64,000 bases of DNA, taken from Frigoribacterium sp. PhB160 (lineage in GTDB: Bacteria > Actinomycetota > Actinomycetes > Actinomycetales > Microbacteriaceae). Both the position numbers and the translations under genes were made by a program. The number at the start of each line of letters is the position of its first letter. Positions within the stretch are counted from its first letter, which is position 1. This document shows, piece after piece, positions 1-64,000 of the stretch. The notes beneath the pieces were generated by a model. It made no database searches. It was not told where the DNA came from and was given only the letters and a program-made list of their open reading frames with translations. The DNA lies in contig NZ_RKIE01000001.1 of the NCBI RefSeq assembly GCF_003751785.1, positions 1,713,564-1,777,563 on the forward strand. Reading direction: 5' to 3'.

Positions 1-116
1 CTGGCGAAGATGACCGCGCCGGACTCGGGGACGTGCTCGGCGCCGCGCACCCACGGCCGGAAGACCGTCAGCATGAGCGGGCTGGCGACGAACGTCTTCA
101 GCAACCAGTAGAGCAT
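1..116 (-). CDS. 1-acyl-sn-glycerol-3-phosphate acyltransferase-like protein, N-terminal fragment
   Basis: Only the first 38 codons lie in the window; the 3' end is beyond the left edge. The ATG reads MLYWLLKTFV and is followed by a hydrophobic stretch and then VRGAEHVPESGAVIFAS, the run that in PlsC-type acyltransferases leads to the catalytic NHxxxxD box (not reached here). An AG-rich Shine-Dalgarno stretch precedes the ATG. It starts 30 nt after the glucokinase stop on the same strand, so the two are probably co-transcribed. The family transfers acyl chains to lysophosphatidate at the membrane. The assignment rests on the N-terminus only. Confidence 0.6.
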   Translation of the reverse strand, partial: MLYWLLKTFVASPLMLTVFRPWVRGAEHVPESGAVIFA

Positions 117-146
117 CGGCGCCCCTCTCTCTCGAGCGTGGTGAGC

Positions 147-1097
147 CTAGCGGCTCGACGCGTGCAGCCGGGCGAGGTCGGCGGCCCCGACGACGCCCGC
201 GTCGTTGACGAGCTCGGCGATGACGAACTCGGGCTCGGGGTGGTAGCCGCGAGCGGGCAGGTGCTCGAGGTAGGCCTTGCGCACCGGTGCGAGCAGCAGC
301 TCGCCCGACTGAGCGACGCCGCCGCCGAACACGAAGACCTGGGGGTCGAGCACCGCGCTGAGCGAGGCGGCGGCCTGGCCGAGCCAGGTGCCGAGCTGGC
401 GCAGGGCCTCGAGCGCGCCGGGGTCGCCCGCCTTCAGCAGCTCGCTCACCTCGTGGCCGGTCAGCTCGCCCTTCTCGGAGCGGACGGCCGCCAGCGCGCT
501 GCCGATGCCGCCCTGGTCGGCCACCTCGCCGGCCATGCGCAACAGGGCGCGGCCCGAGCCGTACTGCTCGATGCACCCGCGGGCGCCGCAGCCGCAGGGC
601 AGCCCGTCGGGCACGACGCGCATGTGCCCGAGCTCGCCGCCGGTGCCGAAGCCGCCGCGGAGCAGGCGGTCCTGGGCCACGACCGCCCCGCCGACGCCGG
701 TGCCGATGGTGAGCATGGTCATGTCGCTGGCGAGCCGGCCGGCGCCGAAGCGGAACTCGGCCCAGCCCGCGGCGTTGGCGTCGTTGTCGATCGTGATGTG
801 CAGGTCGAGGCGCTCGGAGAGACGGGCCCGGAGGGGCTCGTTGCGCCAGGCGATGTTCGGCGTGTAGTAGACGGTCGACTGGGACGCGTCGATGAAGCCG
901 GGGGCCGCGACGCCCGCGGCGACCACGTCGGGGTGCTCGGCCTGGAGCTGCTGGATCATCTCGACGACCGCGTCGACGATGGCGCCGGCGTCGCCCGCCG
1001 GCGTCGGCACCCGACGCTCGGCGACGATCTCGCCCAGCTCGGTGACCACGCCGCCCGCGATCTTCGTCCCGCCGATGTCGATTCCTATTGCCTGCAC
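147..1097 (-). CDS. glk: ROK family glucokinase
   Basis: A 316-residue sugar kinase of the ROK family, predicted to phosphorylate glucose with ATP in the cytoplasm. The phosphate-binding motif DIGGTK lies in the first 12 residues. The catalytic region IDNDANAA is near residue 100, and the ROK zinc signature CGCGARGCIEQYGSG is near residue 170. I placed the start at the GTG that gives MQAIGIDIGG, as in most ROK kinases; it lies 8 nt after a TAGACT -10-like box. A GTG two codons earlier (1103) is only 2 nt from that box. Substrate specificity (glucose versus N-acetyl sugars) is inferred from overall resemblance. The acyltransferase gene follows on the same strand and the acyl-CoA ligase is divergent. 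Confidence 0.88.
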   Translation of the reverse strand: MQAIGIDIGGTKIAGGVVTELGEIVAERRVPTPAGDAGAIVDAVVEMIQQLQAEHPDVVAAGVAAPGFIDASQSTVYYTPNIAWRNEPLRARLSERLDLHITIDNDANAAGWAEFRFGAGRLASDMTMLTIGTGVGGAVVAQDRLLRGGFGTGGELGHMRVVPDGLPCGCGARGCIEQYGSGRALLRMAGEVADQGGIGSALAAVRSEKGELTGHEVSELLKAGDPGALEALRQLGTWLGQAAASLSAVLDPQVFVFGGGVAQSGELLLAPVRKAYLEHLPARGYHPEPEFVIAELVNDAGVVGAADLARLHASSR

Positions 1098-1200
1098 GGT
1101 CACGGAGTCTATCTCCGCACGCCGCGCGGGCCCGCACCACCGCGCGGCGGCCTCCCGCTAGGCTGGACGACCACCGTCGTTCGGTACCGAAGGAGCTGCC

Positions 1201-3057
1201 GTGAACGAACACACCACACCCGTCGCCGTCGAGCCCGACCCCGCCGCGAACGCCACCGACCTCCTGGTCGAGCGGGCCGCCGCCACCCCCGACGCCGCCC
1301 TCTTCGCCGTCCCCGACGGCGTCGGCGGGTGGCGTGACGTCACCGCCGCCGACTTCCTCGCCCAGGTGCGCGCCTTGGCCAAGGGATTCGTCGCCGCGGG
1401 CATCGAGCCCGGCGACGTCATCGGCCTCATGAGCCGCGTCCGCTACGAGTGGACCCTCGTCGACTTCGCGGCCTGGTTCGCGGGCGCCCTGCTCGTGCCG
1501 GTCTACGAGACCAGCGCGCCGAGCCAGCTGCACTGGAACCTCAGCGACGCCGGCGCCGTCGCCCTCGTCGTCGAGACCCCCGACCACTTCGCCAAGTTCG
1601 ACGAGGTGCACCCCGAGCTGCCCGACGTGCGCGACGTCTGGCAGATCGACCTGGGCGACCTCGACAAGCTCGTCGCCGCGGGACGCTCGGTCCCCGACGA
1701 GGAGATCGAGCGGAGGCGCGGGCTCGCCTCCGGCTCGGACCTCGCCACCATCATCTACACCTCGGGCACGACCGGTCGGCCGAAGGGGTGCATGCTCACG
1801 CACGCGAACTTCGTGGAGACCAGCCGCAACGCGGCGGTGGCCATGAGCGACGTCGTCGCGCCGGGGTCGTCGACCCTGCTCTTCATCACGACCGCCCACG
1901 TGTTCGCCCGCTTCATCGCCGTCATGTCGGTGCACGCCGGGGTCAAGGTGGGCCACCAGGCCGACACGAAGCAGCTGTTGCCCTCGCTCGCCTCCTTCCG
2001 GCCCACGTTCCTGCTCGCGGTGCCCCGCGTGTTCGAGAAGGTCTACAACTCCGCCGAGCAGAAGGCGGAGGCCGGCGGCAAGGGCGCCATCTTCCGACGG
2101 GCCGTCGCCACGGCCATCGCGCACTCCAAGGCCCTCGACGCCGGCGAGGTGCCCCTCGCCCTGCGCCTCCGGTTCGCCCTCTTCGACCGCCTGGTCTACT
2201 CCAAGCTGCGCAAGGCCATGGGCGGACGCATCCGGTACGCCGTGTCGGGCTCGGCCCCCCTGGGCACGCGGCTCGGGCACTTCTTCCGCAGCCTCGACAT
2301 CCGCATCCTCGAGGGCTACGGCCTCACCGAGACCACCGCGCCGGCCTCGGTCAACCTCACGTCGAACTTCAAGATCGGCACGGTGGGCCCGGCCCTGCCC
2401 GGCGTCTCGCTCCGCGTCGACGACGACGGCGAGGTGCTCGTCAAGGGCGTCAACGTCTTCGACGGCTACTGGCACGACGAGGCCGAGACGGCCGCGGTGC
2501 TGCAGGACGGCTGGTTCCGCACCGGCGACCTGGGCACGCTCGACGCCGAGGGCTACCTGACCATCACGGGCCGCAAGAAGGAGATCATCGTCACGGCGGG
2601 CGGCAAGAACGTCGCGCCCGCCGCCCTCGAGGACCCCATCCGCGCCAACCCGCTCGTCGGGCAGGTCGTCGTCGTCGGCGACCAGAAGCCCTTCGTCGCG
2701 GCCCTCGTCACGCTCGACGCCGAGATGCTGCCCGTCTGGCTCAACAACGCGGGCGAGGCCGCCGACATGCCGCTGGCCGAGGCGGCGACGCACCCGGCCG
2801 TGCTCGCCGAGGTGCAGCGGGCGGTCGACCTGGCGAACTCGACCGTGTCGCGGGCGGAGTCGGTGCGCAAGTTCGTCGTGCTGCCGGTCGAGCTGACCGA
2901 GGCCGGCGGCCACCTGACGCCGAAGATGAGCGTCAAGCGGAGCGTCGTGCTCAGCGACTTCGCGCCCCAGATCGCGGAGCTCTACACGACCTTCCCGAAC
3001 ACGGAGTCGGTGCGGACGGTCAGCGCCGCTCCGACGACCGGGCGGCACTCCCGCTGA
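1201..3057 (+). CDS. Long-chain fatty acid--CoA ligase (AMP-forming)
   Basis: A 618-residue member of the ANL adenylating superfamily that activates fatty acids to acyl-AMP and then acyl-CoA. The P-loop-like motif YTSGTTGRPKG is near residue 185. The adenine-binding GYGLTETTAP is near residue 373, TGDLG near residue 440, and the hinge/catalytic-lysine region GRKKEIIVTAGGKN near residue 457. Length fits the FadD15-type ligases of actinobacteria. GTG start with GAAGGAG 6 nt upstream; a TAGGCT box at 1159-1164 could be its -10. The gene is divergent from glucokinase and convergent with peptide deformylase. The exact chain-length preference cannot be read from the sequence. Confidence 0.92.
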   Translation: MNEHTTPVAVEPDPAANATDLLVERAAATPDAALFAVPDGVGGWRDVTAADFLAQVRALAKGFVAAGIEPGDVIGLMSRVRYEWTLVDFAAWFAGALLVPVYETSAPSQLHWNLSDAGAVALVVETPDHFAKFDEVHPELPDVRDVWQIDLGDLDKLVAAGRSVPDEEIERRRGLASGSDLATIIYTSGTTGRPKGCMLTHANFVETSRNAAVAMSDVVAPGSSTLLFITTAHVFARFIAVMSVHAGVKVGHQADTKQLLPSLASFRPTFLLAVPRVFEKVYNSAEQKAEAGGKGAIFRRAVATAIAHSKALDAGEVPLALRLRFALFDRLVYSKLRKAMGGRIRYAVSGSAPLGTRLGHFFRSLDIRILEGYGLTETTAPASVNLTSNFKIGTVGPALPGVSLRVDDDGEVLVKGVNVFDGYWHDEAETAAVLQDGWFRTGDLGTLDAEGYLTITGRKKEIIVTAGGKNVAPAALEDPIRANPLVGQVVVVGDQKPFVAALVTLDAEMLPVWLNNAGEAADMPLAEAATHPAVLAEVQRAVDLANSTVSRAESVRKFVVLPVELTEAGGHLTPKMSVKRSVVLSDFAPQIAELYTTFPNTESVRTVSAAPTTGRHSR

Positions 3058-3075
3058 GGCGGGCGGCCGACGGCG

Positions 3076-3573
3076 TCAGAGCCGCCACCAGTCGCTGGCG
3101 CGGATCTGTCGCATGGCCTCGCGCTTGGTCTCGGGCTCGAGCGTGAGCACGTACAACGTGCCGTCGAGGTGGTCGGTCTCGTGCTGCAGGGCCTGGGCCA
3201 TGAGCCCCGTGCCCTCCAGCACGACCCGGTCGCCGGCCAGGTCGAGTCCCTCGACGCGGGCGTACGACCACCGCGGCGTCGGGAACCAGAAGCCCGGCAC
3301 CGAGAGGCAGCCCTCGTCGACGAGCTCGTGCTCGCCCGAGGCCTCGACGACGACCGGGTTGAGCACGTAGCCGACCTCGCCGTCGACGTTGTAGCTGAAG
3401 GCCCGGAGGTCGACGCCGATCTGGGGCGCGGCGACCCCGGCGCGGCCCGGCTCGCGGACGGTGTCGAGCAGGTCGTCGACGAGCGACTCGAGGCGGGGGT
3501 CGCCGATCGACACGGGCGACGAGGGGGATAGGAGGACGGGGTCGCCGAAGAGGCGGATGGCACGAACGGTCAC
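3076..3573 (-). CDS. def: Peptide deformylase
   Basis: A 165-residue metallohydrolase that removes the formyl group from nascent N-terminal formyl-methionine. All three deformylase motifs are present: GVAAPQIG (motif 1), EGCLSVPG (motif 2, metal-binding Cys) and HETDHLDG (motif 3, HExxH metal site). The GTG start gives MTVRAIRLFGDPVL, the usual N-terminus, and is preceded by GGTGGAG. A longer open frame upstream lacks family resemblance and was trimmed. The gene is convergent with the acyl-CoA ligase and divergent from parA-like. Confidence 0.95.
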   Translation of the reverse strand: MTVRAIRLFGDPVLLSPSSPVSIGDPRLESLVDDLLDTVREPGRAGVAAPQIGVDLRAFSYNVDGEVGYVLNPVVVEASGEHELVDEGCLSVPGFWFPTPRWSYARVEGLDLAGDRVVLEGTGLMAQALQHETDHLDGTLYVLTLEPETKREAMRQIRASDWWRL

Positions 3574-3684
3574 CGCACTACTCCACCACGTCCGGGCGGC
3601 CTCCCGCGACCGGCGCACGGGCGGCCAGGCCGCGGAATGCCGTGCGGACCGCCGTGCCTGCAGGCGCTTCGTCGGCGGTGAAGC

Positions 3685-3690
3685 TATCGT
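3685..3690 (+). promoter_or_regulatory. -10 box of a predicted leaderless promoter (ParA-like gene)
   Basis: TATCGT lies exactly 7 nt before the GTG start of the ParA-like gene and there is no Shine-Dalgarno sequence. Transcription starting 6-8 nt after this box would begin at the start codon. The -35 region is not recognisable. Confidence 0.55.
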
Positions 3691-3697
3691 GTGAGTC

Positions 3698-4510
3698 GTG
3701 CATGTACTCAGCGTCAGTTCTCTCAAGGGGGGCGTCGGCAAGACGACCGTGACGCTCGGGCTCACCTCCGCGGCGTTCGCCAAGGGCCTCCGGACCCTCG
3801 TCGTCGACCTCGACCCTCAGTCCGACGTCTCCACGGGCCTCGACATCACGGTGGCCGGGCACCTCAACGTCGCCGACGTCCTGGCGTCGCCGAAGGAGAA
3901 GACCGTCCGCGCGGCCATCGCCCCGAGCGGCTGGACCAAGGGGCGTCAGGGCAAGATCGACGTCATGATCGGCAGCCCCTCGGCCATCAACTTCGACGGG
4001 CCGCACCCCTCGATCCGAGACATCTGGAAGCTCGAGGAGGCCCTCGCGAACGTCGAGGCCGACTACGACCTCGTGCTCATCGACTGCGCCCCGTCGCTCA
4101 ACGCCCTCACCCGCACGGCCTGGGCCGCGTCGGACCGCGTCACCGTCGTCACCGAGCCGGGACTCTTCAGCGTCGCGGCCGCCGACCGGGCCCTGCGTGC
4201 CATCGAGGAGATCCGTCGGGGTCTCTCGCCGCGCCTCCAGCCCCTCGGCATCATCGTGAACCGGGCGCGCGTGCAGTCCATCGAGCACCAGTTCCGCATC
4301 AAGGAGCTGCGCGACATGTTCGGCCCGCTCGTGCTCAGCCCGCAGCTGCCCGAGCGCACGTCGCTGCAGCAGGCCCAGGGCGCGGCGAAGCCGCTGCACG
4401 CCTGGCCCGGCGAGAGCGCGCAGGAGATGGCGCGCAACTTCGACCAGCTGCTCGAGCGCATCATGCGCACGGCGAAGATCGGCGACTACGCCGAGCCCGC
4501 GACCCGCTGA
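3698..4510 (+). CDS. ParA family ATPase
   Basis: A 270-residue P-loop ATPase of the ParA/Soj/MinD class. The deviant Walker A KGGVGKTT is at residues 10-17. A Walker A' region VVDLDPQSD follows near residue 36, and Walker B-like VLIDCAPS near residue 127. Such ATPases position chromosomes, plasmids or protein clusters. No ParB or parS-like site was seen beside it, so this is probably an orphan ParA rather than a partition system. The gene is predicted leaderless (TATCGT-7 nt-GTG). It converges on the MerR gene, with a strong hairpin between them. Confidence 0.85.
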   Translation: MHVLSVSSLKGGVGKTTVTLGLTSAAFAKGLRTLVVDLDPQSDVSTGLDITVAGHLNVADVLASPKEKTVRAAIAPSGWTKGRQGKIDVMIGSPSAINFDGPHPSIRDIWKLEEALANVEADYDLVLIDCAPSLNALTRTAWAASDRVTVVTEPGLFSVAAADRALRAIEEIRRGLSPRLQPLGIIVNRARVQSIEHQFRIKELRDMFGPLVLSPQLPERTSLQQAQGAAKPLHAWPGESAQEMARNFDQLLERIMRTAKIGDYAEPATR

Positions 4511-4558
4511 CGGCGTCCAGACGATGCCTCCCCCGGGAGGCGCGGCGGCGCACACGAG

Positions 4559-4596
4559 GAAGGCCCCGACGTCCGACAGGACGGCACGGGGCCTTC
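4559..4596. terminator. Bidirectional hairpin terminator
   Basis: A perfect 10-bp stem, GAAGGCCCCG / CGGGGCCTTC, with an 18-nt loop lies between the convergent ParA-like and MerR genes. No clear T-run follows on the plus strand, as is usual in high-GC actinobacteria. Confidence 0.75.
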
Positions 4597-4628
4597 GTCG
4601 TCGGCGTGCGTCGACGCCGTGGCGAGGC

Positions 4629-5174
4629 TCAGCTGGCGCGGGTGCGCCGCGCGGCCAGCTCGTCGGAGGGGTCGGCCGCCGGGGTGCTGTCGAGCTCGAC
4701 GAGGCTGGTCTCGACCTCGCGGAGCACCTTGCCGACGGCGATGCCGAAGACGCCCTGGCCTCGGCTCACGAGGTCGATGACCTCGTCGTCGGAGGTGCAG
4801 AGGTAGACGCTCGCGCCGTCGCTCATGAGGGTCGTCTGGGCGAGGTCGCTGACGCCCGACTCGCGGAGCTGGTTCACGGCCGTGCGGATCTGCTGCAGCG
4901 AGATGCCGGTGTCGAGGAGGCGCTTGACGAGCTTCAGCACGAGGATGTCGCGGAAGCCGTAGAGTCGCTGCGAGCCGGAGCCCGCGGCGCCGCGGATCGT
5001 GGGCTCGACGAGGCCGGTGCGGGCCCAGTAGTCGAGCTGGCGGTAGCTGATGCCGGCCGCGCGCGCGGCGACCGTGCCGCGGTAGCCGTTGTCGGCGTCG
5101 AGGTCGGGCATGCCGTCCGTGAACAGCAGGCCCAGCTCGTAGCGGTTCTCCTCGGGGGAACCTGACTCACTCAT
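4629..5174 (-). CDS. MerR family transcriptional regulator (Rv1830-like)
   Basis: A 181-residue DNA-binding protein. The N-terminal winged-helix MerR domain includes GYRGTVAARAAGISYRQL and LVEPT, at about residues 30-100. The C-terminal half (residues 100-165) lacks the long dimerisation coil and metal cysteines of classic MerR sensors, and resembles the second MerR paralogue found near garA/ftsR in mycobacteria. ATG start with GGAAGGC upstream. It is the last gene of a minus-strand set garA-ftsR-merR, 157 nt after ftsR. A 25-bp imperfect dyad lies 37 nt before the ATG and may be its operator. Target genes are unknown. Confidence 0.85.
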   Translation of the reverse strand: MSESGSPEENRYELGLLFTDGMPDLDADNGYRGTVAARAAGISYRQLDYWARTGLVEPTIRGAAGSGSQRLYGFRDILVLKLVKRLLDTGISLQQIRTAVNQLRESGVSDLAQTTLMSDGASVYLCTSDDEVIDLVSRGQGVFGIAVGKVLREVETSLVELDSTPAADPSDELAARRTRAS

Positions 5175-5210
5175 GCAGCTGCCTTCCACTGTTCTTCGTC
5201 GTGACCTCAG

Positions 5211-5235
5211 AACCTTCAACATCGAGTTGATGGTT
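5211..5235. promoter_or_regulatory. Candidate MerR operator dyad
   Basis: AACCTTCAAC and GTTGATGGTT (9 of 10 positions complementary) are separated by ATCGA, just upstream of the MerR gene. MerR regulators bind such dyads within promoters, so autoregulation is plausible. Binding is inferred only from symmetry and position. Confidence 0.45.
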
Positions 5236-5301
5236 CGACAAGGTCCAACGTACCCATGTCGGGCGGTCGACCAGGCGACATCCGCTCCGAGGGGTCGGCG
5301 T

Positions 5302-5320
5302 GTCGAGGATATTCCTCGAC
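5302..5320. promoter_or_regulatory. Perfect 8-bp inverted repeat 3' of ftsR
   Basis: GTCGAGGA-TAT-TCCTCGAC lies 12 nt beyond the ftsR stop and about 130 nt before the downstream MerR start. The 3-nt spacer can be read either as a short hairpin (attenuator or terminator after ftsR) or as a protein-binding dyad. Confidence 0.4.
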
Positions 5321-5331
5321 GGACGCGACGT

Positions 5332-6033
5332 CTACGTGTCGAGGCCGTCGAGGGCCGTGCGCACGAGCGTCGTGCGGACGACGTCGAGCTGCGCCGCGAG
5401 CTCTCGCGACTGCTCCGCGACGCGGGCGCGGCCCGCCGCGTCACGACGCCTCGAGACCGAGGCCAGGGCGTTCTCGATGAGCCCGAGCTCGCGTTCGGCC
5501 GCGGCCCGGACGACCCGCAGGTGACGCGGCTCGATGCCCGATCGCGCCAGCTCGACGAGGGCCGAGAGCATGGTGACGGCGTCGTCGCCGTAGGCGTCGG
5601 ACGGAGAGATGAGGGAGGCGCTCACCGCGTCGTCGAGGAGGCTCGCGGACGCGCCCGTGCGGCGCAGCAGCTCGTCGCGCCCGAGCCGGCGCGTGGCCGA
5701 CGTGACGAGCGACACCGGGGCCGAGCCCGCGGGGAGGCCGGTCGGACGACCGGCGTCGAGGTCGTCGAGGTGCTGGCGGATGACCTTGAGGGGCAGGTAG
5801 TGGTCGCGCTGCAGCCCGAGGATGAACCGGAGGCGCTCGACGTCGGCCGACGAGAACTTGCGGTAGCCGGACGGCGTGCGGATCGGCGTGACGAGCTGGC
5901 GCTCTTCGAGGAAGCGGAGCTTGCTGTTGCTGAGGTCGGGGAACTCCGGCTTCAGCCGGGCGAGCACCTGCCCGATCGTCAACAGGTCGGACGGCCCGGC
6001 CTGGGACGACCGGGCGGCGGCGGTGCGGGTCAC
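5332..6033 (-). CDS. ftsR: MerR family regulator of cell division, FtsR-like
   Basis: A 233-residue regulator. The N-terminal MerR-type winged helix (LTIGQVLARLKPEFPDLSNS, then LRFLEERQLVTPIRTPSGYRKF) covers about residues 18-85. It is followed by a conserved helical region and a C-terminal helical domain rich in Arg/Ala. In Corynebacterium the homologue FtsR activates ftsZ; in mycobacteria it is Rv1828, next to garA. The GTG start overlaps the garA stop by one base (TAGTG), indicating translational coupling. A very long open frame upstream on this strand is an artefact of high GC. Unlike the mycobacterial order, no DUF151 nuclease gene lies between this and the next MerR gene. Confidence 0.88.
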   Translation of the reverse strand: MTRTAAARSSQAGPSDLLTIGQVLARLKPEFPDLSNSKLRFLEERQLVTPIRTPSGYRKFSSADVERLRFILGLQRDHYLPLKVIRQHLDDLDAGRPTGLPAGSAPVSLVTSATRRLGRDELLRRTGASASLLDDAVSASLISPSDAYGDDAVTMLSALVELARSGIEPRHLRVVRAAAERELGLIENALASVSRRRDAAGRARVAEQSRELAAQLDVVRTTLVRTALDGLDT

Positions 6034-6593
6034 TACCCGAGCGCCAGGTGGGCCAGGTCGACCCGCGACGCGTAGAAGGTGAGCCGGAACTTGCCGACCT
6101 GCACCTCTGCGCCGTCGCTGAGGAGGGCCTCGTCGATGCGCACGCCGTCGAAGTAGGTGCCGTTGAGCGACCCGAGGTCGCGGACGCTGAAGGTGGTGCC
6201 CTGACGACGGAACTCGGCGTGCTTGCGGCTCACCGTCACGTCGTCGAGGAAGATGCCGGCCTCGGGGTGGCGACCCGCCACGGTGACGTCGGAGTCGAGG
6301 AGGAAGCGCGCGCCGATGTTCGGGCCGCGGCGCACGACGAGGAGGGCCGAGCCGGAGGGGAGGGCGGAGACGGCGTCGCGCTCGTCGGTGGACACGCCGC
6401 CCTCGAGCGCCGCGAGCTGCGCCTGGAACTCTTCGTTGAAGCTGAGGGTCGTGTCGACCTCGCGGGGGCCGCCGACGCCGAACTGCCGGGTCGAGGGCTC
6501 GGTGACGGGCACGCCGTCTCCGGTCGTGGGGCTGCCGGACGTCTGATCGCCGGGGCGGTCGGCGTCGGGGACGTGGCCTGCGGGCTCTGCCAT
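6033..6593 (-). CDS. garA: FHA domain protein, GarA/OdhI-like metabolic regulator
   Basis: A 186-residue protein with a disordered, Pro/Gly-rich N-terminus and an FHA domain at about residues 85-175. FHA hallmarks GRHPEAGIFLDDVTVSRKH and DLGSLNGTYFDG are present. A VDTTLSF motif near residue 47 matches the paired-threonine site (ETTxxF) that Ser/Thr kinases phosphorylate in GarA/OdhI. The phosphorylated tail then folds back on the FHA domain and releases 2-oxoglutarate dehydrogenase. AAGGAGG precedes the ATG. It is the first gene of the garA-ftsR block. Whether this homologue binds OdhA is inferred from the family. Confidence 0.88.
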   Translation of the reverse strand: MAEPAGHVPDADRPGDQTSGSPTTGDGVPVTEPSTRQFGVGGPREVDTTLSFNEEFQAQLAALEGGVSTDERDAVSALPSGSALLVVRRGPNIGARFLLDSDVTVAGRHPEAGIFLDDVTVSRKHAEFRRQGTTFSVRDLGSLNGTYFDGVRIDEALLSDGAEVQVGKFRLTFYASRVDLAHLALG

Positions 6594-6822
6594 CGTGAAC
6601 CTCCTTCGGCGTCCAGCGTATCGGAACTACACGGGTCGTCGAGGACGTTTCTCGGACGGCGCGACCCCGGGAGGACCCCGGTCCGTCGCGGGGAGGACGG
6701 GAGGCCGCGCCTCCGGGTCGCTCCTCACGGAACTCCCCGCCTGCTCCGAGACTCGTCATAGGGATTCCTTGGGGAGAGGCAGTTCTGTGGTCATCACGAA
6801 CCACGAGCCCCAGGAGGCCACC

Positions 6823-8277
6823 ATGAACGACCGAGAGAGCGACGCCACGAACGGCACCGGCCCGGACACCACCCCCCACGACGCCGCCCCCCGGCCGACG
6901 CCCGCCGACGCCCCGCCGACGTCCGCCCACGCCCTCCCGCACGTGACCGGCTCCTCGGACGCACGGTACGTGTCGCAGCAGAGCTCCCCCGAGCCGCAGG
7001 CCCCCACCTGGATGTCCGCTCCCGGCACGGCACCGGTCCCCCCGACCTTCTCGGGCCCGGCGGCCGCCCGTCGTCGTCCACGCCGCTGGATGGTGCTCAC
7101 CGGCGCCGCCGCCGCGATCGTCGTCGGGGTCGGCGGGGCCGGCGCGGGCGCCTGGGCCGTCGGCAACGCGGCCGGCGTGGCCGCCGCCGGTGCCGCGGCC
7201 ACCGCCGCCAGCCAGCAGCAGGCCCTCGAGCTCGCCCCCCAGCTGCTCGGGCCGCAGTCGGGCGACGCCACCTCCCCCTTCGGCGGCACGCAGGGCGGCA
7301 CCGGCACACCGCAGCAGCAGGAGACCCAGGGCGGCACGGGCTCGTCGGAGACCGCCGCGACGGCCGCGACCGCGGAGGAGACCCAGGGCGTCGTCACCAT
7401 CGTGTCGACCCTGAACTACGACGACTCGTACAAGTCGGCGGGCACGGGCATGATCATGACGGCCGGCGGCCTGATCCTCACGAACAACCACGTCGTCCAG
7501 GGCGCCACGAGCATCGAGGTCACCGACGAGACGACCGGCCGCACCTACACGGCCGACGTCGTGGGGACCGACGCGACGAACGACGTCGCCGTCCTGCAGC
7601 TGCAGGACGCGAGCGGGCTGACGCCGGCCACCTTCGACACGTCGAGCGACGTCGCGACGGGCGACGCCGTCCACTCCACCGGCAACGCGGGCGGCACCGG
7701 CGACCTCGTCACCGCGACCGGGACCGTCCTGGCGACCGACCAGGCCATCCAGGTGCGGAGCGAGTCGGGCTCGGGCAGCGAGTCGTTGTCGGGCCTCATC
7801 GAGGTCCAGTCCGACGTCGTCTCCGGCGACTCGGGCGGCCCGCTGCGCGACGCCGACGGCGACGTCGTCGGCATCGTCACGGCCGCCTCTTCGGGCACGA
7901 CGCCGATCACGGGCTACGCCATCCCCATCGACGACGCGATGGCCATCGCCAAGCAGATCGAGGCGGGCCAGGCCAGCTCGACGATCCAGATCGGGCTGCC
8001 GGCCTTCCTGGGCGCGCAGATCGACGGCACGACGAGCGGCACGGGCACCGGGGTCGTCATCGCCGGCACGGTCGCGGGCAGCGCGGCCGAGAGCGCGGGC
8101 CTCGTGGCCGGCGACACGATCACGGGAGTGGACGGGACCGCGGTGACCAGCGCCTCCTCGTTGACCGCGGCGATCCAGGCCCACGCCTCGGGCGACCAGG
8201 TGTCGATCGCGTGGACCGACGCTGCGGGTGCCTCGCACACGCAGTCGGTCACGCTGGGCGACGGCCCCGCGGCCTAG
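6823..8277 (+). CDS. Membrane-anchored trypsin-like serine protease with PDZ domain (HtrA/DegP type)
   Basis: A 484-residue protein. Residues 1-85 are a Pro/Thr-rich cytoplasmic tail. One transmembrane segment follows (about 88-115, Ala/Gly/Val-rich), then a low-complexity Gln/Gly/Thr linker. The protease domain (about 185-370) shows His in ILTNNHVV, Asp in TNDVAVLQL and the nucleophile Ser in SGDSGGPL. A C-terminal PDZ domain (about 390-480) contains AAESAGLVAGDTI. Family members degrade or chaperone misfolded envelope proteins. ATG start with AGGAGG 5 nt upstream; the in-frame extension upstream is not protein-like. A strong hairpin follows the stop. Confidence 0.9.
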   Translation: MNDRESDATNGTGPDTTPHDAAPRPTPADAPPTSAHALPHVTGSSDARYVSQQSSPEPQAPTWMSAPGTAPVPPTFSGPAAARRRPRRWMVLTGAAAAIVVGVGGAGAGAWAVGNAAGVAAAGAAATAASQQQALELAPQLLGPQSGDATSPFGGTQGGTGTPQQQETQGGTGSSETAATAATAEETQGVVTIVSTLNYDDSYKSAGTGMIMTAGGLILTNNHVVQGATSIEVTDETTGRTYTADVVGTDATNDVAVLQLQDASGLTPATFDTSSDVATGDAVHSTGNAGGTGDLVTATGTVLATDQAIQVRSESGSGSESLSGLIEVQSDVVSGDSGGPLRDADGDVVGIVTAASSGTTPITGYAIPIDDAMAIAKQIEAGQASSTIQIGLPAFLGAQIDGTTSGTGTGVVIAGTVAGSAAESAGLVAGDTITGVDGTAVTSASSLTAAIQAHASGDQVSIAWTDAAGASHTQSVTLGDGPAA

Positions 8278-8289
8278 CCCCCGCGCCTC

Positions 8290-8330
8290 GACGGCGGTCG
8301 TGCCCTCCACCGGGAGGCGCGACCGCCGTC
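8290..8330. terminator. Bidirectional hairpin terminator
   Basis: The 11-bp stem GACGGCGGTCG / CGACCGCCGTC extends inward with a few more pairs. It sits between the convergent HtrA-like and NUDIX genes. A GAGGCGC / GCGCCTC pair flanks or lines the structure. Confidence 0.7.
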
Positions 8331-8366
8331 TCGTGCGTGCGGCGGGGGCCCGTCCCGGGCCGGCCC

Positions 8367-9263
8367 TCAGTCGAGGGCGGACAGCAGCCGGCCGGGGCCG
8401 ACCACGACGCCGCCCCGGGCCTCGACCCGCGCGGCCAGGCCGCGGTCGGCCGTGACCACGACGACCCGGGGCGAGGGCGACGACGCCCGCAGCTCGTCGA
8501 CGACGGCCTCGACGGCCGCGTCGCCGTCGGCCTCGGCGCGGACGAGGCGGACGCGACCGAGGTCGTCGTCGGTCACGGCCCGGGCGGCGCCCTCGACGAC
8601 GACGGTCACCCGGGGCCACCACGACGTCGCCGCGCCCGAGGCGTCGGACGAGGTGGGCGCGGGCACGACCAGGTCGGCCGGGAGGCCATCCACCTCGCGG
8701 GCCACCAGCCGGTCGAGGAGGCGCCGGGTCGCGCCGGCGCGGTCGCGCCACCAGCCGTCGGGCCGCGACCCGACCACGTTCGCCGCGTCGACGACCAGGT
8801 GCACGTCGAGGTCGAGCTGGGCGTCGAGGCCCGCCCACGAGCCGGCCAGCCCCGGGTGGAGGGGCACCGACGCGATCTCCGCCCGCGGGACCCACCGCAG
8901 CTCGAGGCTCTCGGCGTCGGAGATGACGGGCTCGAAGGGGCGCTCGGCCCGGGCGACGACCGTCGTGTACGACCAGAAGCCGAGGTCGAGCACCGACTCG
9001 GAGACGAGACGGAGGGCGTCGGCCGGGACGGCCGCCTCCTCGCCGCTCTCCCGGAGGGCGCCCTCGACGGCGGTCTCGCCGAAGGCGCGTGCGCCGCCCG
9101 GCAGGCCCCACGTGCCGCCGTGGTGGCTCCAGACCGCACGGTGCTGGAGGAGCACGCGGTCCCGCTCGTCGACGACGAGGAGGCCCGCCGCCCCGGCGCG
9201 CCCCCAGTACTTCTGGCCCTCCGGGCTCTCGACCCAACCGTCGGCGGGTCCGTGGACGGTCAC
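8367..9263 (-). CDS. NUDIX hydrolase fused to a NYN/PIN-like domain
   Basis: A 298-residue protein with two parts. The N-terminal NUDIX domain (about residues 10-150) has the box GGARAFGETAVEGALRESGEE, matching GX5EX7REUXEE with all acidic ligands. NUDIX enzymes cleave nucleoside diphosphates linked to another group. The C-terminal part (about 160-298) resembles NYN/PIN-like RNase folds: LVVDAANVVGSRPDGWWRD carries the first acidic residue, and VVVTADRGLAARV a second. GTG start; a 30-codon frame upstream overlaps it by GTGA. Substrates of either domain are unknown. It could link nucleotide clean-up with RNA cleavage. Confidence 0.8.
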   Translation of the reverse strand: MTVHGPADGWVESPEGQKYWGRAGAAGLLVVDERDRVLLQHRAVWSHHGGTWGLPGGARAFGETAVEGALRESGEEAAVPADALRLVSESVLDLGFWSYTTVVARAERPFEPVISDAESLELRWVPRAEIASVPLHPGLAGSWAGLDAQLDLDVHLVVDAANVVGSRPDGWWRDRAGATRRLLDRLVAREVDGLPADLVVPAPTSSDASGAATSWWPRVTVVVEGAARAVTDDDLGRVRLVRAEADGDAAVEAVVDELRASSPSPRVVVVTADRGLAARVEARGGVVVGPGRLLSALD

Positions 9264-9349
9264 GCCGGGGTCACCGGGCCTGCGTCGGGACGGCTGCGTC
9301 GCCCGCCGGTGCGGAGGCCGCCGCGGGCGGGCTGGTCGTGTCGGGTCAT
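9260..9349 (-). CDS. Possible 29-residue leader ORF coupled to the NUDIX gene
   Basis: An ATG preceded by GAGGAAGAG opens a 29-residue frame (MTRHDQPARGG start, Arg/Gly-rich). Its TGA overlaps the GTG of the NUDIX gene in a GTGA junction, and the NUDIX start itself has only a poor Shine-Dalgarno sequence. That arrangement suggests a translated leader that delivers ribosomes to the downstream start. The peptide has no recognisable domain, so its own function may be nil. The remaining upstream stretch to 9607 shows nothing else. Confidence 0.35.
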   Translation of the reverse strand: MTRHDQPARGGLRTGGRRSRPDAGPVTPA

Positions 9350-9607
9350 GTCTCTTCCTCGGTCGTGCGGGCGGTCGTGCGGTGGATCGCCGTCGGCGCC
9401 CGGGTGGCCTGCCGGAGCCGCGTGTCGGCCGGGCGCGGGACGTCGATCGGTCGGCGGCGGCGACGGGTGGATGCCGGTGGGCACCCAACCGATGCCGGGA
9501 GGCCTCCGAAAGAGACCGGGGGGCTGGTCCGGGACCCGATGCTGGGCCAGCCTCTCACCCCGGTGTCTCCGTCGGCGACGGGAGGCCCGGACGCGCCGAG
9601 GACCCGC

Positions 9608-9994
9608 TCACTGCTGCTGGACGGAGAAGACGTTGCCCGCCGGGTCGGCGAACCAGGCGATGTCGGGACCCATGCCGCGCTCGCGCCCGCGCAGCACCTG
9701 GCGCTCGTCGGCCCATTCGCCGCCGGCCGTCGGCTCGACCCCGAGGGCGGCCAGGTCGTCGAGCGCCGCGTCGACGTCGTCGACGACGAAGTTCAGCACC
9801 GTGAAGGTGGCGGGCACGTGGTCGGGCTTGCCGTAGACGAGCACGGGCACGTCGGAACCGGGCAGCTCGAGCTGGGCCATCTGCCCCGACGCGAGTACGC
9901 GCACCGAGAGGCCGAGCACGCCCCCGTAGAAGGCGACGGCCGCGTCGACGTCGTCGACGCTGATGCCGCTGTAGGCACTCGTGGGACGGAACAT
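9608..9994 (-). CDS. VOC/glyoxalase superfamily protein
   Basis: A 128-residue protein made of two beta-alpha-beta-beta-beta modules of the vicinal oxygen chelate fold (residues about 5-60 and 65-125). Typical phrases are AVAFYGGVLGLSV, VLNFVVDDVDAALDDL and WFADPAGNVFSV. Metal-ligand positions are partly non-canonical, so it may be an antibiotic-resistance-like binding protein rather than a true glyoxalase I. ATG start with GAGGAGG 7 nt upstream; the upstream in-frame extension is not VOC-like. It stands alone between two other minus-strand genes. Confidence 0.82.
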   Translation of the reverse strand: MFRPTSAYSGISVDDVDAAVAFYGGVLGLSVRVLASGQMAQLELPGSDVPVLVYGKPDHVPATFTVLNFVVDDVDAALDDLAALGVEPTAGGEWADERQVLRGRERGMGPDIAWFADPAGNVFSVQQQ

Positions 9995-10082
9995 CGGGTC
10001 CTCCTCGGTCGGTGGGGCCAGTCTGCCCCCGCCCGCCGACGTCGGTCCACCCCGGGGCGCACACGATGGGACGGAGTCGCGC

Positions 10083-11024
10083 CTAGACGAACCGGACGGT
10101 CTGCTGGAGGCGCTCACGCACCTCGAAGACGTCGGAGAGCGACGTGCGGTCGCCGAGCTCGGGACCGTGGCGGAGCACCTGCGGCAGCAGCGACCGCCGC
10201 AGCACCCAGGTGCCCCGGCGCCCGCGGCCGACCTGCTCGAGGGCGGGGCCGAAGTCGTCGTCGGGCACGACGATCAGGTGGTGGGTGAACGAGACGCGGG
10301 TCTCCTTGCGGACGGCCCGGGCCTGGCGCGTCAGGTCGCGGACCGGCTGCTCGTCGACCGGGATCCCGTCGCCGACGAGCTCGCCGCGGACGACCGCGAC
10401 CTCGCTCCCCCAGTCGGACGACTGGACGGCGAACAGCCCGGAGGGGCCGAGCACGATGTGGTCGAGCTTGCCCTCGGGCCCCGCGTCGACGTCGCTCCAG
10501 ACCGTGAAGCCGATGCCGAGCTCGGTGACGACCGCCACCGTGGCCTCCTCCGAGAGCGCGTCGGCGAGGACGTGCCGGATCTCCGGCGGGGCGCTGCGCA
10601 CGAGCGACTCGTCGTAGGGGTCGTCGAGGGGCACCCCGCGGCCGACCCACTCGCGCATGAGCGAGAGGTAGCGCTCCCGGTTCGCGCCGCCCGGGTGGCC
10701 GTGCACGCGGGCACGCGGCTTCGAGTCGGTGCGGTGCGGGCCGGGCGTCGGCGGGCCCCAGGTGAACGGGACGGTGCCGGGCCCCGCGGTGCCGGAGCCG
10801 GGACGCTGGGTCGGACGGCCGCGGTCGTAGCGGGCCCGCGCCTCCGGCGTGCCGACCTGCTCCCAGGCGAGCTGCAGCGAGCGGAACGCGGAGGCGCTGC
10901 CCCCGAGGTCGGGATGGGTCGCCCGCGCGAGGCGGCGGTACGCCCGCCGGAGGTCGTCGTCGGTGGCCGTCGCCGGGACGCCGAGCACCTCGTAGGGGGT
11001 GGCGGAGGCGGGGCTGGGCGTCAC
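10083..11024 (-). CDS. J-domain protein with NERD-like C-terminal domain
   Basis: A 313-residue protein. Residues 8-70 form a DnaJ J domain with the HPD motif (ATHPDLGG) between helices II and III, so it should stimulate a DnaK ATPase. After a Pro/Gly linker, residues about 120-300 resemble a NERD (nuclease-related) domain: KLDHIVLGPSGLFAVQSSDWG. The usual (E/Q)xK catalytic pair reads QSS here, so nuclease activity is doubtful. No Shine-Dalgarno is visible. TATCGT lies 7 nt before the GTG, suggesting a leaderless message. The combination is unusual and its partner is not evident from neighbours. Confidence 0.75.
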   Translation of the reverse strand: MTPSPASATPYEVLGVPATATDDDLRRAYRRLARATHPDLGGSASAFRSLQLAWEQVGTPEARARYDRGRPTQRPGSGTAGPGTVPFTWGPPTPGPHRTDSKPRARVHGHPGGANRERYLSLMREWVGRGVPLDDPYDESLVRSAPPEIRHVLADALSEEATVAVVTELGIGFTVWSDVDAGPEGKLDHIVLGPSGLFAVQSSDWGSEVAVVRGELVGDGIPVDEQPVRDLTRQARAVRKETRVSFTHHLIVVPDDDFGPALEQVGRGRRGTWVLRRSLLPQVLRHGPELGDRTSLSDVFEVRERLQQTVRFV

Positions 11025-11113
11025 GAGGACGACGATACCGGGCGCCGCCTGGGGCGCCGCCGACCGGCAGGGCCCGCGGGGCCGACCCGGTCAGGGACGC
11101 GTCGACGCGGTGG

Positions 11114-11497
11114 TCAGTCCGTCGCCGAGACGCGGGCGGAGCGCGCCGCCCTGGCCGCACGCCAGGCCCGCCAGCGGAGCCGCGCCTTGTGCGCGAGGCC
11201 GCGCACCCACTGCGTGATGCGGTGGGCCGCGGGGAACTCCGTGCCGAGCAGGGCGACGCCGAGGAAGACGATGAGCCAGCCGGGTCCCGGCAACGGGACC
11301 AGGACGAGCCCGACGACGATGACGAGGACGCCGATCACCGCCACGCCGACCTTCCAGGCTCGACGGAGGTGCGGCCGGTGCTCGAGGGCCGCCCGGCGCT
11401 CCTGCCAGCGCCTGCGGGTGGCCGCCCAGCGGCCGTGGCCGGCCGCCCCGGGCGGGGTCGCCTCGTCGCGCGGCGGTGTCGGCGGGGTGTGGGTCAT
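11114..11497 (-). CDS. TIGR02611-family integral membrane protein
   Basis: A 127-residue protein with a charged N-terminus and one or two closely spaced hydrophobic segments (about residues 55-95). These contain the family signature VPLPGPGWLIVFLGVALLGTEF. A basic Arg/Ala-rich tail follows. Similar proteins are widespread in actinobacteria, and their function is unknown. ATG start; TACGAT lies 6 nt upstream with no Shine-Dalgarno, so it is predicted leaderless. Confidence 0.82.
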   Translation of the reverse strand: MTHTPPTPPRDEATPPGAAGHGRWAATRRRWQERRAALEHRPHLRRAWKVGVAVIGVLVIVVGLVLVPLPGPGWLIVFLGVALLGTEFPAAHRITQWVRGLAHKARLRWRAWRAARAARSARVSATD

Positions 11498-11624
11498 GGG
11501 GAGATCGTAGGGAGGCGGGCTGGCAAGCCGCACCGCGCCTCCTGCGGGCGGGCTGTGCGAGGAGGGGACGAGGCCGGTGACGATCCTGGGAGCGGGCGGG
11601 GCCCGGGAGGCGTAGCCAGGGTGC

Positions 11625-12596
11625 ATGGACTACACACACTTGGGACGCACGGGGTTGTCCGTCTCGCGGGCGGTGCTCGGCACGATGAACTTCGGGCCGC
11701 AGACCACCGAGGACGACTCGCACGCGATCATGGACCGGGCCCACGAGCTGGGCGTCAACTTCTTCGACACCGCGAACGTCTACGGATGGGCGAAGGGCGA
11801 GGGCATCACCGAGCAGATCATCGGGCGGTGGTTCGCGAAGGGCGGCGGTCGCCGCGAGAAGACCGTGATCGCCACGAAGCTGTACGGCGACATGAGCGAC
11901 TGGCCCAACGGCGGCAAGCTCAGCGCGCTGAACATCCGACGTGCCCTCGACGAGAGCCTCACGCGGCTGCAGACCGACCACGTCGACCTTTACCAGTTCC
12001 ACCACGTCGACCGGGAGACGCCCTGGGACGAGATCTGGCAGGCCATGGAGGTCGCCGTGCAGCAGGGCAAGGTGCTCTACACCGGCAGCAGCAACTTCGC
12101 CGGCTGGCACATCGCCCAGGCGCAGGAGGCCGCGAGGTCGCGGCACTTCACCGGCCTCGTCAGCGAGCAGTCGATCTACAACCTCATCGTCCGCGACGTC
12201 GAGCGCGAGACCCTGCCCGCCGCCCGGGCCTACGGGCTCGGCATGATCCCCTGGTCGCCGCTCCACGGCGGCCTGCTCGGGGGCGTCATCGAGAAGACCG
12301 AGGAGGGCTCGCGCCGCCTCGAGGGCCGCAGCGCCGAGTACGTCGCCGAGCACCGCGAGCAGCTCGAGCAGTACGAGGCCTTCGCCCGGGAGCACGGCAC
12401 CGCGCCCGGCGAGCTGGCCCTCGCCTGGCTGCTGCACCAGCCGGGCGTCACCGGGCCCATCACGGGCCCCCGCACCATGCAGCAGCTCGAGTCCGCGGTC
12501 GCCGCGGTCGACGTGCGGCTGGACGAGGCCGCGCTGGCGCGGCTGGACGAGATCTTCCCCGGGCACGACACGTCGCCCGAGGACTACGCCTGGTAA
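11625..12596 (+). CDS. Aldo/keto reductase
   Basis: A 323-residue NADPH-dependent oxidoreductase of the AKR superfamily (TIM barrel). The catalytic tetrad positions are seen: Asp in FFDTANVYG, Tyr in NVYGWAKGEG, Lys in VIATKLYG, His in YQFHHVD. Cofactor-binding residues lie in the C-terminal ITGPRTMQQLES. It resembles the YghZ/Kvbeta-like group that reduces diverse carbonyls; the physiological substrate is unknown. Predicted leaderless (TAGCCA, 6 nt, ATG). A second reductase begins 13 nt after its stop and is probably co-transcribed. Confidence 0.9.
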   Translation: MDYTHLGRTGLSVSRAVLGTMNFGPQTTEDDSHAIMDRAHELGVNFFDTANVYGWAKGEGITEQIIGRWFAKGGGRREKTVIATKLYGDMSDWPNGGKLSALNIRRALDESLTRLQTDHVDLYQFHHVDRETPWDEIWQAMEVAVQQGKVLYTGSSNFAGWHIAQAQEAARSRHFTGLVSEQSIYNLIVRDVERETLPAARAYGLGMIPWSPLHGGLLGGVIEKTEEGSRRLEGRSAEYVAEHREQLEQYEAFAREHGTAPGELALAWLLHQPGVTGPITGPRTMQQLESAVAAVDVRLDEAALARLDEIFPGHDTSPEDYAW

Positions 12597-12609
12597 CGAG
12601 GAGCACACC

Positions 12610-13482
12610 GTGAAGACACGCACCATCGGAGACGTCACCGTCAGCGCGATCGGCCTGGGCGGCATGCCGCTGTCGATCGAGGGGCGGCCCGACGAGAAGC
12701 AGGGCATCGCGACGATCCACGCGGCGCTCGAGCAGGGCATCACCCTGATCGACACCGCCGACGCCTACCACCAGCCCGGCACGCACGAGGTCGGCCACAA
12801 CGAGCTGCTCGTCGCGAAGGCGGTCGCGAGCTTCCACGGCGACACGTCGGACGTGCTCGTCGCCACGAAGGGCGGCCACCTCCGCCCCGAGGCCGGCTCG
12901 TGGGCCCAGAACGGCGACCCGGCCTACCTTAAGGAGGCGGCGCGCGCCTCCGCGAAGCGGCTCGGGGTCGACGCCGTCGGCCTGTACCAGTTCCACCGGC
13001 CCGACCCGGCGGTGCCCTACGCCGACTCGGTCGGTGCCCTGGCCGAGCTGCTCGACGAGGGCGTGATCCGCATGGCGGGCATCTCGAACGCCACCGTGGC
13101 GCAGATCCGCGAGGCGAACGAGGTGCTCGACGGGCGGCTCGTCTCGGTGCAGAACCAGTACTCCCCCGCGTTCACCTCGAGCGAGGAGGAGCTCGTCGCC
13201 TGCGACGAGATGGGCATCGCCTTCCTGCCCTGGAGCCCGCTCGGCGGCATCACGAACGCGGCCGACCTCGGCTCGCGCCACGCGGTCTTCGCCGAGATCG
13301 CGAACGCCCGTCGCATCACGCCCCAGGTGCTGACCCTCGCGTGGGAGCTCGCGAAGAGCGAGCTCGTCATCCCGATCCCCGGGTCGACCCGTCCGCAGAC
13401 GATCATGAACTCCGCGACGGCCACCACGATCAAGCTGTCGTCGGACGAGGTGCAGCGGCTCGACGCCGCGGTCGCGGGCTGA
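12610..13482 (+). CDS. Aldo/keto reductase
   Basis: A 290-residue AKR-superfamily oxidoreductase. Key residues are in LIDTADAYH (Asp, Tyr), VATKGGH (Lys) and YQFHRPD (His), with the nucleotide-binding IPIPGSTRPQTI near the C-terminus. GTG start with CGAGGAG 6 nt upstream. It directly follows another aldo/keto reductase on the same strand; the two share only family-level similarity, so this is not a recent duplication. Substrate unknown. A 20-bp stem hairpin follows. Confidence 0.9.
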   Translation: MKTRTIGDVTVSAIGLGGMPLSIEGRPDEKQGIATIHAALEQGITLIDTADAYHQPGTHEVGHNELLVAKAVASFHGDTSDVLVATKGGHLRPEAGSWAQNGDPAYLKEAARASAKRLGVDAVGLYQFHRPDPAVPYADSVGALAELLDEGVIRMAGISNATVAQIREANEVLDGRLVSVQNQYSPAFTSSEEELVACDEMGIAFLPWSPLGGITNAADLGSRHAVFAEIANARRITPQVLTLAWELAKSELVIPIPGSTRPQTIMNSATATTIKLSSDEVQRLDAAVAG

Positions 13483-13529
13483 CCCGCACGGCACGGCGGG
13501 CGAGCCCCGCGGTGCCGACGGGACCACAG

Positions 13530-13571
13530 CGAGGAGGCGCGCTCCGGCCAGGGCCGGGGCGCGCCTCCTCG
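13530..13571. terminator. Strong bidirectional hairpin terminator built from the GCGCCTCC octamer
   Basis: A 20-bp stem with one G-T wobble and a 2-nt loop. The outer arms read CGAGGAGGCGCGC and GCGCGCCTCCTCG, so each arm contains the over-represented octamer. It separates the convergent aldo/keto reductase and MFS genes. Confidence 0.75.
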
Positions 13572-13610
13572 TGTGCTCGGCCCCGGCGCCGCGGGGCCCG
13601 GGCCGGGCGG

Positions 13611-14903
13611 TCAGCGGGCCTGGGCCCGGCGGTGCTCCCGGTCGACGACGTCGGCGCGCAGCTCGGCCGTGCGGGCCCGACGGGCGGCCCGCTGGAGCAC
13701 CGCGGCGACGACCGCGGCGAGGACGACGAACGCGCCGTACGCCGTGAGGACCGTCGCGATGCCGGCCGTGGGGACGAAGACGCCGGCGAGGACGCTCGGC
13801 ACGCCGAAGGCGAGGTAGCTCGCGACGTAGACGCTCGAGAGGACGCCCGCGCGGGCGTCGGCCGGGGCCTCGGCGAGGACGAGGCGGAGGCCCGCCTGGA
13901 ACCCGGCGCCGAAGCCGACGCCGCCCACGACGGCCGCGACGACGAAGAGCGGCAGCGACGAGGTCCAGATCGCGGCGACGAGGCCGACCGGGCCGAGGAC
14001 GAGGGCGACGACCCCGACCCCGAGGCTGCGCCGGGCGTCCGCGCGCTGGATGGCGACGCCGGTGAGGGCGCCGGTGCCCGTGAAGAGGCCGATCGCGGCG
14101 CCGGTCAGCGCCGGGCTCGCGAAGCCGAAGGTCGTGTGCAGCACCGTGCCGATGAAGGCGAGGAAGAGCCCGCCGAGCGCCCAGCTCGCGATCATGCAGC
14201 CGACGACGGCGACGAACACCCGTCGTGCCTCGCCCGGCACCCGCAGCGACGGCACGAGCGAGCGGAGCGCCCCGCGGCTGCGGGGCACCCGCTCGGGCGT
14301 GACGGCGACCGCGACGCCGCAGGCGACCATGGCCCCGGCGAGCACGAGGTAGACGAGGTGCTGCGGCCACGGCCCGAACTGCACGAGGAGGCCGCTCGCG
14401 ACCGCGCCGACCGTGAGGGCGACGGGCGGCGTCACGCCGTTGAGGAAGGCCGCCAGCGCAGGCCTCGAGGCGGGCTGGTGGTCGATCATGCCCGCGCCGA
14501 GGGCACCGGTCGCGAGGCCGATCGCGAGGCCTTGGAGCACGCGCGCCGTGATCAGCGTCGCCTCGTCGGTCGCGACCGAGAACACGAGCATCGCCGAGAC
14601 CGAGACGACGAGGCCTGCGAGCACGAGCGGGCGCCGGCCGACGTGGTCGGAGAGGCGGCCCGCGGTGAGCAGCGTCGCGAGGAGGCCGGCGACGTACACC
14701 GCGAAGACGACCGTGAGGGCCAGCGGCGAGAGGTGCCACTCGGCCTGGTACACGGGGTAGAGCGGCGACGGCGCCGAGCCGCTCGCCACGAGGACGAGCA
14801 GGGTCAGCGCGTACGTGACGAGGCCGGCGGGGCCGCGGGGCGGAGCGACCGGGTCGGAGGACGGGGCCGGGGCCGGGATCGTGGGGTGGGCTGCGGTGTG
14901 CAC
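13611..14903 (-). CDS. MFS transporter
   Basis: A 430-residue major facilitator with about 12 transmembrane segments. The loop 2-3 signature GRLSDHVGRRP is near residue 75, and a drug-efflux-like region around VLQGLAIGLATGALG sits near residue 120. A Pro/Ala N-terminus and a basic C-terminus are cytosolic. The GTG start (MHTAAHPT) is preceded at 10 nt by GAGGAGG; an ATG 32 codons upstream is possible but lacks a good site. It is divergent from an aldo/keto reductase. Substrate unknown; export of a small toxic compound is the usual role of this class. Confidence 0.85.
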   Translation of the reverse strand: MHTAAHPTIPAPAPSSDPVAPPRGPAGLVTYALTLLVLVASGSAPSPLYPVYQAEWHLSPLALTVVFAVYVAGLLATLLTAGRLSDHVGRRPLVLAGLVVSVSAMLVFSVATDEATLITARVLQGLAIGLATGALGAGMIDHQPASRPALAAFLNGVTPPVALTVGAVASGLLVQFGPWPQHLVYLVLAGAMVACGVAVAVTPERVPRSRGALRSLVPSLRVPGEARRVFVAVVGCMIASWALGGLFLAFIGTVLHTTFGFASPALTGAAIGLFTGTGALTGVAIQRADARRSLGVGVVALVLGPVGLVAAIWTSSLPLFVVAAVVGGVGFGAGFQAGLRLVLAEAPADARAGVLSSVYVASYLAFGVPSVLAGVFVPTAGIATVLTAYGAFVVLAAVVAAVLQRAARRARTAELRADVVDREHRRAQAR

Positions 14904-15073
14904 GCGGGGCGCGCCTCCTCGTGGTCGGGTCCGGGACGGGGTCGCCTCGTCGTCGAGGGGCGGCTGCACGACAGCCGTCGAAGTCTGCAGAACGTGCACC
15001 GACCGCCGGGCATTCCCCCGCCCGTGCCCCGGCGCGGCCGGACGCCGCCCGGCCTCGAGGGCAGACTGGGGCG

Positions 15074-15922
15074 ATGCCCGCCACCGTCACCTTCCCCAAC
15101 GGCACCACCGCGCCCGCCCTCGGCCAGGGCACCTGGAACATGGGCGACGACCCGCGCCGCCGCCCCGCCGAGCTCGAGGCCCTGCGCACCGGCCTGGACC
15201 TCGGGCTGACGCTCGTCGACACCGCCGAGATGTACGGCTCGGGCCGCTCCGAGCAGCTCGTCGGGGAAGCGATCGCCGGGCGCCGCGACGAGGTCTTCCT
15301 CGTGAGCAAGGTGCTGCCGGGCAACGCGTCGCGACGGGGCACCGTCGACGCCTGCCACGCCAGCCTCGAGCGGCTCGGCACCGACCACCTCGACCTCTAC
15401 CTGCTGCACTGGCGCGGCGGCCACCCGCTCGCCGACACGGTCGAGGCGATGGAGGCGCTGGTCGCCGAGGGCGCGGTCGGCGGCTGGGGCGTCAGCAACT
15501 TCGACGTCGACGACCTCGACGACCTCGCCGCGGCGACCGGCGGCGGCTCGACCAGCGGGCCGCAGACCGACCAGGTGCTCTACAACCTGGGTCGCCGTGG
15601 GCCCGAGCACGCCCTCTTGCCGCGCCTCCGTGCGGACGGCCTGCCGCTCATGGCCTACTCGCCGGTCGAGCAGGGCGAGCTCGCCCGGCACCCGCTCGTC
15701 GCCTCGGTCGCCGCCGACCTCGGCGTCACCGCCGCGCAGCTCGCCCTCGCCTGGGTGCTGCGGCTCGTGCCCGACGCGTTCGCCGTCGTCAAGGCGGGCA
15801 CGGCCGAGCACGCCCGCGAGAACGCAGCCGCCCGCGAACTCGACATCGACGACCAGGCCTTCGTGCAGCTCGAGCGGGAGTTCCCGGCACCCGCCGGGGC
15901 GACGCCGCTCGAGATGCTCTGA
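15074..15922 (+). CDS. Aldo/keto reductase
   Basis: A 282-residue AKR-family oxidoreductase, AKR5/YeaE-like. It begins VTFPNGTTAPALGQGTWNMGD and has LVDTAEMYGSG (Asp and Tyr), LVSKVLPG (Lys) and DLYLLHWRG (His). These reductases use NADPH to reduce 2-ketoaldehydes such as methylglyoxal. The ATG follows CAGACT by 6 nt, with no Shine-Dalgarno, so it is predicted leaderless. The next gene starts 17 nt after the stop. Confidence 0.9.
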   Translation: MPATVTFPNGTTAPALGQGTWNMGDDPRRRPAELEALRTGLDLGLTLVDTAEMYGSGRSEQLVGEAIAGRRDEVFLVSKVLPGNASRRGTVDACHASLERLGTDHLDLYLLHWRGGHPLADTVEAMEALVAEGAVGGWGVSNFDVDDLDDLAAATGGGSTSGPQTDQVLYNLGRRGPEHALLPRLRADGLPLMAYSPVEQGELARHPLVASVAADLGVTAAQLALAWVLRLVPDAFAVVKAGTAEHARENAAARELDIDDQAFVQLEREFPAPAGATPLEML

Positions 15923-15939
15923 GCCGGGGACGCGGCGAG

Positions 15940-16758
15940 GTGTCGGCGCTGCGCGAGTTCGGCTCGGGGGTCGCGTTCCTCGGCCGCGGGCTGCGCCTCT
16001 GGGGAACGTCGCCCCGGCTCATGCTGCTGGGTGCCGTGCCGGCCCTCCTCGTCGGCACCGTCTTCGTCGGCCTGCTCGTCGTCGTGAACGGCTTCGCCGA
16101 CGACTGGGCCGTCGTCCTCACGCCGTGGGCCTCGGACTGGCCCGGCTGGGCCGCCAGGACGGCCCGGGTCGCGACCGGCCTGGCGATCGCCGCCCTCGCC
16201 GTGCTGCTGGCCGTGTTCACCTTCACCGCGGTCACGCTGCTCGTCGGCGACCCGTTCTACGAGCGGATCTGGCGGCACGTCGAGCAGCGGGAGGGCGACG
16301 CGCCGCCCGAGGTCGACACCGGCTTCTGGCGCGGGCTCGGCCGCGGCCTCGGCGACTCGGTGCGGCTGCTGCTCGCCACCGGCGCGGTCGGCCTGCTTCT
16401 CTTCGTGGGCGGCTTCGTGCCGGTGGTGGGACAGACGGTCGTGCCGGTGACGGCGGCGCTGACGGGCGGGTGGTTCCTGGCCGTCGAGCTGACGGGCTAC
16501 GCCTTCGACGCCCGCGGACGGACCCTGCGACAGCGTCGGCGGGAGCTCGGCCTCCGACGGGCCCGCACGCTCGGGTTCGGCACGGCGACCTGGTTGTCGT
16601 TCTTCGTCCCGCTCGGTGCCGTGGTGGTCATGCCCGCCGCGGTGGCGGGGGCGACCCTGCTCGTCCGCGACGTGGCGGGCGGCGACGGGAAGGCGACCCG
16701 GCCCGACGAAAGTAGAGTCGACGGGTCCGCCGCACGACCCGAGAGGCCCCACCCGTGA
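15940..16758 (+). CDS. EI24/CysZ-like integral membrane protein
   Basis: A 272-residue protein with about five hydrophobic segments (near residues 25-45, 75-100, 145-170, 175-195 and 220-245). Motifs resembling the EI24 domain include FGSGVAFLGRGLRLW, LVGDPFYERIW and VELTGYAFDARGRTL. CysZ relatives carry sulfate; most actinobacterial members are uncharacterised. The GTG start follows a weak GGCGAG. The stop overlaps the methionine aminopeptidase start by GTGA, so the two are translationally coupled. A longer in-frame extension overlapping the reductase gene was rejected. Confidence 0.78.
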   Translation: MSALREFGSGVAFLGRGLRLWGTSPRLMLLGAVPALLVGTVFVGLLVVVNGFADDWAVVLTPWASDWPGWAARTARVATGLAIAALAVLLAVFTFTAVTLLVGDPFYERIWRHVEQREGDAPPEVDTGFWRGLGRGLGDSVRLLLATGAVGLLLFVGGFVPVVGQTVVPVTAALTGGWFLAVELTGYAFDARGRTLRQRRRELGLRRARTLGFGTATWLSFFVPLGAVVVMPAAVAGATLLVRDVAGGDGKATRPDESRVDGSAARPERPHP

Positions 16759-17528
16759 TCGAGATCCTCACCCCCGCCGAGCTGACCCGCGCCCGCGAGA
16801 CCGGCCGTCTCGTCGGCGAGATCCTGCATGAGCTCGAGCGACGGGCGACCGTCGGCACCAACCTGCTCGAGCTCGACGAGCTGACCCGGCAGATGATCGT
16901 CGAGGCCGGGGCCACGTCGTGCTACGTCGACTACGCGCCCTCGTTCGGGCGCGGGCCCTTCGGCCACTACGTGTGCACGGCCGTCAACGACGCGGTGCTG
17001 CACGGGCTCCCCCACGACTACGCCCTCCGCGACGGCGACCTGCTCACGCTCGACCTCGCGGTCGTGCTCGACGGAGTCGCCGCCGACTCGGCCCTGAGCA
17101 CCGTCGTCGGGACGACCGCCCGCCCCGAGGACCTCGCCATGATCGAGACGACCGAGCGCGCCCTCGCCGCGGCGATCGCGGAGGTGCGGCCCGGCGCCCG
17201 CGTCGGCGACCTCTCGCACGCGATCGGCAGCGTCCTGACCGGCGAGGGCTACCCCGTCAACCTCGAGTTCGGCGGCCACGGCATCGGCTCGACCATGCAC
17301 CAGGACCCGCACGTCGCGAACGACGGCCGACCCGGCCGCGGCTACCGACTGCGACCCGGGCTGATGCTCGCGATCGAGCCGTGGGTCATGCAGGACACCG
17401 ACGTGCTCGTCACCGACGACGACGGCTGGACGCTGCGCAGCTCGACCGGTTGCCGCACGGCCCACAGCGAGCACACCGTCGCCGTCACCGAGGACGGCGT
17501 CGAGGTGCTGACGCAGCGACCGGCCTGA
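16755..17528 (+). CDS. map: Type I methionine aminopeptidase
   Basis: A 257-residue metallopeptidase that removes the initiator methionine. The five metal ligands are visible: Asp in LTLDLAVVLD, Asp in AADSALST, His in GGHGIGSTMH, Glu in AIEPWVM and Glu in HSEHTVAV. The substrate-binding His is in PFGHYVCTAVN. Length fits the type Ia enzyme. GTG start overlapping the EI24 gene by 4 nt. Actinobacteria often encode two map genes; whether this is the essential one cannot be told. Confidence 0.92.
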   Translation: MIEILTPAELTRARETGRLVGEILHELERRATVGTNLLELDELTRQMIVEAGATSCYVDYAPSFGRGPFGHYVCTAVNDAVLHGLPHDYALRDGDLLTLDLAVVLDGVAADSALSTVVGTTARPEDLAMIETTERALAAAIAEVRPGARVGDLSHAIGSVLTGEGYPVNLEFGGHGIGSTMHQDPHVANDGRPGRGYRLRPGLMLAIEPWVMQDTDVLVTDDDGWTLRSSTGCRTAHSEHTVAVTEDGVEVLTQRPA

Positions 17529-17565
17529 GCGGGCGCCCGCGGCGCCGACGGGGTACGACGGAGAG

Positions 17566-17646
17566 GTGAGCCTCGACGACGACGACACCGTGACCCCGTC
17601 CGCCCCCGCACCCGCCGGCACGGCGAGCCGGGAGGCACGCTCGTGA
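17566..17646 (+). CDS. Possible 26-residue leader ORF before the mannonate dehydratase gene
   Basis: A GTG start follows TACGAC by 6 nt, the spacing seen at other predicted leaderless genes. The frame encodes [18 protein letters not shown] and ends REARS. Its TGA overlaps the GTG of the dehydratase gene (TCGTGA). The dehydratase also has its own GGGAGG site, so this may be a coupled leader or chance. No domain is recognisable. Confidence 0.3.
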
Positions 17647-18881
17647 CGATCGAGCGGGCCGAGGTCGTCGTCACGAGCCCCGACCGCAACTTCGTCACCC
17701 TGCAGATCACCACGACCGACGGCGTCACCGGCCTCGGCGACGGCACGCTGAACGGCCGCGAGCTCGCGGTGGTGGCCTACCTGCGCGAGCACGTCGTCCC
17801 GCTGCTGATCGGCCGCGACGAGCGGAACATCGAGGACACCTGGCAGTTCCTCTACCGCAGCGCCTACTGGCGACGCGGCCCGGTGACCATGGCCGCGATC
17901 GCCGCCGTCGACGTCGCCCTCTGGGACATCAAGGCGAAGGTCGCCGGCATGCCGCTCTACCAGCTGCTCGGCGGCGCCTCCCGCACCGGCCTGCTCACCT
18001 ACGGCCACGCCTCCGGCAAGGACCTGGAGGAGCTCTTCGACAGCGTGCGCGACCACCAGGAGCAGGGTTACAAGGCGATCCGCGTCCAGACCGGCGTGCC
18101 GGGGCTGACGTCGATCTACGGCATCGCCTCGAACGCGACGTTCGACGCCAACGCGGGCGTCCGCTACGACCACGAACCCGCTCAGCGCGGGGCCCTGCCG
18201 AACGAGGAGGACTGGGACACGCGCTCGTACCTCCGCCACGTGCCGACAGTGTTCGAGGCGGTCAGGAACGAGTTCGGCCCCGAGATCCCGCTGCTGCACG
18301 ACGGCCACCATCGCATGACGCCGATCCAGGCCGCGTCGCTCGGCAAGAGCCTCGAGCCGTACGACCTCTTCTGGCTCGAGGACGTCACGCCCGCCGAGAA
18401 CCCCGAGGCGCTGCGGCTCGTGCGCCAGCACACGACGACCCCGCTCGCGATCGGCGAGATCTTCAACACCGTCTGGGACTACCAGCAGATCGTCCGCGAG
18501 CAGCTGATCGACTACGTCCGCAGCGCCGTCACCCACACCGGCGGGATCACCCACCTGCGCCGGGTGCTCGACTACGCGGCGCAGTACCAGATCAAGTCGG
18601 GCATGCACGGGCCGACCGACATCTCGCCGGTCGGCATGGCCGCGGCGATGCACCTCGGGCTCGCGATCCACAACTTCGGCATCCAGGAGTACATGAAGCA
18701 CGGCGCGCGGACCGACGAGGTCTTCCGCCAGAGCTTCACCTTCGTCGACGGCATGCTGCACCCGGGCGAGCAGCCGGGCATCGGCGTCGAGCTCGACCTC
18801 GAGGCGGCCGCCGCCCACCCGTACGAGCAGGCCTACCTGCCGTACAACCGCCTCGCCGACGGGACCGTGCACGACTGGTGA
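17643..18881 (+). CDS. manD: D-mannonate dehydratase, enolase superfamily (ManD/RspA type)
   Basis: A 412-residue enolase-superfamily enzyme predicted to dehydrate D-mannonate to 2-keto-3-deoxygluconate. The capping domain spans about residues 1-110. In the barrel the metal ligands appear as Asp in LLHDGHHRM, Glu in [11 protein letters not shown] and Glu in AIGEIFN; a catalytic His is in [10 protein letters not shown]. The C-terminal [10 protein letters not shown] is family-typical. GTG start with GGGAGG 7 nt upstream. No other hexuronate genes are adjacent, so low-activity or stereochemically different members of the family remain possible. Confidence 0.87.
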
Positions 18882-18917
18882 CGCCTCCGCCGTGATCGTC
18901 CCGGGGCGCCGGAGGCG
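18882..18917. terminator. Hairpin between convergent genes
   Basis: CGCCTCCG and CGGAGGCG form an 8-bp stem with a 20-nt loop just after the mannonate dehydratase stop, again using the octamer core. A terminator role is inferred from position. Confidence 0.4.
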
Positions 18918-18951
18918 CGGGGCGGCCGGGCACGGCCGTCCCGTCCCCGGG

Positions 18952-19434
18952 TCACTCCCCCGCGTACGCGGCGCACAGCTCGGCGACGACGAGCCGGCCC
19001 ATGCCCATCATCGCCTGCATGGCCCGACCGGCCCCGGCGGGGTCGGACCCGCCGAGGGTCTCGCCCATGACCGACGGGACGATCTGCCACCAGAATCCCC
19101 ATCGGTCGCGCACCCAGCCGCAGCGGCCCTCCTGGCCGCCGTCGGCCGCGAGGGCGTCCCACAGCCGGTCGACCTCGGGCTGGTCGCCCACGGGCACCGA
19201 CAGCGAGACGGCCTCGTTGGGCGTGAACCCGGGGCCGCCGTTCAGGGCCTGGAACGGCTGGCCGTCGAGCTCGAAGTCGACGACGAGCTCCCGGCCGGCG
19301 AGAGCCGGGTCGGGGAAGTCGTCGGGGTACCGCGAGACGTCGACGACGCGCGACGCCGGGAAGAGCGAGACGTAGAACCGGGCTGCGGCCTCGGCCTCGC
19401 CGTCGAACCAGAGGACGGGGGTGATGCGGGGCAC
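18952..19434 (-). CDS. PhnB-like VOC family protein
   Basis: A 160-residue protein of the PhnB/3-demethylubiquinone methyltransferase-like VOC group. Characteristic pieces are ITPVLWFDGEAEAAARFYVSLFP, FELDGQPFQALNGGP, SLSVPVGDQPEVDRLWDAL and DRWGFWWQIVP. These phrases are common to small proteins of unknown function, not to phosphonate metabolism proper. GTG start with GAGGAGG 7 nt upstream. It stands between the dehydratase (convergent) and the permease gene on the same strand. Confidence 0.87.
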   Translation of the reverse strand: MPRITPVLWFDGEAEAAARFYVSLFPASRVVDVSRYPDDFPDPALAGRELVVDFELDGQPFQALNGGPGFTPNEAVSLSVPVGDQPEVDRLWDALAADGGQEGRCGWVRDRWGFWWQIVPSVMGETLGGSDPAGAGRAMQAMMGMGRLVVAELCAAYAGE

Positions 19435-19507
19435 GGTGCGCCTCCTCGTGTCGGTCGCGTCGGCGTCGGTGCCGGTCGCTGGCGCCCAGGCTAGACCCCC
19501 GTGGGGC

Positions 19508-20980
19508 TCAGGCGAAGAGCGCCTCGATCGGCCCGCGGACGAAGAACACGACGAAGCCGGCGGCGACGATCCAGAGCAGCGGGCTGATGCCGCGGGCCCG
19601 GCCCGAGAACGCGCGGACGAGCACCCAGCTCACGAAGCCGACGCCGATGCCGTTCGCGATCGAGTAGGTCAGCGGCATGACGACGATCGTGAGGAAGACC
19701 GGCAGGGCGACGCTGAAGTCGGTCCAGTCGATGTCCTTGATCTGCGACACCATGAGCGCGCCGACGATGACGAGCGCGGCCGCCGCCACCTCGAGCGGCA
19801 CCACCTGGGTCAGCGGCGTGAAGAACATCGCGAGGATGAACAGCACGCCCGTCACGACCGACGCGAAGCCGGTGCGGGCGCCCTCGCCGATGCCCGAGGC
19901 CGACTCGACGAAGACGGTGTTCGACGACGAGCTCGTCGCGCCGCCCGCGACCGCGCCGACGCCCTCGATGATGAGCGCGCTGCGCAGGCGCGGGAAGGTG
20001 CCCTTCTCGTCGGCGACGTCGGCCGCCTTCGCGAGCCCGGTCATCGTGCCCATGGCGTCGAAGAAGTTCGTGAACACGAGCGTGAAGACGAGCATGACGC
20101 CCGACAGCCAGCCGATGCGCGCGAAGGCCCCGAAGCTCACGTCGCCGACGAGCGACAGGTCGGGCAGGGCCACGATCTGGGTCGGCACGACGGGCGCGTT
20201 GAGGTTCCAGTCGTCCAGGTTCTGGCCGTTCGAGGTCGGCACCTGGAAGATCGCCTGCAGCACGATGGCGACGACGGTCGTGGCGACGATGCCGATGAAG
20301 ATCGCGCCGCGCACCCGGCGGGCCATGAGCACCCCGATGACCACGAGGCCGATGACGAACGTGATGGTCGGCAGGGTCGCGATCGATCCCTCGCTGCCGA
20401 GCTGCACGGGCGGCGACGCGAGGCCGCTGGTGCGGACGAAGCCGGAGTCGACGAGGCCGATGAACGCGATGAACAGGCCGATGCCCACGGTGATGGCCGT
20501 CTTGAGCGCCGCCGGGACGGCGTTGAAGATCAGGCCGCGGAGGCCCGTCACGGCGAGGATCGTGATGATCAGCCCGTTGATCACGACGAGGCCCATCGCC
20601 TCGGGCCAGGTGACGTCCTGCACGACGTTCACCGCGAGGAACGAGTTGATGCCGAGCCCGGCCGCGAAGGCGAACGGGAGGCGCGCGACGGCCCCGAAGA
20701 GGATCGTCATGACGCCTGCGGTGAGGGCGGTGACCGCGCCCACCTGGCTGTTCTGCAGCCAGCCGCCCACGACGTCGGTCGCCGCCTGGTCGGCGCTGAA
20801 CCCGCCGAGGATCAGCGGGTTGAGGATGACGATGTAAGCCATGGTCACGAAGGTGACGATGCCGCCGCGGGCCTCGCGGGCCCAGCTCGAGCCGCGGGCC
20901 GTGATCTCGAAGTAGCGGTCGAGCGTGCCGACGGTGCCGGGTCGCGGCGTGCGGGTGCCCGAGGGCGCGGTGGACGACAT
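19508..20980 (-). CDS. NCS2-family permease (AzgA-like purine/oxo-compound transporter)
   Basis: A 490-residue transporter with 12-14 transmembrane segments. Features of the AzgA branch of NCS2 are RGGIVTFVTMAYIVILNP near the N-terminus, AAGLGINSFLAVNVV near residue 97 and TNFFDAMGTMTGLA near residue 290. AzgA proteins import adenine, guanine and hypoxanthine by proton symport. Its location is notable: it lies 61 nt after the last 5-oxoprolinase-cluster gene on the same strand, so its substrate may be 5-oxoproline or a related lactam. ATG start with CGGAG upstream; the longer frame is spurious. Confidence 0.88.
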   Translation of the reverse strand: MSSTAPSGTRTPRPGTVGTLDRYFEITARGSSWAREARGGIVTFVTMAYIVILNPLILGGFSADQAATDVVGGWLQNSQVGAVTALTAGVMTILFGAVARLPFAFAAGLGINSFLAVNVVQDVTWPEAMGLVVINGLIITILAVTGLRGLIFNAVPAALKTAITVGIGLFIAFIGLVDSGFVRTSGLASPPVQLGSEGSIATLPTITFVIGLVVIGVLMARRVRGAIFIGIVATTVVAIVLQAIFQVPTSNGQNLDDWNLNAPVVPTQIVALPDLSLVGDVSFGAFARIGWLSGVMLVFTLVFTNFFDAMGTMTGLAKAADVADEKGTFPRLRSALIIEGVGAVAGGATSSSSNTVFVESASGIGEGARTGFASVVTGVLFILAMFFTPLTQVVPLEVAAAALVIVGALMVSQIKDIDWTDFSVALPVFLTIVVMPLTYSIANGIGVGFVSWVLVRAFSGRARGISPLLWIVAAGFVVFFVRGPIEALFA

Positions 20981-21041
20981 AGAGCGGCTCCGAGGGGGTG
21001 GGGGCGACGGGGGCGCGCACGGCTCTGGGCGCCTTCCCAGC

Positions 21042-22577
21042 TTACGGTGCCGTCCGGCCCCCGTCGGTCTCGACGACCGCGGCGACGAGAGCCGCCACGA
21101 CGTCGGTGTCGGCGAGGGCGGCGGGCAGCCCGAGCGGCACGCGGCGACCGGCCACCTCGACGACGGTGCGGAGCGTCGCGGGGCCGACCCGCGCCTCCGG
21201 CGTGCGGTGGGCGAGGGCCTCGAGCCAGTGGCACTCCTGCTCGATCCACCTGGTGTGCAGGGCGTAGGGCTCGTCGCCGGGTGCGGCGAAGGCCGGCTCG
21301 TCGAGCAGGTGCCGGTGGAAGGGCACGGTCGTGACCGGGCCCTCGAGCACGAGGTCGTGGAGCGCCCGACGGGCACGGCGGAGTGCCTCGTCACGGTCGC
21401 GGCCCTGCACCACGAGGGTGAGCAGCAGCGGGTCGCGGCCCGGGGGCAGCTCGTCGCCCGTCGCGCAGCCCTCGTCGACGCGGACGCCCGGGCCGCCGGG
21501 CAGGCGGAGCGACGCCACCGGGGCGAGGGCGGGCAGGAAGCCGCGGCCGGCGTCCTCCGCCGTGACCCGGAAGGAGACCGCGTGGCCGACGGGCGTCGGG
21601 GTCTCGAGCACCTCGGTGGGCAGGCCCTGCGCGACGAGCAGCTGCTGGCGCACGAGGTCGACGCCGGCGACCTGCTCGGTGAGGGCGTGCTCGACGGAGA
21701 GCGCCGTGCCGACCTCGAGGAAGGACACGACGCCGGCCTGCGACACGAGGAACTCGACCGTGCCCGCGCCGCGGTAGCGGACGGACGAGCAGAGCGCGAC
21801 GCTGACGTCGGTCACGACGGCGAGCTGCTCGTCGTCGAGGAAGGGCGCCGGCGCCTCCGCGACGAGCTTCTGGTGCCGGCGCTGCGTCGAGCAGTCGCGC
21901 GTGCCGACGACGACGACGCCGCCCTCGCCGTCGCCGAGCACCTGGGCCTCGACGTGCCGCGGGCGGTCGAGGTACTGCTCGACGAAGACCTCGCCGCGGC
22001 CGAAGACGGACGCCGACTCGCGCACGGCCGAGTCGAGCAGGTCGGCGACCTCGTCGAGGCGCCTCGCGACCCGCAGCCCCTGGCCGCCGCCGCCGTGCGC
22101 CGCCTTGAGCGCGACCGGCAGGCCGTGGCGCTGGGCGAACGCGACGGCCTCGTCGGCCCGCCGGATCGCCCGGGAGGTGCCGACGACGAGCGGCGCCCCG
22201 ACCTCCTCGGCGAGGGCCCTCGCGGAGACCTTGTCGCCCAGCAGCTCCATCGTCTCGGGGTCGGGACCGACCCAGGTGAGGCCGGCGGCGACGACCCGAC
22301 GCGCGAACTCCGCGTTCTCGGAGAGCGGGCCGCAGCCGGGGTGCACCGCGTCGGCGCCGCTGCGCTCGGCGACGTCGAGCAGGGCCTGCATGTCGCGGTA
22401 CCCGTCGAGGTCGCCCGGCACGCTCGGCAGCGCGAAGGCCTCGTCGGCGGCCGCGACGTGGAGGGAGCCCGCGTCGTCGTCGGCGTGGACGGCGATCGAG
22501 CGGACGCCGAGGTCGGCGCAGGCCCGGGCGATGCGGACGGCGACCACGCCGCGCTCCGCGATGAGCAGGGCCCTCAC
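21042..22577 (-). CDS. Biotin carboxylase-like ATP-grasp protein with altered active site, in the pxp operon
   Basis: A 511-residue protein that aligns along the biotin carboxylase fold: the N-terminal domain (1-115), an ATP-grasp domain with a Gly-rich loop HGGGGQG near residue 161, RRHQK at 233-237, and a C-terminal domain. The metal/bicarbonate loop, EMNTRIQVEH in E. coli AccC residues 288-297, reads EVGTALSVEH at the same numbering. Asn290, Arg292 and Gln294 are therefore Gly, Ala and Ser, while Glu288 and Glu296 remain. No biotin-carrier domain or AMKM motif is present, and none is nearby. The GTG start overlaps pxpBC by GTGA. It may be a repurposed ATP-grasp subunit of the 5-oxoprolinase system. 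Confidence 0.8.
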   Translation of the reverse strand: MRALLIAERGVVAVRIARACADLGVRSIAVHADDDAGSLHVAAADEAFALPSVPGDLDGYRDMQALLDVAERSGADAVHPGCGPLSENAEFARRVVAAGLTWVGPDPETMELLGDKVSARALAEEVGAPLVVGTSRAIRRADEAVAFAQRHGLPVALKAAHGGGGQGLRVARRLDEVADLLDSAVRESASVFGRGEVFVEQYLDRPRHVEAQVLGDGEGGVVVVGTRDCSTQRRHQKLVAEAPAPFLDDEQLAVVTDVSVALCSSVRYRGAGTVEFLVSQAGVVSFLEVGTALSVEHALTEQVAGVDLVRQQLLVAQGLPTEVLETPTPVGHAVSFRVTAEDAGRGFLPALAPVASLRLPGGPGVRVDEGCATGDELPPGRDPLLLTLVVQGRDRDEALRRARRALHDLVLEGPVTTVPFHRHLLDEPAFAAPGDEPYALHTRWIEQECHWLEALAHRTPEARVGPATLRTVVEVAGRRVPLGLPAALADTDVVAALVAAVVETDGGRTAP

Positions 22578-24412
22578 TGCTCGACCCCGCGCTCCGCGGC
22601 GAGCCGCTCGTCGAGGTGTGCGTCGCGTCGACCGCCGCGTCGACCCGCGCCGAGCTCGGGACCGGGCACGACGCGGAACCGCACCTGCGCCCCGACCGGC
22701 ACCTGCGCCGCCCGGTCGAGCTGGTCGCCGACGACGCAGGCCACGACCGGGTAGCCGCCCGTCACCGGGTGGTCGGCCATGAAGAGCACCGGCTGGCCCG
22801 ACGGGGGCACCTGCAGGGCGCCCGAGACGGTGGCCTCGCTCGGCAGCTCGCCCTCGACGGCGCGGTCGAGCGGCACGTCGCCCTCGAGCCGGAGGCCGAT
22901 GCGGTTCGACTGGCCCGTGACCGTCCACCGCTGCGTGGTGAGCCGCTCGACCGCCGCGGGGGTGAACCAGTCGTCGCGCGGCCCGAGCACGACGTCGAGG
23001 AAGGTCACCTCGTCGGGCGCGGACACCGACGGCTGGGCGTCGGGAGCGGCGGCGGCGACGCTCTCGGACCAGGCATGCCCCACGCCGAGCTCGTCGCCCG
23101 CCCGCAGGCGCTCCGGCCCGAGATGGGCGAGCACGTCGCCCGACGCGCTGTCGAGCACGGGCTCGACGTCCCAGCCGCCGCGGACGGCGAGGTACGAGTA
23201 CACGCCCCGGGGAGGCGCGCCGACGGTGAGCACGTCGCCGTCGTCGAGCGCGAAGGCCGCCCCGATCGCCGCGGTGCGCGGGCCGCTCGCCCCGTCGATC
23301 GTGATCGGCACGGGCGCACCGGAGACCGCGAGGACGAGGTCGCCCCGGGCCGCCGCACGCAGGCCGCCGTAGGCCATCTCGAGCGCGGCCGAGCCGGTGG
23401 CGGCGCCGACGAGGCGGTTCGCCTCGCGGAGGGCGCGGTGGTCCATCGCCCCGGAGCGCGAGACGCCGAGGCCGGAGCGGCCGGGCCGCCCGAGGTCCTC
23501 GAGGATCGAGTGGGGGCCGGGCGCGGCGACCACGAGGGCGCGCTCGGGGCGCGGGGCGGCGTCGCCGGGGGCGGCCGGCGTGGCGGTCGCCGTCGCGGTC
23601 CCGTCACCCGCCTCGGGCGTCGCCGTCGACTCCGTCAGGGCCTCGACGAAGCGGACGCGCATGCCGGGCTGCAGCAGGGCGGGCACGCGCTCGGCCAGGT
23701 CCCACAGGGGCACGTCGGTGCGGCCGACGATCTGCCATCCCCCCGGGCTCTCACGCGGGTAGACGCCGGAGAACTCGCCGGCCAGGGCGACCGCTCCGGC
23801 GGGGACGTGGGTGCGCGGGGTCGACCGGCGCGGCACCGCCAGGTCGGGGTCGCCGCCCGAGAGGTAGGCGAAGCCCGGGGCGAAGCCGGTGAACGCCACC
23901 GTGTACGTCGCCGCGGTGTGCCGGTCGACGACCTCGTCGGGCGAGAGGCCGCTGAGGCGCGCCACCTCGTCGAGGTCGACGCCGTCGTAGTGCACGGGGA
24001 TCTCGACGAGCCGGCCCTCGGTCGCCGCGTCGCGCGAGTTCGGGAGCGACCGCACGACGCTCATGAGGGACGCCACGGGCAGCAGGGCGGGCAGGAAGCG
24101 CACCGCCACGGTGCGCGGCGCGGGCACGACGTCGAGGATGCCCGCGACCGGCTGCGCGAGGAGGGCGCCGAAGAGCGCGAGCGACTCGTCGAGGCCCTCG
24201 GTCTCGATGAGGATGCCGTCGGTGCCGAGCGGGAGGACGCGCGAGCCCGCGACCGCCGCGCCGAGGTCGACGGGCTCGGAGTGGACGGGCCGGTCGTCGG
24301 GGGCACCGCCGGGTCCGCGGTCAGGGTCGTGGCCATGCTCGGGCTCGTGCTCGCTGACGTCGCCCTCCGTGGCGGCCTCGACGAGTTCGTGGTCGCGGTC
24401 GGGATCGCTCAC
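22574..24412 (-). CDS. pxpBC: Fused 5-oxoprolinase subunits PxpB-PxpC (KipI-KipA)
   Basis: A 612-residue fusion. Residues about 45-265 form the PxpB/KipI part, with VPVHYDGVDLDEVARLSGL-like sequence and TVAFTGFAPGFAYLSG. A low-complexity Ala/Thr/Pro linker follows. Residues about 300-590 form the PxpC/KipA part, with SILEDLGRPGRSGLGVSRSG near its start and PSGQPVLFMADHPVTGGYP near its end. With PxpA these subunits hydrolyse 5-oxoproline to glutamate using ATP. In many bacteria they are separate genes. The same fold forms the carboxyltransferase part of urea carboxylase. The first 45 residues are acidic and His-rich. GTG start overlaps pxpA by GTGA. Confidence 0.9.
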   Translation of the reverse strand: MSDPDRDHELVEAATEGDVSEHEPEHGHDPDRGPGGAPDDRPVHSEPVDLGAAVAGSRVLPLGTDGILIETEGLDESLALFGALLAQPVAGILDVVPAPRTVAVRFLPALLPVASLMSVVRSLPNSRDAATEGRLVEIPVHYDGVDLDEVARLSGLSPDEVVDRHTAATYTVAFTGFAPGFAYLSGGDPDLAVPRRSTPRTHVPAGAVALAGEFSGVYPRESPGGWQIVGRTDVPLWDLAERVPALLQPGMRVRFVEALTESTATPEAGDGTATATATPAAPGDAAPRPERALVVAAPGPHSILEDLGRPGRSGLGVSRSGAMDHRALREANRLVGAATGSAALEMAYGGLRAAARGDLVLAVSGAPVPITIDGASGPRTAAIGAAFALDDGDVLTVGAPPRGVYSYLAVRGGWDVEPVLDSASGDVLAHLGPERLRAGDELGVGHAWSESVAAAAPDAQPSVSAPDEVTFLDVVLGPRDDWFTPAAVERLTTQRWTVTGQSNRIGLRLEGDVPLDRAVEGELPSEATVSGALQVPPSGQPVLFMADHPVTGGYPVVACVVGDQLDRAAQVPVGAQVRFRVVPGPELGAGRRGGRRDAHLDERLAAERGVEQ

Positions 24413-25200
24413 GAGGTCACCGCCGGGCGGGGCACGAACGAGCGCACGGCGACGCCGGCGCCCTCGAGCCCGTCGCGGACGGCCCGGGCGATCGCGACGG
24501 CGCCCGGGGTGTCGCCGTGGACGCACACCGACCCGGCGTCGAGCTCGACCTCGGTGCCGTCGACGGCCGTCACGCGGCCCGTCTCGACGAGGGCGAGCAC
24601 GCGGTCGCGGATCTCGGCCGGGTCGTGCAGCACCGCACCGGGCTCACGGCGCGGGACCAGCTCGCCCGAGGCGGTGTAGCCGCGGTCGGCGAAGGCCTCG
24701 GCGACGGTGGCGAGCCCCGCCTCGGCGGCACGGCGGAGGAACGCCGACCCGGCGAGCCCGACGACGACGAGCGAGGCGTCGGAGCGGACGACCGCCTCGA
24801 CGACCGCGGCGACGTGGGCCCGGCCGCGCTCGTCGTCGCGGGCGATGGTGTTGTAGAGCGCGCCGTGCGGCTTGACGTAGCGGACCGTGCCCCCGACGGC
24901 CCGGGCCAGGCCGGTCAGGGCACCGACCTGGTAGACGACGTCGCCGACCAGCTCGGGGCCGGAGGCGTCGACGTAGCGCCGCCCGAAGCCGACGAGGTCG
25001 CGGTAGGCGACGTGCGCCCCGACGACGACGCCGCGACGGTGGGCGGCGTCGACGACGCGCAGCAGCGACTCGGGGTCGCCGGCGTGGAACCCGCACGCGA
25101 CGTTGGCGCTCGTGACGACGTCGAGCATGGCGTCGTCGTCGCCGAGCGCCCACCGGCCGAAGCCCTCGCCGAGGTCGGCGTTGAGGTCGATGGTCGTCAT
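24409..25200 (-). CDS. pxpA: 5-oxoprolinase subunit PxpA (LamB/YcsF family)
   Basis: A 263-residue protein of the LamB/YcsF family. It has the diagnostic start IDLNADLGEGFGRW, SANVACGFHAGDP near residue 35, KPHGALYN near residue 110 and VCVHGDTPGAV near residue 225. PxpA works with PxpB and PxpC to open the 5-oxoproline ring with ATP, recycling a damage product of glutamine and glutamate. It is the first of four tightly packed minus-strand genes (pxpA, pxpBC, biotin-carboxylase-like, permease). The ATG overlaps nothing upstream; a DoxX-like gene ends 91 nt before it. Confidence 0.93.
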   Translation of the reverse strand: MTTIDLNADLGEGFGRWALGDDDAMLDVVTSANVACGFHAGDPESLLRVVDAAHRRGVVVGAHVAYRDLVGFGRRYVDASGPELVGDVVYQVGALTGLARAVGGTVRYVKPHGALYNTIARDDERGRAHVAAVVEAVVRSDASLVVVGLAGSAFLRRAAEAGLATVAEAFADRGYTASGELVPRREPGAVLHDPAEIRDRVLALVETGRVTAVDGTEVELDAGSVCVHGDTPGAVAIARAVRDGLEGAGVAVRSFVPRPAVTS

Positions 25201-25291
25201 GGCGGAGGCCTTCCGTGCGGCTCGGTGCGGGCGGGCGGTGCGTTCGGGATGCGCAGTCGGTCGCCGTCGAGCGTACCGGCAGCCCCCGACG

Positions 25292-25714
25292 TCAGGAGGC
25301 GCGGCGGATGGCGAGCGAACGGGTCACGAGCGGCCACTGCAGCGGCAGGCGGGCCACGGCGACGACGGTGCGGACGCGGGAGGCGCGGGCGCTGCGGACC
25401 GACCGCCACGCCATCGAGACGTTCGCCGGGAACACGGCGACGAAGAGGGCCGCCGCGAGGGCCCCGCCCTGCCGCCGCGTCGTGCGCGAGGCGAGGGCGC
25501 CCGCGACGACCAGCTCGGCGACGCCGGAGGCGAGGGTCCAGGCGCGGGCCGGGCCGGGCAGGGAGCGAGGCACGATCGAGTCGAACGGGGCGGGCCGCAC
25601 GAGGTGCAGCACCCCGCTCGTGCCGAGCAGGACGGCGAGCCCGCGGGCGGTGGACGCGGCGGCGGCCGGGCCGACGGGGGCGGGGCGGGTGTCTCGGGGG
25701 CTCATGCGGTCCAT
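25292..25714 (-). CDS. DoxX-like small membrane protein
   Basis: A 140-residue protein with about four hydrophobic segments and the DoxX-like phrases LLGTSGVLHLVRP, GVAELVVAGAL and FPANVSMAW. Related proteins are annotated as DoxX or MauE-like membrane proteins of unknown function. Two ATG codons are possible, three codons apart (25714 and 25705); a GAGGAGG lies 14 nt before the first. It sits between lysR and pxpA on the same strand, so it may belong to the pxp transcription unit, but a link to 5-oxoproline is only positional. Confidence 0.75.
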   Translation of the reverse strand: MDRMSPRDTRPAPVGPAAAASTARGLAVLLGTSGVLHLVRPAPFDSIVPRSLPGPARAWTLASGVAELVVAGALASRTTRRQGGALAAALFVAVFPANVSMAWRSVRSARASRVRTVVAVARLPLQWPLVTRSLAIRRAS

Positions 25715-25765
25715 CTTGCTCGCCCGCGCCTCCTCGTCGGGTGTCCGTCGGCCGGGGCGGGCCGG

Positions 25766-26662
25766 TCAGACCATGCGGCTGACGCCGCGGCTCATGATGG
25801 CCGAGGTGAGCGCGTCGACCGGCTCGCGGGGCGCCGCCGGGTTGGCCACGAGCACGTAGTCGACGTCGCCGAGGTCGGGCAGCTCGAAGCGCGTGCTGAC
25901 CTTGACGAGGTCGGTCGGGATGAGCGAGAACGGGAAGACGGCGACGCCCATGCCGGCCCGCACGGCCGCCAGCACGCCGTTCACGTCGCGCGTGTTGCAG
26001 GTGATGCGCCAGGTGCGGCCCGCGGCCTCGAGGGCGTCGATGGCCAGCTGGCGGCTGATGCTCGGCGCCTGGTAGACGATGAGCGGGACGGGGCCGTCGC
26101 GCTCGACGACGAGCTTCTCCTGCCCGATCCAGACCATGGCGTCGCCGGCGACGCGGGTGCCCCCGGCCGCCTCGCCCGCGGTCTGCTTGACGAAGATGAG
26201 GTCGAGGTGGCCGCTGGCCAGGCGACGGCGGAGCGGTGCGCTCTGGTTGACCGTGAGCTCGAGGTCGATCTGCGGGTAGAGCTGGCGGAAGTGCCGCAGG
26301 ATGCGCGGCAGCTGCGTGATGGCGAGGTCGTCGGCGGCGCCGAACCGGAGGCGCCCGCGCATGGCCGAGCCGCTGAAGTAGCTCTCGGCGGCGGCGTGGG
26401 CGGCGAGGATCGTGCGGGCGAACCCCGCCATCGCGTCGCCGGCGTCGGTCAGCCGCACCTCGCGCGTGTCGCGCGTGACGAGCAGTCGGCCGACGGACTT
26501 CTCGAGGCGGCCGACGTGCTGGCTCACCGTGGGCTGGCTGATGCCGAGGCGGAGGCCGGCGCCGGTGAAGCTGCGGGTCTCGGCGACCGCGAGGAACGTC
26601 GTCAGCAGGGCGGGGTCGTACACGGCGAGCGCCTCCTCCACGGTGTCGGTCGGGCTGCTCAT
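25766..26662 (-). CDS. LysR family transcriptional regulator
   Basis: A 298-residue regulator. The winged helix-turn-helix is at about residues 16-75 (LLTTFLAVAETRSFTGAGLRLGISQPTVSQHVGRLE). The effector-binding domain is at about 100-290 and includes RLRFGAADDLAITQLPRILRHF. LysR proteins often control adjacent genes: here either the divergent MFS exporter or the downstream DoxX-pxp genes on its own strand. TTCGAT lies 6 nt before the ATG, and a perfect 14-bp palindrome lies in the shared intergenic region. The effector is unknown. Confidence 0.92.
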   Translation of the reverse strand: MSSPTDTVEEALAVYDPALLTTFLAVAETRSFTGAGLRLGISQPTVSQHVGRLEKSVGRLLVTRDTREVRLTDAGDAMAGFARTILAAHAAAESYFSGSAMRGRLRFGAADDLAITQLPRILRHFRQLYPQIDLELTVNQSAPLRRRLASGHLDLIFVKQTAGEAAGGTRVAGDAMVWIGQEKLVVERDGPVPLIVYQAPSISRQLAIDALEAAGRTWRITCNTRDVNGVLAAVRAGMGVAVFPFSLIPTDLVKVSTRFELPDLGDVDYVLVANPAAPREPVDALTSAIMSRGVSRMV

Positions 26663-26706
26663 TCACGGATCGAATGGCACTGATTGAGACCATAGCGGGT
26701 CTGAAT

Positions 26707-26720
26707 GGGCAGGCCTGCCC
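26707..26720. promoter_or_regulatory. Perfect 14-bp palindrome next to a -10 box, LysR/MFS intergenic region
   Basis: GGGCAGGCCTGCCC is perfectly self-complementary and is followed at once by TAGCGT (26721-26726), a good -10 box facing the MFS gene. It would occupy the spacer of that promoter. A repressor or the divergent LysR protein could bind here; this is inference from position. Confidence 0.5.
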
Positions 26721-26825
26721 TAGCGTGGTGGACAGCCGGGGGCGCGGCTCACCACCCCGCCCCGCTCCCCCACCGATCAGTCGGTCGCCGCCGTGCGCCG
26801 GTCGCCCTCGAGCCCGAGAACAGTG

Positions 26826-28151
26826 ATGTCCGCTCCGCCCTCCGCCACCCTCCCCCCGCCCACCGAGCCGTTGCCCGTGCTCACGACGCGTCCGCCGTGG
26901 CGCCACACGTTCATCGCGCTGAGCGTGCCGAACTTCCGCCTCTGGACGGCCGGCAACTTCGTCGCGATGACCGCAGGGTGGATGCAGCGCATCGCGCAGG
27001 ACTGGCTCGTGCTCGAGCTGACGGGCAGCGCCGCCGCCGTCGGCCTCACGGTGGCGATGCAGTTCGCGCCCATGCTGTTCTTCGGCCTGCTCGGCGGGGT
27101 GCTCGTCGACCGGTTCTCGAAGCGGGCGCTCATGGTCGTGACGCAGAGCGTCTTCGCGGTGCTCAGCCTCGGCCTCGCCGCGCTCACCCTGTCGGGCGCC
27201 GTCGAGGCGTGGCACGTCTTCGCCATCGCCTTCGCGACGGGACTCGTGACGGTCGTCGACAACCCCGCCCGCCAGGTGATCGTGAGCGAGCTCGTCGGGC
27301 ACCGGCACCTGCGCAACGCCATCAGCGTGAACTCGAGCGTGTTCCAGCTCGGCGGCATGATCGGCCCCGCGATCAGCGGGGTGCTGCTGCTCGCCGTCGG
27401 CGCGGGCTGGGCCTTCGTCGTCAACGGCGTCGCCTGCGGCCTCGTCGTCGGCATGCTCGCCCTGCTCCGCACCTCGCAGATGACCCGCACGACGCCGTCG
27501 GCGCGTGGTCGCGGCCAGCTGCGGGAGGGGCTCGCCTACGCCCGGTCGAAGCCGACCATCGTCGTGCCGGTGCTGCTGGTGGCGGTCTACGCCGTCTTCG
27601 GCCTCACGATGCCCGTGCTGCTCGCGTCGTACGCCGCCGACGTCTTCGACGTGGGGGCGGGCGGCTACGGCCTCTTCAACTCCATGGTCGCCGTCGGCGC
27701 GCTGACCGGCGCCCTGCTGTCGACGCGTCGGGCGACCATCCGGCTGCGCACGGTCGTGCTCGGGCTGCTCGCCACCGGCGTGCTGCAGGCCGTCGCGGGC
27801 CTGCTGCCCGGCGTCGTCCCGTTCGCCCTCGTGCTCGTCGCGGTCGGCCTCGCGTCGCTGCTCTTCCTCACCGCGTGCAACCAGCTCGTGCAGCTGTCGA
27901 GCAACATCGGCATCCGCGGGCGGGTCATGTCGCTCTACGTGCTCGTGCTGCTCGGCGGCCAGGCGATCGGCGGGCCGCTGATGGGCGGCGTCGTCGAGGC
28001 GGCCGGCACCCACGTCGGCATGGTCGTCGCCGGGGGCGTCCCCGCGGTCGCGGCGGCCGTGACGGCCCTCGTGCTCGCCCGTCGGGGGCAGCTCACGCTG
28101 CAGGTGCGGGTGCGGCACCACCTGCCCATGGTGCAGATCGCGGCCCGGTAG
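26826..28151 (+). CDS. MFS transporter (MFS_3/enterobactin-exporter-like)
   Basis: A 441-residue transporter with 12 predicted transmembrane segments. Typical phrases are FRLWTAGNFVAMTAGWMQRIAQDWLVLELTGS-like sequence near residue 35, GGVLVDRFSKRALM near residue 85, and DNPARQVIVSELVG near residue 145. This is the pattern of the MFS_3 group, which includes EntS and macrolide exporters. It is divergent from a LysR regulator that may control it. I prefer the ATG at 26826 over an upstream in-frame start because the extra 11 residues are not membrane-family-like. Substrate unknown. Confidence 0.88.
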   Translation: MSAPPSATLPPPTEPLPVLTTRPPWRHTFIALSVPNFRLWTAGNFVAMTAGWMQRIAQDWLVLELTGSAAAVGLTVAMQFAPMLFFGLLGGVLVDRFSKRALMVVTQSVFAVLSLGLAALTLSGAVEAWHVFAIAFATGLVTVVDNPARQVIVSELVGHRHLRNAISVNSSVFQLGGMIGPAISGVLLLAVGAGWAFVVNGVACGLVVGMLALLRTSQMTRTTPSARGRGQLREGLAYARSKPTIVVPVLLVAVYAVFGLTMPVLLASYAADVFDVGAGGYGLFNSMVAVGALTGALLSTRRATIRLRTVVLGLLATGVLQAVAGLLPGVVPFALVLVAVGLASLLFLTACNQLVQLSSNIGIRGRVMSLYVLVLLGGQAIGGPLMGGVVEAAGTHVGMVVAGGVPAVAAAVTALVLARRGQLTLQVRVRHHLPMVQIAAR

Positions 28152-28173
28152 CGGGGCCGGTCGGGGCCCGGGC

Positions 28174-28575
28174 TCAGACGCCGGGCGTGCGACCGGGCGC
28201 GCCGAACCCGATGGAGACGTCGAGGCGCCACGCCTTCGGCTCTCCCCCGACGTGCACCGTGCCGACGAAGCGCAGGCGGTCGCCGGCGCCGAGGCTCAGC
28301 ACCCCGTGCACGTCGTCGTGGTCGACGAGGGTGAAGTCGATCTCGTGCTCGTCGAGCAGGTCGTCGTCGACCGTGGCGCCGAAGGTCGCGCCGTCGAATC
28401 GGAGCGGCACGTCGCGGAAGTGCAGTCGCGGCGGGTCGTCGGCCCAGTCGACCGCCCCCGGCAGGCGGGCCGCGACGACGGTGGCGTCGACCACCCCGTC
28501 GCTGCCGAGCGACACCGAGGAGGCGCGCAGGTCGATGCCGAGGTCGTCGTCGTCGATCCGGAAGCGGTTCTCCAC
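28174..28575 (-). CDS. Hypothetical protein, beta-rich, 133 residues
   Basis: No family recognised. The sequence alternates short hydrophobic stretches with Asp-rich turns (DDDDLGIDLR, DDDLLDEHEIDF, DHDDVHGVL), as in small all-beta proteins. Nothing suggests a signal peptide or membrane segment. The GTG start is supported by TAGCGT 7 nt upstream with no Shine-Dalgarno; the earlier in-frame ATG would start within the promoter of the divergent gene. It converges with the MFS gene and is divergent from the flavin oxidoreductase. Confidence 0.65.
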   Translation of the reverse strand: MENRFRIDDDDLGIDLRASSVSLGSDGVVDATVVAARLPGAVDWADDPPRLHFRDVPLRFDGATFGATVDDDLLDEHEIDFTLVDHDDVHGVLSLGAGDRLRFVGTVHVGGEPKAWRLDVSIGFGAPGRTPGV

Positions 28576-28582
28576 CCGGCCC

Positions 28583-28588
28583 ACGCTA
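28583..28588 (-). promoter_or_regulatory. -10 box of a predicted leaderless promoter
   Basis: On the minus strand TAGCGT is followed after 7 nt by the GTG of the 133-residue hypothetical gene. It is one of the clearest examples of the leaderless arrangement in this window. Confidence 0.55.
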
Positions 28589-28642
28589 GCGGCGCGGGCG
28601 GGGCGGCGGAATGGCCGCGCGCCTCCGGGTGTTCTGCCGGTC

Positions 28643-29695
28643 ATGGAGAAGCGCATCGGGTTCTTGTCGTTCGGCCACTACCAGGACGTGCCGGGGTCGC
28701 GCACCCCCACCGCCCGGGAGGCGCTGGTCCAGTCGATCGAGCTGGCGGAGGCCGCCGAGGAGATCGGCATCGACGCCGCCTCGGTGCGCGTGCACCACTT
28801 CGCGAAGCAGCTCGCGAGCCCGTTCCCCCTGCTGGCCGCGATGGCCGCCCGCACGAGCCGCATCGAGCTCGGCACCGGCATCATCGACATGCGCTACGAG
28901 AACCCGCTGTCGATGGCCGAGCAGGCCGCCGCCGCCGACCTCATCAGCGCGGGCCGCCTGCAGCTCGGCGTGAGCCGGGGATCACCCGAGACGTCGCTGC
29001 GCGGCTACGAGGCGTTCGGCCACGTCCCCGCCGACGGCGAGACGGACGCCGACATGGCCCGGGGGCACACCGCCCTGTTCCGCTCGGCGATCGCCGGGGA
29101 CGCCGTCACCACGAGCGACCCGCGGATGACCGGCTGGTCGAGCCCGCTCGCGATCGAGCCGCGCTCCCCCGGGCTCGGCGACCGCATCTGGTGGGGCTCC
29201 GGCACCCGGGCCACCGCGGTGTGGACGGCCGAGCAGGGCATGAACCTCATGAGCAGCACCCTCCTCACCGAGGACACCGGGGTGCCCTTCGACGAGCTGC
29301 AGGCGGAGCAGATCGCGCTCTACCGCGAGGCCTGGGCCGCCGCCGGCCACACCCGCACGCCGCGGGTCTCCGTGAGCCGCAGCGTGATCCCGATCACGAC
29401 CGACGAGGACGAGCGCTACTTCGGCGTCCGGGCCCAGCACGACGCCCACGACCAGGTGGGGCTCCTCGACGGCGTGCAGTCGCGCTTCGGCAAGAGCTAC
29501 GTCGGCGAGCCCGACGTCATCGCCGCCCAGCTCGCGGCGGACGCAGCCGTCCAGGCGGCCGACACGATCCACCTGACGGTGCCGAACCAGCTCGGCGTCG
29601 ACTACAACGCCCGGCTGCTGCGGACCGTCGCCGAGCACGTCGCACCGGCGTTCGGCTGGTCGCCCGCGCTGGCCGGGAGCGCCGCGAAGGCCTGA
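28643..29695 (+). CDS. LLM class flavin-dependent oxidoreductase
   Basis: A 350-residue luciferase-like monooxygenase (TIM barrel binding FMN or F420). It begins IGFLSFGHYQ and shows ELAEAAEEIGIDAASVRVHHFA, FPLLAAMAARTSRIELGTGII and RLQLGVSRGSPE. The C-terminal part VDYNARLLRTVAEHVAPAF is also typical. Substrate unknown. A long, nearly perfect hairpin follows its stop. Confidence 0.88.
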   Translation: MEKRIGFLSFGHYQDVPGSRTPTAREALVQSIELAEAAEEIGIDAASVRVHHFAKQLASPFPLLAAMAARTSRIELGTGIIDMRYENPLSMAEQAAAADLISAGRLQLGVSRGSPETSLRGYEAFGHVPADGETDADMARGHTALFRSAIAGDAVTTSDPRMTGWSSPLAIEPRSPGLGDRIWWGSGTRATAVWTAEQGMNLMSSTLLTEDTGVPFDELQAEQIALYREAWAAAGHTRTPRVSVSRSVIPITTDEDERYFGVRAQHDAHDQVGLLDGVQSRFGKSYVGEPDVIAAQLAADAAVQAADTIHLTVPNQLGVDYNARLLRTVAEHVAPAFGWSPALAGSAAKA

Positions 29696-29706
29696 GACCC
29701 GCGCAG

Positions 29707-29780
29707 GCACGACCGACGGGTCGCCGCCCTCCGCACCTGGTCGTGGGACCGGGCGGGAGGACGGCGACCCGTCGTCGTGC
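29707..29780. terminator. Long bidirectional hairpin terminator
   Basis: GCACGAC-c-GACGGGTCGCCG pairs with CGGCGACCCGTC-GTCGTGC: 19 pairs with one bulged C, plus a further CCTCC/GGAGG inside. It lies between the flavin oxidoreductase and the convergent secreted-protein gene. Confidence 0.8.
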
Positions 29781-29803
29781 GTCGTGGGGACGAGCCCTCG
29801 GGC

Positions 29804-30664
29804 TCAGCCGCCGATCGGGGTCGGGTCGACCGGGTTCGGCGGCACCGGCAGCGAGCCGCGGATCCGGTTCTGGGCCTGGCACTGGCTCGTGCAGTTCGTG
29901 GCGCCGGCGCTGAGCTCGATCGCGTCCTCGCCGAGCACGCCGCCGAGGCGGCCGCCCGACGTCACGAGCCACTTGGTGACCGTGCCGCTCTGGAAGGTCT
30001 TCGTCGCGACCTGCGGGCTGTCCTTGCCGAGCAGCATCTGGTGCGCCCCGCCGCCCGACGTCACGGCGTCGACCCCGTCGCCGAAGTTGACCTTGCCCGT
30101 GTACTGGTTGACGAAGTAGAACAGGCCAGACCCGAGGGTGTGCACGAACTCGACGGGGGCGCCGAACTCCGACTCCATCTGGAAGATGCCGCCCTGGGCG
30201 CCGTCCTTCGCCTGGATCTTGAACTTCCCGGCCGCGGTCGAGAAGAGCAGCACGACGCTGTCGTCCTTGACCTCGAGGCTCTTGATCGTCGCGCCGGCGA
30301 GCTGCGCCGCGGTCAGCGTCGGCACCTTCGAGGCGAACACGACGGTCGGCCGCGTCACCATGCGCTGCGTGTCGGGGGCGCCGGTCAGCGTGTAGTCGTA
30401 CACGCCGAGGGTCGCGACGTCGACGTCGAAGCCGTTGTTGACGCCCCGCACCTGGATGCGCTGGCCGGGGGCGATCCCGCCGAGCTTGACGCTCTTGCCG
30501 GGAGCGGGGTCGTAGGTGGTGCCGGCGACGGTGACGCGGTAGTCGCCGCCCGCGCTGGTCTTGCCGGAGGCGTTCGCGGGCACGCTGCCGAGGGCGAGCG
30601 ACCCGGCGACGACGGCGGCGACGAGCGCCGCCGACCGGACGGTGCGGAGGAGGGACGAGGGCAT
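29804..30664 (-). CDS. Secreted hypothetical protein
   Basis: A 286-residue protein with a clear Sec signal: basic MPSSLLRTVR, a hydrophobic core of about 20 residues, then ANASG, a likely signal peptidase I site near residue 32. The mature part is rich in Thr, Gly, Val and Ala, predicted mostly beta, with only two cysteines, near the C-terminus (NCTSQCQAQ). No known domain recognised. ATG start with GGAAGG upstream; the longer frame adds an unlikely charged extension before the signal. It lies 93 nt after a response regulator gene on the same strand and may be its target. Confidence 0.75.
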   Translation of the reverse strand: MPSSLLRTVRSAALVAAVVAGSLALGSVPANASGKTSAGGDYRVTVAGTTYDPAPGKSVKLGGIAPGQRIQVRGVNNGFDVDVATLGVYDYTLTGAPDTQRMVTRPTVVFASKVPTLTAAQLAGATIKSLEVKDDSVVLLFSTAAGKFKIQAKDGAQGGIFQMESEFGAPVEFVHTLGSGLFYFVNQYTGKVNFGDGVDAVTSGGGAHQMLLGKDSPQVATKTFQSGTVTKWLVTSGGRLGGVLGEDAIELSAGATNCTSQCQAQNRIRGSLPVPPNPVDPTPIGG

Positions 30665-30757
30665 GGCGGGAGCCTTCCGTGGAGGTCTGTCGCAGCCGAC
30701 CTCGGCTGCTCTCCGAGTCTCGACGGACCCGTCTGCCCGCACCATCGGACCTTGGTA

Positions 30758-31411
30758 CTAGTACCCGTGGTCCCGCGCCCAGAGCGCCGCGCTCGTGCGG
30801 TCGGCCACGCCGATCCGCCGGAAGATGCTGCCGGCGTGCGCCTTGACCGTGCGCTCGGCGATGTCGAGGTCTCGCGCGATCTGCTTGTTCGAGAGGCCGC
30901 GCCCGATCAGGCGCAGCACCTCGGCCTCGCGACCGGAGACGACCCGCGCCTCCTGCGGTCGCTCGGTCGCCGGGGCGGCGGGCGCCCGGGGAGGCACGGC
31001 ACGGCCGGGCAGGACCGCCCGCGCCGCCCGCGGGTCGAGGGGCGCCCCGCCCGCCGCGGCCGCGCGGACCCCGGCGAGCACGGTCGCGGGGTCGGCGTCC
31101 TTGAGCAGGTAGCCGCTCGCGCCCGCCTCGAGGGCCGACCGCACGGTGCCCTCGTCCGGGAACGAGGTGAGCACGACCACGTGCGCGGCGCTGCCGCCGT
31201 CGACGAGGAGGCGCGTGGCCTCGATCCCGCCGAGGCCCGGCATCGAGACGTCCATGAGCACGACGTCGGGCTCGGTGTCGCGCACCACCGCGACGCCGCG
31301 CTCGCCGTCGCCCGCCTCACCGACCACCTCGAGGTCGTCGGCGGCGTCGACGAGGGCGCGGAGGCCGGCCCGGACGAGCGGGTGGTCGTCGACCACGACG
31401 ACGCGGATCAC
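30758..31411 (-). CDS. LuxR/NarL-type response regulator
   Basis: A 217-residue regulator. The receiver domain (residues 1-120) has the acidic pair VVDDH, the phosphoacceptor Asp in VVLMDVSMPG and the conserved Lys in LLKDAD. The C-terminal LuxR-type helix-turn-helix (about 150-212) reads VSGREAEVLRLIGRGLSNKQIARDLDIAERTVKAH. The GTG start overlaps the histidine kinase stop by GTGA, so both proteins are produced together. Target genes are unknown. Confidence 0.93.
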   Translation of the reverse strand: MIRVVVVDDHPLVRAGLRALVDAADDLEVVGEAGDGERGVAVVRDTEPDVVLMDVSMPGLGGIEATRLLVDGGSAAHVVVLTSFPDEGTVRSALEAGASGYLLKDADPATVLAGVRAAAAGGAPLDPRAARAVLPGRAVPPRAPAAPATERPQEARVVSGREAEVLRLIGRGLSNKQIARDLDIAERTVKAHAGSIFRRIGVADRTSAALWARDHGY

Positions 31412-32862
31412 GCGGCTCCCGCCGTCAGCCGCCAGCTCGTGCCCGTGCCGGGGGCGGTCGCGAGCTCGAGCGACGCCCCGGCCTCGACGGCGAGGTCGCG
31501 CAGGACGCGCAGGCCGAAGTGCGCGCGCTCGGGGTCGGCGAGCAGGGCGGGGTCGAACCCGACGCCGTCGTCGGCGACGGTCACGAGCAGGCCGCCTGCC
31601 CCGCCCGGCGAGCCCACGGTCGCCTCGGCCCTGCCCGGGCCCTCGACCACGACCTGGCACGAGGAGGCGCGGCTGTGCTTCACGACGTTCACCAGGCACT
31701 CCTGCACCACCCGGAAGACGAGCCGCTGCGCCTCGGGGGATGCGGCTCGGGCCGCCACGGGGTCGACGACGAGCCGCGTCGGCACGCCGCGGGCCCGGGC
31801 GGCCGCGACGAGGTCGGCGAGCGCCGGCTCGAGGCCGGCCTCGGCGAGGCTCGGGGGGTAGATGTCGACGAGGAGCGTGCGGAGGGCGCTCACGCTGCCC
31901 CGCACGGTCGAGGCGACGGCGTCGAGGCCGTCGGCGCCCGCGTCGTCGCCGCGCCCCCGGGCGGCGGCCGACCCGGCCGAGACCGCCAGCGACGTCGCGA
32001 CGAGGTCCTGCACGACGCCGTCGTGCAGCGCGCCCGCGATCCGCCGCCGCTCGGCCGCGCTCGCGTCGAGGGCCCGCTCGAGCAGCGCCTCGCGGTGTCG
32101 GCGCGACGCCTGCAGCGCCCGGAGGAGGCGCGCGAGCACCGGCAGCAGCAGCAGCACGACGAGCACGATGCTGCCGATGGTGATGCCGGCGAAGCCCGCC
32201 CAGATCTGCCCGCTGCGCTGCACCACCTCGTCGTAGCGGAAGTACACCTCGGCGAGGAGGGGCTGGCCGCTCGTGGTCCGCACCGACCGGTAGGCCTCGA
32301 GGAGGCGCCCCTCGCCGCGCTCGTAGACGTTCTCGGGCTCGGTGAGGTCGGTCACCTCCGACTCGACGCCCGAGCCGCGGAGCGCCTCGAGGTCTTCCTC
32401 GCCGAGCTCGAACCGCTCGCCGATGAGCCTCGACTCGTCGCTCCAGACGACGAGGCCCGTCTCGTCCCAGATCTTGACGCGCGCGATGCTGTCGCTGAGG
32501 ACGTGGTCGCGGACCACCGCGTCCATCTCGGCCCGCGCCTCCGGGTCGCCGTCGACGAGGGCGTCGGTGAGGGCCGGCTCGAGCAGCGCGTCGGAGATGC
32601 GGTCGGCACGGTCGGCCGCGTCGGCGACCGACTCGGCCTCGGCCAGGCGGCGGGCGGCCACGAGCGCCGCGACGGCGACGGCGACGATGACGAGCAGGGC
32701 GACGACGGCGACCCAGACGACGACGCGACGGGCGCTGGGGTCGCGGGGCGCGCCTCCGGCGGGGCGGTCGGGCCGGGCGACGACCCGCCAGGGCGGGGCG
32801 GGCGGTCGGGCCGGTGCCGACGGCGCGGCGGTGGGGACCGGCTCGCCGTGAGGGGTGCTCAT
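31408..32862 (-). CDS. Sensor histidine kinase (HisKA_3, NarL/DesK-type)
   Basis: A 484-residue kinase. A Pro-rich cytoplasmic N-terminus precedes transmembrane segment 1 (about residues 47-70). An extracytoplasmic sensor region (about 72-218) includes VKIWDETGLVVWSDESRLIG, similar to diguanylate-cyclase or dCache-type sensors. Transmembrane segment 2 is at about 220-243. The HisKA_3 domain has phosphoacceptor His280 in RRRIAGALHDGVVQDL. A HATPase_c domain (ADDGVGFD) closes the protein. Start at the ATG that follows GATGAT by 6 nt; no Shine-Dalgarno. It is coupled by GTGA to the response regulator. Confidence 0.9.
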   Translation of the reverse strand: MSTPHGEPVPTAAPSAPARPPAPPWRVVARPDRPAGGAPRDPSARRVVVWVAVVALLVIVAVAVAALVAARRLAEAESVADAADRADRISDALLEPALTDALVDGDPEARAEMDAVVRDHVLSDSIARVKIWDETGLVVWSDESRLIGERFELGEEDLEALRGSGVESEVTDLTEPENVYERGEGRLLEAYRSVRTTSGQPLLAEVYFRYDEVVQRSGQIWAGFAGITIGSIVLVVLLLLPVLARLLRALQASRRHREALLERALDASAAERRRIAGALHDGVVQDLVATSLAVSAGSAAARGRGDDAGADGLDAVASTVRGSVSALRTLLVDIYPPSLAEAGLEPALADLVAAARARGVPTRLVVDPVAARAASPEAQRLVFRVVQECLVNVVKHSRASSCQVVVEGPGRAEATVGSPGGAGGLLVTVADDGVGFDPALLADPERAHFGLRVLRDLAVEAGASLELATAPGTGTSWRLTAGAA

Positions 32863-32937
32863 CACCACATCATCGCCGACGGGCGGGCGGCATCGCGGCA
32901 CGGCATGTCGCACGCGCGGCGTGCGCCGGGTGCGCGG

Positions 32938-32943
32938 TAGACA
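32938..32943 (+). promoter_or_regulatory. -10 box of a predicted leaderless promoter (esterase gene)
   Basis: TAGACA lies 7 nt before the ATG of the acetyl xylan esterase gene, with no Shine-Dalgarno between them. Confidence 0.5.
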
Positions 32944-32950
32944 GGGGCCC

Positions 32951-33913
32951 ATGTTCACCGACCTGCCCGAGGCCGCCCTCCGGGAGCACCGCAGCTCCCA
33001 GACCGAGCCCGCCGACTTCGACCGCTTCTGGGCCGACACCCTCGCCGAGACCCGCTCCCACGACCTCGACGTGCGCGTCGAGCAGGTCGAGACCGGGCTC
33101 GAGACCCTCGACGTCTGGGACGTCACCTTCGCCGGGTGGGCGGGCCAGCCCGTCCGCGCCTGGCTGCGCGTGCCCGCCGGCCGCACCGGCCCGCTGCCCG
33201 CCGTCGTGCAGTTCGTCGGCTACGGCGGAGGCCGTGGCGCGGCGGTCGAGAACCTGTTCTGGGCCTCGGCCGGCTTCGCCCACCTGCAGATGGACACCCG
33301 CGGCCAGGGGTCGGGCTGGAGCCGCGGCGACACCGCCGACCCCGACGGCTCCGGCCCCGCCCACCCCGGCGTCATGACCCGCGGCATCGACAGCGCCGAG
33401 ACCTACTACTACCGCCGCGTGTTCGCCGACGCCGTGCGCGCCGTCGAGGCCGCGCGCTCGCTCGACGTGGTCGACGCCGACCGCGTCTCCGTCGTCGGCG
33501 GCAGCCAGGGCGGCGGCATCGCGCTCGCCGTCGCCGCGCTGGTGCCGGGCCTCGCGGCCGTGGCGGCGTACGTGCCGTTCCTCTGCGACTTCCGCCGCGC
33601 GACCGTCATCACCGACGCCGACCCGTACAAGGAGATCGGGCGGTACCTCGCCGTCCACCGTGACCGCGCCTCCGCGGTGCACGAGGTGCTCTCGTACTTC
33701 GACGGCGTCAACTTCGCGAGGCGGGCGACGGCGCCGGCGGTGTTCACCACGGCGCTGATGGACCCGACCTGCCCGCCGTCGACCGTGTTCGGCGCGTTCC
33801 ACGAGTACGCCGGGCCGGCCGAGATCACGGTGTGGCCGTACAACGGCCACGAGGGCGGCGGCGTCGAGGACGACCTGCTGGCGCTCGCGGCGTTCCGGGC
33901 GGCCACCGCCTGA
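32951..33913 (+). CDS. Acetyl xylan esterase / cephalosporin-C deacetylase family protein
   Basis: A 320-residue alpha/beta hydrolase of the AXE1 family (carbohydrate esterase family 7). It begins with the usual DLPEAALREHRSSQTEPADFDRFW. The nucleophile Ser is in GGSQGGGIAL, the acid Asp in ALMDPTCPPST and the His in YNGHEGGG. The oxyanion-region FVGYGGGRG is also visible. These enzymes remove acetyl groups from xylo-oligosaccharides and act inside the cell, as there is no signal peptide here. Predicted leaderless. It is divergent from the histidine kinase. Confidence 0.9.
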   Translation: MFTDLPEAALREHRSSQTEPADFDRFWADTLAETRSHDLDVRVEQVETGLETLDVWDVTFAGWAGQPVRAWLRVPAGRTGPLPAVVQFVGYGGGRGAAVENLFWASAGFAHLQMDTRGQGSGWSRGDTADPDGSGPAHPGVMTRGIDSAETYYYRRVFADAVRAVEAARSLDVVDADRVSVVGGSQGGGIALAVAALVPGLAAVAAYVPFLCDFRRATVITDADPYKEIGRYLAVHRDRASAVHEVLSYFDGVNFARRATAPAVFTTALMDPTCPPSTVFGAFHEYAGPAEITVWPYNGHEGGGVEDDLLALAAFRAATA

Positions 33914-33942
33914 CGCCGCGGCGCGTGCCGGTCGCCGACGGT

Positions 33943-33967
33943 GCCCGGGCCGCTCGGCTGCCCGGGC
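33943..33967 (+). terminator. Hairpin after the esterase gene
   Basis: GCCCGGG and CCCGGGC form a 7-bp stem with an 11-nt loop, 30 nt after the esterase stop. Weak but plausible terminator. Confidence 0.4.
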
Positions 33968-34004
33968 CCGGGACGCTCCCGGCGGCGGGGCGTTGACTCG
34001 GGGC

Positions 34005-35036
34005 ATGAAGTCGATCATCTACACCGAGACCGGTCCCGCCTCCGACGTCCTGCGGCTCGTCGAGCGGGACGTCCCCGAGCCCGGAGCCGGCGAGGTGCGC
34101 GTGCGCGTCGTCGTGTCGGGCGTCAACCCCACCGACTGGAAGTCGCGGCAGGGCACGACGGGCCCCGACGAGCTGCCGTACCCGACGATCGTCCCCGACC
34201 AGGACGGCGCCGGGGTCGTCGACGCCGTCGGCGAGGGCGTCGACGACCTCGCGGTCGGCGACCGCGTCTGGTCGTTCATCTCCGCGAACGGGAACGCGAC
34301 CGGCACCGCGCAGGAGTACACCGTCCTGCCGCGCGCCCGCGTCGTCGCCCTCCCCGACGGCGCCTCGTTCGACGTCGGTGCCAGCCTCGGCGTGCCCGCC
34401 ATGACGGCGCACCGCGCGCTCACCGTGGCCGAGGACGGCCCCTCGCGCCTGTCGCCCGGCGCCCTCGACGGCGTGACCGTCCTGGTCTCCGGAGGCGCGG
34501 GTGCGGTCGGCCACGCCGCCATCCAGCTCGCGAGGTGGGCCGGCGCCACCGTCGTCACCACGATCTCGAACGACGAGAAGGCCGCCCTGGCCCGCGCCGC
34601 CGGGGCGCACCACGTCGTCAACTACCGGGAGCAGGACGCCGCGGCGGAGATCCGGCGCATCGCCCCCGACGGCGTGCAGGTCGCCGTCGAGGTCAACGTC
34701 GGCGCGAACGCGGAGCTGCTGTCGCAGGTCGTGGCGACCCGCGCCTCCGTGGCGATCTACGCCGACGACGGCGGGCCGGACGTCACCATCCCGGTGCGCC
34801 CGAACATGGGCACCAACACGCGGTACCAGTTCGTGCTGCTCTACACCGTCGGCGAGGAGGCGCTGCGGGCGGCCGCCGAGGACGTCACCGCCGCGGTCGC
34901 CGACGGCGCGCTCCCGGTCGGCGAGGAGGCGGGCCTGCCGCTGCACCGCTTCACGCTCGAGCAGACGGCCGCCGCCCACGAGGCGGTCGAGCGGAGCGTC
35001 ACGGGCAAGGTGCTGATCGACGTGTCGCAGGGCTGA
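34005..35036 (+). CDS. NADPH:quinone reductase-like zinc-free MDR oxidoreductase
   Basis: A 343-residue medium-chain dehydrogenase/reductase. The N-terminal GroES-like domain (residues 1-130) has GVNPTDWKSRQG and PTIVPDQDGAGVV. The Rossmann domain (about 140-280) has VLVSGGAGAVGHAAIQLA. The zinc-binding cysteines of alcohol dehydrogenases are missing, as expected for the quinone oxidoreductase branch. It probably reduces quinones or enones with NADPH. ATG start preceded by TTGACT at 6 nt and no clear Shine-Dalgarno. A near-perfect palindromic hairpin follows the gene. Confidence 0.88.
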   Translation: MKSIIYTETGPASDVLRLVERDVPEPGAGEVRVRVVVSGVNPTDWKSRQGTTGPDELPYPTIVPDQDGAGVVDAVGEGVDDLAVGDRVWSFISANGNATGTAQEYTVLPRARVVALPDGASFDVGASLGVPAMTAHRALTVAEDGPSRLSPGALDGVTVLVSGGAGAVGHAAIQLARWAGATVVTTISNDEKAALARAAGAHHVVNYREQDAAAEIRRIAPDGVQVAVEVNVGANAELLSQVVATRASVAIYADDGGPDVTIPVRPNMGTNTRYQFVLLYTVGEEALRAAAEDVTAAVADGALPVGEEAGLPLHRFTLEQTAAAHEAVERSVTGKVLIDVSQG

Positions 35037-35052
35037 CGGGCCTCCGCCGACC

Positions 35053-35079
35053 GGCCCGGGCGGGCAGCCCGCCCGGGCC
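35053..35079 (+). terminator. Near-perfect GC hairpin terminator
   Basis: GGCCCGGGCGGGC and GCCCGCCCGGGCC are perfectly complementary around a single central A. It lies 17 nt after the quinone reductase stop. Confidence 0.65.
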
Positions 35080-35116
35080 ACACGCGTCGGCCATCGCGTC
35101 GGGGCCCCGCCACCAC

Positions 35117-35122
35117 TAGGCT
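35117..35122 (+). promoter_or_regulatory. -10 box of a predicted leaderless promoter (MBL-fold gene)
   Basis: TAGGCT is followed by exactly 6 nt and then the GTG of the metallo-hydrolase gene. Confidence 0.55.
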
Positions 35123-35128
35123 CGGCGG

Positions 35129-36238
35129 GTGACCCGACCGAGCCGCCCGAGCCCGACGCCGCGCCCGGGACCCGCCCCCGTGAGCCCGGTCCAGGCCGAG
35201 GCGCTGCGCAGTCGCACCCTTCCTCCCGTCGAAGAGGTGCGGCACGGCGTGTGGTCGCTCTCGTTCGCGTTCGGCCACGGCATCGACGACCACTCCTTCG
35301 GCTACCTCGTCGAGGGCTCCGACGGGCGGCTGGCGATCATCGACCCGGGCTGGCACGGCGCCGACAACCTCGAGCGCCTCGGCGCCGCCCTCGCGACGAT
35401 CGACCACGAGCTGTCGGACATCGACCTGATCGTGGTCACGCACCTGCACGTCGACCACCTGGGCGGGGCGGACGACCTGCGCCGCGCCTCCGGCGCCCGG
35501 CTCGCGATGCACGCGGCCGAGGAGCGGGCCCTCGACACCCGCGACGCCGACGCGGAGGCCGCCGACGCCGACGTCGACCGCTGGGGAGTCCCGGGCGACG
35601 AGCGCGACGCGCTGGTCGCGGCGTGGGGCTCGGGTCGCCGCCTGCTCTCGGTCGAGCCCGACCTCCTGCTCGCCGACGGCGACGTGCTGCCGATCGCGGG
35701 CCGCCGCCTCACCGTGGTGCACACGCCGGGCCACACCTCCGGCCACCTCTGCTTCGTCGAGCCCGACCAGCGGCTCGTCTTCACCGGCGACCACGTGCTG
35801 CCGCGCATCAACCCCGGCATCGGCCTCGGCGGCCGCACCGCGGCCAACCCGCTCGACGACTACCTCGCGTCGCTCGACCGTGTGTCGGCGCTCGACCAGG
35901 AGGGGGCCGACGCCCTCGAGGTCTGCCCCGGGCACGAGTACCGCTTCACCGGCCTGACCGAACGCGCGGAGGCGCTGGTCGCCCACCGCGCGGACCGCAC
36001 CGACGACGCGGTGCGCGCCCTCGACGGGCTGCTCGCGGGCGACGCCGGGGCAGAGCCAGGCTCGGGCTCGGGCCCCGCCTCGGCCCCCGCGGCGCCGACG
36101 GTGTGGCAGGTCGCCGAGCGCATGACCGGCTGGCGCGGCGGCCTCCGCTCGATGAGCGGCTACGTGCTCGGCTCGGCCCTGGCGCAGACCGAGTGGCACC
36201 TGCGCGGCGCCGGCCGCGCGGGTGACCTCGCGGGCTGA
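35129..36238 (+). CDS. MBL-fold metallo-hydrolase
   Basis: A 369-residue protein of the metallo-beta-lactamase superfamily. The metal motif HLHVDHLGG is near residue 108. Further ligands are the His in HTPGHTSGH, the Asp in FTGDHVLPR and the His in CPGHEYRF. The C-terminal 80 residues, with a Gly/Ser/Ala/Pro linker, form a small helical domain as in the glyoxalase-II-like hydrolases. Substrate unknown; thioesters are common in this subgroup. Predicted leaderless. Start chosen at the GTG 6 nt after TAGGCT; the first 30 residues are Pro-rich. Confidence 0.87.
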   Translation: MTRPSRPSPTPRPGPAPVSPVQAEALRSRTLPPVEEVRHGVWSLSFAFGHGIDDHSFGYLVEGSDGRLAIIDPGWHGADNLERLGAALATIDHELSDIDLIVVTHLHVDHLGGADDLRRASGARLAMHAAEERALDTRDADAEAADADVDRWGVPGDERDALVAAWGSGRRLLSVEPDLLLADGDVLPIAGRRLTVVHTPGHTSGHLCFVEPDQRLVFTGDHVLPRINPGIGLGGRTAANPLDDYLASLDRVSALDQEGADALEVCPGHEYRFTGLTERAEALVAHRADRTDDAVRALDGLLAGDAGAEPGSGSGPASAPAAPTVWQVAERMTGWRGGLRSMSGYVLGSALAQTEWHLRGAGRAGDLAG

Positions 36239-36297
36239 CCCGTCGACGCCGCGTCGCCGGGGCGACGCCCGGCGCCGCGCGGGAGCAGACTCGCGTC

Positions 36298-37413
36298 ATG
36301 ACGCCCCGCGCCGCCGCGACCACGCCGCCGACCGACCCCGACCGGCTCGGAGGCGTCGCCGCCGTGTCGCCGATGCTCGCGAAGGCCGTCGCCCGCGTGC
36401 CCGACGCCGACAGCGTCGAGGGCGGGCTCTCGTACGAGCCGAAGTGGGACGGCTTCCGCGGCGTCGTGTCGTGGGACGGCGAGACGCTCGAGATCAGCAG
36501 CCGGGGGTCGAAGCCGCTGACGCGCTACTTCCCCGAGCTGGTCGAGGCCCTGCCGCCCCTGCTGCCGGGGCCGTGCGTGCTCGACGGCGAGATCGTCCTC
36601 CGTCGCGGCGACGCGGGGAACGAGCGGCTGGACTGGGATGCCCTCTCGCAGCGGATCCACCCCGCGGCCTCGCGCATCGCCACGCTCTCGACGGAGACCC
36701 CCGCGTCGTTCGTCGCGTTCGACCTGCTCGCTGAGCCCGCCGACGACGGCGCCTCGGTCAGCCTGCTCGACCGCCCGTTCCGGGAGCGAAGGGCGGCCCT
36801 CGAGCGCCTCCTGGCCGACGTCGCGGCGCCCCTGCACCTCAGCCGGACGACGACCGACGCCGGGACGGCCCGCCGCTGGCTCGACGAGTTCGAGGGCGCC
36901 GGTCTCGACGGCGTCGTGGCCAAGCCCCTCGACGCGCCGTACGCCCCCGGCAAGCGGACCCTGCTCAAGATCAAGCACCACCGCACGGCCGACGTCGTCG
37001 TGCTCGGCTACCGCGTGCACAAGAGCGGCCGCGGCGTGGGGTCGCTGCTGCTGGGGCTGCACGACGCCGCCGGCGAGCTGCGGAACGTCGGAGGCGCCTC
37101 CGCGTTCTCCGACGCCCGTCGCCTCGAGCTCGTCGACGAGCTGGCCGACCTCGTCGTGCACGACGCCGAGGGCGGGGTCGAGCACGCCGAGACCGAGCGC
37201 AGCCGGTTCTCGTCGGGCAAGGACGTGTCGTACGTGCCGCTCCGGCCCGAGCGCGTCGTCGAGGTGCGCTACGACCAGATGGAGGGCGACCGCTTCCGCC
37301 ACACCGTGCAGGTCGAGCGCTGGCGCGACGACCGGGAGGCCGCCTCGTGCGGCTTCGACCAGCTCGAGGTGCCGGCGGCGTACGACCTCGGGGAGGTGCT
37401 GGTCCGCAGCTGA
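36298..37413 (+). CDS. ligC: ATP-dependent DNA ligase (LigC-like)
   Basis: A 371-residue ligase. The nucleotidyltransferase domain (about residues 25-225) carries the adenylated Lys in motif I, EPKWDGFRG near residue 45. Further motifs are SRGSKPLTRYFPE, LDGEIV, GLDGVVAKPLDAPYAPGKR and the terminal Lys motif LLKIKHHRTADVVV. An OB domain follows. LigC enzymes seal nicks in ribonucleotide-containing repair or back-up end joining. It is predicted leaderless (CAGACT, 6 nt, ATG). It converges, with a 15-nt gap, on a LigD-type polymerase gene, forming a repair pair; no Ku gene is in the window. Confidence 0.92.
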   Translation: MTPRAAATTPPTDPDRLGGVAAVSPMLAKAVARVPDADSVEGGLSYEPKWDGFRGVVSWDGETLEISSRGSKPLTRYFPELVEALPPLLPGPCVLDGEIVLRRGDAGNERLDWDALSQRIHPAASRIATLSTETPASFVAFDLLAEPADDGASVSLLDRPFRERRAALERLLADVAAPLHLSRTTTDAGTARRWLDEFEGAGLDGVVAKPLDAPYAPGKRTLLKIKHHRTADVVVLGYRVHKSGRGVGSLLLGLHDAAGELRNVGGASAFSDARRLELVDELADLVVHDAEGGVEHAETERSRFSSGKDVSYVPLRPERVVEVRYDQMEGDRFRHTVQVERWRDDREAASCGFDQLEVPAAYDLGEVLVRS

Positions 37414-37428
37414 GGCGGGGCGCGCCTC

Positions 37429-38490
37429 CTACGCCCTGTCGGGCTCCACGGCGTCGCTCGGCGCTGCGGCCTCGTCGTGGTCCGCGGCCTTCTTCGCCCG
37501 GCTCGGCTGGACGCGGGGCGGCTCGCCCGGCATCTTCGGGAAGTCGGGCGGGAAGGGCAGCTCGCCGAGCCCCGCCTCGACGTCGCGCTCCCACCAGCCG
37601 AGCAGCCCGTCGATCGTGCCGGGCTCGTCGTGCAGGTGCTGCCAGGGGTCGCCCACGGTGCGCAGCCGCCCGGGGGCGGTGAGCACCGTGAAGGCGGCGG
37701 GGTCGACACCGTCGAGCTCGTCCCAGGCGACCGGCATCGACACGGAGGCACGGGGCAACGCCCGGGGAGACCAGGCCCCGGCCATGGTGCGGTCGCGGTT
37801 CGCCTGGTTGTAGTCGACGAAGACGCGGGCGCCGCGCTCCTCCTTCCACCACGAGGTGGTCACGGCGTCCGGCAGGCGGCGCTCGAGCTCGCGGGCCGCC
37901 GCGATGACGGCGTGCCGCACGTCGAGGAACTCGTGCGTCGGCTCGATCGGGGCGAACACGTGCAGGCCCCGGTTGCCGCTCGTCTTGACGAACGCGGCGA
38001 GGCCGGCGTCGGCGAGCACCCGGCGCAGCTCGTGGGCGGCGACCACCGCGTCGGCGACGTCGGTGCCGGGCTGCGGGTCGAGGTCGACGCGCAGCTCGTC
38101 GGGCAGGTCGCTCGCGGCGGCGCGCGAGGCCCAGGGGTGGAAGACCACGGTGTTCATCTGCGCGGCCCAGACCGCGGCGGCGGGCTCGTCGACGACGACC
38201 TGGGGGTGCGACCGGCCGCTCGGGTACGTGACGACGACGCTGCCGACGTAGTCGGGCGCGCCGCGGGGCGGGTTCTTCGAGAAGTACTGGTCGCCCTCGA
38301 CGCCGTCGGGGAAGCGCTGCAGCGACACGGGCCGGCCGCCGTTCGCCCGGACGAACGCGTCGCCGACGTCGACGAGGTACCGCGCGAGGTCGAGCTTCGT
38401 CACCCCGAGGTCGGGCCACAGCACGCGCGACGGGCTCGAGATCCGCACCTCTCGGTCGCCCACGGTCAGCATCGTCGCCTCGGTCGCCAT
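37429..38490 (-). CDS. ligD: LigD-type polymerase/primase domain protein (NHEJ PolDom)
   Basis: A 353-residue archaeo-eukaryotic primase-like polymerase, equivalent to the polymerase domain of LigD. Motifs seen are VLWPDLGVTKLDLARYL near the start, SLQRFPDGVEGDQYFSKNPP, the catalytic DLDPQPG near residue 135, KTSGNRGLHVFAPI near residue 165 and VDYNQANRDRTMAGAWSPRA near residue 225. Such enzymes fill gaps with ribonucleotides during end joining or base-excision repair. It stands alone, without ligase or nuclease domains. The ATG follows TACGGT by 5 nt. Convergent with ligC. Confidence 0.9.
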   Translation of the reverse strand: MATEATMLTVGDREVRISSPSRVLWPDLGVTKLDLARYLVDVGDAFVRANGGRPVSLQRFPDGVEGDQYFSKNPPRGAPDYVGSVVVTYPSGRSHPQVVVDEPAAAVWAAQMNTVVFHPWASRAAASDLPDELRVDLDPQPGTDVADAVVAAHELRRVLADAGLAAFVKTSGNRGLHVFAPIEPTHEFLDVRHAVIAAARELERRLPDAVTTSWWKEERGARVFVDYNQANRDRTMAGAWSPRALPRASVSMPVAWDELDGVDPAAFTVLTAPGRLRTVGDPWQHLHDEPGTIDGLLGWWERDVEAGLGELPFPPDFPKMPGEPPRVQPSRAKKAADHDEAAAPSDAVEPDRA

Positions 38491-38534
38491 GCCTCACCGT
38501 AGCCCCGCGGAGCCGCCGACCGGCCGGGGCCGAG

Positions 38535-38540
38535 TACGCT
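38535..38540 (+). promoter_or_regulatory. -10 box of the predicted leaderless mshA promoter
   Basis: TACGCT, 6 nt, then the GTG start of mshA. There is no Shine-Dalgarno sequence. Confidence 0.55.
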
Positions 38541-38546
38541 CGGCCG

Positions 38547-39800
38547 GTGACCTCCCCCCTCCGCATCGCGCTCGTGTCGCTGCACACCTCCCCCGGCGCC
38601 GACCCCGGATCGGGCGACGTCGGCGGCATGAACGTCGTCGTGCGCAACCAGGCCGAGGCGCTCGCCGCCGCGGGCCACCACGTCGAGATCCTCACGCGCC
38701 GTTCGTCGCCGGACGAGCCCGGGTCGACCGAGCTCGCGCCCGGCGTCACGCTGCGCTTCCTGACCGCCGGGCCCGTCGAGACGGTGCCGAAGGGCCGTCA
38801 CGAGGAGTTCGTCGACGAGTTCCGCGACCGCCTCGCCGAGCAGGGCCCGTTCGACGTCATCCACTCGCACCACTGGTTCAGCGGCATGGCGGCGCTCCCG
38901 GTCGCCCGCGACCGCGGGGTGCCCCACGTGCAGAGCTTCCACTCGATCGCGGCGGCCGACAGCACGCCGCTCTCCCACGGCGAGCGGGCCGAGTCGCCCG
39001 GGCGCCTCGCCGGCGAGATCCACCTCGCCCGCGAGAGCGACGCCGTCGTCGCCATCAGCCACGCCGAGGCCGAGACCGTCACGACGCGCCTCGGGGGCGA
39101 CCCCTCCCGCGTGGCCGTCGTGCTGCCGGGCGTCGACGCGGTGCTCTTCCGCCCGGCCGCGGACGCGGGCACGGTCGACGGACACGAGGAGGCGCGGGCC
39201 GGCACCGCCTCGCGCCCCTCCGTCGTCGTCGCGGGCCGGCTCGAGCCGCTCAAGGGACCGGACCTCGCCATCGAGGCGGTCGCCTCCGTCCCCGCAGCGC
39301 TGCGTCCCGAGCTCGTCATCGCCGGCGGCGCCTCCACCGAGCACGCCGGCTACGAGGCCGACCTCGCCGCCCTCGCCGACCGCCTCGACCTCGACGTCCG
39401 CTTCCTCGGACCGCAGACCCGGCCCGGCCTCGCGACGCTGCTCCGCGGGGCACGGCTCGTGCTCGTGCCGTCGCACTCCGAGACGTACGGCCTCATCGCC
39501 CTCGAGGCGGCGGCCAGCGGCACGCCCGTCGTGGCCGCGTCGTCGGGCGGACTCCGCGAGTCCGTCGTCGACGGCGTGACCGGCGTCGTGCTCGACTCGC
39601 GCGACCCGGCGACCTGGGGCGCGGTGCTGACGCGGGTGCTCGGCGACCGGGAGCTGTGGGATCGGCTGGCCCGCGCCTCCCGCGCCCGCGCCCTGGAGCA
39701 CCCCTGGTCGTTGTCGGCCGCCGAGCTGTCGGACGTCTACTGCCGGCTCGTCGGCAGCGACCCGTGCCGGGCGCTCGCGGCGGCCGGCGGGCGGCCGTAA
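38547..39800 (+). CDS. mshA: D-inositol-3-phosphate glycosyltransferase MshA
   Basis: A 417-residue GT4 glycosyltransferase that starts mycothiol synthesis by joining N-acetylglucosamine from UDP-GlcNAc to inositol 3-phosphate. The N-terminal Rossmann domain has SLHTSPGADPGSGDVGGMNV, the MshA-type acceptor loop, and HSHHWFSG. The C-terminal domain has VVAGRLEPLKGPDLAIEA and the E-x7-E motif SETYGLIALEAAASGTPVV. Length is normal. It is predicted leaderless. Mycothiol is the main thiol of actinobacteria, so this fits the host group. A hairpin repeat lies 52 nt after its stop. Confidence 0.92.
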   Translation: MTSPLRIALVSLHTSPGADPGSGDVGGMNVVVRNQAEALAAAGHHVEILTRRSSPDEPGSTELAPGVTLRFLTAGPVETVPKGRHEEFVDEFRDRLAEQGPFDVIHSHHWFSGMAALPVARDRGVPHVQSFHSIAAADSTPLSHGERAESPGRLAGEIHLARESDAVVAISHAEAETVTTRLGGDPSRVAVVLPGVDAVLFRPAADAGTVDGHEEARAGTASRPSVVVAGRLEPLKGPDLAIEAVASVPAALRPELVIAGGASTEHAGYEADLAALADRLDLDVRFLGPQTRPGLATLLRGARLVLVPSHSETYGLIALEAAASGTPVVAASSGGLRESVVDGVTGVVLDSRDPATWGAVLTRVLGDRELWDRLARASRARALEHPWSLSAAELSDVYCRLVGSDPCRALAAAGGRP

Positions 39801-39851
39801 GGGCTGCCCGGCTGGCCCTGCTGATCGCCTCGCCTCGCCTCGAACCGCGTC

Positions 39852-39920
39852 GAACCGCATTCCGATCCAGGAACCGCGTTTCTTCGCGGTTCATGGATCG
39901 GAACGCGGTTCTTCGCGAAG
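39852..39920. repeat. 69-bp hairpin repeat, copy A
   Basis: A nearly complete palindrome. Outer arms GAACCGCATTCCGATCCA and TGGATCGGAACGCGGTTC match at 17 of 18 positions. Inner arms GAACCGCG and CGCGGTTC are perfect around a TTTCTT loop. The palindromic CTTCGCGAAG closes the right side. The last 42 bases are identical to copy B 803 bp away, same orientation. It follows mshA and precedes the 3' end of the membrane protein gene. It may act as a terminator and could be a small mobile palindromic element. Confidence 0.85.
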
Positions 39921-39932
39921 CGGCGCAGGTCG

Positions 39933-40565
39933 TCAGACGGGCGGAGTCTCCATCCGTGCGGAGGCGGCCGCGGCGTGCGCCCGGACCAGCGCGTCGTGCA
40001 GGTCGGCGGCGACGAGGTGCTGCTCCTCGTTGAGCAGCACGATCGAGCCCCGGTCGGCCACGTCGAGCACGACCCAGCGACCACCCCGGTAGCGGCGCCG
40101 CCGGTCGACCGGCTCGACGCTGACCGGGCCGAGCACCTCGACCGGCCACTCCTCAGGCCGGACGCCCCGCAGTCGCGCCGCCCAGCGAGGGACGTACCGG
40201 AGGCGCGTGGTGGAGAGGGCGAAGACGCCTCCGAACCCGGCCCCTCCCGTCGGCAGGATCAGCTGGGCGCTCGTGCCCCAGAGGAGGTGCTCGTCGGCGT
40301 CGGTCGGGAAGCGGCGCCAGGCGTGGACGGCCCGCACGTCGCCGACGATCTGAGCGCCGAGGGCGATGAGCAGCACCACGTAGACGATGACCATCACGGT
40401 CTCCAGAGCACGGTCGTCGTCGTCGGCGAGCTGCAGGCACAGCAAGCCCACTCCGAGCAAGACGAACCCGATCTGGTTCAGGGCTCGGCGGCGGAGGCCG
40501 CGCTCGGACGGCCATTCGGTCGGGCCCGGCATCGTCGCGGGGCGCCGTTCGTCGTCGGGAGCCAT
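39933..40565 (-). CDS. Two-TM membrane protein with PH/GRAM-like C-terminal domain
   Basis: A 210-residue protein of unknown function. A charged N-terminus precedes two hydrophobic segments (about residues 32-50 and 58-80). A soluble C-terminal region of about 120 residues follows, with beta-strand-like pieces such as LLWGTSAQLILPTGGAGFGGVFALSTTRLRYV and WVVLDVADRGSIVLLN, suggestive of a PH-like fold. I chose the ATG (MAPDDERR) preceded by CAGGGT at 6 nt. The longer frame runs back into hairpin repeat copy B and encodes a Cys/Arg-rich piece unlike the rest. The gene is bracketed by both repeat copies. Confidence 0.65.
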   Translation of the reverse strand: MAPDDERRPATMPGPTEWPSERGLRRRALNQIGFVLLGVGLLCLQLADDDDRALETVMVIVYVVLLIALGAQIVGDVRAVHAWRRFPTDADEHLLWGTSAQLILPTGGAGFGGVFALSTTRLRYVPRWAARLRGVRPEEWPVEVLGPVSVEPVDRRRRYRGGRWVVLDVADRGSIVLLNEEQHLVAADLHDALVRAHAAAASARMETPPV

Positions 40566-40654
40566 CGCTCGACCCTGACACAGGCAGCACCGTCGGGTCC
40601 GCGGGCAGCCGGGCATCCACCCGAGGTCCACCTCCGGGTGCCTCGCCCTGCCTC

Positions 40655-40723
40655 GAACCGCGTTCCGCTCCGAGAACCGAGTTTCTTCGCGGTTCATGGA
40701 TCGGAACGCGGTTCTTCGCGAAG
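40655..40723. repeat. 69-bp hairpin repeat, copy B
   Basis: Same structure and orientation as copy A. Outer arms GAACCGCGTTCCGCTCCG and TGGATCGGAACGCGGTTC match at 16 of 18 positions. Inner arms GAACCGAG and CGCGGTTC have one mismatch around TTTCTT, and CTTCGCGAAG ends the unit. The differences from copy A are confined to the left half. It lies upstream of the membrane protein gene and beyond the 3' end of the response regulator gene. Confidence 0.85.
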
Positions 40724-40772
40724 TGGCCCCGTGAAGCGCGGGGCGGCGAGGTGCGGTGCGGCGCGACCCGGC

Positions 40773-41441
40773 TCAGTCGGCGGAGGCTCGCGTGAAGCCC
40801 GACTGGAAGGCGAACACCGCCGCCTGCACTCGGGTCCGGCAGCCCGTCTTGGCGAGCAGGCTGGAGATGTGGCTCTTGACGGTCGCTGTGCTCACGTAGA
40901 GCTCGCGGGCGATCTCGACGTTGCTGAGGCCTCGGGCCACGGCGTCGAGCACGTCCCGCTCCCGCTCGCTGAGCGCCGCGAGCGCCGTCCGCTGCAGGGC
41001 GTCGCCCGTGGGCTGGGGCGCCGGCGAGACCCGCTGCTCGATGAGGGCGCGGGTCATCGCGGGGTCGATGAGCGAGTCGCCGCGGGCCGCCGACCGGACG
41101 GCCGCCGCGATGAGGTCGGGCCCGCTGTCCTTGAGGAGGAAGCCGGAGGCGCCGGCCGCGATGCCGTCGAACAGATGCTCGTCGTCGTCGAACGTCGTGA
41201 TGAGCACGACGGCGCAGCCGACCGCGGGGATGATCCGACGTGTCGCGGAGATGCCGTCGAGCCGGGGCATGCGGATGTCCATCACGATGACGTCGGGCCG
41301 CAGCGCGTGGGCGTCGCGGACGGCGTCCTCGCCGTCGGCGCCCTGGCCGACGACCTCGATGTCGGGCTCGGCGTCGAGCATGGCGGCGAGGCCGGTACGG
41401 GCGATGGGCTGGTCGTCGACGACCAGCACGCGGAGCGTCAT
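40773..41441 (-). CDS. LuxR/NarL-type response regulator
   Basis: A 222-residue regulator. The receiver domain has VVDDQPIARTG at the start, the phosphoacceptor Asp in VIVMDIRMPR and Lys in LLKDSG. The LuxR-type DNA-binding domain (about 155-215) reads LSERERDVLDAVARGLSNVEIARELYVSTATVKSH. The ATG overlaps the kinase stop by ATGA. It is the second kinase-regulator pair in this window; the receiver sequences differ too much for a recent duplication. Confidence 0.93.
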   Translation of the reverse strand: MTLRVLVVDDQPIARTGLAAMLDAEPDIEVVGQGADGEDAVRDAHALRPDVIVMDIRMPRLDGISATRRIIPAVGCAVVLITTFDDDEHLFDGIAAGASGFLLKDSGPDLIAAAVRSAARGDSLIDPAMTRALIEQRVSPAPQPTGDALQRTALAALSERERDVLDAVARGLSNVEIARELYVSTATVKSHISSLLAKTGCRTRVQAAVFAFQSGFTRASAD

Positions 41442-42793
41442 GCGGTCCTCCCCCGGACGCGACCGACGAGCGACCGACCCGCCCGTCGAGCCCGCGGGGC
41501 ATCGGCGACGCGATCGTCGTGCGGCAGCTCGGCGGTCACGGACCACCCGGTGCCGTCCTGCCCCGGCCCGCTGGTCAGCGTGCCGCCCAGCGCCGACACG
41601 CGGTCGCGCATCGAGGGCAGGCCGGACCCGCCCCGGGGCATGTCGGGGAAGCGCTCGCGTGCCGGCCCCGGGTCGGAGACGAGCACCGTCCAGCCCGACT
41701 CCCCCTGGCGCACGGCGAGACGGACCTCGTGCGCCGACGAGTGGAGCATGGCGTTCGTGAGGCTCTCCTGCACGACGCCGAGCACCGCCTCGCGCTGGGG
41801 CGAGGGCACGTCGTCGCCGAGGGAGACGTCGCTCTCGACGGCGTACCCGATCGACCGCAGCCGGCCGACGTGCCGGTCGAGCTCGTCGGCCACGGTCGTC
41901 GGTGCGGAGCCCCCGCCCGCGGGCGCCGCCTTGAGCATGCGGACGACGCCGCGGATGCGTCCGAGCACGTCCTGCCCGCCCTCGGCGATCTCGCGCATGG
42001 CGGGAACGAGCTGGTCGGGCCGCTGGTCGGCCACGCGCAGCGCCGCCTGGGCCCGGATCACGAGGGCGGCGACGTGGTGGGCGACCTCGTCGTGGACGTC
42101 GCGGGCGATGCGCGTGCGCTCCTGCTCGGCGATGCGGGCCACCTCGCCGGCCCGCAGCTCGAGCAGCTCGGAGTTCTTCTCGGCGAGCTCGGCCGTCGCC
42201 TCCCGCTGGCGCCGCAGCAGCACGGCCACTAGCACGACCAGGCCGCAGGCGACGAACTGGCCGACCAGGATCGAGCGGTCCTGCCCGGTGTCGAGCAGCA
42301 GGGCCCGGGTCAGCGGGGCGCCGTCGACGCCCGCGGCGGCGATGTCGCGCCAGGGCAGGACGACGAGCACCGCGAGGGTGCCGAACGTCGCCGCGGAGGC
42401 GACGATCGGGCCCCGGCCCGAGATGAGCAGGAACGCCACGACGGCGAGCGGGACGAGCCCCTCGGGCGGCCCGACGTAGAGGCCGTACAGGGCCGGCGGC
42501 AGCGGGGCGATCGTCGTGTAGGCCGTGAAGGCCGTCACGTTGACGAGCGTCTCGACCGGCCAGCGCTCGACGGTCGCCGCGCCGACGAGCGCGACGACGC
42601 CGAGGTAGAGGTAGCCGGGCAGGGCCTGCGGGTACCACTCGAGCCGCAGGGCGAGGGCCAGCGACGCGAAGTACGCCGCGCCGACGAGCGCGATCACGCC
42701 GAGGCGCCAGGCCTCGCGCCGTGGGGTGCGCGGCCAGGCGACCGGGCCGGGGGTCGCGCGGCGGACGGTCGCCGCCGGTCGGGTCGTCTGCAC
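41438..42793 (-). CDS. Sensor histidine kinase (HisKA_3 type)
   Basis: A 451-residue kinase with six or so transmembrane segments in residues 30-195. A short coiled region (about 196-226) is followed by HisKA_3 with phosphoacceptor His234 in RIARDVHDEVAHH. A degenerate HATPase_c domain (VSDPGPARERF) comes last; it keeps the fold but has a shortened N/G1 box. I chose the GTG that lies 7 nt after TAGCGT. An alternative GTG is three codons upstream. The TAGCGT box overlaps the stop codon of the amidoligase gene. Coupled by ATGA to the response regulator. Confidence 0.87.
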   Translation of the reverse strand: MQTTRPAATVRRATPGPVAWPRTPRREAWRLGVIALVGAAYFASLALALRLEWYPQALPGYLYLGVVALVGAATVERWPVETLVNVTAFTAYTTIAPLPPALYGLYVGPPEGLVPLAVVAFLLISGRGPIVASAATFGTLAVLVVLPWRDIAAAGVDGAPLTRALLLDTGQDRSILVGQFVACGLVVLVAVLLRRQREATAELAEKNSELLELRAGEVARIAEQERTRIARDVHDEVAHHVAALVIRAQAALRVADQRPDQLVPAMREIAEGGQDVLGRIRGVVRMLKAAPAGGGSAPTTVADELDRHVGRLRSIGYAVESDVSLGDDVPSPQREAVLGVVQESLTNAMLHSSAHEVRLAVRQGESGWTVLVSDPGPARERFPDMPRGGSGLPSMRDRVSALGGTLTSGPGQDGTGWSVTAELPHDDRVADAPRARRAGRSLVGRVRGRTA

Positions 42794-42800
42794 GGTGACC

Positions 42801-42806
42801 ACGCTA
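42801..42806 (-). promoter_or_regulatory. -10 box of predicted leaderless histidine kinase promoter
   Basis: On the minus strand TAGCGT is followed after 7 nt by GTG. Its first three bases are also the stop codon of the upstream amidoligase gene. Confidence 0.5.
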
Positions 42807-43985
42807 ACGCCGCCCCACGGGCACGTTCTCGGCCGAAGGGATGAACCCGGGCCCCGACTCCGGCCCCGGTTCCGGTTCCGGCCCCGCGAGCGCGAGCAGC
42901 TCGGCGACCGACGCCGCGAGGTCGGCGCTCCGCGGGCGAGGGATCGGCTCCGGCCCGAGGCAGCGCGCGAGCAGCCGCTCGACCAGGCCTGCCCGACGCG
43001 TGATCTCGGCGGCCTCGAGCGTCCCGGGCAGGATGCGCACCTCGACGGTGTCGCGGAGCGGCTCGTCGGTGAGGAGCTGGGTGAGGTTCACGTCGACGTA
43101 CTTCGTCAGCCCGGTGCGGGAGGCGGCGGCCTGCAGGCGCGACCAGTCCGCGGGCTGGTCCGCGCCTCCCGCGTCCGGCTGCTCGACGAGCTCGAGCAGG
43201 GCCTCGGGCAGCGGGGCCAGGCGCGTGCAGTGCGGGTTCGTCGAGAGCGCGGCCCGGAGCGGCTCGCGCCACCAGCCGAACAGCCGGACGAGGTCGCCGA
43301 ACGCCCTGACCGACCGGAACGGGGCCCCGTCGAGGTGCAGGTGCACGGCGGCCTCGTGCGGGACGGTGAACCCGAGCTCGCGGGCCGGGCCGAGCAGCGC
43401 CTCGAGGGCGGCCTCGTGGTCGCGCTCGAGCGGCGGGGTGACGATCTCGCACGGGCGCTCGCGGCCGAGGGCGAGGCCCGCGGCGAGCGCGATGCTCGCC
43501 CCCGAGGCGTCCCGCAGGCGGCGGACGTCGCCCACGGTCTCGACGGCGCTGCCGAACAGCCGCGCCACGTCGTCGAGCACGCGGTCGAAGGGGGTGTCGG
43601 CGGGGGTGTGGAGGGCGATGAGGCGCAGGAGGCGCGGGTCGTCCGAGAGCACCCGGTACTGGTGGTCGTCGGGCCGGGTCGGCGCCGGCGGGGTCGAGGT
43701 GCGCTGTGCCTCCTCGTGCTCGCGGCGGAGGTCGGCCACGAGGGTGACGTCGTCGACGAGGGACGCGAGGGGGCGGCCGGCGGCGTCGGCCACGGAGAAG
43801 CCGGGCGTGAGGTGCCAGAAGTGGCCCATGCCGGGCACGAGCGACGGCTCGGAGTCGGTGTGGGAGGTGCGAGTCACGGTGCCGCCGTGGTCGGCCGCGA
43901 GACGGTCGGCGAGGGTTCGGCGGCTGCTGCCGGGCGGGGCCGTCAGCTCGATCTCGAAGCCGATGCGGGAGCGGAGGGTGGTCAT
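42804..43985 (-). CDS. Putative amidoligase
   Basis: A 393-residue protein that resembles the amidoligase family of glutamine-synthetase-fold enzymes. The start SRIGFEIELTAPPG is the typical metal-binding strand (GxExE). Further on are GMGHFWHLTPGFSVADA, PCEIVTPPL near residue 200, VHLHLDGAPF near residue 227, and TLVEVRILPGT-like sequence near residue 325 (here DTVEVRILPGT). Such enzymes form peptide-like amide bonds with ATP and occur in natural-product, cell-wall or protein-modification loci. The C-terminal 30 residues are a Gly-Pro-Glu repeat. ATG start; the leader holds a GGGGCA-type tandem repeat. Its partner or substrate is unknown. Confidence 0.72.
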   Translation of the reverse strand: MTTLRSRIGFEIELTAPPGSSRRTLADRLAADHGGTVTRTSHTDSEPSLVPGMGHFWHLTPGFSVADAAGRPLASLVDDVTLVADLRREHEEAQRTSTPPAPTRPDDHQYRVLSDDPRLLRLIALHTPADTPFDRVLDDVARLFGSAVETVGDVRRLRDASGASIALAAGLALGRERPCEIVTPPLERDHEAALEALLGPARELGFTVPHEAAVHLHLDGAPFRSVRAFGDLVRLFGWWREPLRAALSTNPHCTRLAPLPEALLELVEQPDAGGADQPADWSRLQAAASRTGLTKYVDVNLTQLLTDEPLRDTVEVRILPGTLEAAEITRRAGLVERLLARCLGPEPIPRPRSADLAASVAELLALAGPEPEPGPESGPGFIPSAENVPVGRR

Positions 43986-44010
43986 GGGGCTCTCGGGTCG
44001 TCGTGGTGGA

Positions 44011-44057
44011 GCAGGGGCAGGAGCGGGGCCAGGGGCAGGGGCAGGGGCAGGCGCAGG
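44011..44057. repeat. Imperfect GGGGCA hexamer repeat
   Basis: About seven units of GGGGCA or a close variant lie in the leader of the amidoligase gene (CCCCTG on the minus strand). Slippage here could change spacing or structure of the 5' leader. Confidence 0.7.
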
Positions 44058-44114
44058 GTGCGTGACCCGGCGGGCGAGGCCGGGCGGCGCCGCCCGGCCC
44101 CGCTGCGGGGGCTG

Positions 44115-44822
44115 CTACAGGGGCAGGTCGTCGCCGGCGAGCAGGGCCGCGCCGGCCCGGACCGTCGCCGTGCGCGTGTCGACCTGCCAGAGGCCGGCGA
44201 GCTGGGCCGCCTCGGCGTCGCCGTAGCGGACGAGGGAGAAGGCCCGTGCCTTCTCGTCGTCGGTGTACGTGGCCGGGGCCGCGGGCACGGACTGGTGCTC
44301 GAGCAGCAGGCCGCCGGCCTTCGCCTTGGCGTCGGCGATGGTCGGGCTGCCCCAGGCGAGGGCGAGGCCGAGCACCTGGGTGAAGTCCGACGCCCACGTG
44401 TCGGTGGTGCCGTTCGCGTAGTACGCCGCCTGCTGCTGATCGGCGGTGTAGCTCGCCGTCTCGGCCTCGTCGACGCCGAAGGGCAGGTCGGTGCCGGCCG
44501 TGATCTTCGCGCCGGCCTTGCCCTGGGCGGTGACCACGTCGACCCCCCACACCACGGCGAGGTTCAGCGCGTCGTCGGCGTAGGGCGAGGCGGCGAACGC
44601 GGCGAGGTCGGCGTCGGTGTAGACGACCTTCGGCGCCGACGCGGCTTCCTGGCTCGACGACGCGGCCGGGGAGCTGCCGGGGGCCGCGAGGGCGCCCATC
44701 GCCCCGAGGCCGGCGATCGAGCCGGTCACGGCGCAGGCGACGGCGACGGTCGCCCCGACGCGGCGGAAGGCGCTGCCGGGGCCGCGTCGACGGGCCTCGG
44801 TGGTCTCGTGCTGGGTGTCCAT
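44115..44822 (-). CDS. Secreted protein with three tandem ~50-residue repeats
   Basis: A 235-residue protein. After a basic N-terminus, a hydrophobic segment (about residues 22-46) ending in ALAAPG looks like a signal peptide. The mature part is made of three related units at about 68-114, 125-179 and 186-235. Each begins YTDADL, YTADQQ or YTDDEK, has a core resembling LALAWG, and ends near KAGAKL..G..LP. Family unknown. GAGGAG precedes the ATG. It lies 129 nt upstream of the amidoligase gene on the same strand, so it could be a substrate or partner of that enzyme; this is inference only. Confidence 0.72.
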   Translation of the reverse strand: MDTQHETTEARRRGPGSAFRRVGATVAVACAVTGSIAGLGAMGALAAPGSSPAASSSQEAASAPKVVYTDADLAAFAASPYADDALNLAVVWGVDVVTAQGKAGAKITAGTDLPFGVDEAETASYTADQQQAAYYANGTTDTWASDFTQVLGLALAWGSPTIADAKAKAGGLLLEHQSVPAAPATYTDDEKARAFSLVRYGDAEAAQLAGLWQVDTRTATVRAGAALLAGDDLPL

Positions 44823-45005
44823 GTCGTTCTCCTCGTTCGTGTCGGCGGGAGGTGGGGCGGTGCGCCCCGGTGCCGACAGGGACCGACGCTAGGAGCCGCC
44901 GTCGACGCTCGTCGAGCTTCGCAGAGCCCTTCTGGCCGCGCGACCCTCCGGTCGTGGCCCTGGGGATGGTTCTGCCTCGGGAGGCTCCGCCGAAGGGATG
45001 ATCGG

Positions 45006-45842
45006 TCAGCTCTGGCGACCCGGTCGACCGGACCGGAGCCACGTGGCCGTCAGGCCGATCGTCTCGGCGAACTCGTCGAGGGACGGCCTGTCGAGGAACG
45101 CGTGCCGGGTGCCCGGCAGCACGTGGTGCTCGACGGCCGTGCCCGCCGCGGCGAGCTCCGCCGCGAACAGGTCGCCGGAGGCCCGCATGTTGTCCCTCTC
45201 CGCGTTCACCACCAGGGTCGGCGGGAAGCCGCGGAGGTCGTGCCCGCCCGGGAAGGCGTGGCGCTCACCGAGGGAGCTCCGCGACCCGACGTAGTTCCGG
45301 TTCGCCGCGTCCATCCCCCGGGGCGCGTGCGTGAGGCGACGCCGACCCGGCGAGCGCTGCGAGGCGTCGCGCGCCCGCGGGTGCAGGGCGTGGAAGAACC
45401 CGTAGGCGAGGACGGACCCGACGGGCGGACGGCCCTCGTCCGACGCGCGGAGGACGGCACCGGCGGCGATGCAGGCACCGGCGCTCGCGCCTCCCACGAC
45501 CACTCCCCCGGGCGACCGCTCGCCGACCGCGTGGAGGGCGGCGAGGACGTCGTCGAGCGCCGCCGGGTAGCGGCCGCGCGGTCGCCCGGCGGCGGTCCGC
45601 ACCCACGGCATCCCCGGAGGCGGCGCCAGGCGGTAGTCGACGGTCGCCACCGTGACCCCGCGCCGGGCGAGCGCGATGGCGACGTCGTGCGCCTCCGGCT
45701 GGTCGAGGCCGCCCCGGAAGAACCCCCCGCCGTGCAGCCAGAGCAGGGTCGGCCCCGGTCCCCCGACCTCGTCGCCGACACCGGGGTCGTACCAGCGGAC
45801 CGGCACCCCGTCCACCAGCTCGTCGCGCCCCCGGATCTCCAT
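45006..45842 (-). CDS. Alpha/beta hydrolase (hormone-sensitive lipase-like esterase)
   Basis: A 278-residue carboxylesterase. The oxyanion-hole motif LHGGGFFRGG is near residue 38, the nucleophile Ser lies in VGGASAGACIA near residue 115, an Asp candidate in VNAERDNMRASG and the catalytic His in PGTRHAFLD. There is no signal peptide. The ATG is preceded by GACGCT at 7 nt and has no Shine-Dalgarno. The gene is divergent from the UPF0303 gene. Confidence 0.87.
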   Translation of the reverse strand: MEIRGRDELVDGVPVRWYDPGVGDEVGGPGPTLLWLHGGGFFRGGLDQPEAHDVAIALARRGVTVATVDYRLAPPPGMPWVRTAAGRPRGRYPAALDDVLAALHAVGERSPGGVVVGGASAGACIAAGAVLRASDEGRPPVGSVLAYGFFHALHPRARDASQRSPGRRRLTHAPRGMDAANRNYVGSRSSLGERHAFPGGHDLRGFPPTLVVNAERDNMRASGDLFAAELAAAGTAVEHHVLPGTRHAFLDRPSLDEFAETIGLTATWLRSGRPGRQS

Positions 45843-45969
45843 GCCCGCCAGCGTCCCACACGGCACCCGCCGGCCCGTGCACCTGCCTGAGAGCCGACCG
45901 CCCGCGCCTCGTAAACTCGACCCGGGCCGTGACGCCGCGGCCGCACCGCACCCCGAGCCCGGAGGCCCC

Positions 45970-46449
45970 ATGCCCGACGACGACCTGCTCCGCACCCTCA
46001 CCGAGCAGGAGGAGCGGCTCACCTTCCGCCGCTTCACCCTCGACACCGCGCTCGACCTCGGCCAGCACGTCCTCGCCGAGGCCCGTCGCCGTGGCCTCGG
46101 CGTCACCGTCTCCGTCCGCAAGGGCACGCAGCGGGTCTTCCACGCCGCCCTGCCCGGCACCTCGGCCGACAACGACGAGTGGGTCGACCGCAAGGCGCGC
46201 GTCGTCGAGCGCTACGGCACGGCCTCGTACCGGGTGGGCGAGAAGTTCCGCGTCGAGGGCGGCACCTTCGAGCAGAAGTCGCGGCTCGACCCCGAGCTCT
46301 ACGCCGCGCACGGCGGCGTCTTCCCGGTGATCGTCGAGGGCGTGGGCCCGGTGGGCAGCGTCGGCGTCTCCGGCCTCCCCCAGGCCGACGACCACGCGCT
46401 GGTCGTCGAGCTCGTCGAGGACTTCCTCGCCCACGGCTACGACAGCTGA
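45970..46449 (+). CDS. UPF0303 / heme-degrading-domain (HbpS-like) protein
   Basis: A 159-residue cytosolic protein of the UPF0303 family. Typical sequence is ERLTFRRFTLDTALDLGQHV near the start, GTSADNDEWVDRKARVVERYG in the middle, and HGGVFPVIVEGVGPVGSVGVSGLPQADDH towards the end. The last part is the shared HbpS/GlcG-like fold. Family members are annotated heme-degrading by homology; direct activity is uncertain. ATG start with GGAGG 5 nt upstream; TAAACT at 45912-45917 may be a -10 box. Followed after 57 nt by a hypothetical gene. Confidence 0.85.
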   Translation: MPDDDLLRTLTEQEERLTFRRFTLDTALDLGQHVLAEARRRGLGVTVSVRKGTQRVFHAALPGTSADNDEWVDRKARVVERYGTASYRVGEKFRVEGGTFEQKSRLDPELYAAHGGVFPVIVEGVGPVGSVGVSGLPQADDHALVVELVEDFLAHGYDS

Positions 46450-46506
46450 CGTCCGTCCGATGACCGGTCGCCACGACCACGGTCGCGACCCCCACGAGGA
46501 GGCGCG

Positions 46507-47013
46507 GTGACCGACCCCGACGCCGCCCACGCCGCCGAGGCGCTCGCCGCGCTGCTCGGCGACACCGCTCGTCGCCTGGCCGAGCGCGGCGCCCGCGACG
46601 AGGCCCTCGCCACGATCAAGGCGTCGCGTCGCCTGCTCCTCGTGCACACCTCCGCCGCGATGGTGCCGGCCGGACGCGCGTGGCGGCTCGGCGTGCTGCT
46701 GCTCGACCGCGACGCCCGGGTGTGGGCGACGGGCTCGATCACCCGGGCCACCGAGCCGAAGCGCGAGCAGGGCCTCTCCGCCTCCGTCGAGGCGCGCCGC
46801 GACGCGCGGCGGGCCGCCTCGCGCCGGTTCACCGAGGGCGAGGTCGTGAACTTCGGCCACGTCGCGCTGCCGCTCGACGCCGAGTCGCTCGCGAGCGGGG
46901 CCGCCGACCCCCTCGTGCTGCGCGACGGGGTGGTGCACGTGCGCTGGGGCCGGGGCCCCGGCGAGGTGCGGGAGCTGGGTGCCTACCTGACGGACCGGTC
47001 CGAGTTCGTCTGA
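46507..47013 (+). CDS. Hypothetical protein, 168 residues
   Basis: I do not recognise this family. The protein is soluble, with a helical N-terminal third (ALAALLGDTARRLAERGARDEAL) and a more beta-like C-terminal part (NFGHVALPLDAESL, VVHVRWGRGPGEV). There is no signal peptide or cysteine. GTG start with AGGAGG 5 nt upstream; the site is part of a GAGGAGGCGCG string. It is in line after the UPF0303 gene and could share its transcript. Confidence 0.7.
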   Translation: MTDPDAAHAAEALAALLGDTARRLAERGARDEALATIKASRRLLLVHTSAAMVPAGRAWRLGVLLLDRDARVWATGSITRATEPKREQGLSASVEARRDARRAASRRFTEGEVVNFGHVALPLDAESLASGAADPLVLRDGVVHVRWGRGPGEVRELGAYLTDRSEFV

Positions 47014-47157
47014 CGCGCCTCCTCGTCGGGGCCGCCAGGTCGGCGGAACGTGCAGGGCGTGCAAGTTCGTGCCCGACAGGTGTGGGGCGGCCGGGCCGGG
47101 TGCAGGATGTCCGTCACCGATCCACCCGGCTGCACCGACTCCCTCCTGGAGGCCCTC

Positions 47158-48579
47158 GTGTCGACGACCACCACGCCCCCCGAGCACGGGGCGGACGCCC
47201 CGCCCACCGAGCTGAAGCGGGCCATCGGCCCCAAGCTGCTGCTGCTCTTCATCGTCGGCGACATCCTCGGCACGGGGGTCTACGCCCTGACCGGGCAGGT
47301 GGCGGCCGAGGTCGGCGGTGCCGCGTGGCTGCCGTTCCTCATCGCGTTCGGCGTCGCCCTCGTCACGGCGTTCTCGTACCTCGAGCTCGTGACGAAGTAC
47401 CCGCAGACGGCCGGCGCCGCGCTCTACGTGCACAAGGCGTTCGGGGTGCACATCGTGACGTTCCTCGTCTGCTTCGTCGTCATGTGCTCGGGCATCACGA
47501 GCGCCTCGACGGCGTCACGGGCCTTCGCGGCGAACCTCGCGGTCGGCGTCGGCCTCGAGCTGCCGAACCTCGCCGTGATGGGCATCGCGATGGGCTTCAT
47601 GCTGCTGGTCATGATCGTGAACTTCCGCGGCGTCAGCGAGAGCGTCAAGGCGAACGTCGTCCTGACCCTCGTCGAGCTGTCCGGGCTCGTCATGGTCATC
47701 TTGATCGGCTTCTACGCCATCGCGGGAGGCAACGCCGACCTGTCGCGGGTGACGATCTTCGAGACGCCGGGAGACAAGTCGCTGCTGCTCAGCGTCAGCA
47801 CTGCCACGTCGCTCGCGTTCTTCGCGATGGTGGGCTTCGAGGACAGCGTCAACATGGCGGAGGAGACGAAGGACCCGAGCCGCATCTTCCCCCGCACCAT
47901 GCTGACGGGGCTCGGCATCACCGCCGTGGTCTACGTGCTCGTGTCGATCTGCGCCGTGGCCGTCGTGCCGATCGGCGAGCTCGCCGACAACGAGACGCCG
48001 CTCGTGACCGTGGTGAACACGGCAGCGCCCGGCTTCCCGATCGGGCAGCTGCTGCCGTTCATCTCGATGTTCGCCGTCGCCAACAGCGCGCTGATCAACA
48101 TGATGATGGCGAGCCGCCTGCTCTACGGCATGAGCAAGCAGGGCGTGCTGCCGGGCTTCCTGTCGAAGGTGCACCGCACCCGGCAGACGCCGTGGGCCTC
48201 GATCGTCTTCACGACCGCCCTGTCGCTGCTGCTCATCGGCTACGTCTCGCTCAGCCCCGAGTCGCCGGTCGTCGCGGTGCTCGGCGGCACGACCTCGCTG
48301 CTGCTGCTGGCCGTCTTCTCGATCGTCAACGTGACCGTGCTCGTGCTGCGGCGCGACGCGGTCGGCCACCACCACTTCCGCGCCGGTCGGGTGCTGCCGG
48401 TCGTCGGGGTGATCGCCTGCCTGTGGCTCGTCATGCCGTTCTCGTCGGGTCGCGGCGTGGAGCAGTACCAGATCGCCGGCATCCTGCTGGCGATCGGGCT
48501 GGTGCTGTGGGGCCTGACGATGCTGTCGCGACGACGGACGGACGCGTCGGGGAGTCGCGGGTCGACCCCGGCCCCCTGA
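47158..48579 (+). CDS. APC-family amino acid permease
   Basis: A 473-residue transporter with 12 transmembrane segments of the amino acid-polyamine-organocation superfamily. The first helix has the unwound-substrate motif FIVGDILGTGVYAL. YLELVTKYPQTAGAALYVHKAFG and AMVGFEDSVNMAEETKDPSR are typical. Amino acid import by proton symport is expected; specificity unknown. The GTG is preceded by TGGAGG 5 nt upstream. The 144-nt leader contains GGTGCA and TGCACC arms that could form a hairpin before the start. Confidence 0.9.
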   Translation: MSTTTTPPEHGADAPPTELKRAIGPKLLLLFIVGDILGTGVYALTGQVAAEVGGAAWLPFLIAFGVALVTAFSYLELVTKYPQTAGAALYVHKAFGVHIVTFLVCFVVMCSGITSASTASRAFAANLAVGVGLELPNLAVMGIAMGFMLLVMIVNFRGVSESVKANVVLTLVELSGLVMVILIGFYAIAGGNADLSRVTIFETPGDKSLLLSVSTATSLAFFAMVGFEDSVNMAEETKDPSRIFPRTMLTGLGITAVVYVLVSICAVAVVPIGELADNETPLVTVVNTAAPGFPIGQLLPFISMFAVANSALINMMMASRLLYGMSKQGVLPGFLSKVHRTRQTPWASIVFTTALSLLLIGYVSLSPESPVVAVLGGTTSLLLLAVFSIVNVTVLVLRRDAVGHHHFRAGRVLPVVGVIACLWLVMPFSSGRGVEQYQIAGILLAIGLVLWGLTMLSRRRTDASGSRGSTPAP

Positions 48580-48608
48580 CCACGAGCGCACGGACCTCCC
48601 GGGGTCGA

Positions 48609-48665
48609 CGAGTGTCCGCGTCTCGTCGCTCGGGGCGCGTCGAGCCGACCATCCGTGGACACTCG
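48609..48665. terminator. Inverted repeat between convergent permease and SDR genes
   Basis: CGAGTGTCC and GGACACTCG are perfect 9-bp arms separated by 39 nt. A long-loop terminator or a binding site is possible. Confidence 0.4.
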
Positions 48666-48684
48666 CGGCCCGCGGGGCGGGCGG

Positions 48685-49431
48685 TCAGTGCCGCTGCGAG
48701 AGGAGGGCGAGCACGTCGGCGTGGCGGCCCTCGGCCTCGGCGTCGCGGAGGAACCGCACGCGCTGCACCAGCACCTCCTCGACGTCGGGCTGCTGCTCGA
48801 GGATCTGCACGGTCTCGTCGAGGAACTCCTCGAGCGGCATGGCCGACTCGTCGTCCTGCTGGCCCATCAGCGTGGTCTGCACGGCCGGCGGCACGAGCTC
48901 GACGACCTGGAGGGGCGTGGCGGCCCACTGCACGCGCAGGCTCTGCGTGAACGAGTGCACGGCGGCCTTCGTCGCCGAGTAGGTCGGGGTCGCGGGCAGC
49001 GGCACGAAGGCGAGCCCCGACGACACGGTCATGAGCACGCCGTCGGGCTTGGCGGCGAGCCAGGGGCCGAAGGCGGCCGCGGTGCGGATCGTGCCGAGGA
49101 GGTTCGTCGTGACGATCGCCTCGGCGGTGTCGAGGTGAGCGGGGTCGCGGAGGTCCTCGGGCAGCATGATGCCCGCCATCGTGATCACCGCGTCGAGGCC
49201 CGGGTGCTCGCTCGTGACGGTCTCGAACGCCGACCGGATCGACTCGGGGTCGGCGACGTCGAGCTCGACGGCGTGCATGCCGGGGTGCGTGGCGACGATC
49301 TCGTCGAGCAGCGCGCGGCGGCGGCCGGCCACCACGACCGTGTCGCCGCGGGCGTGGAAGCGCTCGGCGAGGCCCAGGCCGATTCCCGACGTCGCTCCGG
49401 TGATCAGGACGGTGTTGCCCGTGGTCTTCAT
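48685..49431 (-). CDS. SDR family oxidoreductase (DltE-like)
   Basis: A 248-residue short-chain dehydrogenase. The nucleotide motif TGATSGIGLG is at residues 11-20, an NAG-like MAGIM near 85, and the catalytic Ser and YSATK (Tyr-x3-Lys) near residue 150. The C-terminus includes ELVPPAVQTTLM, as in DltE-like SDRs. Substrate unknown. ATG start with GAGGAG 5 nt upstream. Divergent from the XRE regulator, which may control it. Confidence 0.92.
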   Translation of the reverse strand: MKTTGNTVLITGATSGIGLGLAERFHARGDTVVVAGRRRALLDEIVATHPGMHAVELDVADPESIRSAFETVTSEHPGLDAVITMAGIMLPEDLRDPAHLDTAEAIVTTNLLGTIRTAAAFGPWLAAKPDGVLMTVSSGLAFVPLPATPTYSATKAAVHSFTQSLRVQWAATPLQVVELVPPAVQTTLMGQQDDESAMPLEEFLDETVQILEQQPDVEEVLVQRVRFLRDAEAEGRHADVLALLSQRH

Positions 49432-49577
49432 GGTGTCTCCTCGGTGGGGCTGCTCGGTGGGGCTGGGTGCCCCGTCGCGGTCCAGCCTGCTCCGCGCCTC
49501 CGACGGTCGGAAGGGAGCGCCGATCGGGGGATCGTCGGTCCCTGGTCAGCGCTGCCGCCAGGCGCGAGGATGAGGCC

Positions 49578-50420
49578 ATGGACCGTCCCGGACTCGCCGA
49601 GTTCCTCCGAGCGCGCCGCGAGGCGCTGCAGCCCTCCGACGTCGGGCTGCCCTCCGGCGCGCGTCGTCGCACCGCCGGCCTCCGCCGGGAGGAGATCGCG
49701 TCGGTCGTCGGCATGTCCGCCGACTACTGGGCCCGCCTCGAGCAACGCCGGGGGCCGCAGCCGTCCGACCAGATGCTGACGGCGATCGCCCGGGGACTCC
49801 GCCTCGGCCTCGACGAGCGCGACCACCTCTTCCGCCTCGCCGGCCACGAGGCCCCGCGGCGCGCTCGCCGATCGCCGCACGTCAGCCCCGGCCTGATGCG
49901 CGTGCTCGACCGACTCGACGACACCCCCGCCCTCGTCATCACCGAGCTCGGCGAGACCCTCGCGCAGAACCGTCTGGCCGCGGCCGTCTTCGGCGACGAC
50001 CTCTCGTGGACCGGCCTCGACCGCAGCGGCGTCCACCGCTGGTTCGCCCACCCGGAGGCGCGGGGCCAGTACCCGGCACGCGACCACGAGCACCAGGGTC
50101 GCCTCCAGGTCGCCCAGCTGCGGGTGGCGGCGTCGATGCCCGACCCCGATCCGCTCGCGGCGGAGGTCGTGGCGAGCCTGCTCCGGCGGAGCGAGGAGTT
50201 CCGGCGCTACTGGGACCTGCAGGAGGTCGGCTCGCGCTTCGACGAGCGCAAGACGCTGCAGCACCCCGAGGTCGGCGAGATCGACGTGCACTGCCAGGCG
50301 CTCTTCACCGAGGACCAGTCGCAGGTGCTGCTCGTGCTCACCCCGGCGCCGGGGACGGGCGCGGCCGAGGCGCTCGCCCTGCTCGGCGTCGTGGGCGAGC
50401 AGAGGTTCAGCCGGTCGTAG
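49578..50420 (+). CDS. XRE-family regulator with MmyB-like ligand-binding domain
   Basis: A 280-residue regulator. The helix-turn-helix (about residues 8-75) includes RRRTAGLRREEIASVVGMSADYWARLEQ. The MmyB-like domain (about 105-270) has LVITELGETLAQNRLAAAVFGD and RFDERKTLQHPEVGEIDVHCQALF. Such pairs of XRE-MmyB regulator and divergent SDR are frequent in actinobacteria, and the C-terminal domain is thought to bind fatty-acid-like ligands. ATG start; GAGGAT lies 6 nt upstream, without Shine-Dalgarno. Confidence 0.92.
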   Translation: MDRPGLAEFLRARREALQPSDVGLPSGARRRTAGLRREEIASVVGMSADYWARLEQRRGPQPSDQMLTAIARGLRLGLDERDHLFRLAGHEAPRRARRSPHVSPGLMRVLDRLDDTPALVITELGETLAQNRLAAAVFGDDLSWTGLDRSGVHRWFAHPEARGQYPARDHEHQGRLQVAQLRVAASMPDPDPLAAEVVASLLRRSEEFRRYWDLQEVGSRFDERKTLQHPEVGEIDVHCQALFTEDQSQVLLVLTPAPGTGAAEALALLGVVGEQRFSRS

Positions 50421-50522
50421 GGCCTCGGTCAGCCTCGGGAGCGCCAGGCCTCACCGTCGAACGGCGCGCCGCCGGGACGCCGTCCCGACGCGGCTGCGGA
50501 TCGACCGGGTGCCCGCGGGTCG

Positions 50523-50528
50523 TACGCT
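50523..50528 (+). promoter_or_regulatory. -10 box of a predicted leaderless promoter (DUF1349 gene)
   Basis: TACGCT is followed by 7 nt and the ATG of the DUF1349 gene. There is no Shine-Dalgarno. Confidence 0.55.
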
Positions 50529-50535
50529 CGGCGTC

Positions 50536-51123
50536 ATGACCGACATCGACTGGAACACCGGCACCTGGACCACGCCTCCCGCCCGCGTGGAGGTCGGCGA
50601 CGACGGGATGCGCGTCACCGCCGTCGAGGGCAGCGACGCCTGGCGCACGACCTCCTACGGCTTCGTCCACGACACCGAGCACGCCCTCCTCGCGCCGTTC
50701 GACCAGGACACCGCGGTGGAGGTGTCGTTCCGCCTCGACTTCGCCGCGCAGTTCGACCAGGCGGGCATGTTCGTCAAGGTCGACGACGCGACCTGGACCA
50801 AGACGGGCGTCGAGCGCAGCGACGGCGAGGACAGCCTCGGGGCCGTGGTGACCCGCGGCGTGTCCGACTGGTCGCTGTCGCCTGTCCCGGGGTGGCACGG
50901 CCGCGTCGTCACGATGCGGGCGAGCCGCTCCGGCGACGCGCTCACCATCCGGGCGAAGGTCGACGACGAGCCGTGGCGGCTGGTGCGGGTGGCGCCCTTC
51001 GACCCGGACGCCGAGGTGCACGCCGGGCCGATGTGCTGCGCCCCCTCGCGGGGCGACCTCACCGTCACCTTCACCGCCTGGCGCACCGGTCCCGCCGACG
51101 CCGGGCTCCACCCCGACGACTGA
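50536..51123 (+). CDS. DUF1349 domain protein (concanavalin-like fold)
   Basis: A 195-residue protein of the DUF1349 family, predicted to adopt a concanavalin A-like jelly roll. Markers are DTAVEVSFRLDFAAQFDQAGMFVKVD and WTKTGVERSDGE, and MCCAPSRGDLTVTFTAW near the end. The family is uncharacterised; carbohydrate binding is presumed from fold. No signal peptide, so cytoplasmic. Predicted leaderless start. Confidence 0.87.
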   Translation: MTDIDWNTGTWTTPPARVEVGDDGMRVTAVEGSDAWRTTSYGFVHDTEHALLAPFDQDTAVEVSFRLDFAAQFDQAGMFVKVDDATWTKTGVERSDGEDSLGAVVTRGVSDWSLSPVPGWHGRVVTMRASRSGDALTIRAKVDDEPWRLVRVAPFDPDAEVHAGPMCCAPSRGDLTVTFTAWRTGPADAGLHPDD

Positions 51124-51205
51124 GCCCTCGCCGGAGCACGGTCCGAGTGCCTTACGACGCGGGGCTCTCCTCGTACGACCGCGCCGAGGTGTCGATGGCC
51201 CGGGG

Positions 51206-52042
51206 CTAGCCGACGTGCCGCCGGAGCTCCCGGGCGAGACGACGCACGGAGCGCGGGCCTCCCGTGGCGTCGTAGCCGACGTGGACGGAGAGCGCCCCGT
51301 CCTGCTCCATCCACTCGGTGAGCGCTGCCAGGGGCTGCGAGAGCTGGCGTGCGCCCAGCGTCACGATCCGTCGACCCCAGGCACGGTGGAGGCAGATGGC
51401 GATCGCGGCTGACGACCGCTCCGATCCCTCGGGCGGCAGCAGCCAGAAGGTCCAGGCGCTGCCGGTCATCCGCGGCAGGTACCGCTCGTCGACGGCACGG
51501 ATGAGGACCTCGCCGAGCGACGTGTCGGCGGGGAGGCTCCATTCGAGCGAGTGGTCATCCACGTCCTCGCTCAGGGAGACTGCCTGGCGACTGAGCCGGA
51601 CGACCTGCACGGGGACGGCGTCCCCTCTCCCGCCCGGAGGTCGCACGCTGCCACGTCGCGTCGCCCGCGGGAGCACGGCACGAGCCCGCTGGGCGGGCGG
51701 CCGTCGGGACGGCTCGGTGAGGACCAGCTCGGCGACGTCGACGACCGCGTCGCCGGGCATGTCCGGGTAGTAGTTCTCCCGGAGCTGTTCCGCGAAGCGC
51801 GTCATGTCCGTCCCGGCAGGCTGGTGGGCTCGCTCCGCCGTGAGCTCGTCGAGGCGGTACCGCCGCACCGCGGTGACGCGGCCGGCGAGCGGCGGGGCGG
51901 TGGGATGGTCGTCGAACACGAACGTCGCCGCTCCGACCTGGACCGACTCGCCCCAGCGGACCGTGGTCGCCTTCTCGCCGCTGACGATCGCGTCGAAGTG
52001 CTTCCGGTGGAAGTGGAGGAGGGGGCGAGCTGCGTCAGTCAC
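51206..52042 (-). CDS. ASCH-domain protein with extra C-terminal domain
   Basis: A 278-residue protein. Residues 1-105 look like an ASCH domain (PUA-like RNA-binding fold): LHFHRKHFDAIVSGEKATTVRWGE is the typical start, and AGRVTAVRRYRLDEL follows. A basic Pro/Arg-rich linker (about 106-140) leads to a second domain of about 130 residues with SLPADTSLGEVLIRAVDERYLPRM and WTFWLLPPEG, which I cannot place. GTG start; CAGGCT lies 6 nt upstream. A longer frame adds MRQAGR only. Function unknown; ASCH domains often bind RNA or modified nucleosides. Confidence 0.7.
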   Translation of the reverse strand: MTDAARPLLHFHRKHFDAIVSGEKATTVRWGESVQVGAATFVFDDHPTAPPLAGRVTAVRRYRLDELTAERAHQPAGTDMTRFAEQLRENYYPDMPGDAVVDVAELVLTEPSRRPPAQRARAVLPRATRRGSVRPPGGRGDAVPVQVVRLSRQAVSLSEDVDDHSLEWSLPADTSLGEVLIRAVDERYLPRMTGSAWTFWLLPPEGSERSSAAIAICLHRAWGRRIVTLGARQLSQPLAALTEWMEQDGALSVHVGYDATGGPRSVRRLARELRRHVG

Positions 52043-52207
52043 TCGACCAGCCTGCCGCACGGTCGACCACGCTCCGAGCGCCGCGGACCATCGATCGGAC
52101 GCGTCGAGACGGGCGTCGTGAGATGCCTCGGTGCGGTCGACGCGTCGGAGGTCACGGCCGCGGCGTGCGGCAGGGAGTGCTCCATCGCCTACCGAGCGGA
52201 CGCCCGT

Positions 52208-52588
52208 TCATCGCGACTCGAAGCGGTGTTCCGTCGTCGCAGCCACGAGGCCACTGACGACGGCCGCGACCACTGGGTACGCGAACTCGCCAGCGGTCAG
52301 GCCCGAGGTCGCTGCCCAGTGCGCAGGGACCCAGGCCAGAGCGCCCGAGGTGACGCCGCTCACGCCAGCTACTGCCAGTACACGCCGCGAGCGAGTCGCG
52401 ATCGGAAGTCGCTGGCGGACACGGAGGGCGACAGCAGCGGTGAGGATGCCGATGAGCAGGCCGGCAGCCACCGCCTCACCGACCGATCGGCTACCGGACG
52501 TTCTGTCCTCGGTCGTCGTCCCTACCGGGCGAGGTGCGAGTGGTCGGGCAGATCGATCTTGTCCGCCGGGAGCGAGAGACATCAGCAT
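52208..52588 (-). CDS. Small integral membrane protein, hypothetical
   Basis: A 126-residue protein with three hydrophobic segments: AAGLLIGILTAAVALRV near residue 45, LAVAGVSGVTSGALAWV near 75, and AYPVVAAVVSGLVAAT near 105. A charged N-terminal tail of about 38 residues precedes them. No family recognised. I chose the ATG that follows an AGGAGGAG stretch (about 15 nt away) and GGGGGA. A second ATG two codons later is equally possible. The flanking 165 nt before the ASCH gene shows nothing recognisable. Confidence 0.55.
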   Translation of the reverse strand: MLMSLAPGGQDRSARPLAPRPVGTTTEDRTSGSRSVGEAVAAGLLIGILTAAVALRVRQRLPIATRSRRVLAVAGVSGVTSGALAWVPAHWAATSGLTAGEFAYPVVAAVVSGLVAATTEHRFESR

Positions 52589-52801
52589 CGTCCCCCGCTC
52601 AGCTCCTCCTGATGAGCGCCAACCTCTCCACGTAAGTCGCGGCACCGGGGGGATGTCAAGGGTCAAATGATCCCCTTCCGGTGGCGGCGGCGCGGCGCGC
52701 ACACTGGCCGTCGAGCGGGGGGCCGGACAGACGGATCAGGCTCCAGGGCCTCGCTCGCACATCCAGACAGCTGCGCACTCGCGCGAACCAAGGAGGTCGA
52801 G

Positions 52802-52861
52802 ATGAGAACGATCGATCAACAGGGAGCTGGCAGTGCTCCCCTGTCGCGGCGGGCCGCGTGA
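52802..52861 (+). CDS. Possible 19-residue leader peptide of the dehydrogenase operon
   Basis: AAGGAGG, the best Shine-Dalgarno of this operon, lies 5 nt before an ATG that opens a 19-codon frame (MRTIDQQGAG...SRRAA). Its TGA overlaps the ATG of the next gene (TGATG). This gene order suggests a coupled leader, or that a frameshift separates the original N-terminus from the next frame. No attenuator-type run of one amino acid is present. Confidence 0.45.
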   Translation: MRTIDQQGAGSAPLSRRAA

Positions 52862-53334
52862 TGGCCGGCCGCCTGGCCGGAGCTGCCGGCGTCGCCGCCG
52901 TAGCGACCGCCGCCGCCGTCGTCGGACGACGACACCTCCGCCGCCCCGACGAGGGCGCCGGCTCCCCTCAGGAGTCCCGCTCCCGGTGGCAGGCCGTCAC
53001 GCTCCTCGCCCAGCCGCAGGACGTGCTCGGTGCCGACGACGCCCCATCCTCCTTCGACGACCTCCGGGACACCGTCGAGGTGGAGGCGCGGCCCGCACCT
53101 GGCGACAAGGGCACCGAACTGCGCGCCCGCCTCCGCGAACGCGCCTCGACGAACGACGCCGCCGACGAGGCGGCCAAGAGCATCCGCGTCGCACTCCGAC
53201 GGGCCAAACAGGTCATCGAAGCCGGCGAGGTACTGCGCGTCGACCCCACTCCCCACGGGGAGCGCAAGGCCACCCCCACCGGCGCCCTCGTCGACGAAGC
53301 CACCGATCGTGCCGACGAGGAGGGACTGCTGTGA
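52861..53334 (+). CDS. Small membrane-anchored protein of the formaldehyde dehydrogenase cluster
   Basis: A 157-residue protein. An Ala/Val-rich N-terminal segment (residues 5-22) may be a membrane anchor. The rest, including RWQAVTLLAQPQDVL, EVEARPAPGDKGTELRARLRE and IRVALRRAKQVIEAGEVLR, resembles the C-terminal part of cyclase/dehydrase (SRPBCC) proteins that precede zinc alcohol dehydrogenases in other actinobacteria, although the central part of that fold appears to be missing. The ATG overlaps the leader stop and its own stop overlaps the next gene by GTGA. Role unknown. Confidence 0.65.
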   Translation: MAGRLAGAAGVAAVATAAAVVGRRHLRRPDEGAGSPQESRSRWQAVTLLAQPQDVLGADDAPSSFDDLRDTVEVEARPAPGDKGTELRARLRERASTNDAADEAAKSIRVALRRAKQVIEAGEVLRVDPTPHGERKATPTGALVDEATDRADEEGLL

Positions 53335-54506
53335 GAGCCCTCACCTGGACCGGCGTCAACGAGACCTCGGTCGAGACCGTCGACGACCCGACGATCCTCA
53401 ACGACCAGGACGTCATCGTCAAGGTCCACCTCAGCACGACGTGCGGGTCCGACCTGCACCTGCTCGGCGGGTACATCCCCACCATGCGGTCGGGCGACGT
53501 CCTCGGCCACGAGTTCATGGGCGAGATCGTCGAGGTCGGGTCGGCCGTCCGCGAACGCAAGGTCGGCGAGCGCGTCGTGGTCTGCTCGTTCGTCGCCTGC
53601 GGCCGGTGCTGGTACTGCACCCACGAGCTGTACTCGTTGTGCGACAACGGCAATCCCGACCCCGCCCTCACCGAGACCCTCTGGGGCTCCCCCATCGGCG
53701 GATGCTTCGCCTACAGCCACGCCCTCGGCGGCTACGCCGGCAGCCACGCCGAGTACATCCGCGTGCCCTACGGCGACCACGGCGCCTTCCCCGTCCCCGA
53801 CGGTGTCTCGGACGAAGCAGCACTGTTCGCCTCGGACGCCGCCCCGACCGGCTGGACCGGCGCCGACCTCGCCGGCATCACGCCCGGCGACACCGTCGCC
53901 GTCTGGGGTGCCGGCGGCGTCGGACAGATGGCCGCCCGCGCCGCCATGCTGCTCGGCGCCGAGCAGGTCGTCGTCATCGACCAGCTGCCCGAACGGCTCG
54001 ACCAGGTGCGGCAGCACGTCGGCGCCGAGATCCTCGACTTCGCGCAGGACGACGTCCTCGCCGAACTCAAGGAGCGCACCGGCGGCCGCGGCCCCGACGT
54101 CTGCATCGAGGCCGTCGGCATGGAAGCCGACGGCACCGGCGCGCAACACCTCTACGACCAGGTCAAACAACAGCTGCGGCTGCAGACCGACCGGCCCACC
54201 GCGCTGCGCGAGGCGATCTACGCCTGCCGCAAGGGCGGCAGCGTCTTCAGCCTCGGCGTCTTCGGCGGGCTCGTGGACAAGTTCCCGCTCGGGGCCCTCA
54301 TGAACAAGGGCCTCACCCTGCGCGGGGCCCAGCAGCACGGCCACCGCTACATCCCGATGATCCTCGACCGCATCGCGGCCGGCGAGCTCCACACCGAGCA
54401 CCTCGCGACCCACGTCCTCCCGCTCGAGCAGGGCCCCGAGGGCTACGAGATGTTCAAGTCCAAGGACGACGGCTGCGTCCGCGCCGTCTTCCGCCCCGGC
54501 ACATGA
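53331..54506 (+). CDS. Zinc-dependent alcohol dehydrogenase
   Basis: A 391-residue medium-chain dehydrogenase. The catalytic zinc site is represented by TTCGSDLH near residue 37 and GHEFMGEIVEVG near residue 63. The structural zinc loop is CGRCWYCTHELYSLC near residue 90. The Rossmann motif VWGAGGVGQMAA is near residue 190. Overall it belongs to the glutathione-independent formaldehyde dehydrogenase-like group. The GTG overlaps the preceding stop by GTGA. A second, paralogous dehydrogenase follows 44 nt later; together they likely oxidise formaldehyde or related aldehydes and alcohols with NAD. Confidence 0.9.
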   Translation: MRALTWTGVNETSVETVDDPTILNDQDVIVKVHLSTTCGSDLHLLGGYIPTMRSGDVLGHEFMGEIVEVGSAVRERKVGERVVVCSFVACGRCWYCTHELYSLCDNGNPDPALTETLWGSPIGGCFAYSHALGGYAGSHAEYIRVPYGDHGAFPVPDGVSDEAALFASDAAPTGWTGADLAGITPGDTVAVWGAGGVGQMAARAAMLLGAEQVVVIDQLPERLDQVRQHVGAEILDFAQDDVLAELKERTGGRGPDVCIEAVGMEADGTGAQHLYDQVKQQLRLQTDRPTALREAIYACRKGGSVFSLGVFGGLVDKFPLGALMNKGLTLRGAQQHGHRYIPMILDRIAAGELHTEHLATHVLPLEQGPEGYEMFKSKDDGCVRAVFRPGT

Positions 54507-54550
54507 CACCGCGCCTCCGTCACCCCACCACCGAAGAGAGGGAAGAGATC

Positions 54551-55711
54551 ATGAGAGCAGTCGTCTACGAAGGGCCGAGGAAGGTGTCGGTGAGCGACGT
54601 CCCCGACGCCCGCATCGAGCGGCCCACCGACGTCCTCGTCCGCATCACCAGCACCAACATCTGCGGGTCCGACCTGCACATGTACGAAGGCCGCACCGAC
54701 TTCGAGACCGGCCGCTGGTTCGGCCACGAGAACCTGGGCCAGGTGATCGAGGTCGGCTCGGCCGTCGACAAGGTGCAGGTCGGCGACTGGGTCGTCCTGC
54801 CGTTCAACGTGGCCTGTGGCCACTGCAAGAACTGCGAACGCGGCCTGACCAACTACTGCCTCACCGCCCAGCCCGAACTCGCCTGGGCCGGCGCCGCCTT
54901 CGGGTTCGCCGACATGGGCCCGTGGCCCGGCGGGCAGGCCGAACTGCTGCGCGTGCCCTGGGGCGACTTCAACTGCCTGCGCCTCGGCGAGGACGCCGAA
55001 GAACGACAGACCGACTACGTCATGCTCGTCGACATCTTCCCCACCGGGTACCACGCCACCGAGATGGCCCACGTGAAGCCCGGCGACCAGACCGTCGTCT
55101 ACGGGGCGGGGCCGGTCGGCGCGATGGCCGCCTACTCGGCGATCCTCAAGGGGGCGAGCAAGGTGATGGTCGTCGACCGGCACCCCGACCGGCTCGCGGC
55201 GATCGAGGAGATCGGGGCGATCCCCATCGACGACTCCTCCGTCGACCCGGTCGAGGCCGTCCTCGACCTGACGATGGGGCTCGGGGCCGACAACGGCTGC
55301 GAGTGCGTCGGCTACCAGGCCCACGACCCCGACGGTGCCGAGCAGCCCAACCTCACCCTGAACCGTCTCGTGCAGTCGGTGCGGTTCACCGGCGACATCG
55401 GCGTGGTCGGCGTGTACGTGCCGCAGGACCCGGGCGCGCCCGACGAACTGGCGAAGCAGGGCGTCATCACGTTCGACTACGGCCAGTTCTGGTTCCGCGG
55501 GCAGTCCATGGGCACCGGCCAGTGCCCGGTCAAGAAGTACAACCGGGCCCTGCGCGACCTCATCGCCGGCGGCAAGGCGAAGCCGTCGTGGATCGTCAGC
55601 CACGAGCTGTCGCTCGAGGAGGCCCCGCAGGCCTACGAGCACTTCGACGCCCGCGACGAAGGCTGGACCAAGGTCGTGCTGCACCCCGACGCCGTGCCGT
55701 CGGGCGGCTGA
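54551..55711 (+). CDS. fdhA: Glutathione-independent formaldehyde dehydrogenase
   Basis: A 386-residue zinc dehydrogenase closely matching the Pseudomonas-type FdhA. It begins MRAVVYEGPRKVSVSDVPDA, with NICGSDLHMYEGR (catalytic Cys), GHENLGQVIEVG (His, Glu), CGHCKNCERGLTNYC (structural zinc) and YGAGPVGAMAAYSAILKGA (NAD). These enzymes carry tightly bound NAD and dismutate or oxidise formaldehyde. GAGAGGGAAGAG lies before the ATG. It follows the paralogous dehydrogenase and precedes a DUF1345 membrane gene. Confidence 0.9.
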   Translation: MRAVVYEGPRKVSVSDVPDARIERPTDVLVRITSTNICGSDLHMYEGRTDFETGRWFGHENLGQVIEVGSAVDKVQVGDWVVLPFNVACGHCKNCERGLTNYCLTAQPELAWAGAAFGFADMGPWPGGQAELLRVPWGDFNCLRLGEDAEERQTDYVMLVDIFPTGYHATEMAHVKPGDQTVVYGAGPVGAMAAYSAILKGASKVMVVDRHPDRLAAIEEIGAIPIDDSSVDPVEAVLDLTMGLGADNGCECVGYQAHDPDGAEQPNLTLNRLVQSVRFTGDIGVVGVYVPQDPGAPDELAKQGVITFDYGQFWFRGQSMGTGQCPVKKYNRALRDLIAGGKAKPSWIVSHELSLEEAPQAYEHFDARDEGWTKVVLHPDAVPSGG

Positions 55712-55761
55712 TCCGAACGCACCCGACCCGTACCGCGCCCGAGCCGGACCGAGGAGCCCCG

Positions 55762-56400
55762 ATGGACGACCGCATCCTGTCCCCCCGACGGACGGGCCTC
55801 TACGTCGCCATCGGGGTCGCCGTCGGCGTGGGCGTGGGGTCGGCCGGCGCACCGACGCTGGGCCCCCTGGCGGCCTGGTGCACGGCCGGCCTCATCGCCC
55901 TCGTCCACGTCTGGCGGGCCTGCTGGCCGCAGGATGCGGCAGGCACGGAGCACCTGGCGAACGAAGAGTCCAGCTCGCGCCTCACCGACGACGCCCTCGT
56001 CGTGGCCTGCCTCACGAGCGTCGCGGCCATGCTGCTCGCGCTCGTGCAGGCACGCGACACCAGCGACCCCGTGTCGGTCGCCACCGTCGTGCTGGGCATC
56101 CTCGCCACGATGGTCGCGTGGGCCCTCGTCAACACGGTCTACGCCCTGAAGTACGCCCGCATCTACTACGTCGACCACGACCGCGGCGGCTTCGACGTCA
56201 AGCAGGAGGCGCCTCCCACGTACAGCGACTTCGCCTACCTGGCCTTCACGATCGGCATGTCGTACTCGGCCCCGGACGTCGAACCCGCCGACACCCGGAC
56301 TCGCCGCGCCGCACTCCCCCATGCGCTGCTGTCGTACTTCTTCGGCACTGTACTGATCGCCACCACCCTGAACCTGGTGACGAATCTCGCGCAGAGCTGA
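55762..56400 (+). CDS. DUF1345 family membrane protein
   Basis: A 212-residue membrane protein with four or five transmembrane segments. The DUF1345 signature is present: NTVYALKYARIYY near residue 130, then PTYSDFAYLAFTIGMSYSAPDVE near residue 160, and a final hydrophobic segment. Function unknown. ATG with GAGGAG 6 nt upstream. It is the last gene of the plus-strand dehydrogenase group; the start of the more AT-rich segment is just beyond it. Confidence 0.9.
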   Translation: MDDRILSPRRTGLYVAIGVAVGVGVGSAGAPTLGPLAAWCTAGLIALVHVWRACWPQDAAGTEHLANEESSSRLTDDALVVACLTSVAAMLLALVQARDTSDPVSVATVVLGILATMVAWALVNTVYALKYARIYYVDHDRGGFDVKQEAPPTYSDFAYLAFTIGMSYSAPDVEPADTRTRRAALPHALLSYFFGTVLIATTLNLVTNLAQS

Positions 56401-56454
56401 CCACCTGCCGGTGAACCCCGAGATGGAGGCGCGTGGGAGGTCCGCAGGCGGCTC

Positions 56455-56483
56455 TTGTGACTGCCCCGGGATGTGGATAGCGT
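56455..56483 (+). promoter_or_regulatory. Sigma-70-type promoter of the DUF7882-like gene
   Basis: TTGTGA and TAGCGT are separated by exactly 17 nt, about 85 nt before the ATG. It is one of two promoters in this window where both hexamers are recognisable. Confidence 0.55.
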
Positions 56484-56567
56484 CGATCAACCCGGCTTTG
56501 CACTGCAGGGCCGTTCCGCGACTCCGAGCCGCTGGGGCCCTGCGTCGTCGACACGCAAGGATCAGTG

Positions 56568-56891
56568 ATGGGCAGGCTCGCATACGACCAGGTGGCCTCG
56601 GTGGAGTTCGACGACCGACTGCTGCTGCACTTCCAGATCGTCATAGGGATCAAGCTTCGACGACATGAGTCGTTCTACTTCTCGTGGCGTGACGAACAGG
56701 CTGTGGGCAAGGGCCGACAGACCATCTGGCTGCACCCGGCCGTCCTGCTGGTGTTCAAGTACTACGGGTCACGGACTCCGCAGGTGAACCCCGCCTGGAT
56801 CCACGCCCTCGAACTGGCAGCGAACACGACCACAGGCTTGCAACTCGTGCCCGAACCCGCCCTGCGACCGGACAACCACGTCACGGGCTGA
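56568..56891 (+). CDS. DUF7882-like small protein
   Basis: A 107-residue soluble protein. It begins MGRLAYDQVASVEFDDRLLLHFQIVIG and continues with KLRRHESFYFSWRD, TIWLHPAVLLVFKYYGSR and LQLVPEPA. This pattern matches a family (DUF7882 in my memory) that is abundant in Microbacteriaceae, where it is sometimes mislabelled ATP-dependent DNA ligase. Function unknown. AAGGA lies 6-10 nt before the ATG; a GTG one codon upstream is possible. A sigma-70-type promoter is visible upstream. Confidence 0.82.
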   Translation: MGRLAYDQVASVEFDDRLLLHFQIVIGIKLRRHESFYFSWRDEQAVGKGRQTIWLHPAVLLVFKYYGSRTPQVNPAWIHALELAANTTTGLQLVPEPALRPDNHVTG

Positions 56892-56922
56892 CCCCGGCCG
56901 GGATCGAGCGTTCGGGGTCTCC

Positions 56923-57156
56923 TCAGGAAGTGGACTGCACGCGAGCATGTGGATCGCCCGCTCCGGGCCCGCCCCGGAGGACTCGGTACAGGACCGCAGG
57001 ACTACGCGACCGCTGCACGATCCTCCGTCGGGCAGCGCCGACATCGCGCAGGGACACGAGCCGAGCCTGTGGTATCCAAGGCTCGGTAGCTAGAGCGATG
57101 TCGAACAGGAGCCGATCGAGTTCGCTGCTCCCGTCCGCGCTCGAGGCGTCGATCAT
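56923..57156 (-). CDS. Possible small hypothetical protein
   Basis: A 77-residue frame divergent from the PadR gene. It begins MIDASSADGSSELDRLLFDIAL and has a basic middle (AARRRIVQRSRSP). No family recognised. AGGT lies 7 nt before the ATG. It fills an otherwise empty 300-nt stretch; coding is uncertain because the frame is short, although its first 40 residues look protein-like. Confidence 0.4.
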   Translation of the reverse strand: MIDASSADGSSELDRLLFDIALATEPWIPQARLVSLRDVGAARRRIVQRSRSPAVLYRVLRGGPGAGDPHARVQSTS

Positions 57157-57160
57157 CACG

Positions 57161-57189
57161 TTGACCTGTCTTGCACCGCAAGGTAACTT
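57161..57189 (+). promoter_or_regulatory. Promoter and candidate operator of the PadR gene
   Basis: TTGACC and TAACTT are separated by 17 nt, and the ATG follows TAACTT by 7 nt, so the transcript should be leaderless. The spacer holds the dyad CTTGC-ACC-GCAAG. PadR repressors commonly bind a dyad in their own promoter, so autoregulation is likely. Confidence 0.6.
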
Positions 57190-57196
57190 GTGACGC

Positions 57197-57532
57197 ATGA
57201 CAGCAGACGTGGGAGCGCAACTGCGGAAGGGCGTCGTGGAGTACTGCATCCTCGGGCTCCTCGACCGTGAGCCGATGTACGGCTGGCAGCTCTCCGAGCA
57301 GCTCGTGGAGGCCGGCTTGGTCGCCAGCATCGGCACTCTCTACCCCCTCCTCGGTCGCCTCCGGACCCAGGGCCTCGTGACGGCGTTCGACCAGCCGTCA
57401 GCGACGGGACCGGTCCGGAAGTACTACCGCCCCACCCCGCTCGGGCGCGCCCAGCTGGCTGCGTTCCGCCTCCAGTGGGGCCCCTTCACCGCCTCGGTGC
57501 ACCAACTCATCGGAGAGGACACTCATGACTGA
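57197..57532 (+). CDS. PadR family transcriptional regulator
   Basis: A 111-residue winged-helix regulator. Typical PadR phrases are RKGVVEYCILGLLDREPMYGWQLSEQLVEAG, SIGTLYPLLGRLRTQGLV and RKYYRPTPLGRAQLAAF, covering almost the whole protein. Small PadR proteins of this class pair with a HAAS-domain membrane protein, as here: the next gene overlaps by 8 nt. Predicted leaderless with a dyad in the promoter. Confidence 0.92.
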   Translation: MTADVGAQLRKGVVEYCILGLLDREPMYGWQLSEQLVEAGLVASIGTLYPLLGRLRTQGLVTAFDQPSATGPVRKYYRPTPLGRAQLAAFRLQWGPFTASVHQLIGEDTHD

Positions 57533-58073
57533 CACCACGCCCGAGATCACCACCACCTACCTCGCACAGCTCGACACCGAACTCGACCAGCTCCCGACGG
57601 AGCTGCACCGCGACATCCTCGCCGGCATAGGCGAAGAGCTCCGGGGACTGGACGCCGGAGCAGCCGCCGCCCGCATCCAGCAACTCGGCGACCCCGTCTT
57701 CATCGCCGCCGAAGCACGTAGCGAGGCCCAGGTCGGCGCCCCGGGCCGCGCCACGGAGATGCCGATTCCAGGCCGGACCTTCTCGATCGTCGCAGTCGTC
57801 GTCCTGATCGCCGGCTCGCTGCTGGTCCCGATCGTGGGCGCTCTGGCCGGTCTCCTCTTCGTCAGCCAGGCCAGGGCCTGGACTCGACAGGAGAAGACCG
57901 CAGCCTGGCTCGCGCCCGTGGGCATCGCCCTCCTCGCGGTGGTGGCCGTGGCAGTGATGGCGTCAGCCGACCTCGGCGGCGCCCACCTCGTCGTCCTGGT
58001 CAGTTACCTCGTCTTCCCTCTTGAGGGCATCGCACTTGCCATCCGGGCTCGGCACCGAGCCTGGCGCCCCTGA
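57525..58073 (+). CDS. HAAS-domain membrane protein (PadR partner)
   Basis: A 182-residue protein. The N-terminal helical domain (residues 1-60) with YLAQLDTELDQLPTELHRDILAGIGEELRG resembles the HAAS domain, which is found next to PadR regulators and is thought to work with them at the membrane. Three or four transmembrane segments follow (about 85-105, 125-145 and 150-172). The ATG lies inside the padR 3' end, so translation is coupled. The signal it senses is unknown. Confidence 0.8.
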   Translation: MTDTTPEITTTYLAQLDTELDQLPTELHRDILAGIGEELRGLDAGAAAARIQQLGDPVFIAAEARSEAQVGAPGRATEMPIPGRTFSIVAVVVLIAGSLLVPIVGALAGLLFVSQARAWTRQEKTAAWLAPVGIALLAVVAVAVMASADLGGAHLVVLVSYLVFPLEGIALAIRARHRAWRP

Positions 58074-58130
58074 GTCAGCCCCTCGAGGCCACCCGCTGAC
58101 CGATCCCCTTCCGGACGCTGCTGCAGGCAG

Positions 58131-58136
58131 TAAGTT
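58131..58136 (+). promoter_or_regulatory. -10 box of a predicted leaderless promoter
   Basis: TAAGTT is followed after 6 nt by the ATG of the 74-residue membrane protein gene. No convincing -35 was seen. Confidence 0.45.
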
Positions 58137-58142
58137 CGCCAC

Positions 58143-58367
58143 ATGGTCGCGAACGTTCGAGGAGCTTTGCACCAGAGGTGGTTCCAAGGCGCCCTCTGCG
58201 TCTGGGCCCTTGTGGGTCTCGTCGCTCTCGGCGCACTGGTCCTCGACTACTCATGGAATTGGGTGAGCGTGGCAACCGGCGCCGGAGGGGTCGCCAGTTC
58301 TCTCTTCGTCTTCCGGGGCCTGTGGATCAGTTCAGCGCCCCCTCGCGGACTGGGGAGCGACGATTGA
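58143..58367 (+). CDS. Small membrane protein, 74 residues
   Basis: Two hydrophobic segments (about residues 16-36 and 42-62) separated by DYSWNWVS. No family recognised. The ATG follows TAAGTT by 6 nt without a Shine-Dalgarno, the leaderless pattern. It stands in line after the PadR/HAAS pair. Confidence 0.55.
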   Translation: MVANVRGALHQRWFQGALCVWALVGLVALGALVLDYSWNWVSVATGAGGVASSLFVFRGLWISSAPPRGLGSDD

Positions 58368-58471
58368 CCATCGCCCCGGTGGAGAGTCGCTCATGAGATG
58401 ATGATGCGATCTCCGCTCGCGTCATTGAGCTGCTTATTGGTCACAGAGCGTTGAGCGGGCATCATCAACGG

Positions 58472-59161
58472 ATGGTCAAAGGTGCACTGGGCGTCGGTTG
58501 GCGTGTCTACCGGGCCCGTCGGCTTGAGTTCGTGGACTCAGCGAGAGTCCGGAGAAGGACGAGGGTGGGTGCGCTCGTAGCCTTGGCGGTTGCGGTTCTC
58601 CTCGTCATCGGCACCGTCTACTGGGACATCTTCGATGGACCGCCAGTACGGGACGGCGTAGCAATCATCTTCTTCTCGGCCGCCGTGGCTTGTCTGGTCA
58701 TGGCGTTCGTCCCCGTGGCCGACCCCGGCACTTCTCCCAGCCCAGGAAAGATGCTTGGAGACTGGCGACGAAGCGAGCGCATAGAGCGTCAGTTCGCGAG
58801 ACACCCGCCCACGATCGTGCCGGAAGACCGGGACGAGGTCATCGCCGGCTCACAACGACTCCTCGCCACGTCAGTCATTGCCGTTGACCGCTCCAAGTGG
58901 GTCCCGTGTGGACATCTCCTGGCCTGGGTTGCCCTCGTCGTCGCAGGGATGGCCTCGCCAGACCAATTGACGCTGCTGCTTCTGCCCCTCATCTTCAGTG
59001 CTCTCTACAGCACCGCCGTCCTCGCATCGGTTACAGCGGCCGGCCGTGCCGACGCTGCACACCACCGCGCACTGTCACTCCCGCCCACACCCGCGGACAG
59101 CTCGCCAGTCCGAACGAAGAGCAGCCCACCCATTTCCCGGTTGGCCCTTCCTGACGAGTAA
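58472..59161 (+). CDS. Hypothetical membrane protein, four TM segments
   Basis: A 229-residue protein with hydrophobic segments at about residues 33-53, 63-85, 148-165 and 170-195, and a charged cytoplasmic loop in the middle (about 90-145). The overall plan is two hairpins. No family recognised. I chose the ATG; an in-frame TTG lies 7 codons upstream. Codon use is less GC-biased than in the core genes, in keeping with the surrounding segment. Confidence 0.6.
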   Translation: MVKGALGVGWRVYRARRLEFVDSARVRRRTRVGALVALAVAVLLVIGTVYWDIFDGPPVRDGVAIIFFSAAVACLVMAFVPVADPGTSPSPGKMLGDWRRSERIERQFARHPPTIVPEDRDEVIAGSQRLLATSVIAVDRSKWVPCGHLLAWVALVVAGMASPDQLTLLLLPLIFSALYSTAVLASVTAAGRADAAHHRALSLPPTPADSSPVRTKSSPPISRLALPDE

Positions 59162-59200
59162 GCACGGCACTGGAAGTACTGGGCCCCGGAGGACGATCCC

Positions 59201-60088
59201 CTATCGCGACACGGGGCCTTGTCCGTCACCGCGAGTCTTACCGTTGACGCTTCGTCGGTCGAGGAGGGCAACGGCGATGAGCGCGGCCGGGATGAGGATG
59301 ATGTTGAACGGCGCTGCGGCGTCGAGGAACGGGTTGTGCGGGCTGCGGACGGCCTCGTCGACGCCGCCGCTGACGAGGAACGTCGTCGGGTCGGTCAGGG
59401 CGTGGATGATCATCGGCCAGATTATGCTGCCGGTGACGCGCATCGTGAGGTACATCATCATCCCGAAGCCGAACGCGATGAGCACCGTCAGCCCGACGAT
59501 CAGCGGCGCCTGGCCGGTGAAGATGTTCACCGAGTGCGACAGACCGAACACGGCGCTCGAGACGACGGCCACCGTCCATTCTCGGTGCCCTGTCTCGCGG
59601 AGGACGGTGACGACGACACCCCGGTAGAGGATCTCCTCGGTGAAGCCGATGAACAGGCCCACGAAGAACGACATGGGCACGACCCCGGCGGCGTAGACGC
59701 CGTAGTCGGTTCCGATCAGCTGAAGCACGATCGGGATCACGACCAGGGCGACGGCGATCCACATCCACCAGCGCCGGCTCGCGGTCTGCCGGGCGAAGAC
59801 CGGCCGGGCGAGCCCGGACGTCCAGACGAACACGACGAGGATCACGGCGCCGATGATGAGCGGCGCGCCGAGCCCGAAGAGCACGGTGGTGGGCGAGGCG
59901 AAGATGTCGTCGCCGACCCGGTCGCCGAAGGCCCGGCCGAGGAGGAACCCGGCGAGTTCGTAGAGGCCGAGGTAGCCGACGACCGCGAGCAGCGCTTTCC
60001 ACCATCGCCCGCGGGCCCAGAAGCGCCGCCAGGCAGATCCTCCAGGGAGCGGTGGGGTCGCCATCGGGGCAGTGGTCATGGTCGTCAT
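59201..60088 (-). CDS. CPBP-family intramembrane metalloprotease
   Basis: A 295-residue membrane protein with about seven transmembrane segments. The CPBP (Abi) motifs are FTEEILYRG (EExxxR) near residue 160, FGLSHSVNIF (His) near residue 190 and MIIHALTD (HxxxD) near residue 235. Such proteins are putative type II CAAX-like proteases; some give immunity to self-made bacteriocins. The ATG overlaps the preceding CPBP gene by ATGA. The two paralogues share motifs but little else. Confidence 0.87.
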   Translation of the reverse strand: MTTMTTAPMATPPLPGGSAWRRFWARGRWWKALLAVVGYLGLYELAGFLLGRAFGDRVGDDIFASPTTVLFGLGAPLIIGAVILVVFVWTSGLARPVFARQTASRRWWMWIAVALVVIPIVLQLIGTDYGVYAAGVVPMSFFVGLFIGFTEEILYRGVVVTVLRETGHREWTVAVVSSAVFGLSHSVNIFTGQAPLIVGLTVLIAFGFGMMMYLTMRVTGSIIWPMIIHALTDPTTFLVSGGVDEAVRSPHNPFLDAAAPFNIILIPAALIAVALLDRRSVNGKTRGDGQGPVSR

Positions 60089-60996
60089 CCCTCGGTCGGG
60101 GCTGCAGCGGCGGGGTCGCCGAGTCGTGCGGAGCGGGTGCGTCGGTTGCGCTGGTCTTCGCGGATGACGCTGATCAGGCCCCCGAGGGAGGCGACGATGA
60201 GCAGGGTCTGCAGCACGGCGGCGGGCCACATGGTGGACATGTCCGTCTCGTTCTGCTGCATGAGCGCCTCCGACGTGCTGGTGGCACCAGACGAGAGATA
60301 GAGGAGGCAGTCGGTCAGCGCGTGCACGGCCATCGCCACCCAGAGGCGGCCCGTGACACGTCGTACCCAGTACAAGAGGGAGCCGTTCATCATCAAGAAC
60401 GTCACCTGGAACAAGATCACCCCCGGTGGCACGCCCGCCCAGACGCTCCCGACCACGTGTGCGAGGCCGAACACCGCCGAGGTGCCGAGCAGTGTGACGA
60501 GCTCACCGTGCCGAGCCCGGAGGGACTCGAGCAGGATGCCCCGGAGGAAAAGCTCTTCACCGATGCCGACGAGCGTCGTGGCCAGCACGACGATGACCAC
60601 CACGCCGGCGACCTGGTCACCCCAGGAGATGAACGGGACCTGGGAGAGTGCCAGGGCCACCATCAGCACCGGTATCGACACCAGCCACAACCGCCTCGGC
60701 ATCAGCCGGGGAGTCGGCGTCTCCCGGAACACGCGCCGGGCGTCCCAGCCTGACCACCGGAACACGAACATCAAGCCCAGGGCGACCGCGATCGGCAAGG
60801 GAATGAGGTGGGACACCGCGAGCTCGGCTGTGTCGCCGCCAGCGAGGTCACCGGCGAGCGTGCCGAGGACCGCCGCGAACAATACGTAGACGACCACCGC
60901 GGCGAGCCCCACCCAGAAGGCCCGTGGCACGCGTGTCAGCTCGGACTCCATCGCCTGCGGGCTCCCCGACTTCACGGGTCGACGGGAAGGATTCAT
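60085..60996 (-). CDS. CPBP-family intramembrane metalloprotease
   Basis: A 303-residue membrane protein with about eight transmembrane segments. Motifs GIGEELFLRG (EExxxR) near residue 155, FGLAHVVGS near residue 185 and AMAVHALTD near residue 230 define the CPBP family. It is the first gene of a two-gene minus-strand operon with another CPBP protein. The ATG start is preceded by GGGGTG; a second ATG (MESELTRV) lies 15 codons in. The 245 nt upstream contain no recognisable gene. Confidence 0.87.
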   Translation of the reverse strand: MNPSRRPVKSGSPQAMESELTRVPRAFWVGLAAVVVYVLFAAVLGTLAGDLAGGDTAELAVSHLIPLPIAVALGLMFVFRWSGWDARRVFRETPTPRLMPRRLWLVSIPVLMVALALSQVPFISWGDQVAGVVVIVVLATTLVGIGEELFLRGILLESLRARHGELVTLLGTSAVFGLAHVVGSVWAGVPPGVILFQVTFLMMNGSLLYWVRRVTGRLWVAMAVHALTDCLLYLSSGATSTSEALMQQNETDMSTMWPAAVLQTLLIVASLGGLISVIREDQRNRRTRSARLGDPAAAAPTEG

Positions 60997-61241
60997 GCGA
61001 CACCCCGATGCAGATGCCGAGCTGCCTGATCAGCTCGAGCAGCACTCAGTATCGCGGGCACCCGATCTGAAGGGCAAGACGGCTGGCGTCACACATTCAA
61101 GTGCTCTCAGCGCCACTTAGCCACACGACTCTGGACCCCACACAAAGCCGAGGACCCTTCTCACAGCCGATCAAGTCATTCCCGACAGGCGATCCCCTAC
61201 CGGGACAGCTGCCCGACTGGTGAGAGCTGCAAGTGAGCCAG

Positions 61242-61460
61242 TCAGCTATCGAGCGCGAGGACCCAGAGGGCCAGTAGGACACCGGTCGCAACGAGCAACC
61301 CGATTCCGGACCAGAACCACGGAGCACTCGGACCGCGCTCCGCCCTGGCCCGCGCGAGGCCGTCTCTGCGAACGGCCATCACACAAGCGCGTCCGATCAG
61401 CCCAAATCCCCCTAAGGCGACGATCACGAGCCCCGACCAGGTCCACCACGAGAACTCCAT
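61242..61460 (-). CDS. Small membrane protein, 72 residues
   Basis: Two hydrophobic segments (about residues 9-28 and 48-69) flank a basic loop (VRRDGLARARAERG). It begins MEFSWWTWSGLVIV. No family recognised. The longer open frame adds 27 residues rich in Arg/His that do not look membrane-related. The start has no clear Shine-Dalgarno. Confidence 0.5.
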   Translation of the reverse strand: MEFSWWTWSGLVIVALGGFGLIGRACVMAVRRDGLARARAERGPSAPWFWSGIGLLVATGVLLALWVLALDS

Positions 61461-61553
61461 GTGATGAGGATGCCGGAGACGACGAACTACTGCGCGCGGG
61501 CCACTGACCGGCAGCCACTGTCTCACCGACCGATCACTCATCGGACTCGATAA

Positions 61554-62135
61554 CTAGACATCGCCAAGCCGGCCGCCTCGGGCGCGTCGTGCGTAGATGA
61601 GCTCCGAGGTCCACCGCCCCTGCCAAAGCTCGTTCTCGACCAGATGCGCTTCCTGGCTCATCTCGAGGCGCTCGCAGAGCCGCGCCGATGCGGTGTTGTC
61701 TGCGTCGAGCCGTGCGAAGACCCGGTGCGCGCGCTTGTCGCGGAAGAGGTGCTGGACCAGCGCCTCGGCCGCTTCGGTCGCGTAGCCACGGCCCCCATGA
61801 TCCGGGTCGAACACCCAACCGATCTCCACCTGCGCCGACTCGACCCCGTCCAATCGCGCGCTCACCTCTCCCACGAGCGTGCCGTCAGCTCCGAGGGTGA
61901 CGGCCAGCAAAAGGCGGTCATCTTTCTGCTGGAAGACGCCCTCCTGGTTGCGGCAGATGCCAGCCAGGACACTCACGGCGTCGTGCGGCTCACGGAAGAG
62001 GTACTGCGACACGTCCTCGCGGCCCTGGTACCGCAGACGCGCGGGGCCATCGGAGACCTCGAACGCCCGGAGAGCGAGGCGATCAGTCCTGATCGGCGTC
62101 GGTCGAGCAGAGGACAGTGGCGTTGCCTCAGACAC
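61554..62135 (-). CDS. GNAT family N-acetyltransferase
   Basis: A 193-residue acetyltransferase of the RimJ/RimL-like group. It begins TPIRTDRLALRAFEVSDG. The acetyl-CoA-binding region is EIGWVFDPDHGGRGYATEAAEALVQHLF, followed by RVFARLDADNTASARLCERLEM. It probably acetylates a protein N-terminus or small amine; substrate unknown. The GTG overlaps the serine recombinase stop by 8 nt, and GGGGAGGAG lies before it, so the two are read from one transcript. Confidence 0.9.
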   Translation of the reverse strand: MSEATPLSSARPTPIRTDRLALRAFEVSDGPARLRYQGREDVSQYLFREPHDAVSVLAGICRNQEGVFQQKDDRLLLAVTLGADGTLVGEVSARLDGVESAQVEIGWVFDPDHGGRGYATEAAEALVQHLFRDKRAHRVFARLDADNTASARLCERLEMSQEAHLVENELWQGRWTSELIYARRARGGRLGDV

Positions 62136-62706
62136 TCTTCTCCTCCCCTCCTCGCTGAATCGTGCGGTAGACCGTCGAACGGGCGACCCCGAAGAGCCCG
62201 GCGATCTCGCTGGTCGTGTGCTCGCCGGTGCGGTGCAGCTGCACGAGGTGCTTCTCCTGGGAGGGGGTGAGCTTGGGCTTGCGGCCGCGGAGCTTGCCGG
62301 CGGCCTCGGCGATGGCCATGCCCTCCCGGGTGCGGGCCCGGATGAGGTCGGCTTCGAATTCGGCGACCATCCCGAGGACGTTGAACAGGAGCCGGCCGAC
62401 AGGGTCGGTGGGGTCGTAGACGGCTCCCCCGAGGTTCAGGGCGACGCCCTTCTTCGTGAGCTCGTCGGCGATGTCGGTCGCGTCTCGCAGCGATCGAGCG
62501 AGCCGGTCGAGCTTCGTCACGACCAGGACGTCGCCGGCACGGCACGCGGCCAGCGCCTCGCGGAGCCCCGGCCTGGCTCGAGTCGTCCCCGAGAGGCCGT
62601 GGTCGACATGCACGTGTTGATCGTCAACACCCAGTGCTGCAAGACCGTCACGTTGTGCTGCGAGATCATGCCCGGAGGTCGACACGCGGGCGTATCCGAT
62701 GAGCAT
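62128..62706 (-). CDS. Serine recombinase (resolvase/invertase family)
   Basis: A 192-residue site-specific recombinase of the Tn3 resolvase/DNA invertase type. The catalytic Ser lies in YARVSTSGHDLAAQ at residues 5-18. The conserved KLDRLARSLRD holds the active-site Arg residues. LLFNVLGMVAEFEADLIRARTREG forms the long E helix. A C-terminal helix-turn-helix (EIAGLFGVARSTVYRTI) binds the crossover site. It is full length with no obvious disabling change. It is the only recombinase in the window and marks the right end of the AT-richer segment. No transposase gene accompanies it. Confidence 0.92.
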   Translation of the reverse strand: MLIGYARVSTSGHDLAAQRDGLAALGVDDQHVHVDHGLSGTTRARPGLREALAACRAGDVLVVTKLDRLARSLRDATDIADELTKKGVALNLGGAVYDPTDPVGRLLFNVLGMVAEFEADLIRARTREGMAIAEAAGKLRGRKPKLTPSQEKHLVQLHRTGEHTTSEIAGLFGVARSTVYRTIQRGGEEKSV

Positions 62707-62913
62707 CCGATGACTGTAGCGTTTGAACCCCCATCACCGGGCATTTTTGCGGGACAGGCATACGCGAATCCACAGGCCAGACCCCACTTGACCTCAGCCG
62801 ACCCAGACGGGCCCGAGCAGGTGTCCCGATGAACGACCCCGCCCGGGCGCCCCCGCTCCCCCAGCGAGCCCGGGTTATCCTCGGATGCCCGACCCGACCT
62901 GGAGGACCGACCC

Positions 62914-63513
62914 GTGCGCCGTGTGCTGATCGCCGCCTCCGTCGTGTTCTGCGCGGGAGCGCTGGCCCTCGTCGTCGCCGTCGTCATGGTCGTCTCGTCG
63001 CTCGCCGGTCCCCGCTCCGCCCCCGACACCGCCGCGATCACGAGCGGCCCGGTCTGCCCCGACGTCGAGCCCGTCGTCGTCGGCACGATCTCGGTGCCCG
63101 CGGGCCCGATCGCCGGCTACTGCCAGGACCGCCTCGTCAACGCCGCCTGGATCATGGAGGCGGCGAAGGCCCAGGGCATCGGCACCCACACCCAGGCCAT
63201 CGGCGTGATGACGGCGATGGGCGAGTCGAGCCTCCGCAACATCGACTACGGCGACGCCGCCGGACCCGACAGCCGCGGGCTCTTCCAGCAGCGCGACAAC
63301 GGCCTCTGGGGCACCTACGAGCAGCGCATGGACCCCTACACGGCCGCCACCAGCTTCTTCACGAAGCTCGTCGCCATCCCGGGCTGGAAGGACCTCACCC
63401 CCACCCAGGCGGCCCACGCCGTGCAGGTCAACGCCGACCCCGACCACTACACGCGCTGGTGGGCGGACGCCGAGACGGTCGTCGCGGCGCTCACGGCGAG
63501 CCCGGCACCGTAG
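62914..63513 (+). CDS. Secreted lysozyme-like (transglycosylase-fold) protein
   Basis: A 199-residue protein. An N-terminal hydrophobic segment (about residues 5-30) acts as signal anchor or signal peptide. The remainder resembles goose-lysozyme/transglycosylase-fold regions: AIGVMTAMGESSLRN contains the candidate catalytic Glu, and GLFQQRDNGLWGTYEQRMDPYTAATSFFTKL is the typical substrate groove sequence. Such modules occur in peptidoglycan hydrolases and phage endolysins; here there is no second domain. GTG start with TGGAGG 8 nt upstream. Confidence 0.75.
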   Translation: MRRVLIAASVVFCAGALALVVAVVMVVSSLAGPRSAPDTAAITSGPVCPDVEPVVVGTISVPAGPIAGYCQDRLVNAAWIMEAAKAQGIGTHTQAIGVMTAMGESSLRNIDYGDAAGPDSRGLFQQRDNGLWGTYEQRMDPYTAATSFFTKLVAIPGWKDLTPTQAAHAVQVNADPDHYTRWWADAETVVAALTASPAP

Positions 63514-63570
63514 GCGACGGCCTCCGGAACGGGACCATGCCGCGAGGCCGGCCCGCGCCTCCTCGTGGGG

Positions 63571-64000
63571 TCACCAGCCGAGGGTGCCGGGCGCTCCCTT
63601 GAAGGGGCCGACGACGCGCGACGTCACCCAGCCGCCGTAGAAGTCTCCCGCCTGCGCGGCGACGACCTCGCCGTCGACCTCGCACGAGTCCATGCGCCCG
63701 GGGTAGACCGCGACGTGGTCGACGAGCATCTCGAAGCCCGGCCACGGCGTGGCGTAGTACCAGGCCGCCGAGGAGGCGCGGCGTCCGCCGCCGAGGACGT
63801 CCAGGTACCCGGCACGCCCCTTGAACTCGCACATGCTCGCGCCGTCCGCCTGTGCCAGCGCTCCCGGCACGAACGACGACCGGGGCAGGTAGTAGACCGG
63901 CGGGTGGCTCGTCTCGAGCACGCGGTACGACGCGGTCGCGTCGGCCACGACCTCGCCGCCGAGGCGCACGACTAGGCGCTCGGTGCTGGGCTCGACGCGG
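63571..64000 (-). CDS. DUF427 domain protein, 5' end beyond the window
   Basis: The 3' 143 codons are present. Typical DUF427 sequence is VLETSHPPVYYLPRSSF, MCEFKGRAGYLDVL, SAAWYYATPWPGFEMLVDHVAVYPGRMDSCEVDGE and GDFYGGWVTSRVVGPFKG. The frame stays open to the right edge (VEPSTERLVVRLGGE), so the true start is probably outside; a GTG at 63969 is the only start inside. Function of the family is unknown. Convergent with the lysozyme-like gene. Confidence 0.85.
   Translation of the reverse strand, partial: RVEPSTERLVVRLGGEVVADATASYRVLETSHPPVYYLPRSSFVPGALAQADGASMCEFKGRAGYLDVLGGGRRASSAAWYYATPWPGFEMLVDHVAVYPGRMDSCEVDGEVVAAQAGDFYGGWVTSRVVGPFKGAPGTLGW

Follow-up and report, generated by a model that had tools for sequence, protein, structure and literature searches.

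The 5-oxoprolinase PxpABC is present in E. coli and B. subtilis. Homologues of pxpA and pxpB/pxpC are common to these systems, to that of C. glutamicum and to the locus described here. For pxpTABC of C. glutamicum, it is assumed that PxpB and PxpC carry out the phosphorylation of 5-oxoproline; the word "carboxylase" occurs 0 times in the main text of that account, and the parts of it considered here name no biotin carboxylase (BC)-like subunit (PMC13274462). A search of the open-licence literature yielded no paper on a BC-like subunit of PxpABC or on a BC in pxp operons, and no explanation for a BC accompanying pxp genes. For inactive biotin carboxylases, no paper on the subject was found among titles and the beginnings of abstracts, and the genus Frigoribacterium in combination with 5-oxoproline gave nothing relevant.

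The analyzed window, a stretch of 64,000 nucleotides from Frigoribacterium sp. PhB160, contains on its minus strand a gene (21042..22577; GTG start, 511 aa) which similarity-based annotation would probably call a BC subunit. It is almost certainly not a working one and is referred to as the pseudo-biotin-carboxylase (pseudo-BC) gene in the following. Upstream of it, on the same strand, a fused pxpBC gene (22574..24412; PxpB and PxpC with the Pfam domains CT_C_D and CT_A_B; start inferred from the overlap) and pxpA (24409..25200; LamB/YcsF family, 5-oxoprolinase subunit A) are located. The Pfam domains of pxpA, pxpB and pxpC are all clear. PxpB scored 144.3 bits, just below the NCBIfam cut-off of 145.55, and PxpC 171.6 bits, far below the PxpC equivalog cut-off of 500. 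The three genes are chained by 4-nt GTGA overlaps: the GTG of pseudo-BC overlaps the pxpBC stop codon at 22577-22574, exactly as the first-pass annotation had read it, and the pxpBC start overlaps the pxpA stop codon in the same way at 24412-24409. A small MauE-like gene (25292..25714, minus strand) lies 5′ of pxpA, and a LysR-type regulator gene, the candidate regulator, is found at 25766..26662 (minus strand). The next gene 3′ of pseudo-BC codes for a xanthine/uracil family permease (19508..20980, minus strand; start set at the ATG at 20980 by inference), a candidate uptake partner.

Among 16 Frigoribacterium genomes, PxpC and the carrier-less BC share the same 9, and both are missing in the other 7. 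The gene order MauE-like gene, pxpA, pxpBC, pseudo-BC and permease, the 4-nt overlap between pseudo-BC and pxpBC and the open frame of pseudo-BC were conserved in all nine, and the LysR gene was matched in 7 of the 9 operon stretches. Overlap, gene order and co-occurrence thus uphold the assignment of the gene to the pxp operon. A sequencing error or frameshift is ruled out, as the nine genomes agree.

Over its whole length (21042..22577), pseudo-BC consists of the N-terminal, ATP-grasp and C-terminal domains of a BC (Pfam Biotin_carb_N, CPSase_L_D2 and Biotin_carb_C) and the pre-carrier region of AccA3, as found by Pfam, the match to AccA3 and an AlphaFold model. It stays under every listed NCBIfam carboxylase cut-off (accC, 415.7 bits compared to 626.5). 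Among solved structures, its sequence is closest to mycobacterial alpha chains of the AccA3 type, with an alignment that covers residues 3-490. In carrier-bearing relatives the carrier domain comes after this region; here, linker and carrier domain are replaced by a C-terminal tail of codons 490-511 and the stop codon (21042..21110, minus strand). The AlphaFold model, built from 27 sequences, reached a pLDDT of 88.6 and a pTM of 0.85, and its top structural matches were mycobacterial AccA3/LCC alpha chains with 50-53% identity. A helix is modelled at 492-503 with low confidence, and the pLDDT is below 50 at 498-511. No carrier domain was matched in pseudo-BC by Pfam, and none was found in the operon by Pfam and a genome search for Biotin_lipoyl, two results which agree with the earlier statement that protein and operon lack one. 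The genome search gave three Biotin_lipoyl domains: the lysine motif is of the lipoyl type in two, and the sole AMKM biotin motif among the three is that of the housekeeping AccBC.

Residues are numbered after E. coli AccC of MG1655, with K238 and R338 corresponding to K237 and R337 here. The catalytic loop (residues 288-297; 21687..21716, minus strand) was found to be EVGTALSVEH by residue alignment, with the substitutions N290G, R292A and Q294S. Further changes are Y82C, F84P, R167Q and K202Q, and N9, E241, E336 and K387 are altered as well. K116, K159, E201, H209, K238, E276, E288, E296 and R338 are unchanged. Both the loop replacements and the retention of E288, E296, the RHQK lysine and Arg337 had been noted from the letters alone and are reproduced by the alignment. 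R167 and K202 are nucleotide-adjacent in E. coli BC, and N290 is a metal ligand within the E-x-N motif of ATP-grasp enzymes. This motif is broken in Frigoribacterium, where E288 is kept and N290 is G in all nine copies. In E. coli BC, N290A and R292A lower the activity 250- and 200-fold, respectively, according to the part of a docking study considered here (PMC8667948). With N290, R292, Q294 and Y82 replaced and the carrier absent, the view that pseudo-BC is not an ordinary biotin carboxylase holds.

The loop follows the pattern FLE[VF]GTAL[SPA][VL]EH in all nine Frigoribacterium copies. G290 and A292 are present and Q294 and Y82 are lost in every one of them, whereas N290, R292, Q294 and Y82 were identified in all 73 canonical rows, which comprise 25 housekeeping AccBC (16 of them from Frigoribacterium) and 48 pxp-linked AccBC. 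The loop change is therefore not a matter of chance. K116, K159, E201, H209, E276, E288, E296 and R338 are retained in all nine, and R167 and K202 are changed in all nine, K202 being variable in canonical pxp-linked rows too. E. coli and the 73 canonical rows share 103 invariant sites. The Frigoribacterium copies keep 76 of these throughout; 13 are changed in all copies and 14, including K238, vary within the genus. When canonical-invariant positions were assigned to two sets from what is generally known of the enzyme, all 12 ATP-contact positions were kept in the nine copies, whereas 6 of the 10 bicarbonate/biotin positions were changed or mixed among them (Fisher p 0.033 and 0.019, for sites that are non-independent). 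In one copy (L070, genome G218), the RHQK lysine K238, residue 237 there, is replaced by E; it is kept in the other eight.

The median dN/dS of pseudo-BC was found to be 0.34 (36 pairs), with 0.07-0.19 for four close pairs. With 36 pairs each, the medians were 0.36 for pxpA, 0.225 for pxpBC, 0.208 for the permease and 0.107 for the housekeeping AccBC; the LysR gene gave 0.142 (21 pairs from 7 genomes). Purifying selection on pseudo-BC is thus about as strong as on pxpA and weaker than on pxpBC, the permease, the LysR gene and the housekeeping AccBC. A BC fold that is retained, catalytic residues that are gone and purifying selection that still acts characterize pseudo-BC as a probable pseudoenzyme. 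Our favored reading, to which we assign a rough probability of 0.58, is that it serves as a non-carboxylating structural or nucleotide-sensing partner of a 5-oxoprolinase of the fused-PxpBC type.

For the comparison with other genera, pxpC was surveyed and identified in 226 of 398 genomes, of which the best rows were followed; long-frame, urea-carboxylase-like rows, judged by frame length, were left out. The 118 family regions taken (L108-L225) correspond to 117 pxpC loci of other Microbacteriaceae, since L218 repeats L145. A full-length AccBC was located directly 3′ of pxpC in 48 of the 117 loci. Forty-seven of these adjoin a fused pxpBC; the remaining one (L132) lies where a contig begins and was counted as split. 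The remaining loci comprise 2 with a carrier-less copy, 59 without a BC match and 8 with a BC elsewhere in the stretch, where absence means none within the fetched stretch by tblastn and HMM (L199 being in the HMM training set). Seven of the latter 8 have a low-identity pxpBC. Loci with a low-identity pxpBC, eight in total, were treated separately; in seven of them the BC is on the far side. Outside the genus, 26 of 75 fused pxpBC genes have no BC directly downstream, which counts against the reading of BC as a subunit; in 25 of the 26 the fetched stretch contains no BC, and in L162 there is one 1.7 kb away. Among loci with split pxpB/pxpC, 33 of 34 are without AccBC, the carrier-bearing AccBC going with the fused form. 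From these family loci, which are non-independent, it looks as if fusion of pxpBC and biotin go together.

All 48 pxp-linked AccBC keep N290, R292, Q294, V295, Y82 and K238 as well as a carrier with a biotin motif. In L182 the biotin site is AMKT, which was overlooked by the motif search and recognised by reading the sequence, and L196, whose loop is NARIQ, still has N, R and Q. In a family scan, NTRLQVEH and the biotin motif are present in every one of the 22 best loci from other genera, and 12 of them adjoin PxpBC; three candidates were scored in most genomes, so that diverged copies may be hidden. When two peptide patterns were searched against 84,980 species, 33 loci matched: the 7 from Frigoribacterium have the variant, and N, R and Q occur at the three positions in each of the other 26. 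The first-pass annotation had asked whether the loop change is conserved in AccC-like proteins next to pxp genes. It is conserved within the genus, in nine out of nine copies, and not between genera, where the 48 AccBC keep NTR-Q. Operon relatives that retain NTR-Q, which the annotation would have read as the mark of a single decayed copy, thus occur in the other genera and not within Frigoribacterium.

The residue aligned with H236 of E. coli is N, S or G in all 48 pxp-linked AccBC. All 25 housekeeping AccBC and all 9 Frigoribacterium pseudo-BCs have H there.

Outside the family, 20 pxpC loci were covered. L227, from another family of the same order, combines a fused pxpBC with an intact AccBC. 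Three more (L243, L244 and L246) have a separate AccC with an intact loop near low-identity PxpB/PxpC. Within the family, L247-L249, three of the eight low-identity pxpBC loci for which longer stretches were taken, have a separate AccC with the canonical loop. Low-identity PxpB/PxpC with a separate AccC, as in L243, L244 and L246-L249, is apparently a different layout. L243 and L246 also encode a small carrier protein near the low-identity PxpB/PxpC.

Pseudo-BC might also be a weak BC acting in trans, charging the carrier of the housekeeping AccBC and thereby supplying PxpBC with carboxybiotin. E288, E296 and R338 are kept in nine copies and K238 in eight, a biotin motif is present elsewhere in the genome, and PxpBC has Pfam carboxyltransferase domains shared with urea carboxylase, all of which would suit such a role. 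Yet N290, R292, Q294 and Y82 are jointly lost in all nine copies, K238 is lost in one, and pseudo-BC has no carrier, whereas its 48 canonical relatives retain theirs in cis. We regard this possibility as highly improbable.

Two more carrier-less BC copies adjoin a fused pxpBC, in one genome each. The copy of L145 (= L218) is 503 aa long when counted from a GTG that overlaps the pxpBC stop codon as GTGA. Its loop sequence is FRGVRPNLVPGH, it shows the changes K116P, K159R, E288G and E296G, and part of its glycine loop is missing. The copy of L199 has 498 aa and an ATG overlapping the pxpBC stop codon by 4 nt; Pfam finds its N and C domains and no ATP-grasp domain. Both are more heavily decayed than the Frigoribacterium copies. 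A 4-nt overlap with pxpBC occurs in all carrier-less lineages, compared to 6 of 48 canonical AccBC, for which starts were set by alignment and the pxpBC stop codon was not reached in 3 rows.

These copies bear on the main rival of our reading, a decaying remnant, in which an ancestral AccBC lost carrier and active site, is functionless and is being lost. The heavy decay of L145 and L199 points in this direction, as do the frequent absence of a BC beside fused pxpBC and a constraint below that of all other tested genes except pxpA. The replacement of K238 by E in L070 and the 14 variable canonical-invariant sites also fit slow decay. Against this stand the nine open frames, the nine overlaps, the ATP-contact set, unchanged in all nine copies, and a dN/dS well under 1 and near the pxpA value. 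A mere remnant is thus considered unlikely.

They bear equally on the suggestion of the first-pass annotation that pseudo-BC is a repurposed ATP-grasp catalyst for lactam opening. In this view, the rewritten loop would serve another acceptor; pseudo-BC might, for instance, phosphorylate 5-oxoproline for PxpA, and ATP would then be consumed by pseudo-BC instead of PxpBC. The ATP-contact set is kept at 12 of 12 positions, and G-T-A-L is invariant in the nine copies, as expected of a new active site. Catalytic repurposing is nevertheless disfavored because N290 and R292 are lost and because neither L145, which lost its ATP site, nor L199, with no detectable ATP-grasp domain, has one. In addition, an intact AccBC is found in 48 and no BC match in 59 of the 117 family loci, the latter within the fetched stretch, and the C. 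glutamicum account, as far as considered here, assumes phosphorylation by PxpB and PxpC and has no BC subunit (PMC13274462). A catalyst of this kind appears improbable. The Frigoribacterium protein is the only carrier-less BC that keeps the nucleotide pocket and could therefore differ from the L145 and L199 proteins.

The origin of the carrier-less copies was analyzed with two trees. The BC tree contained 66 of 88 rows; L199, E. coli, L196, L081, L082 and 17 housekeeping rows were left out. Eight housekeeping rows formed one clade (100/100), and forcing Frigoribacterium together with the housekeeping rows and L086, a group chosen after the first tree and tested on data that included the long L145 branch, cost 32.8 log units (AU p 0.0154). 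A recent duplication of the own housekeeping AccBC is rejected on this AU value and the separate housekeeping clade. The BC tree groups Frigoribacterium with L145 with a support of 34/89, where long branches meet. In the PxpBC tree (90 rows), whose intended outgroup did not fall on one side of a branch, Frigoribacterium forms one clade (100/100) with weakly supported nearest neighbours. This clade lies inside a 59-row clade (98/96) along with L199, which is placed within a clade of four canonical rows (100/99); L145 falls outside the 59-row clade. As the three lineages do not group together in the PxpBC tree, three separate losses are the plain reading. A single origin of the pseudo-BCs is disfavored on the same tree; the BC tree does not decide between the two, and a transfer of the operon is possible.

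The full-length pxp-linked AccBC is presumably the ancestral form. Because an intact AccBC occupies the same position in 48 of the 117 loci, its recruitment to the operon most likely preceded the loss of the active site, and probably the loss of both carrier and active site. In our favored reading of pseudo-BC as a non-carboxylating partner, the starting point, by comparison, would be an alpha chain of the AccA3 type that has a carrier of its own and lies directly 3′ of fused pxpBC, as seen in many Microbacteriaceae. The Frigoribacterium line would then have lost the carrier and rewritten the biotin/bicarbonate pocket (Y82, N290, R292 and Q294) with the 12 nucleotide contacts kept, an order of events set by parsimony. 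The resulting gene overlaps pxpBC and is under purifying selection. Its product may bind PxpBC, perhaps because the ancestor did, and may stabilise or regulate it, possibly binding ATP or ADP without turnover. Operon place and overlap are circumstantial support for such a contact. Weighing against this reading are a constraint below that on every other tested gene except pxpA and the replacement of R167 and K202 in all nine copies. That pseudo-BC carboxylates biotin is very unlikely, and that it runs another ATP-grasp reaction is unlikely.

A more far-reaching reading, which we consider speculative and somewhat doubtful, is that fused PxpBC with a cis-biotinylated AccBC forms a biotin-dependent lactam opener, and that at least three lineages reverted to a biotin-free mode in which the dead BC is kept structurally. 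By analogy, carboxybiotin might activate the ring as urea carboxylase does with urea, a similarly tentative idea, and with the same reserve the Frigoribacterium subunit might be nucleotide-gated. In that case, a former enzyme of the complex would have turned into its scaffold. Beside fused pxpBC, a series can be arranged from intact AccBC over Frigoribacterium (ATP site, no carrier) and L145 (ATP site lost) to L199 (no ATP-grasp domain), which constitutes a natural experiment on the contribution of a non-carboxylating BC to 5-oxoprolinase. It raises the question why a BC accompanies pxp genes in 48 of 117 family loci and several other actinobacterial loci.

Compared to known systems, pseudo-BC shares the BC fold of the AccA3-type acyl-CoA carboxylase alpha chain (PDB 5mlk, 9yx2 and 30hu), with a match over residues 3-490. 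It differs from AccA3 in the absence of the carrier, the rewritten bicarbonate and biotin pocket and its location with pxpA and pxpBC. The pxp-linked AccBC (L108, L118 and L219, and L227 from another family) take the same operon position and show 51-57% identity to pseudo-BC among those compared, but have N290, R292, Q294 and Y82 intact in 48 of 48 cases and a carrier with a biotin motif. Pseudo-BC and PxpBC each match parts of the urea carboxylase/urea amidolyase model TIGR02712; here, in contrast, the genes are separate, the carrier is absent and the BC loop is without N, R and Q. The BADC proteins of plant acetyl-CoA carboxylase are non-biotinylated carrier paralogues and act as negative regulators. 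Pseudo-BC resembles them in the idea of a dead carboxylase subunit retained to regulate a complex, whereas BADC is a carrier paralogue, not a BC paralogue, and belongs to another complex.
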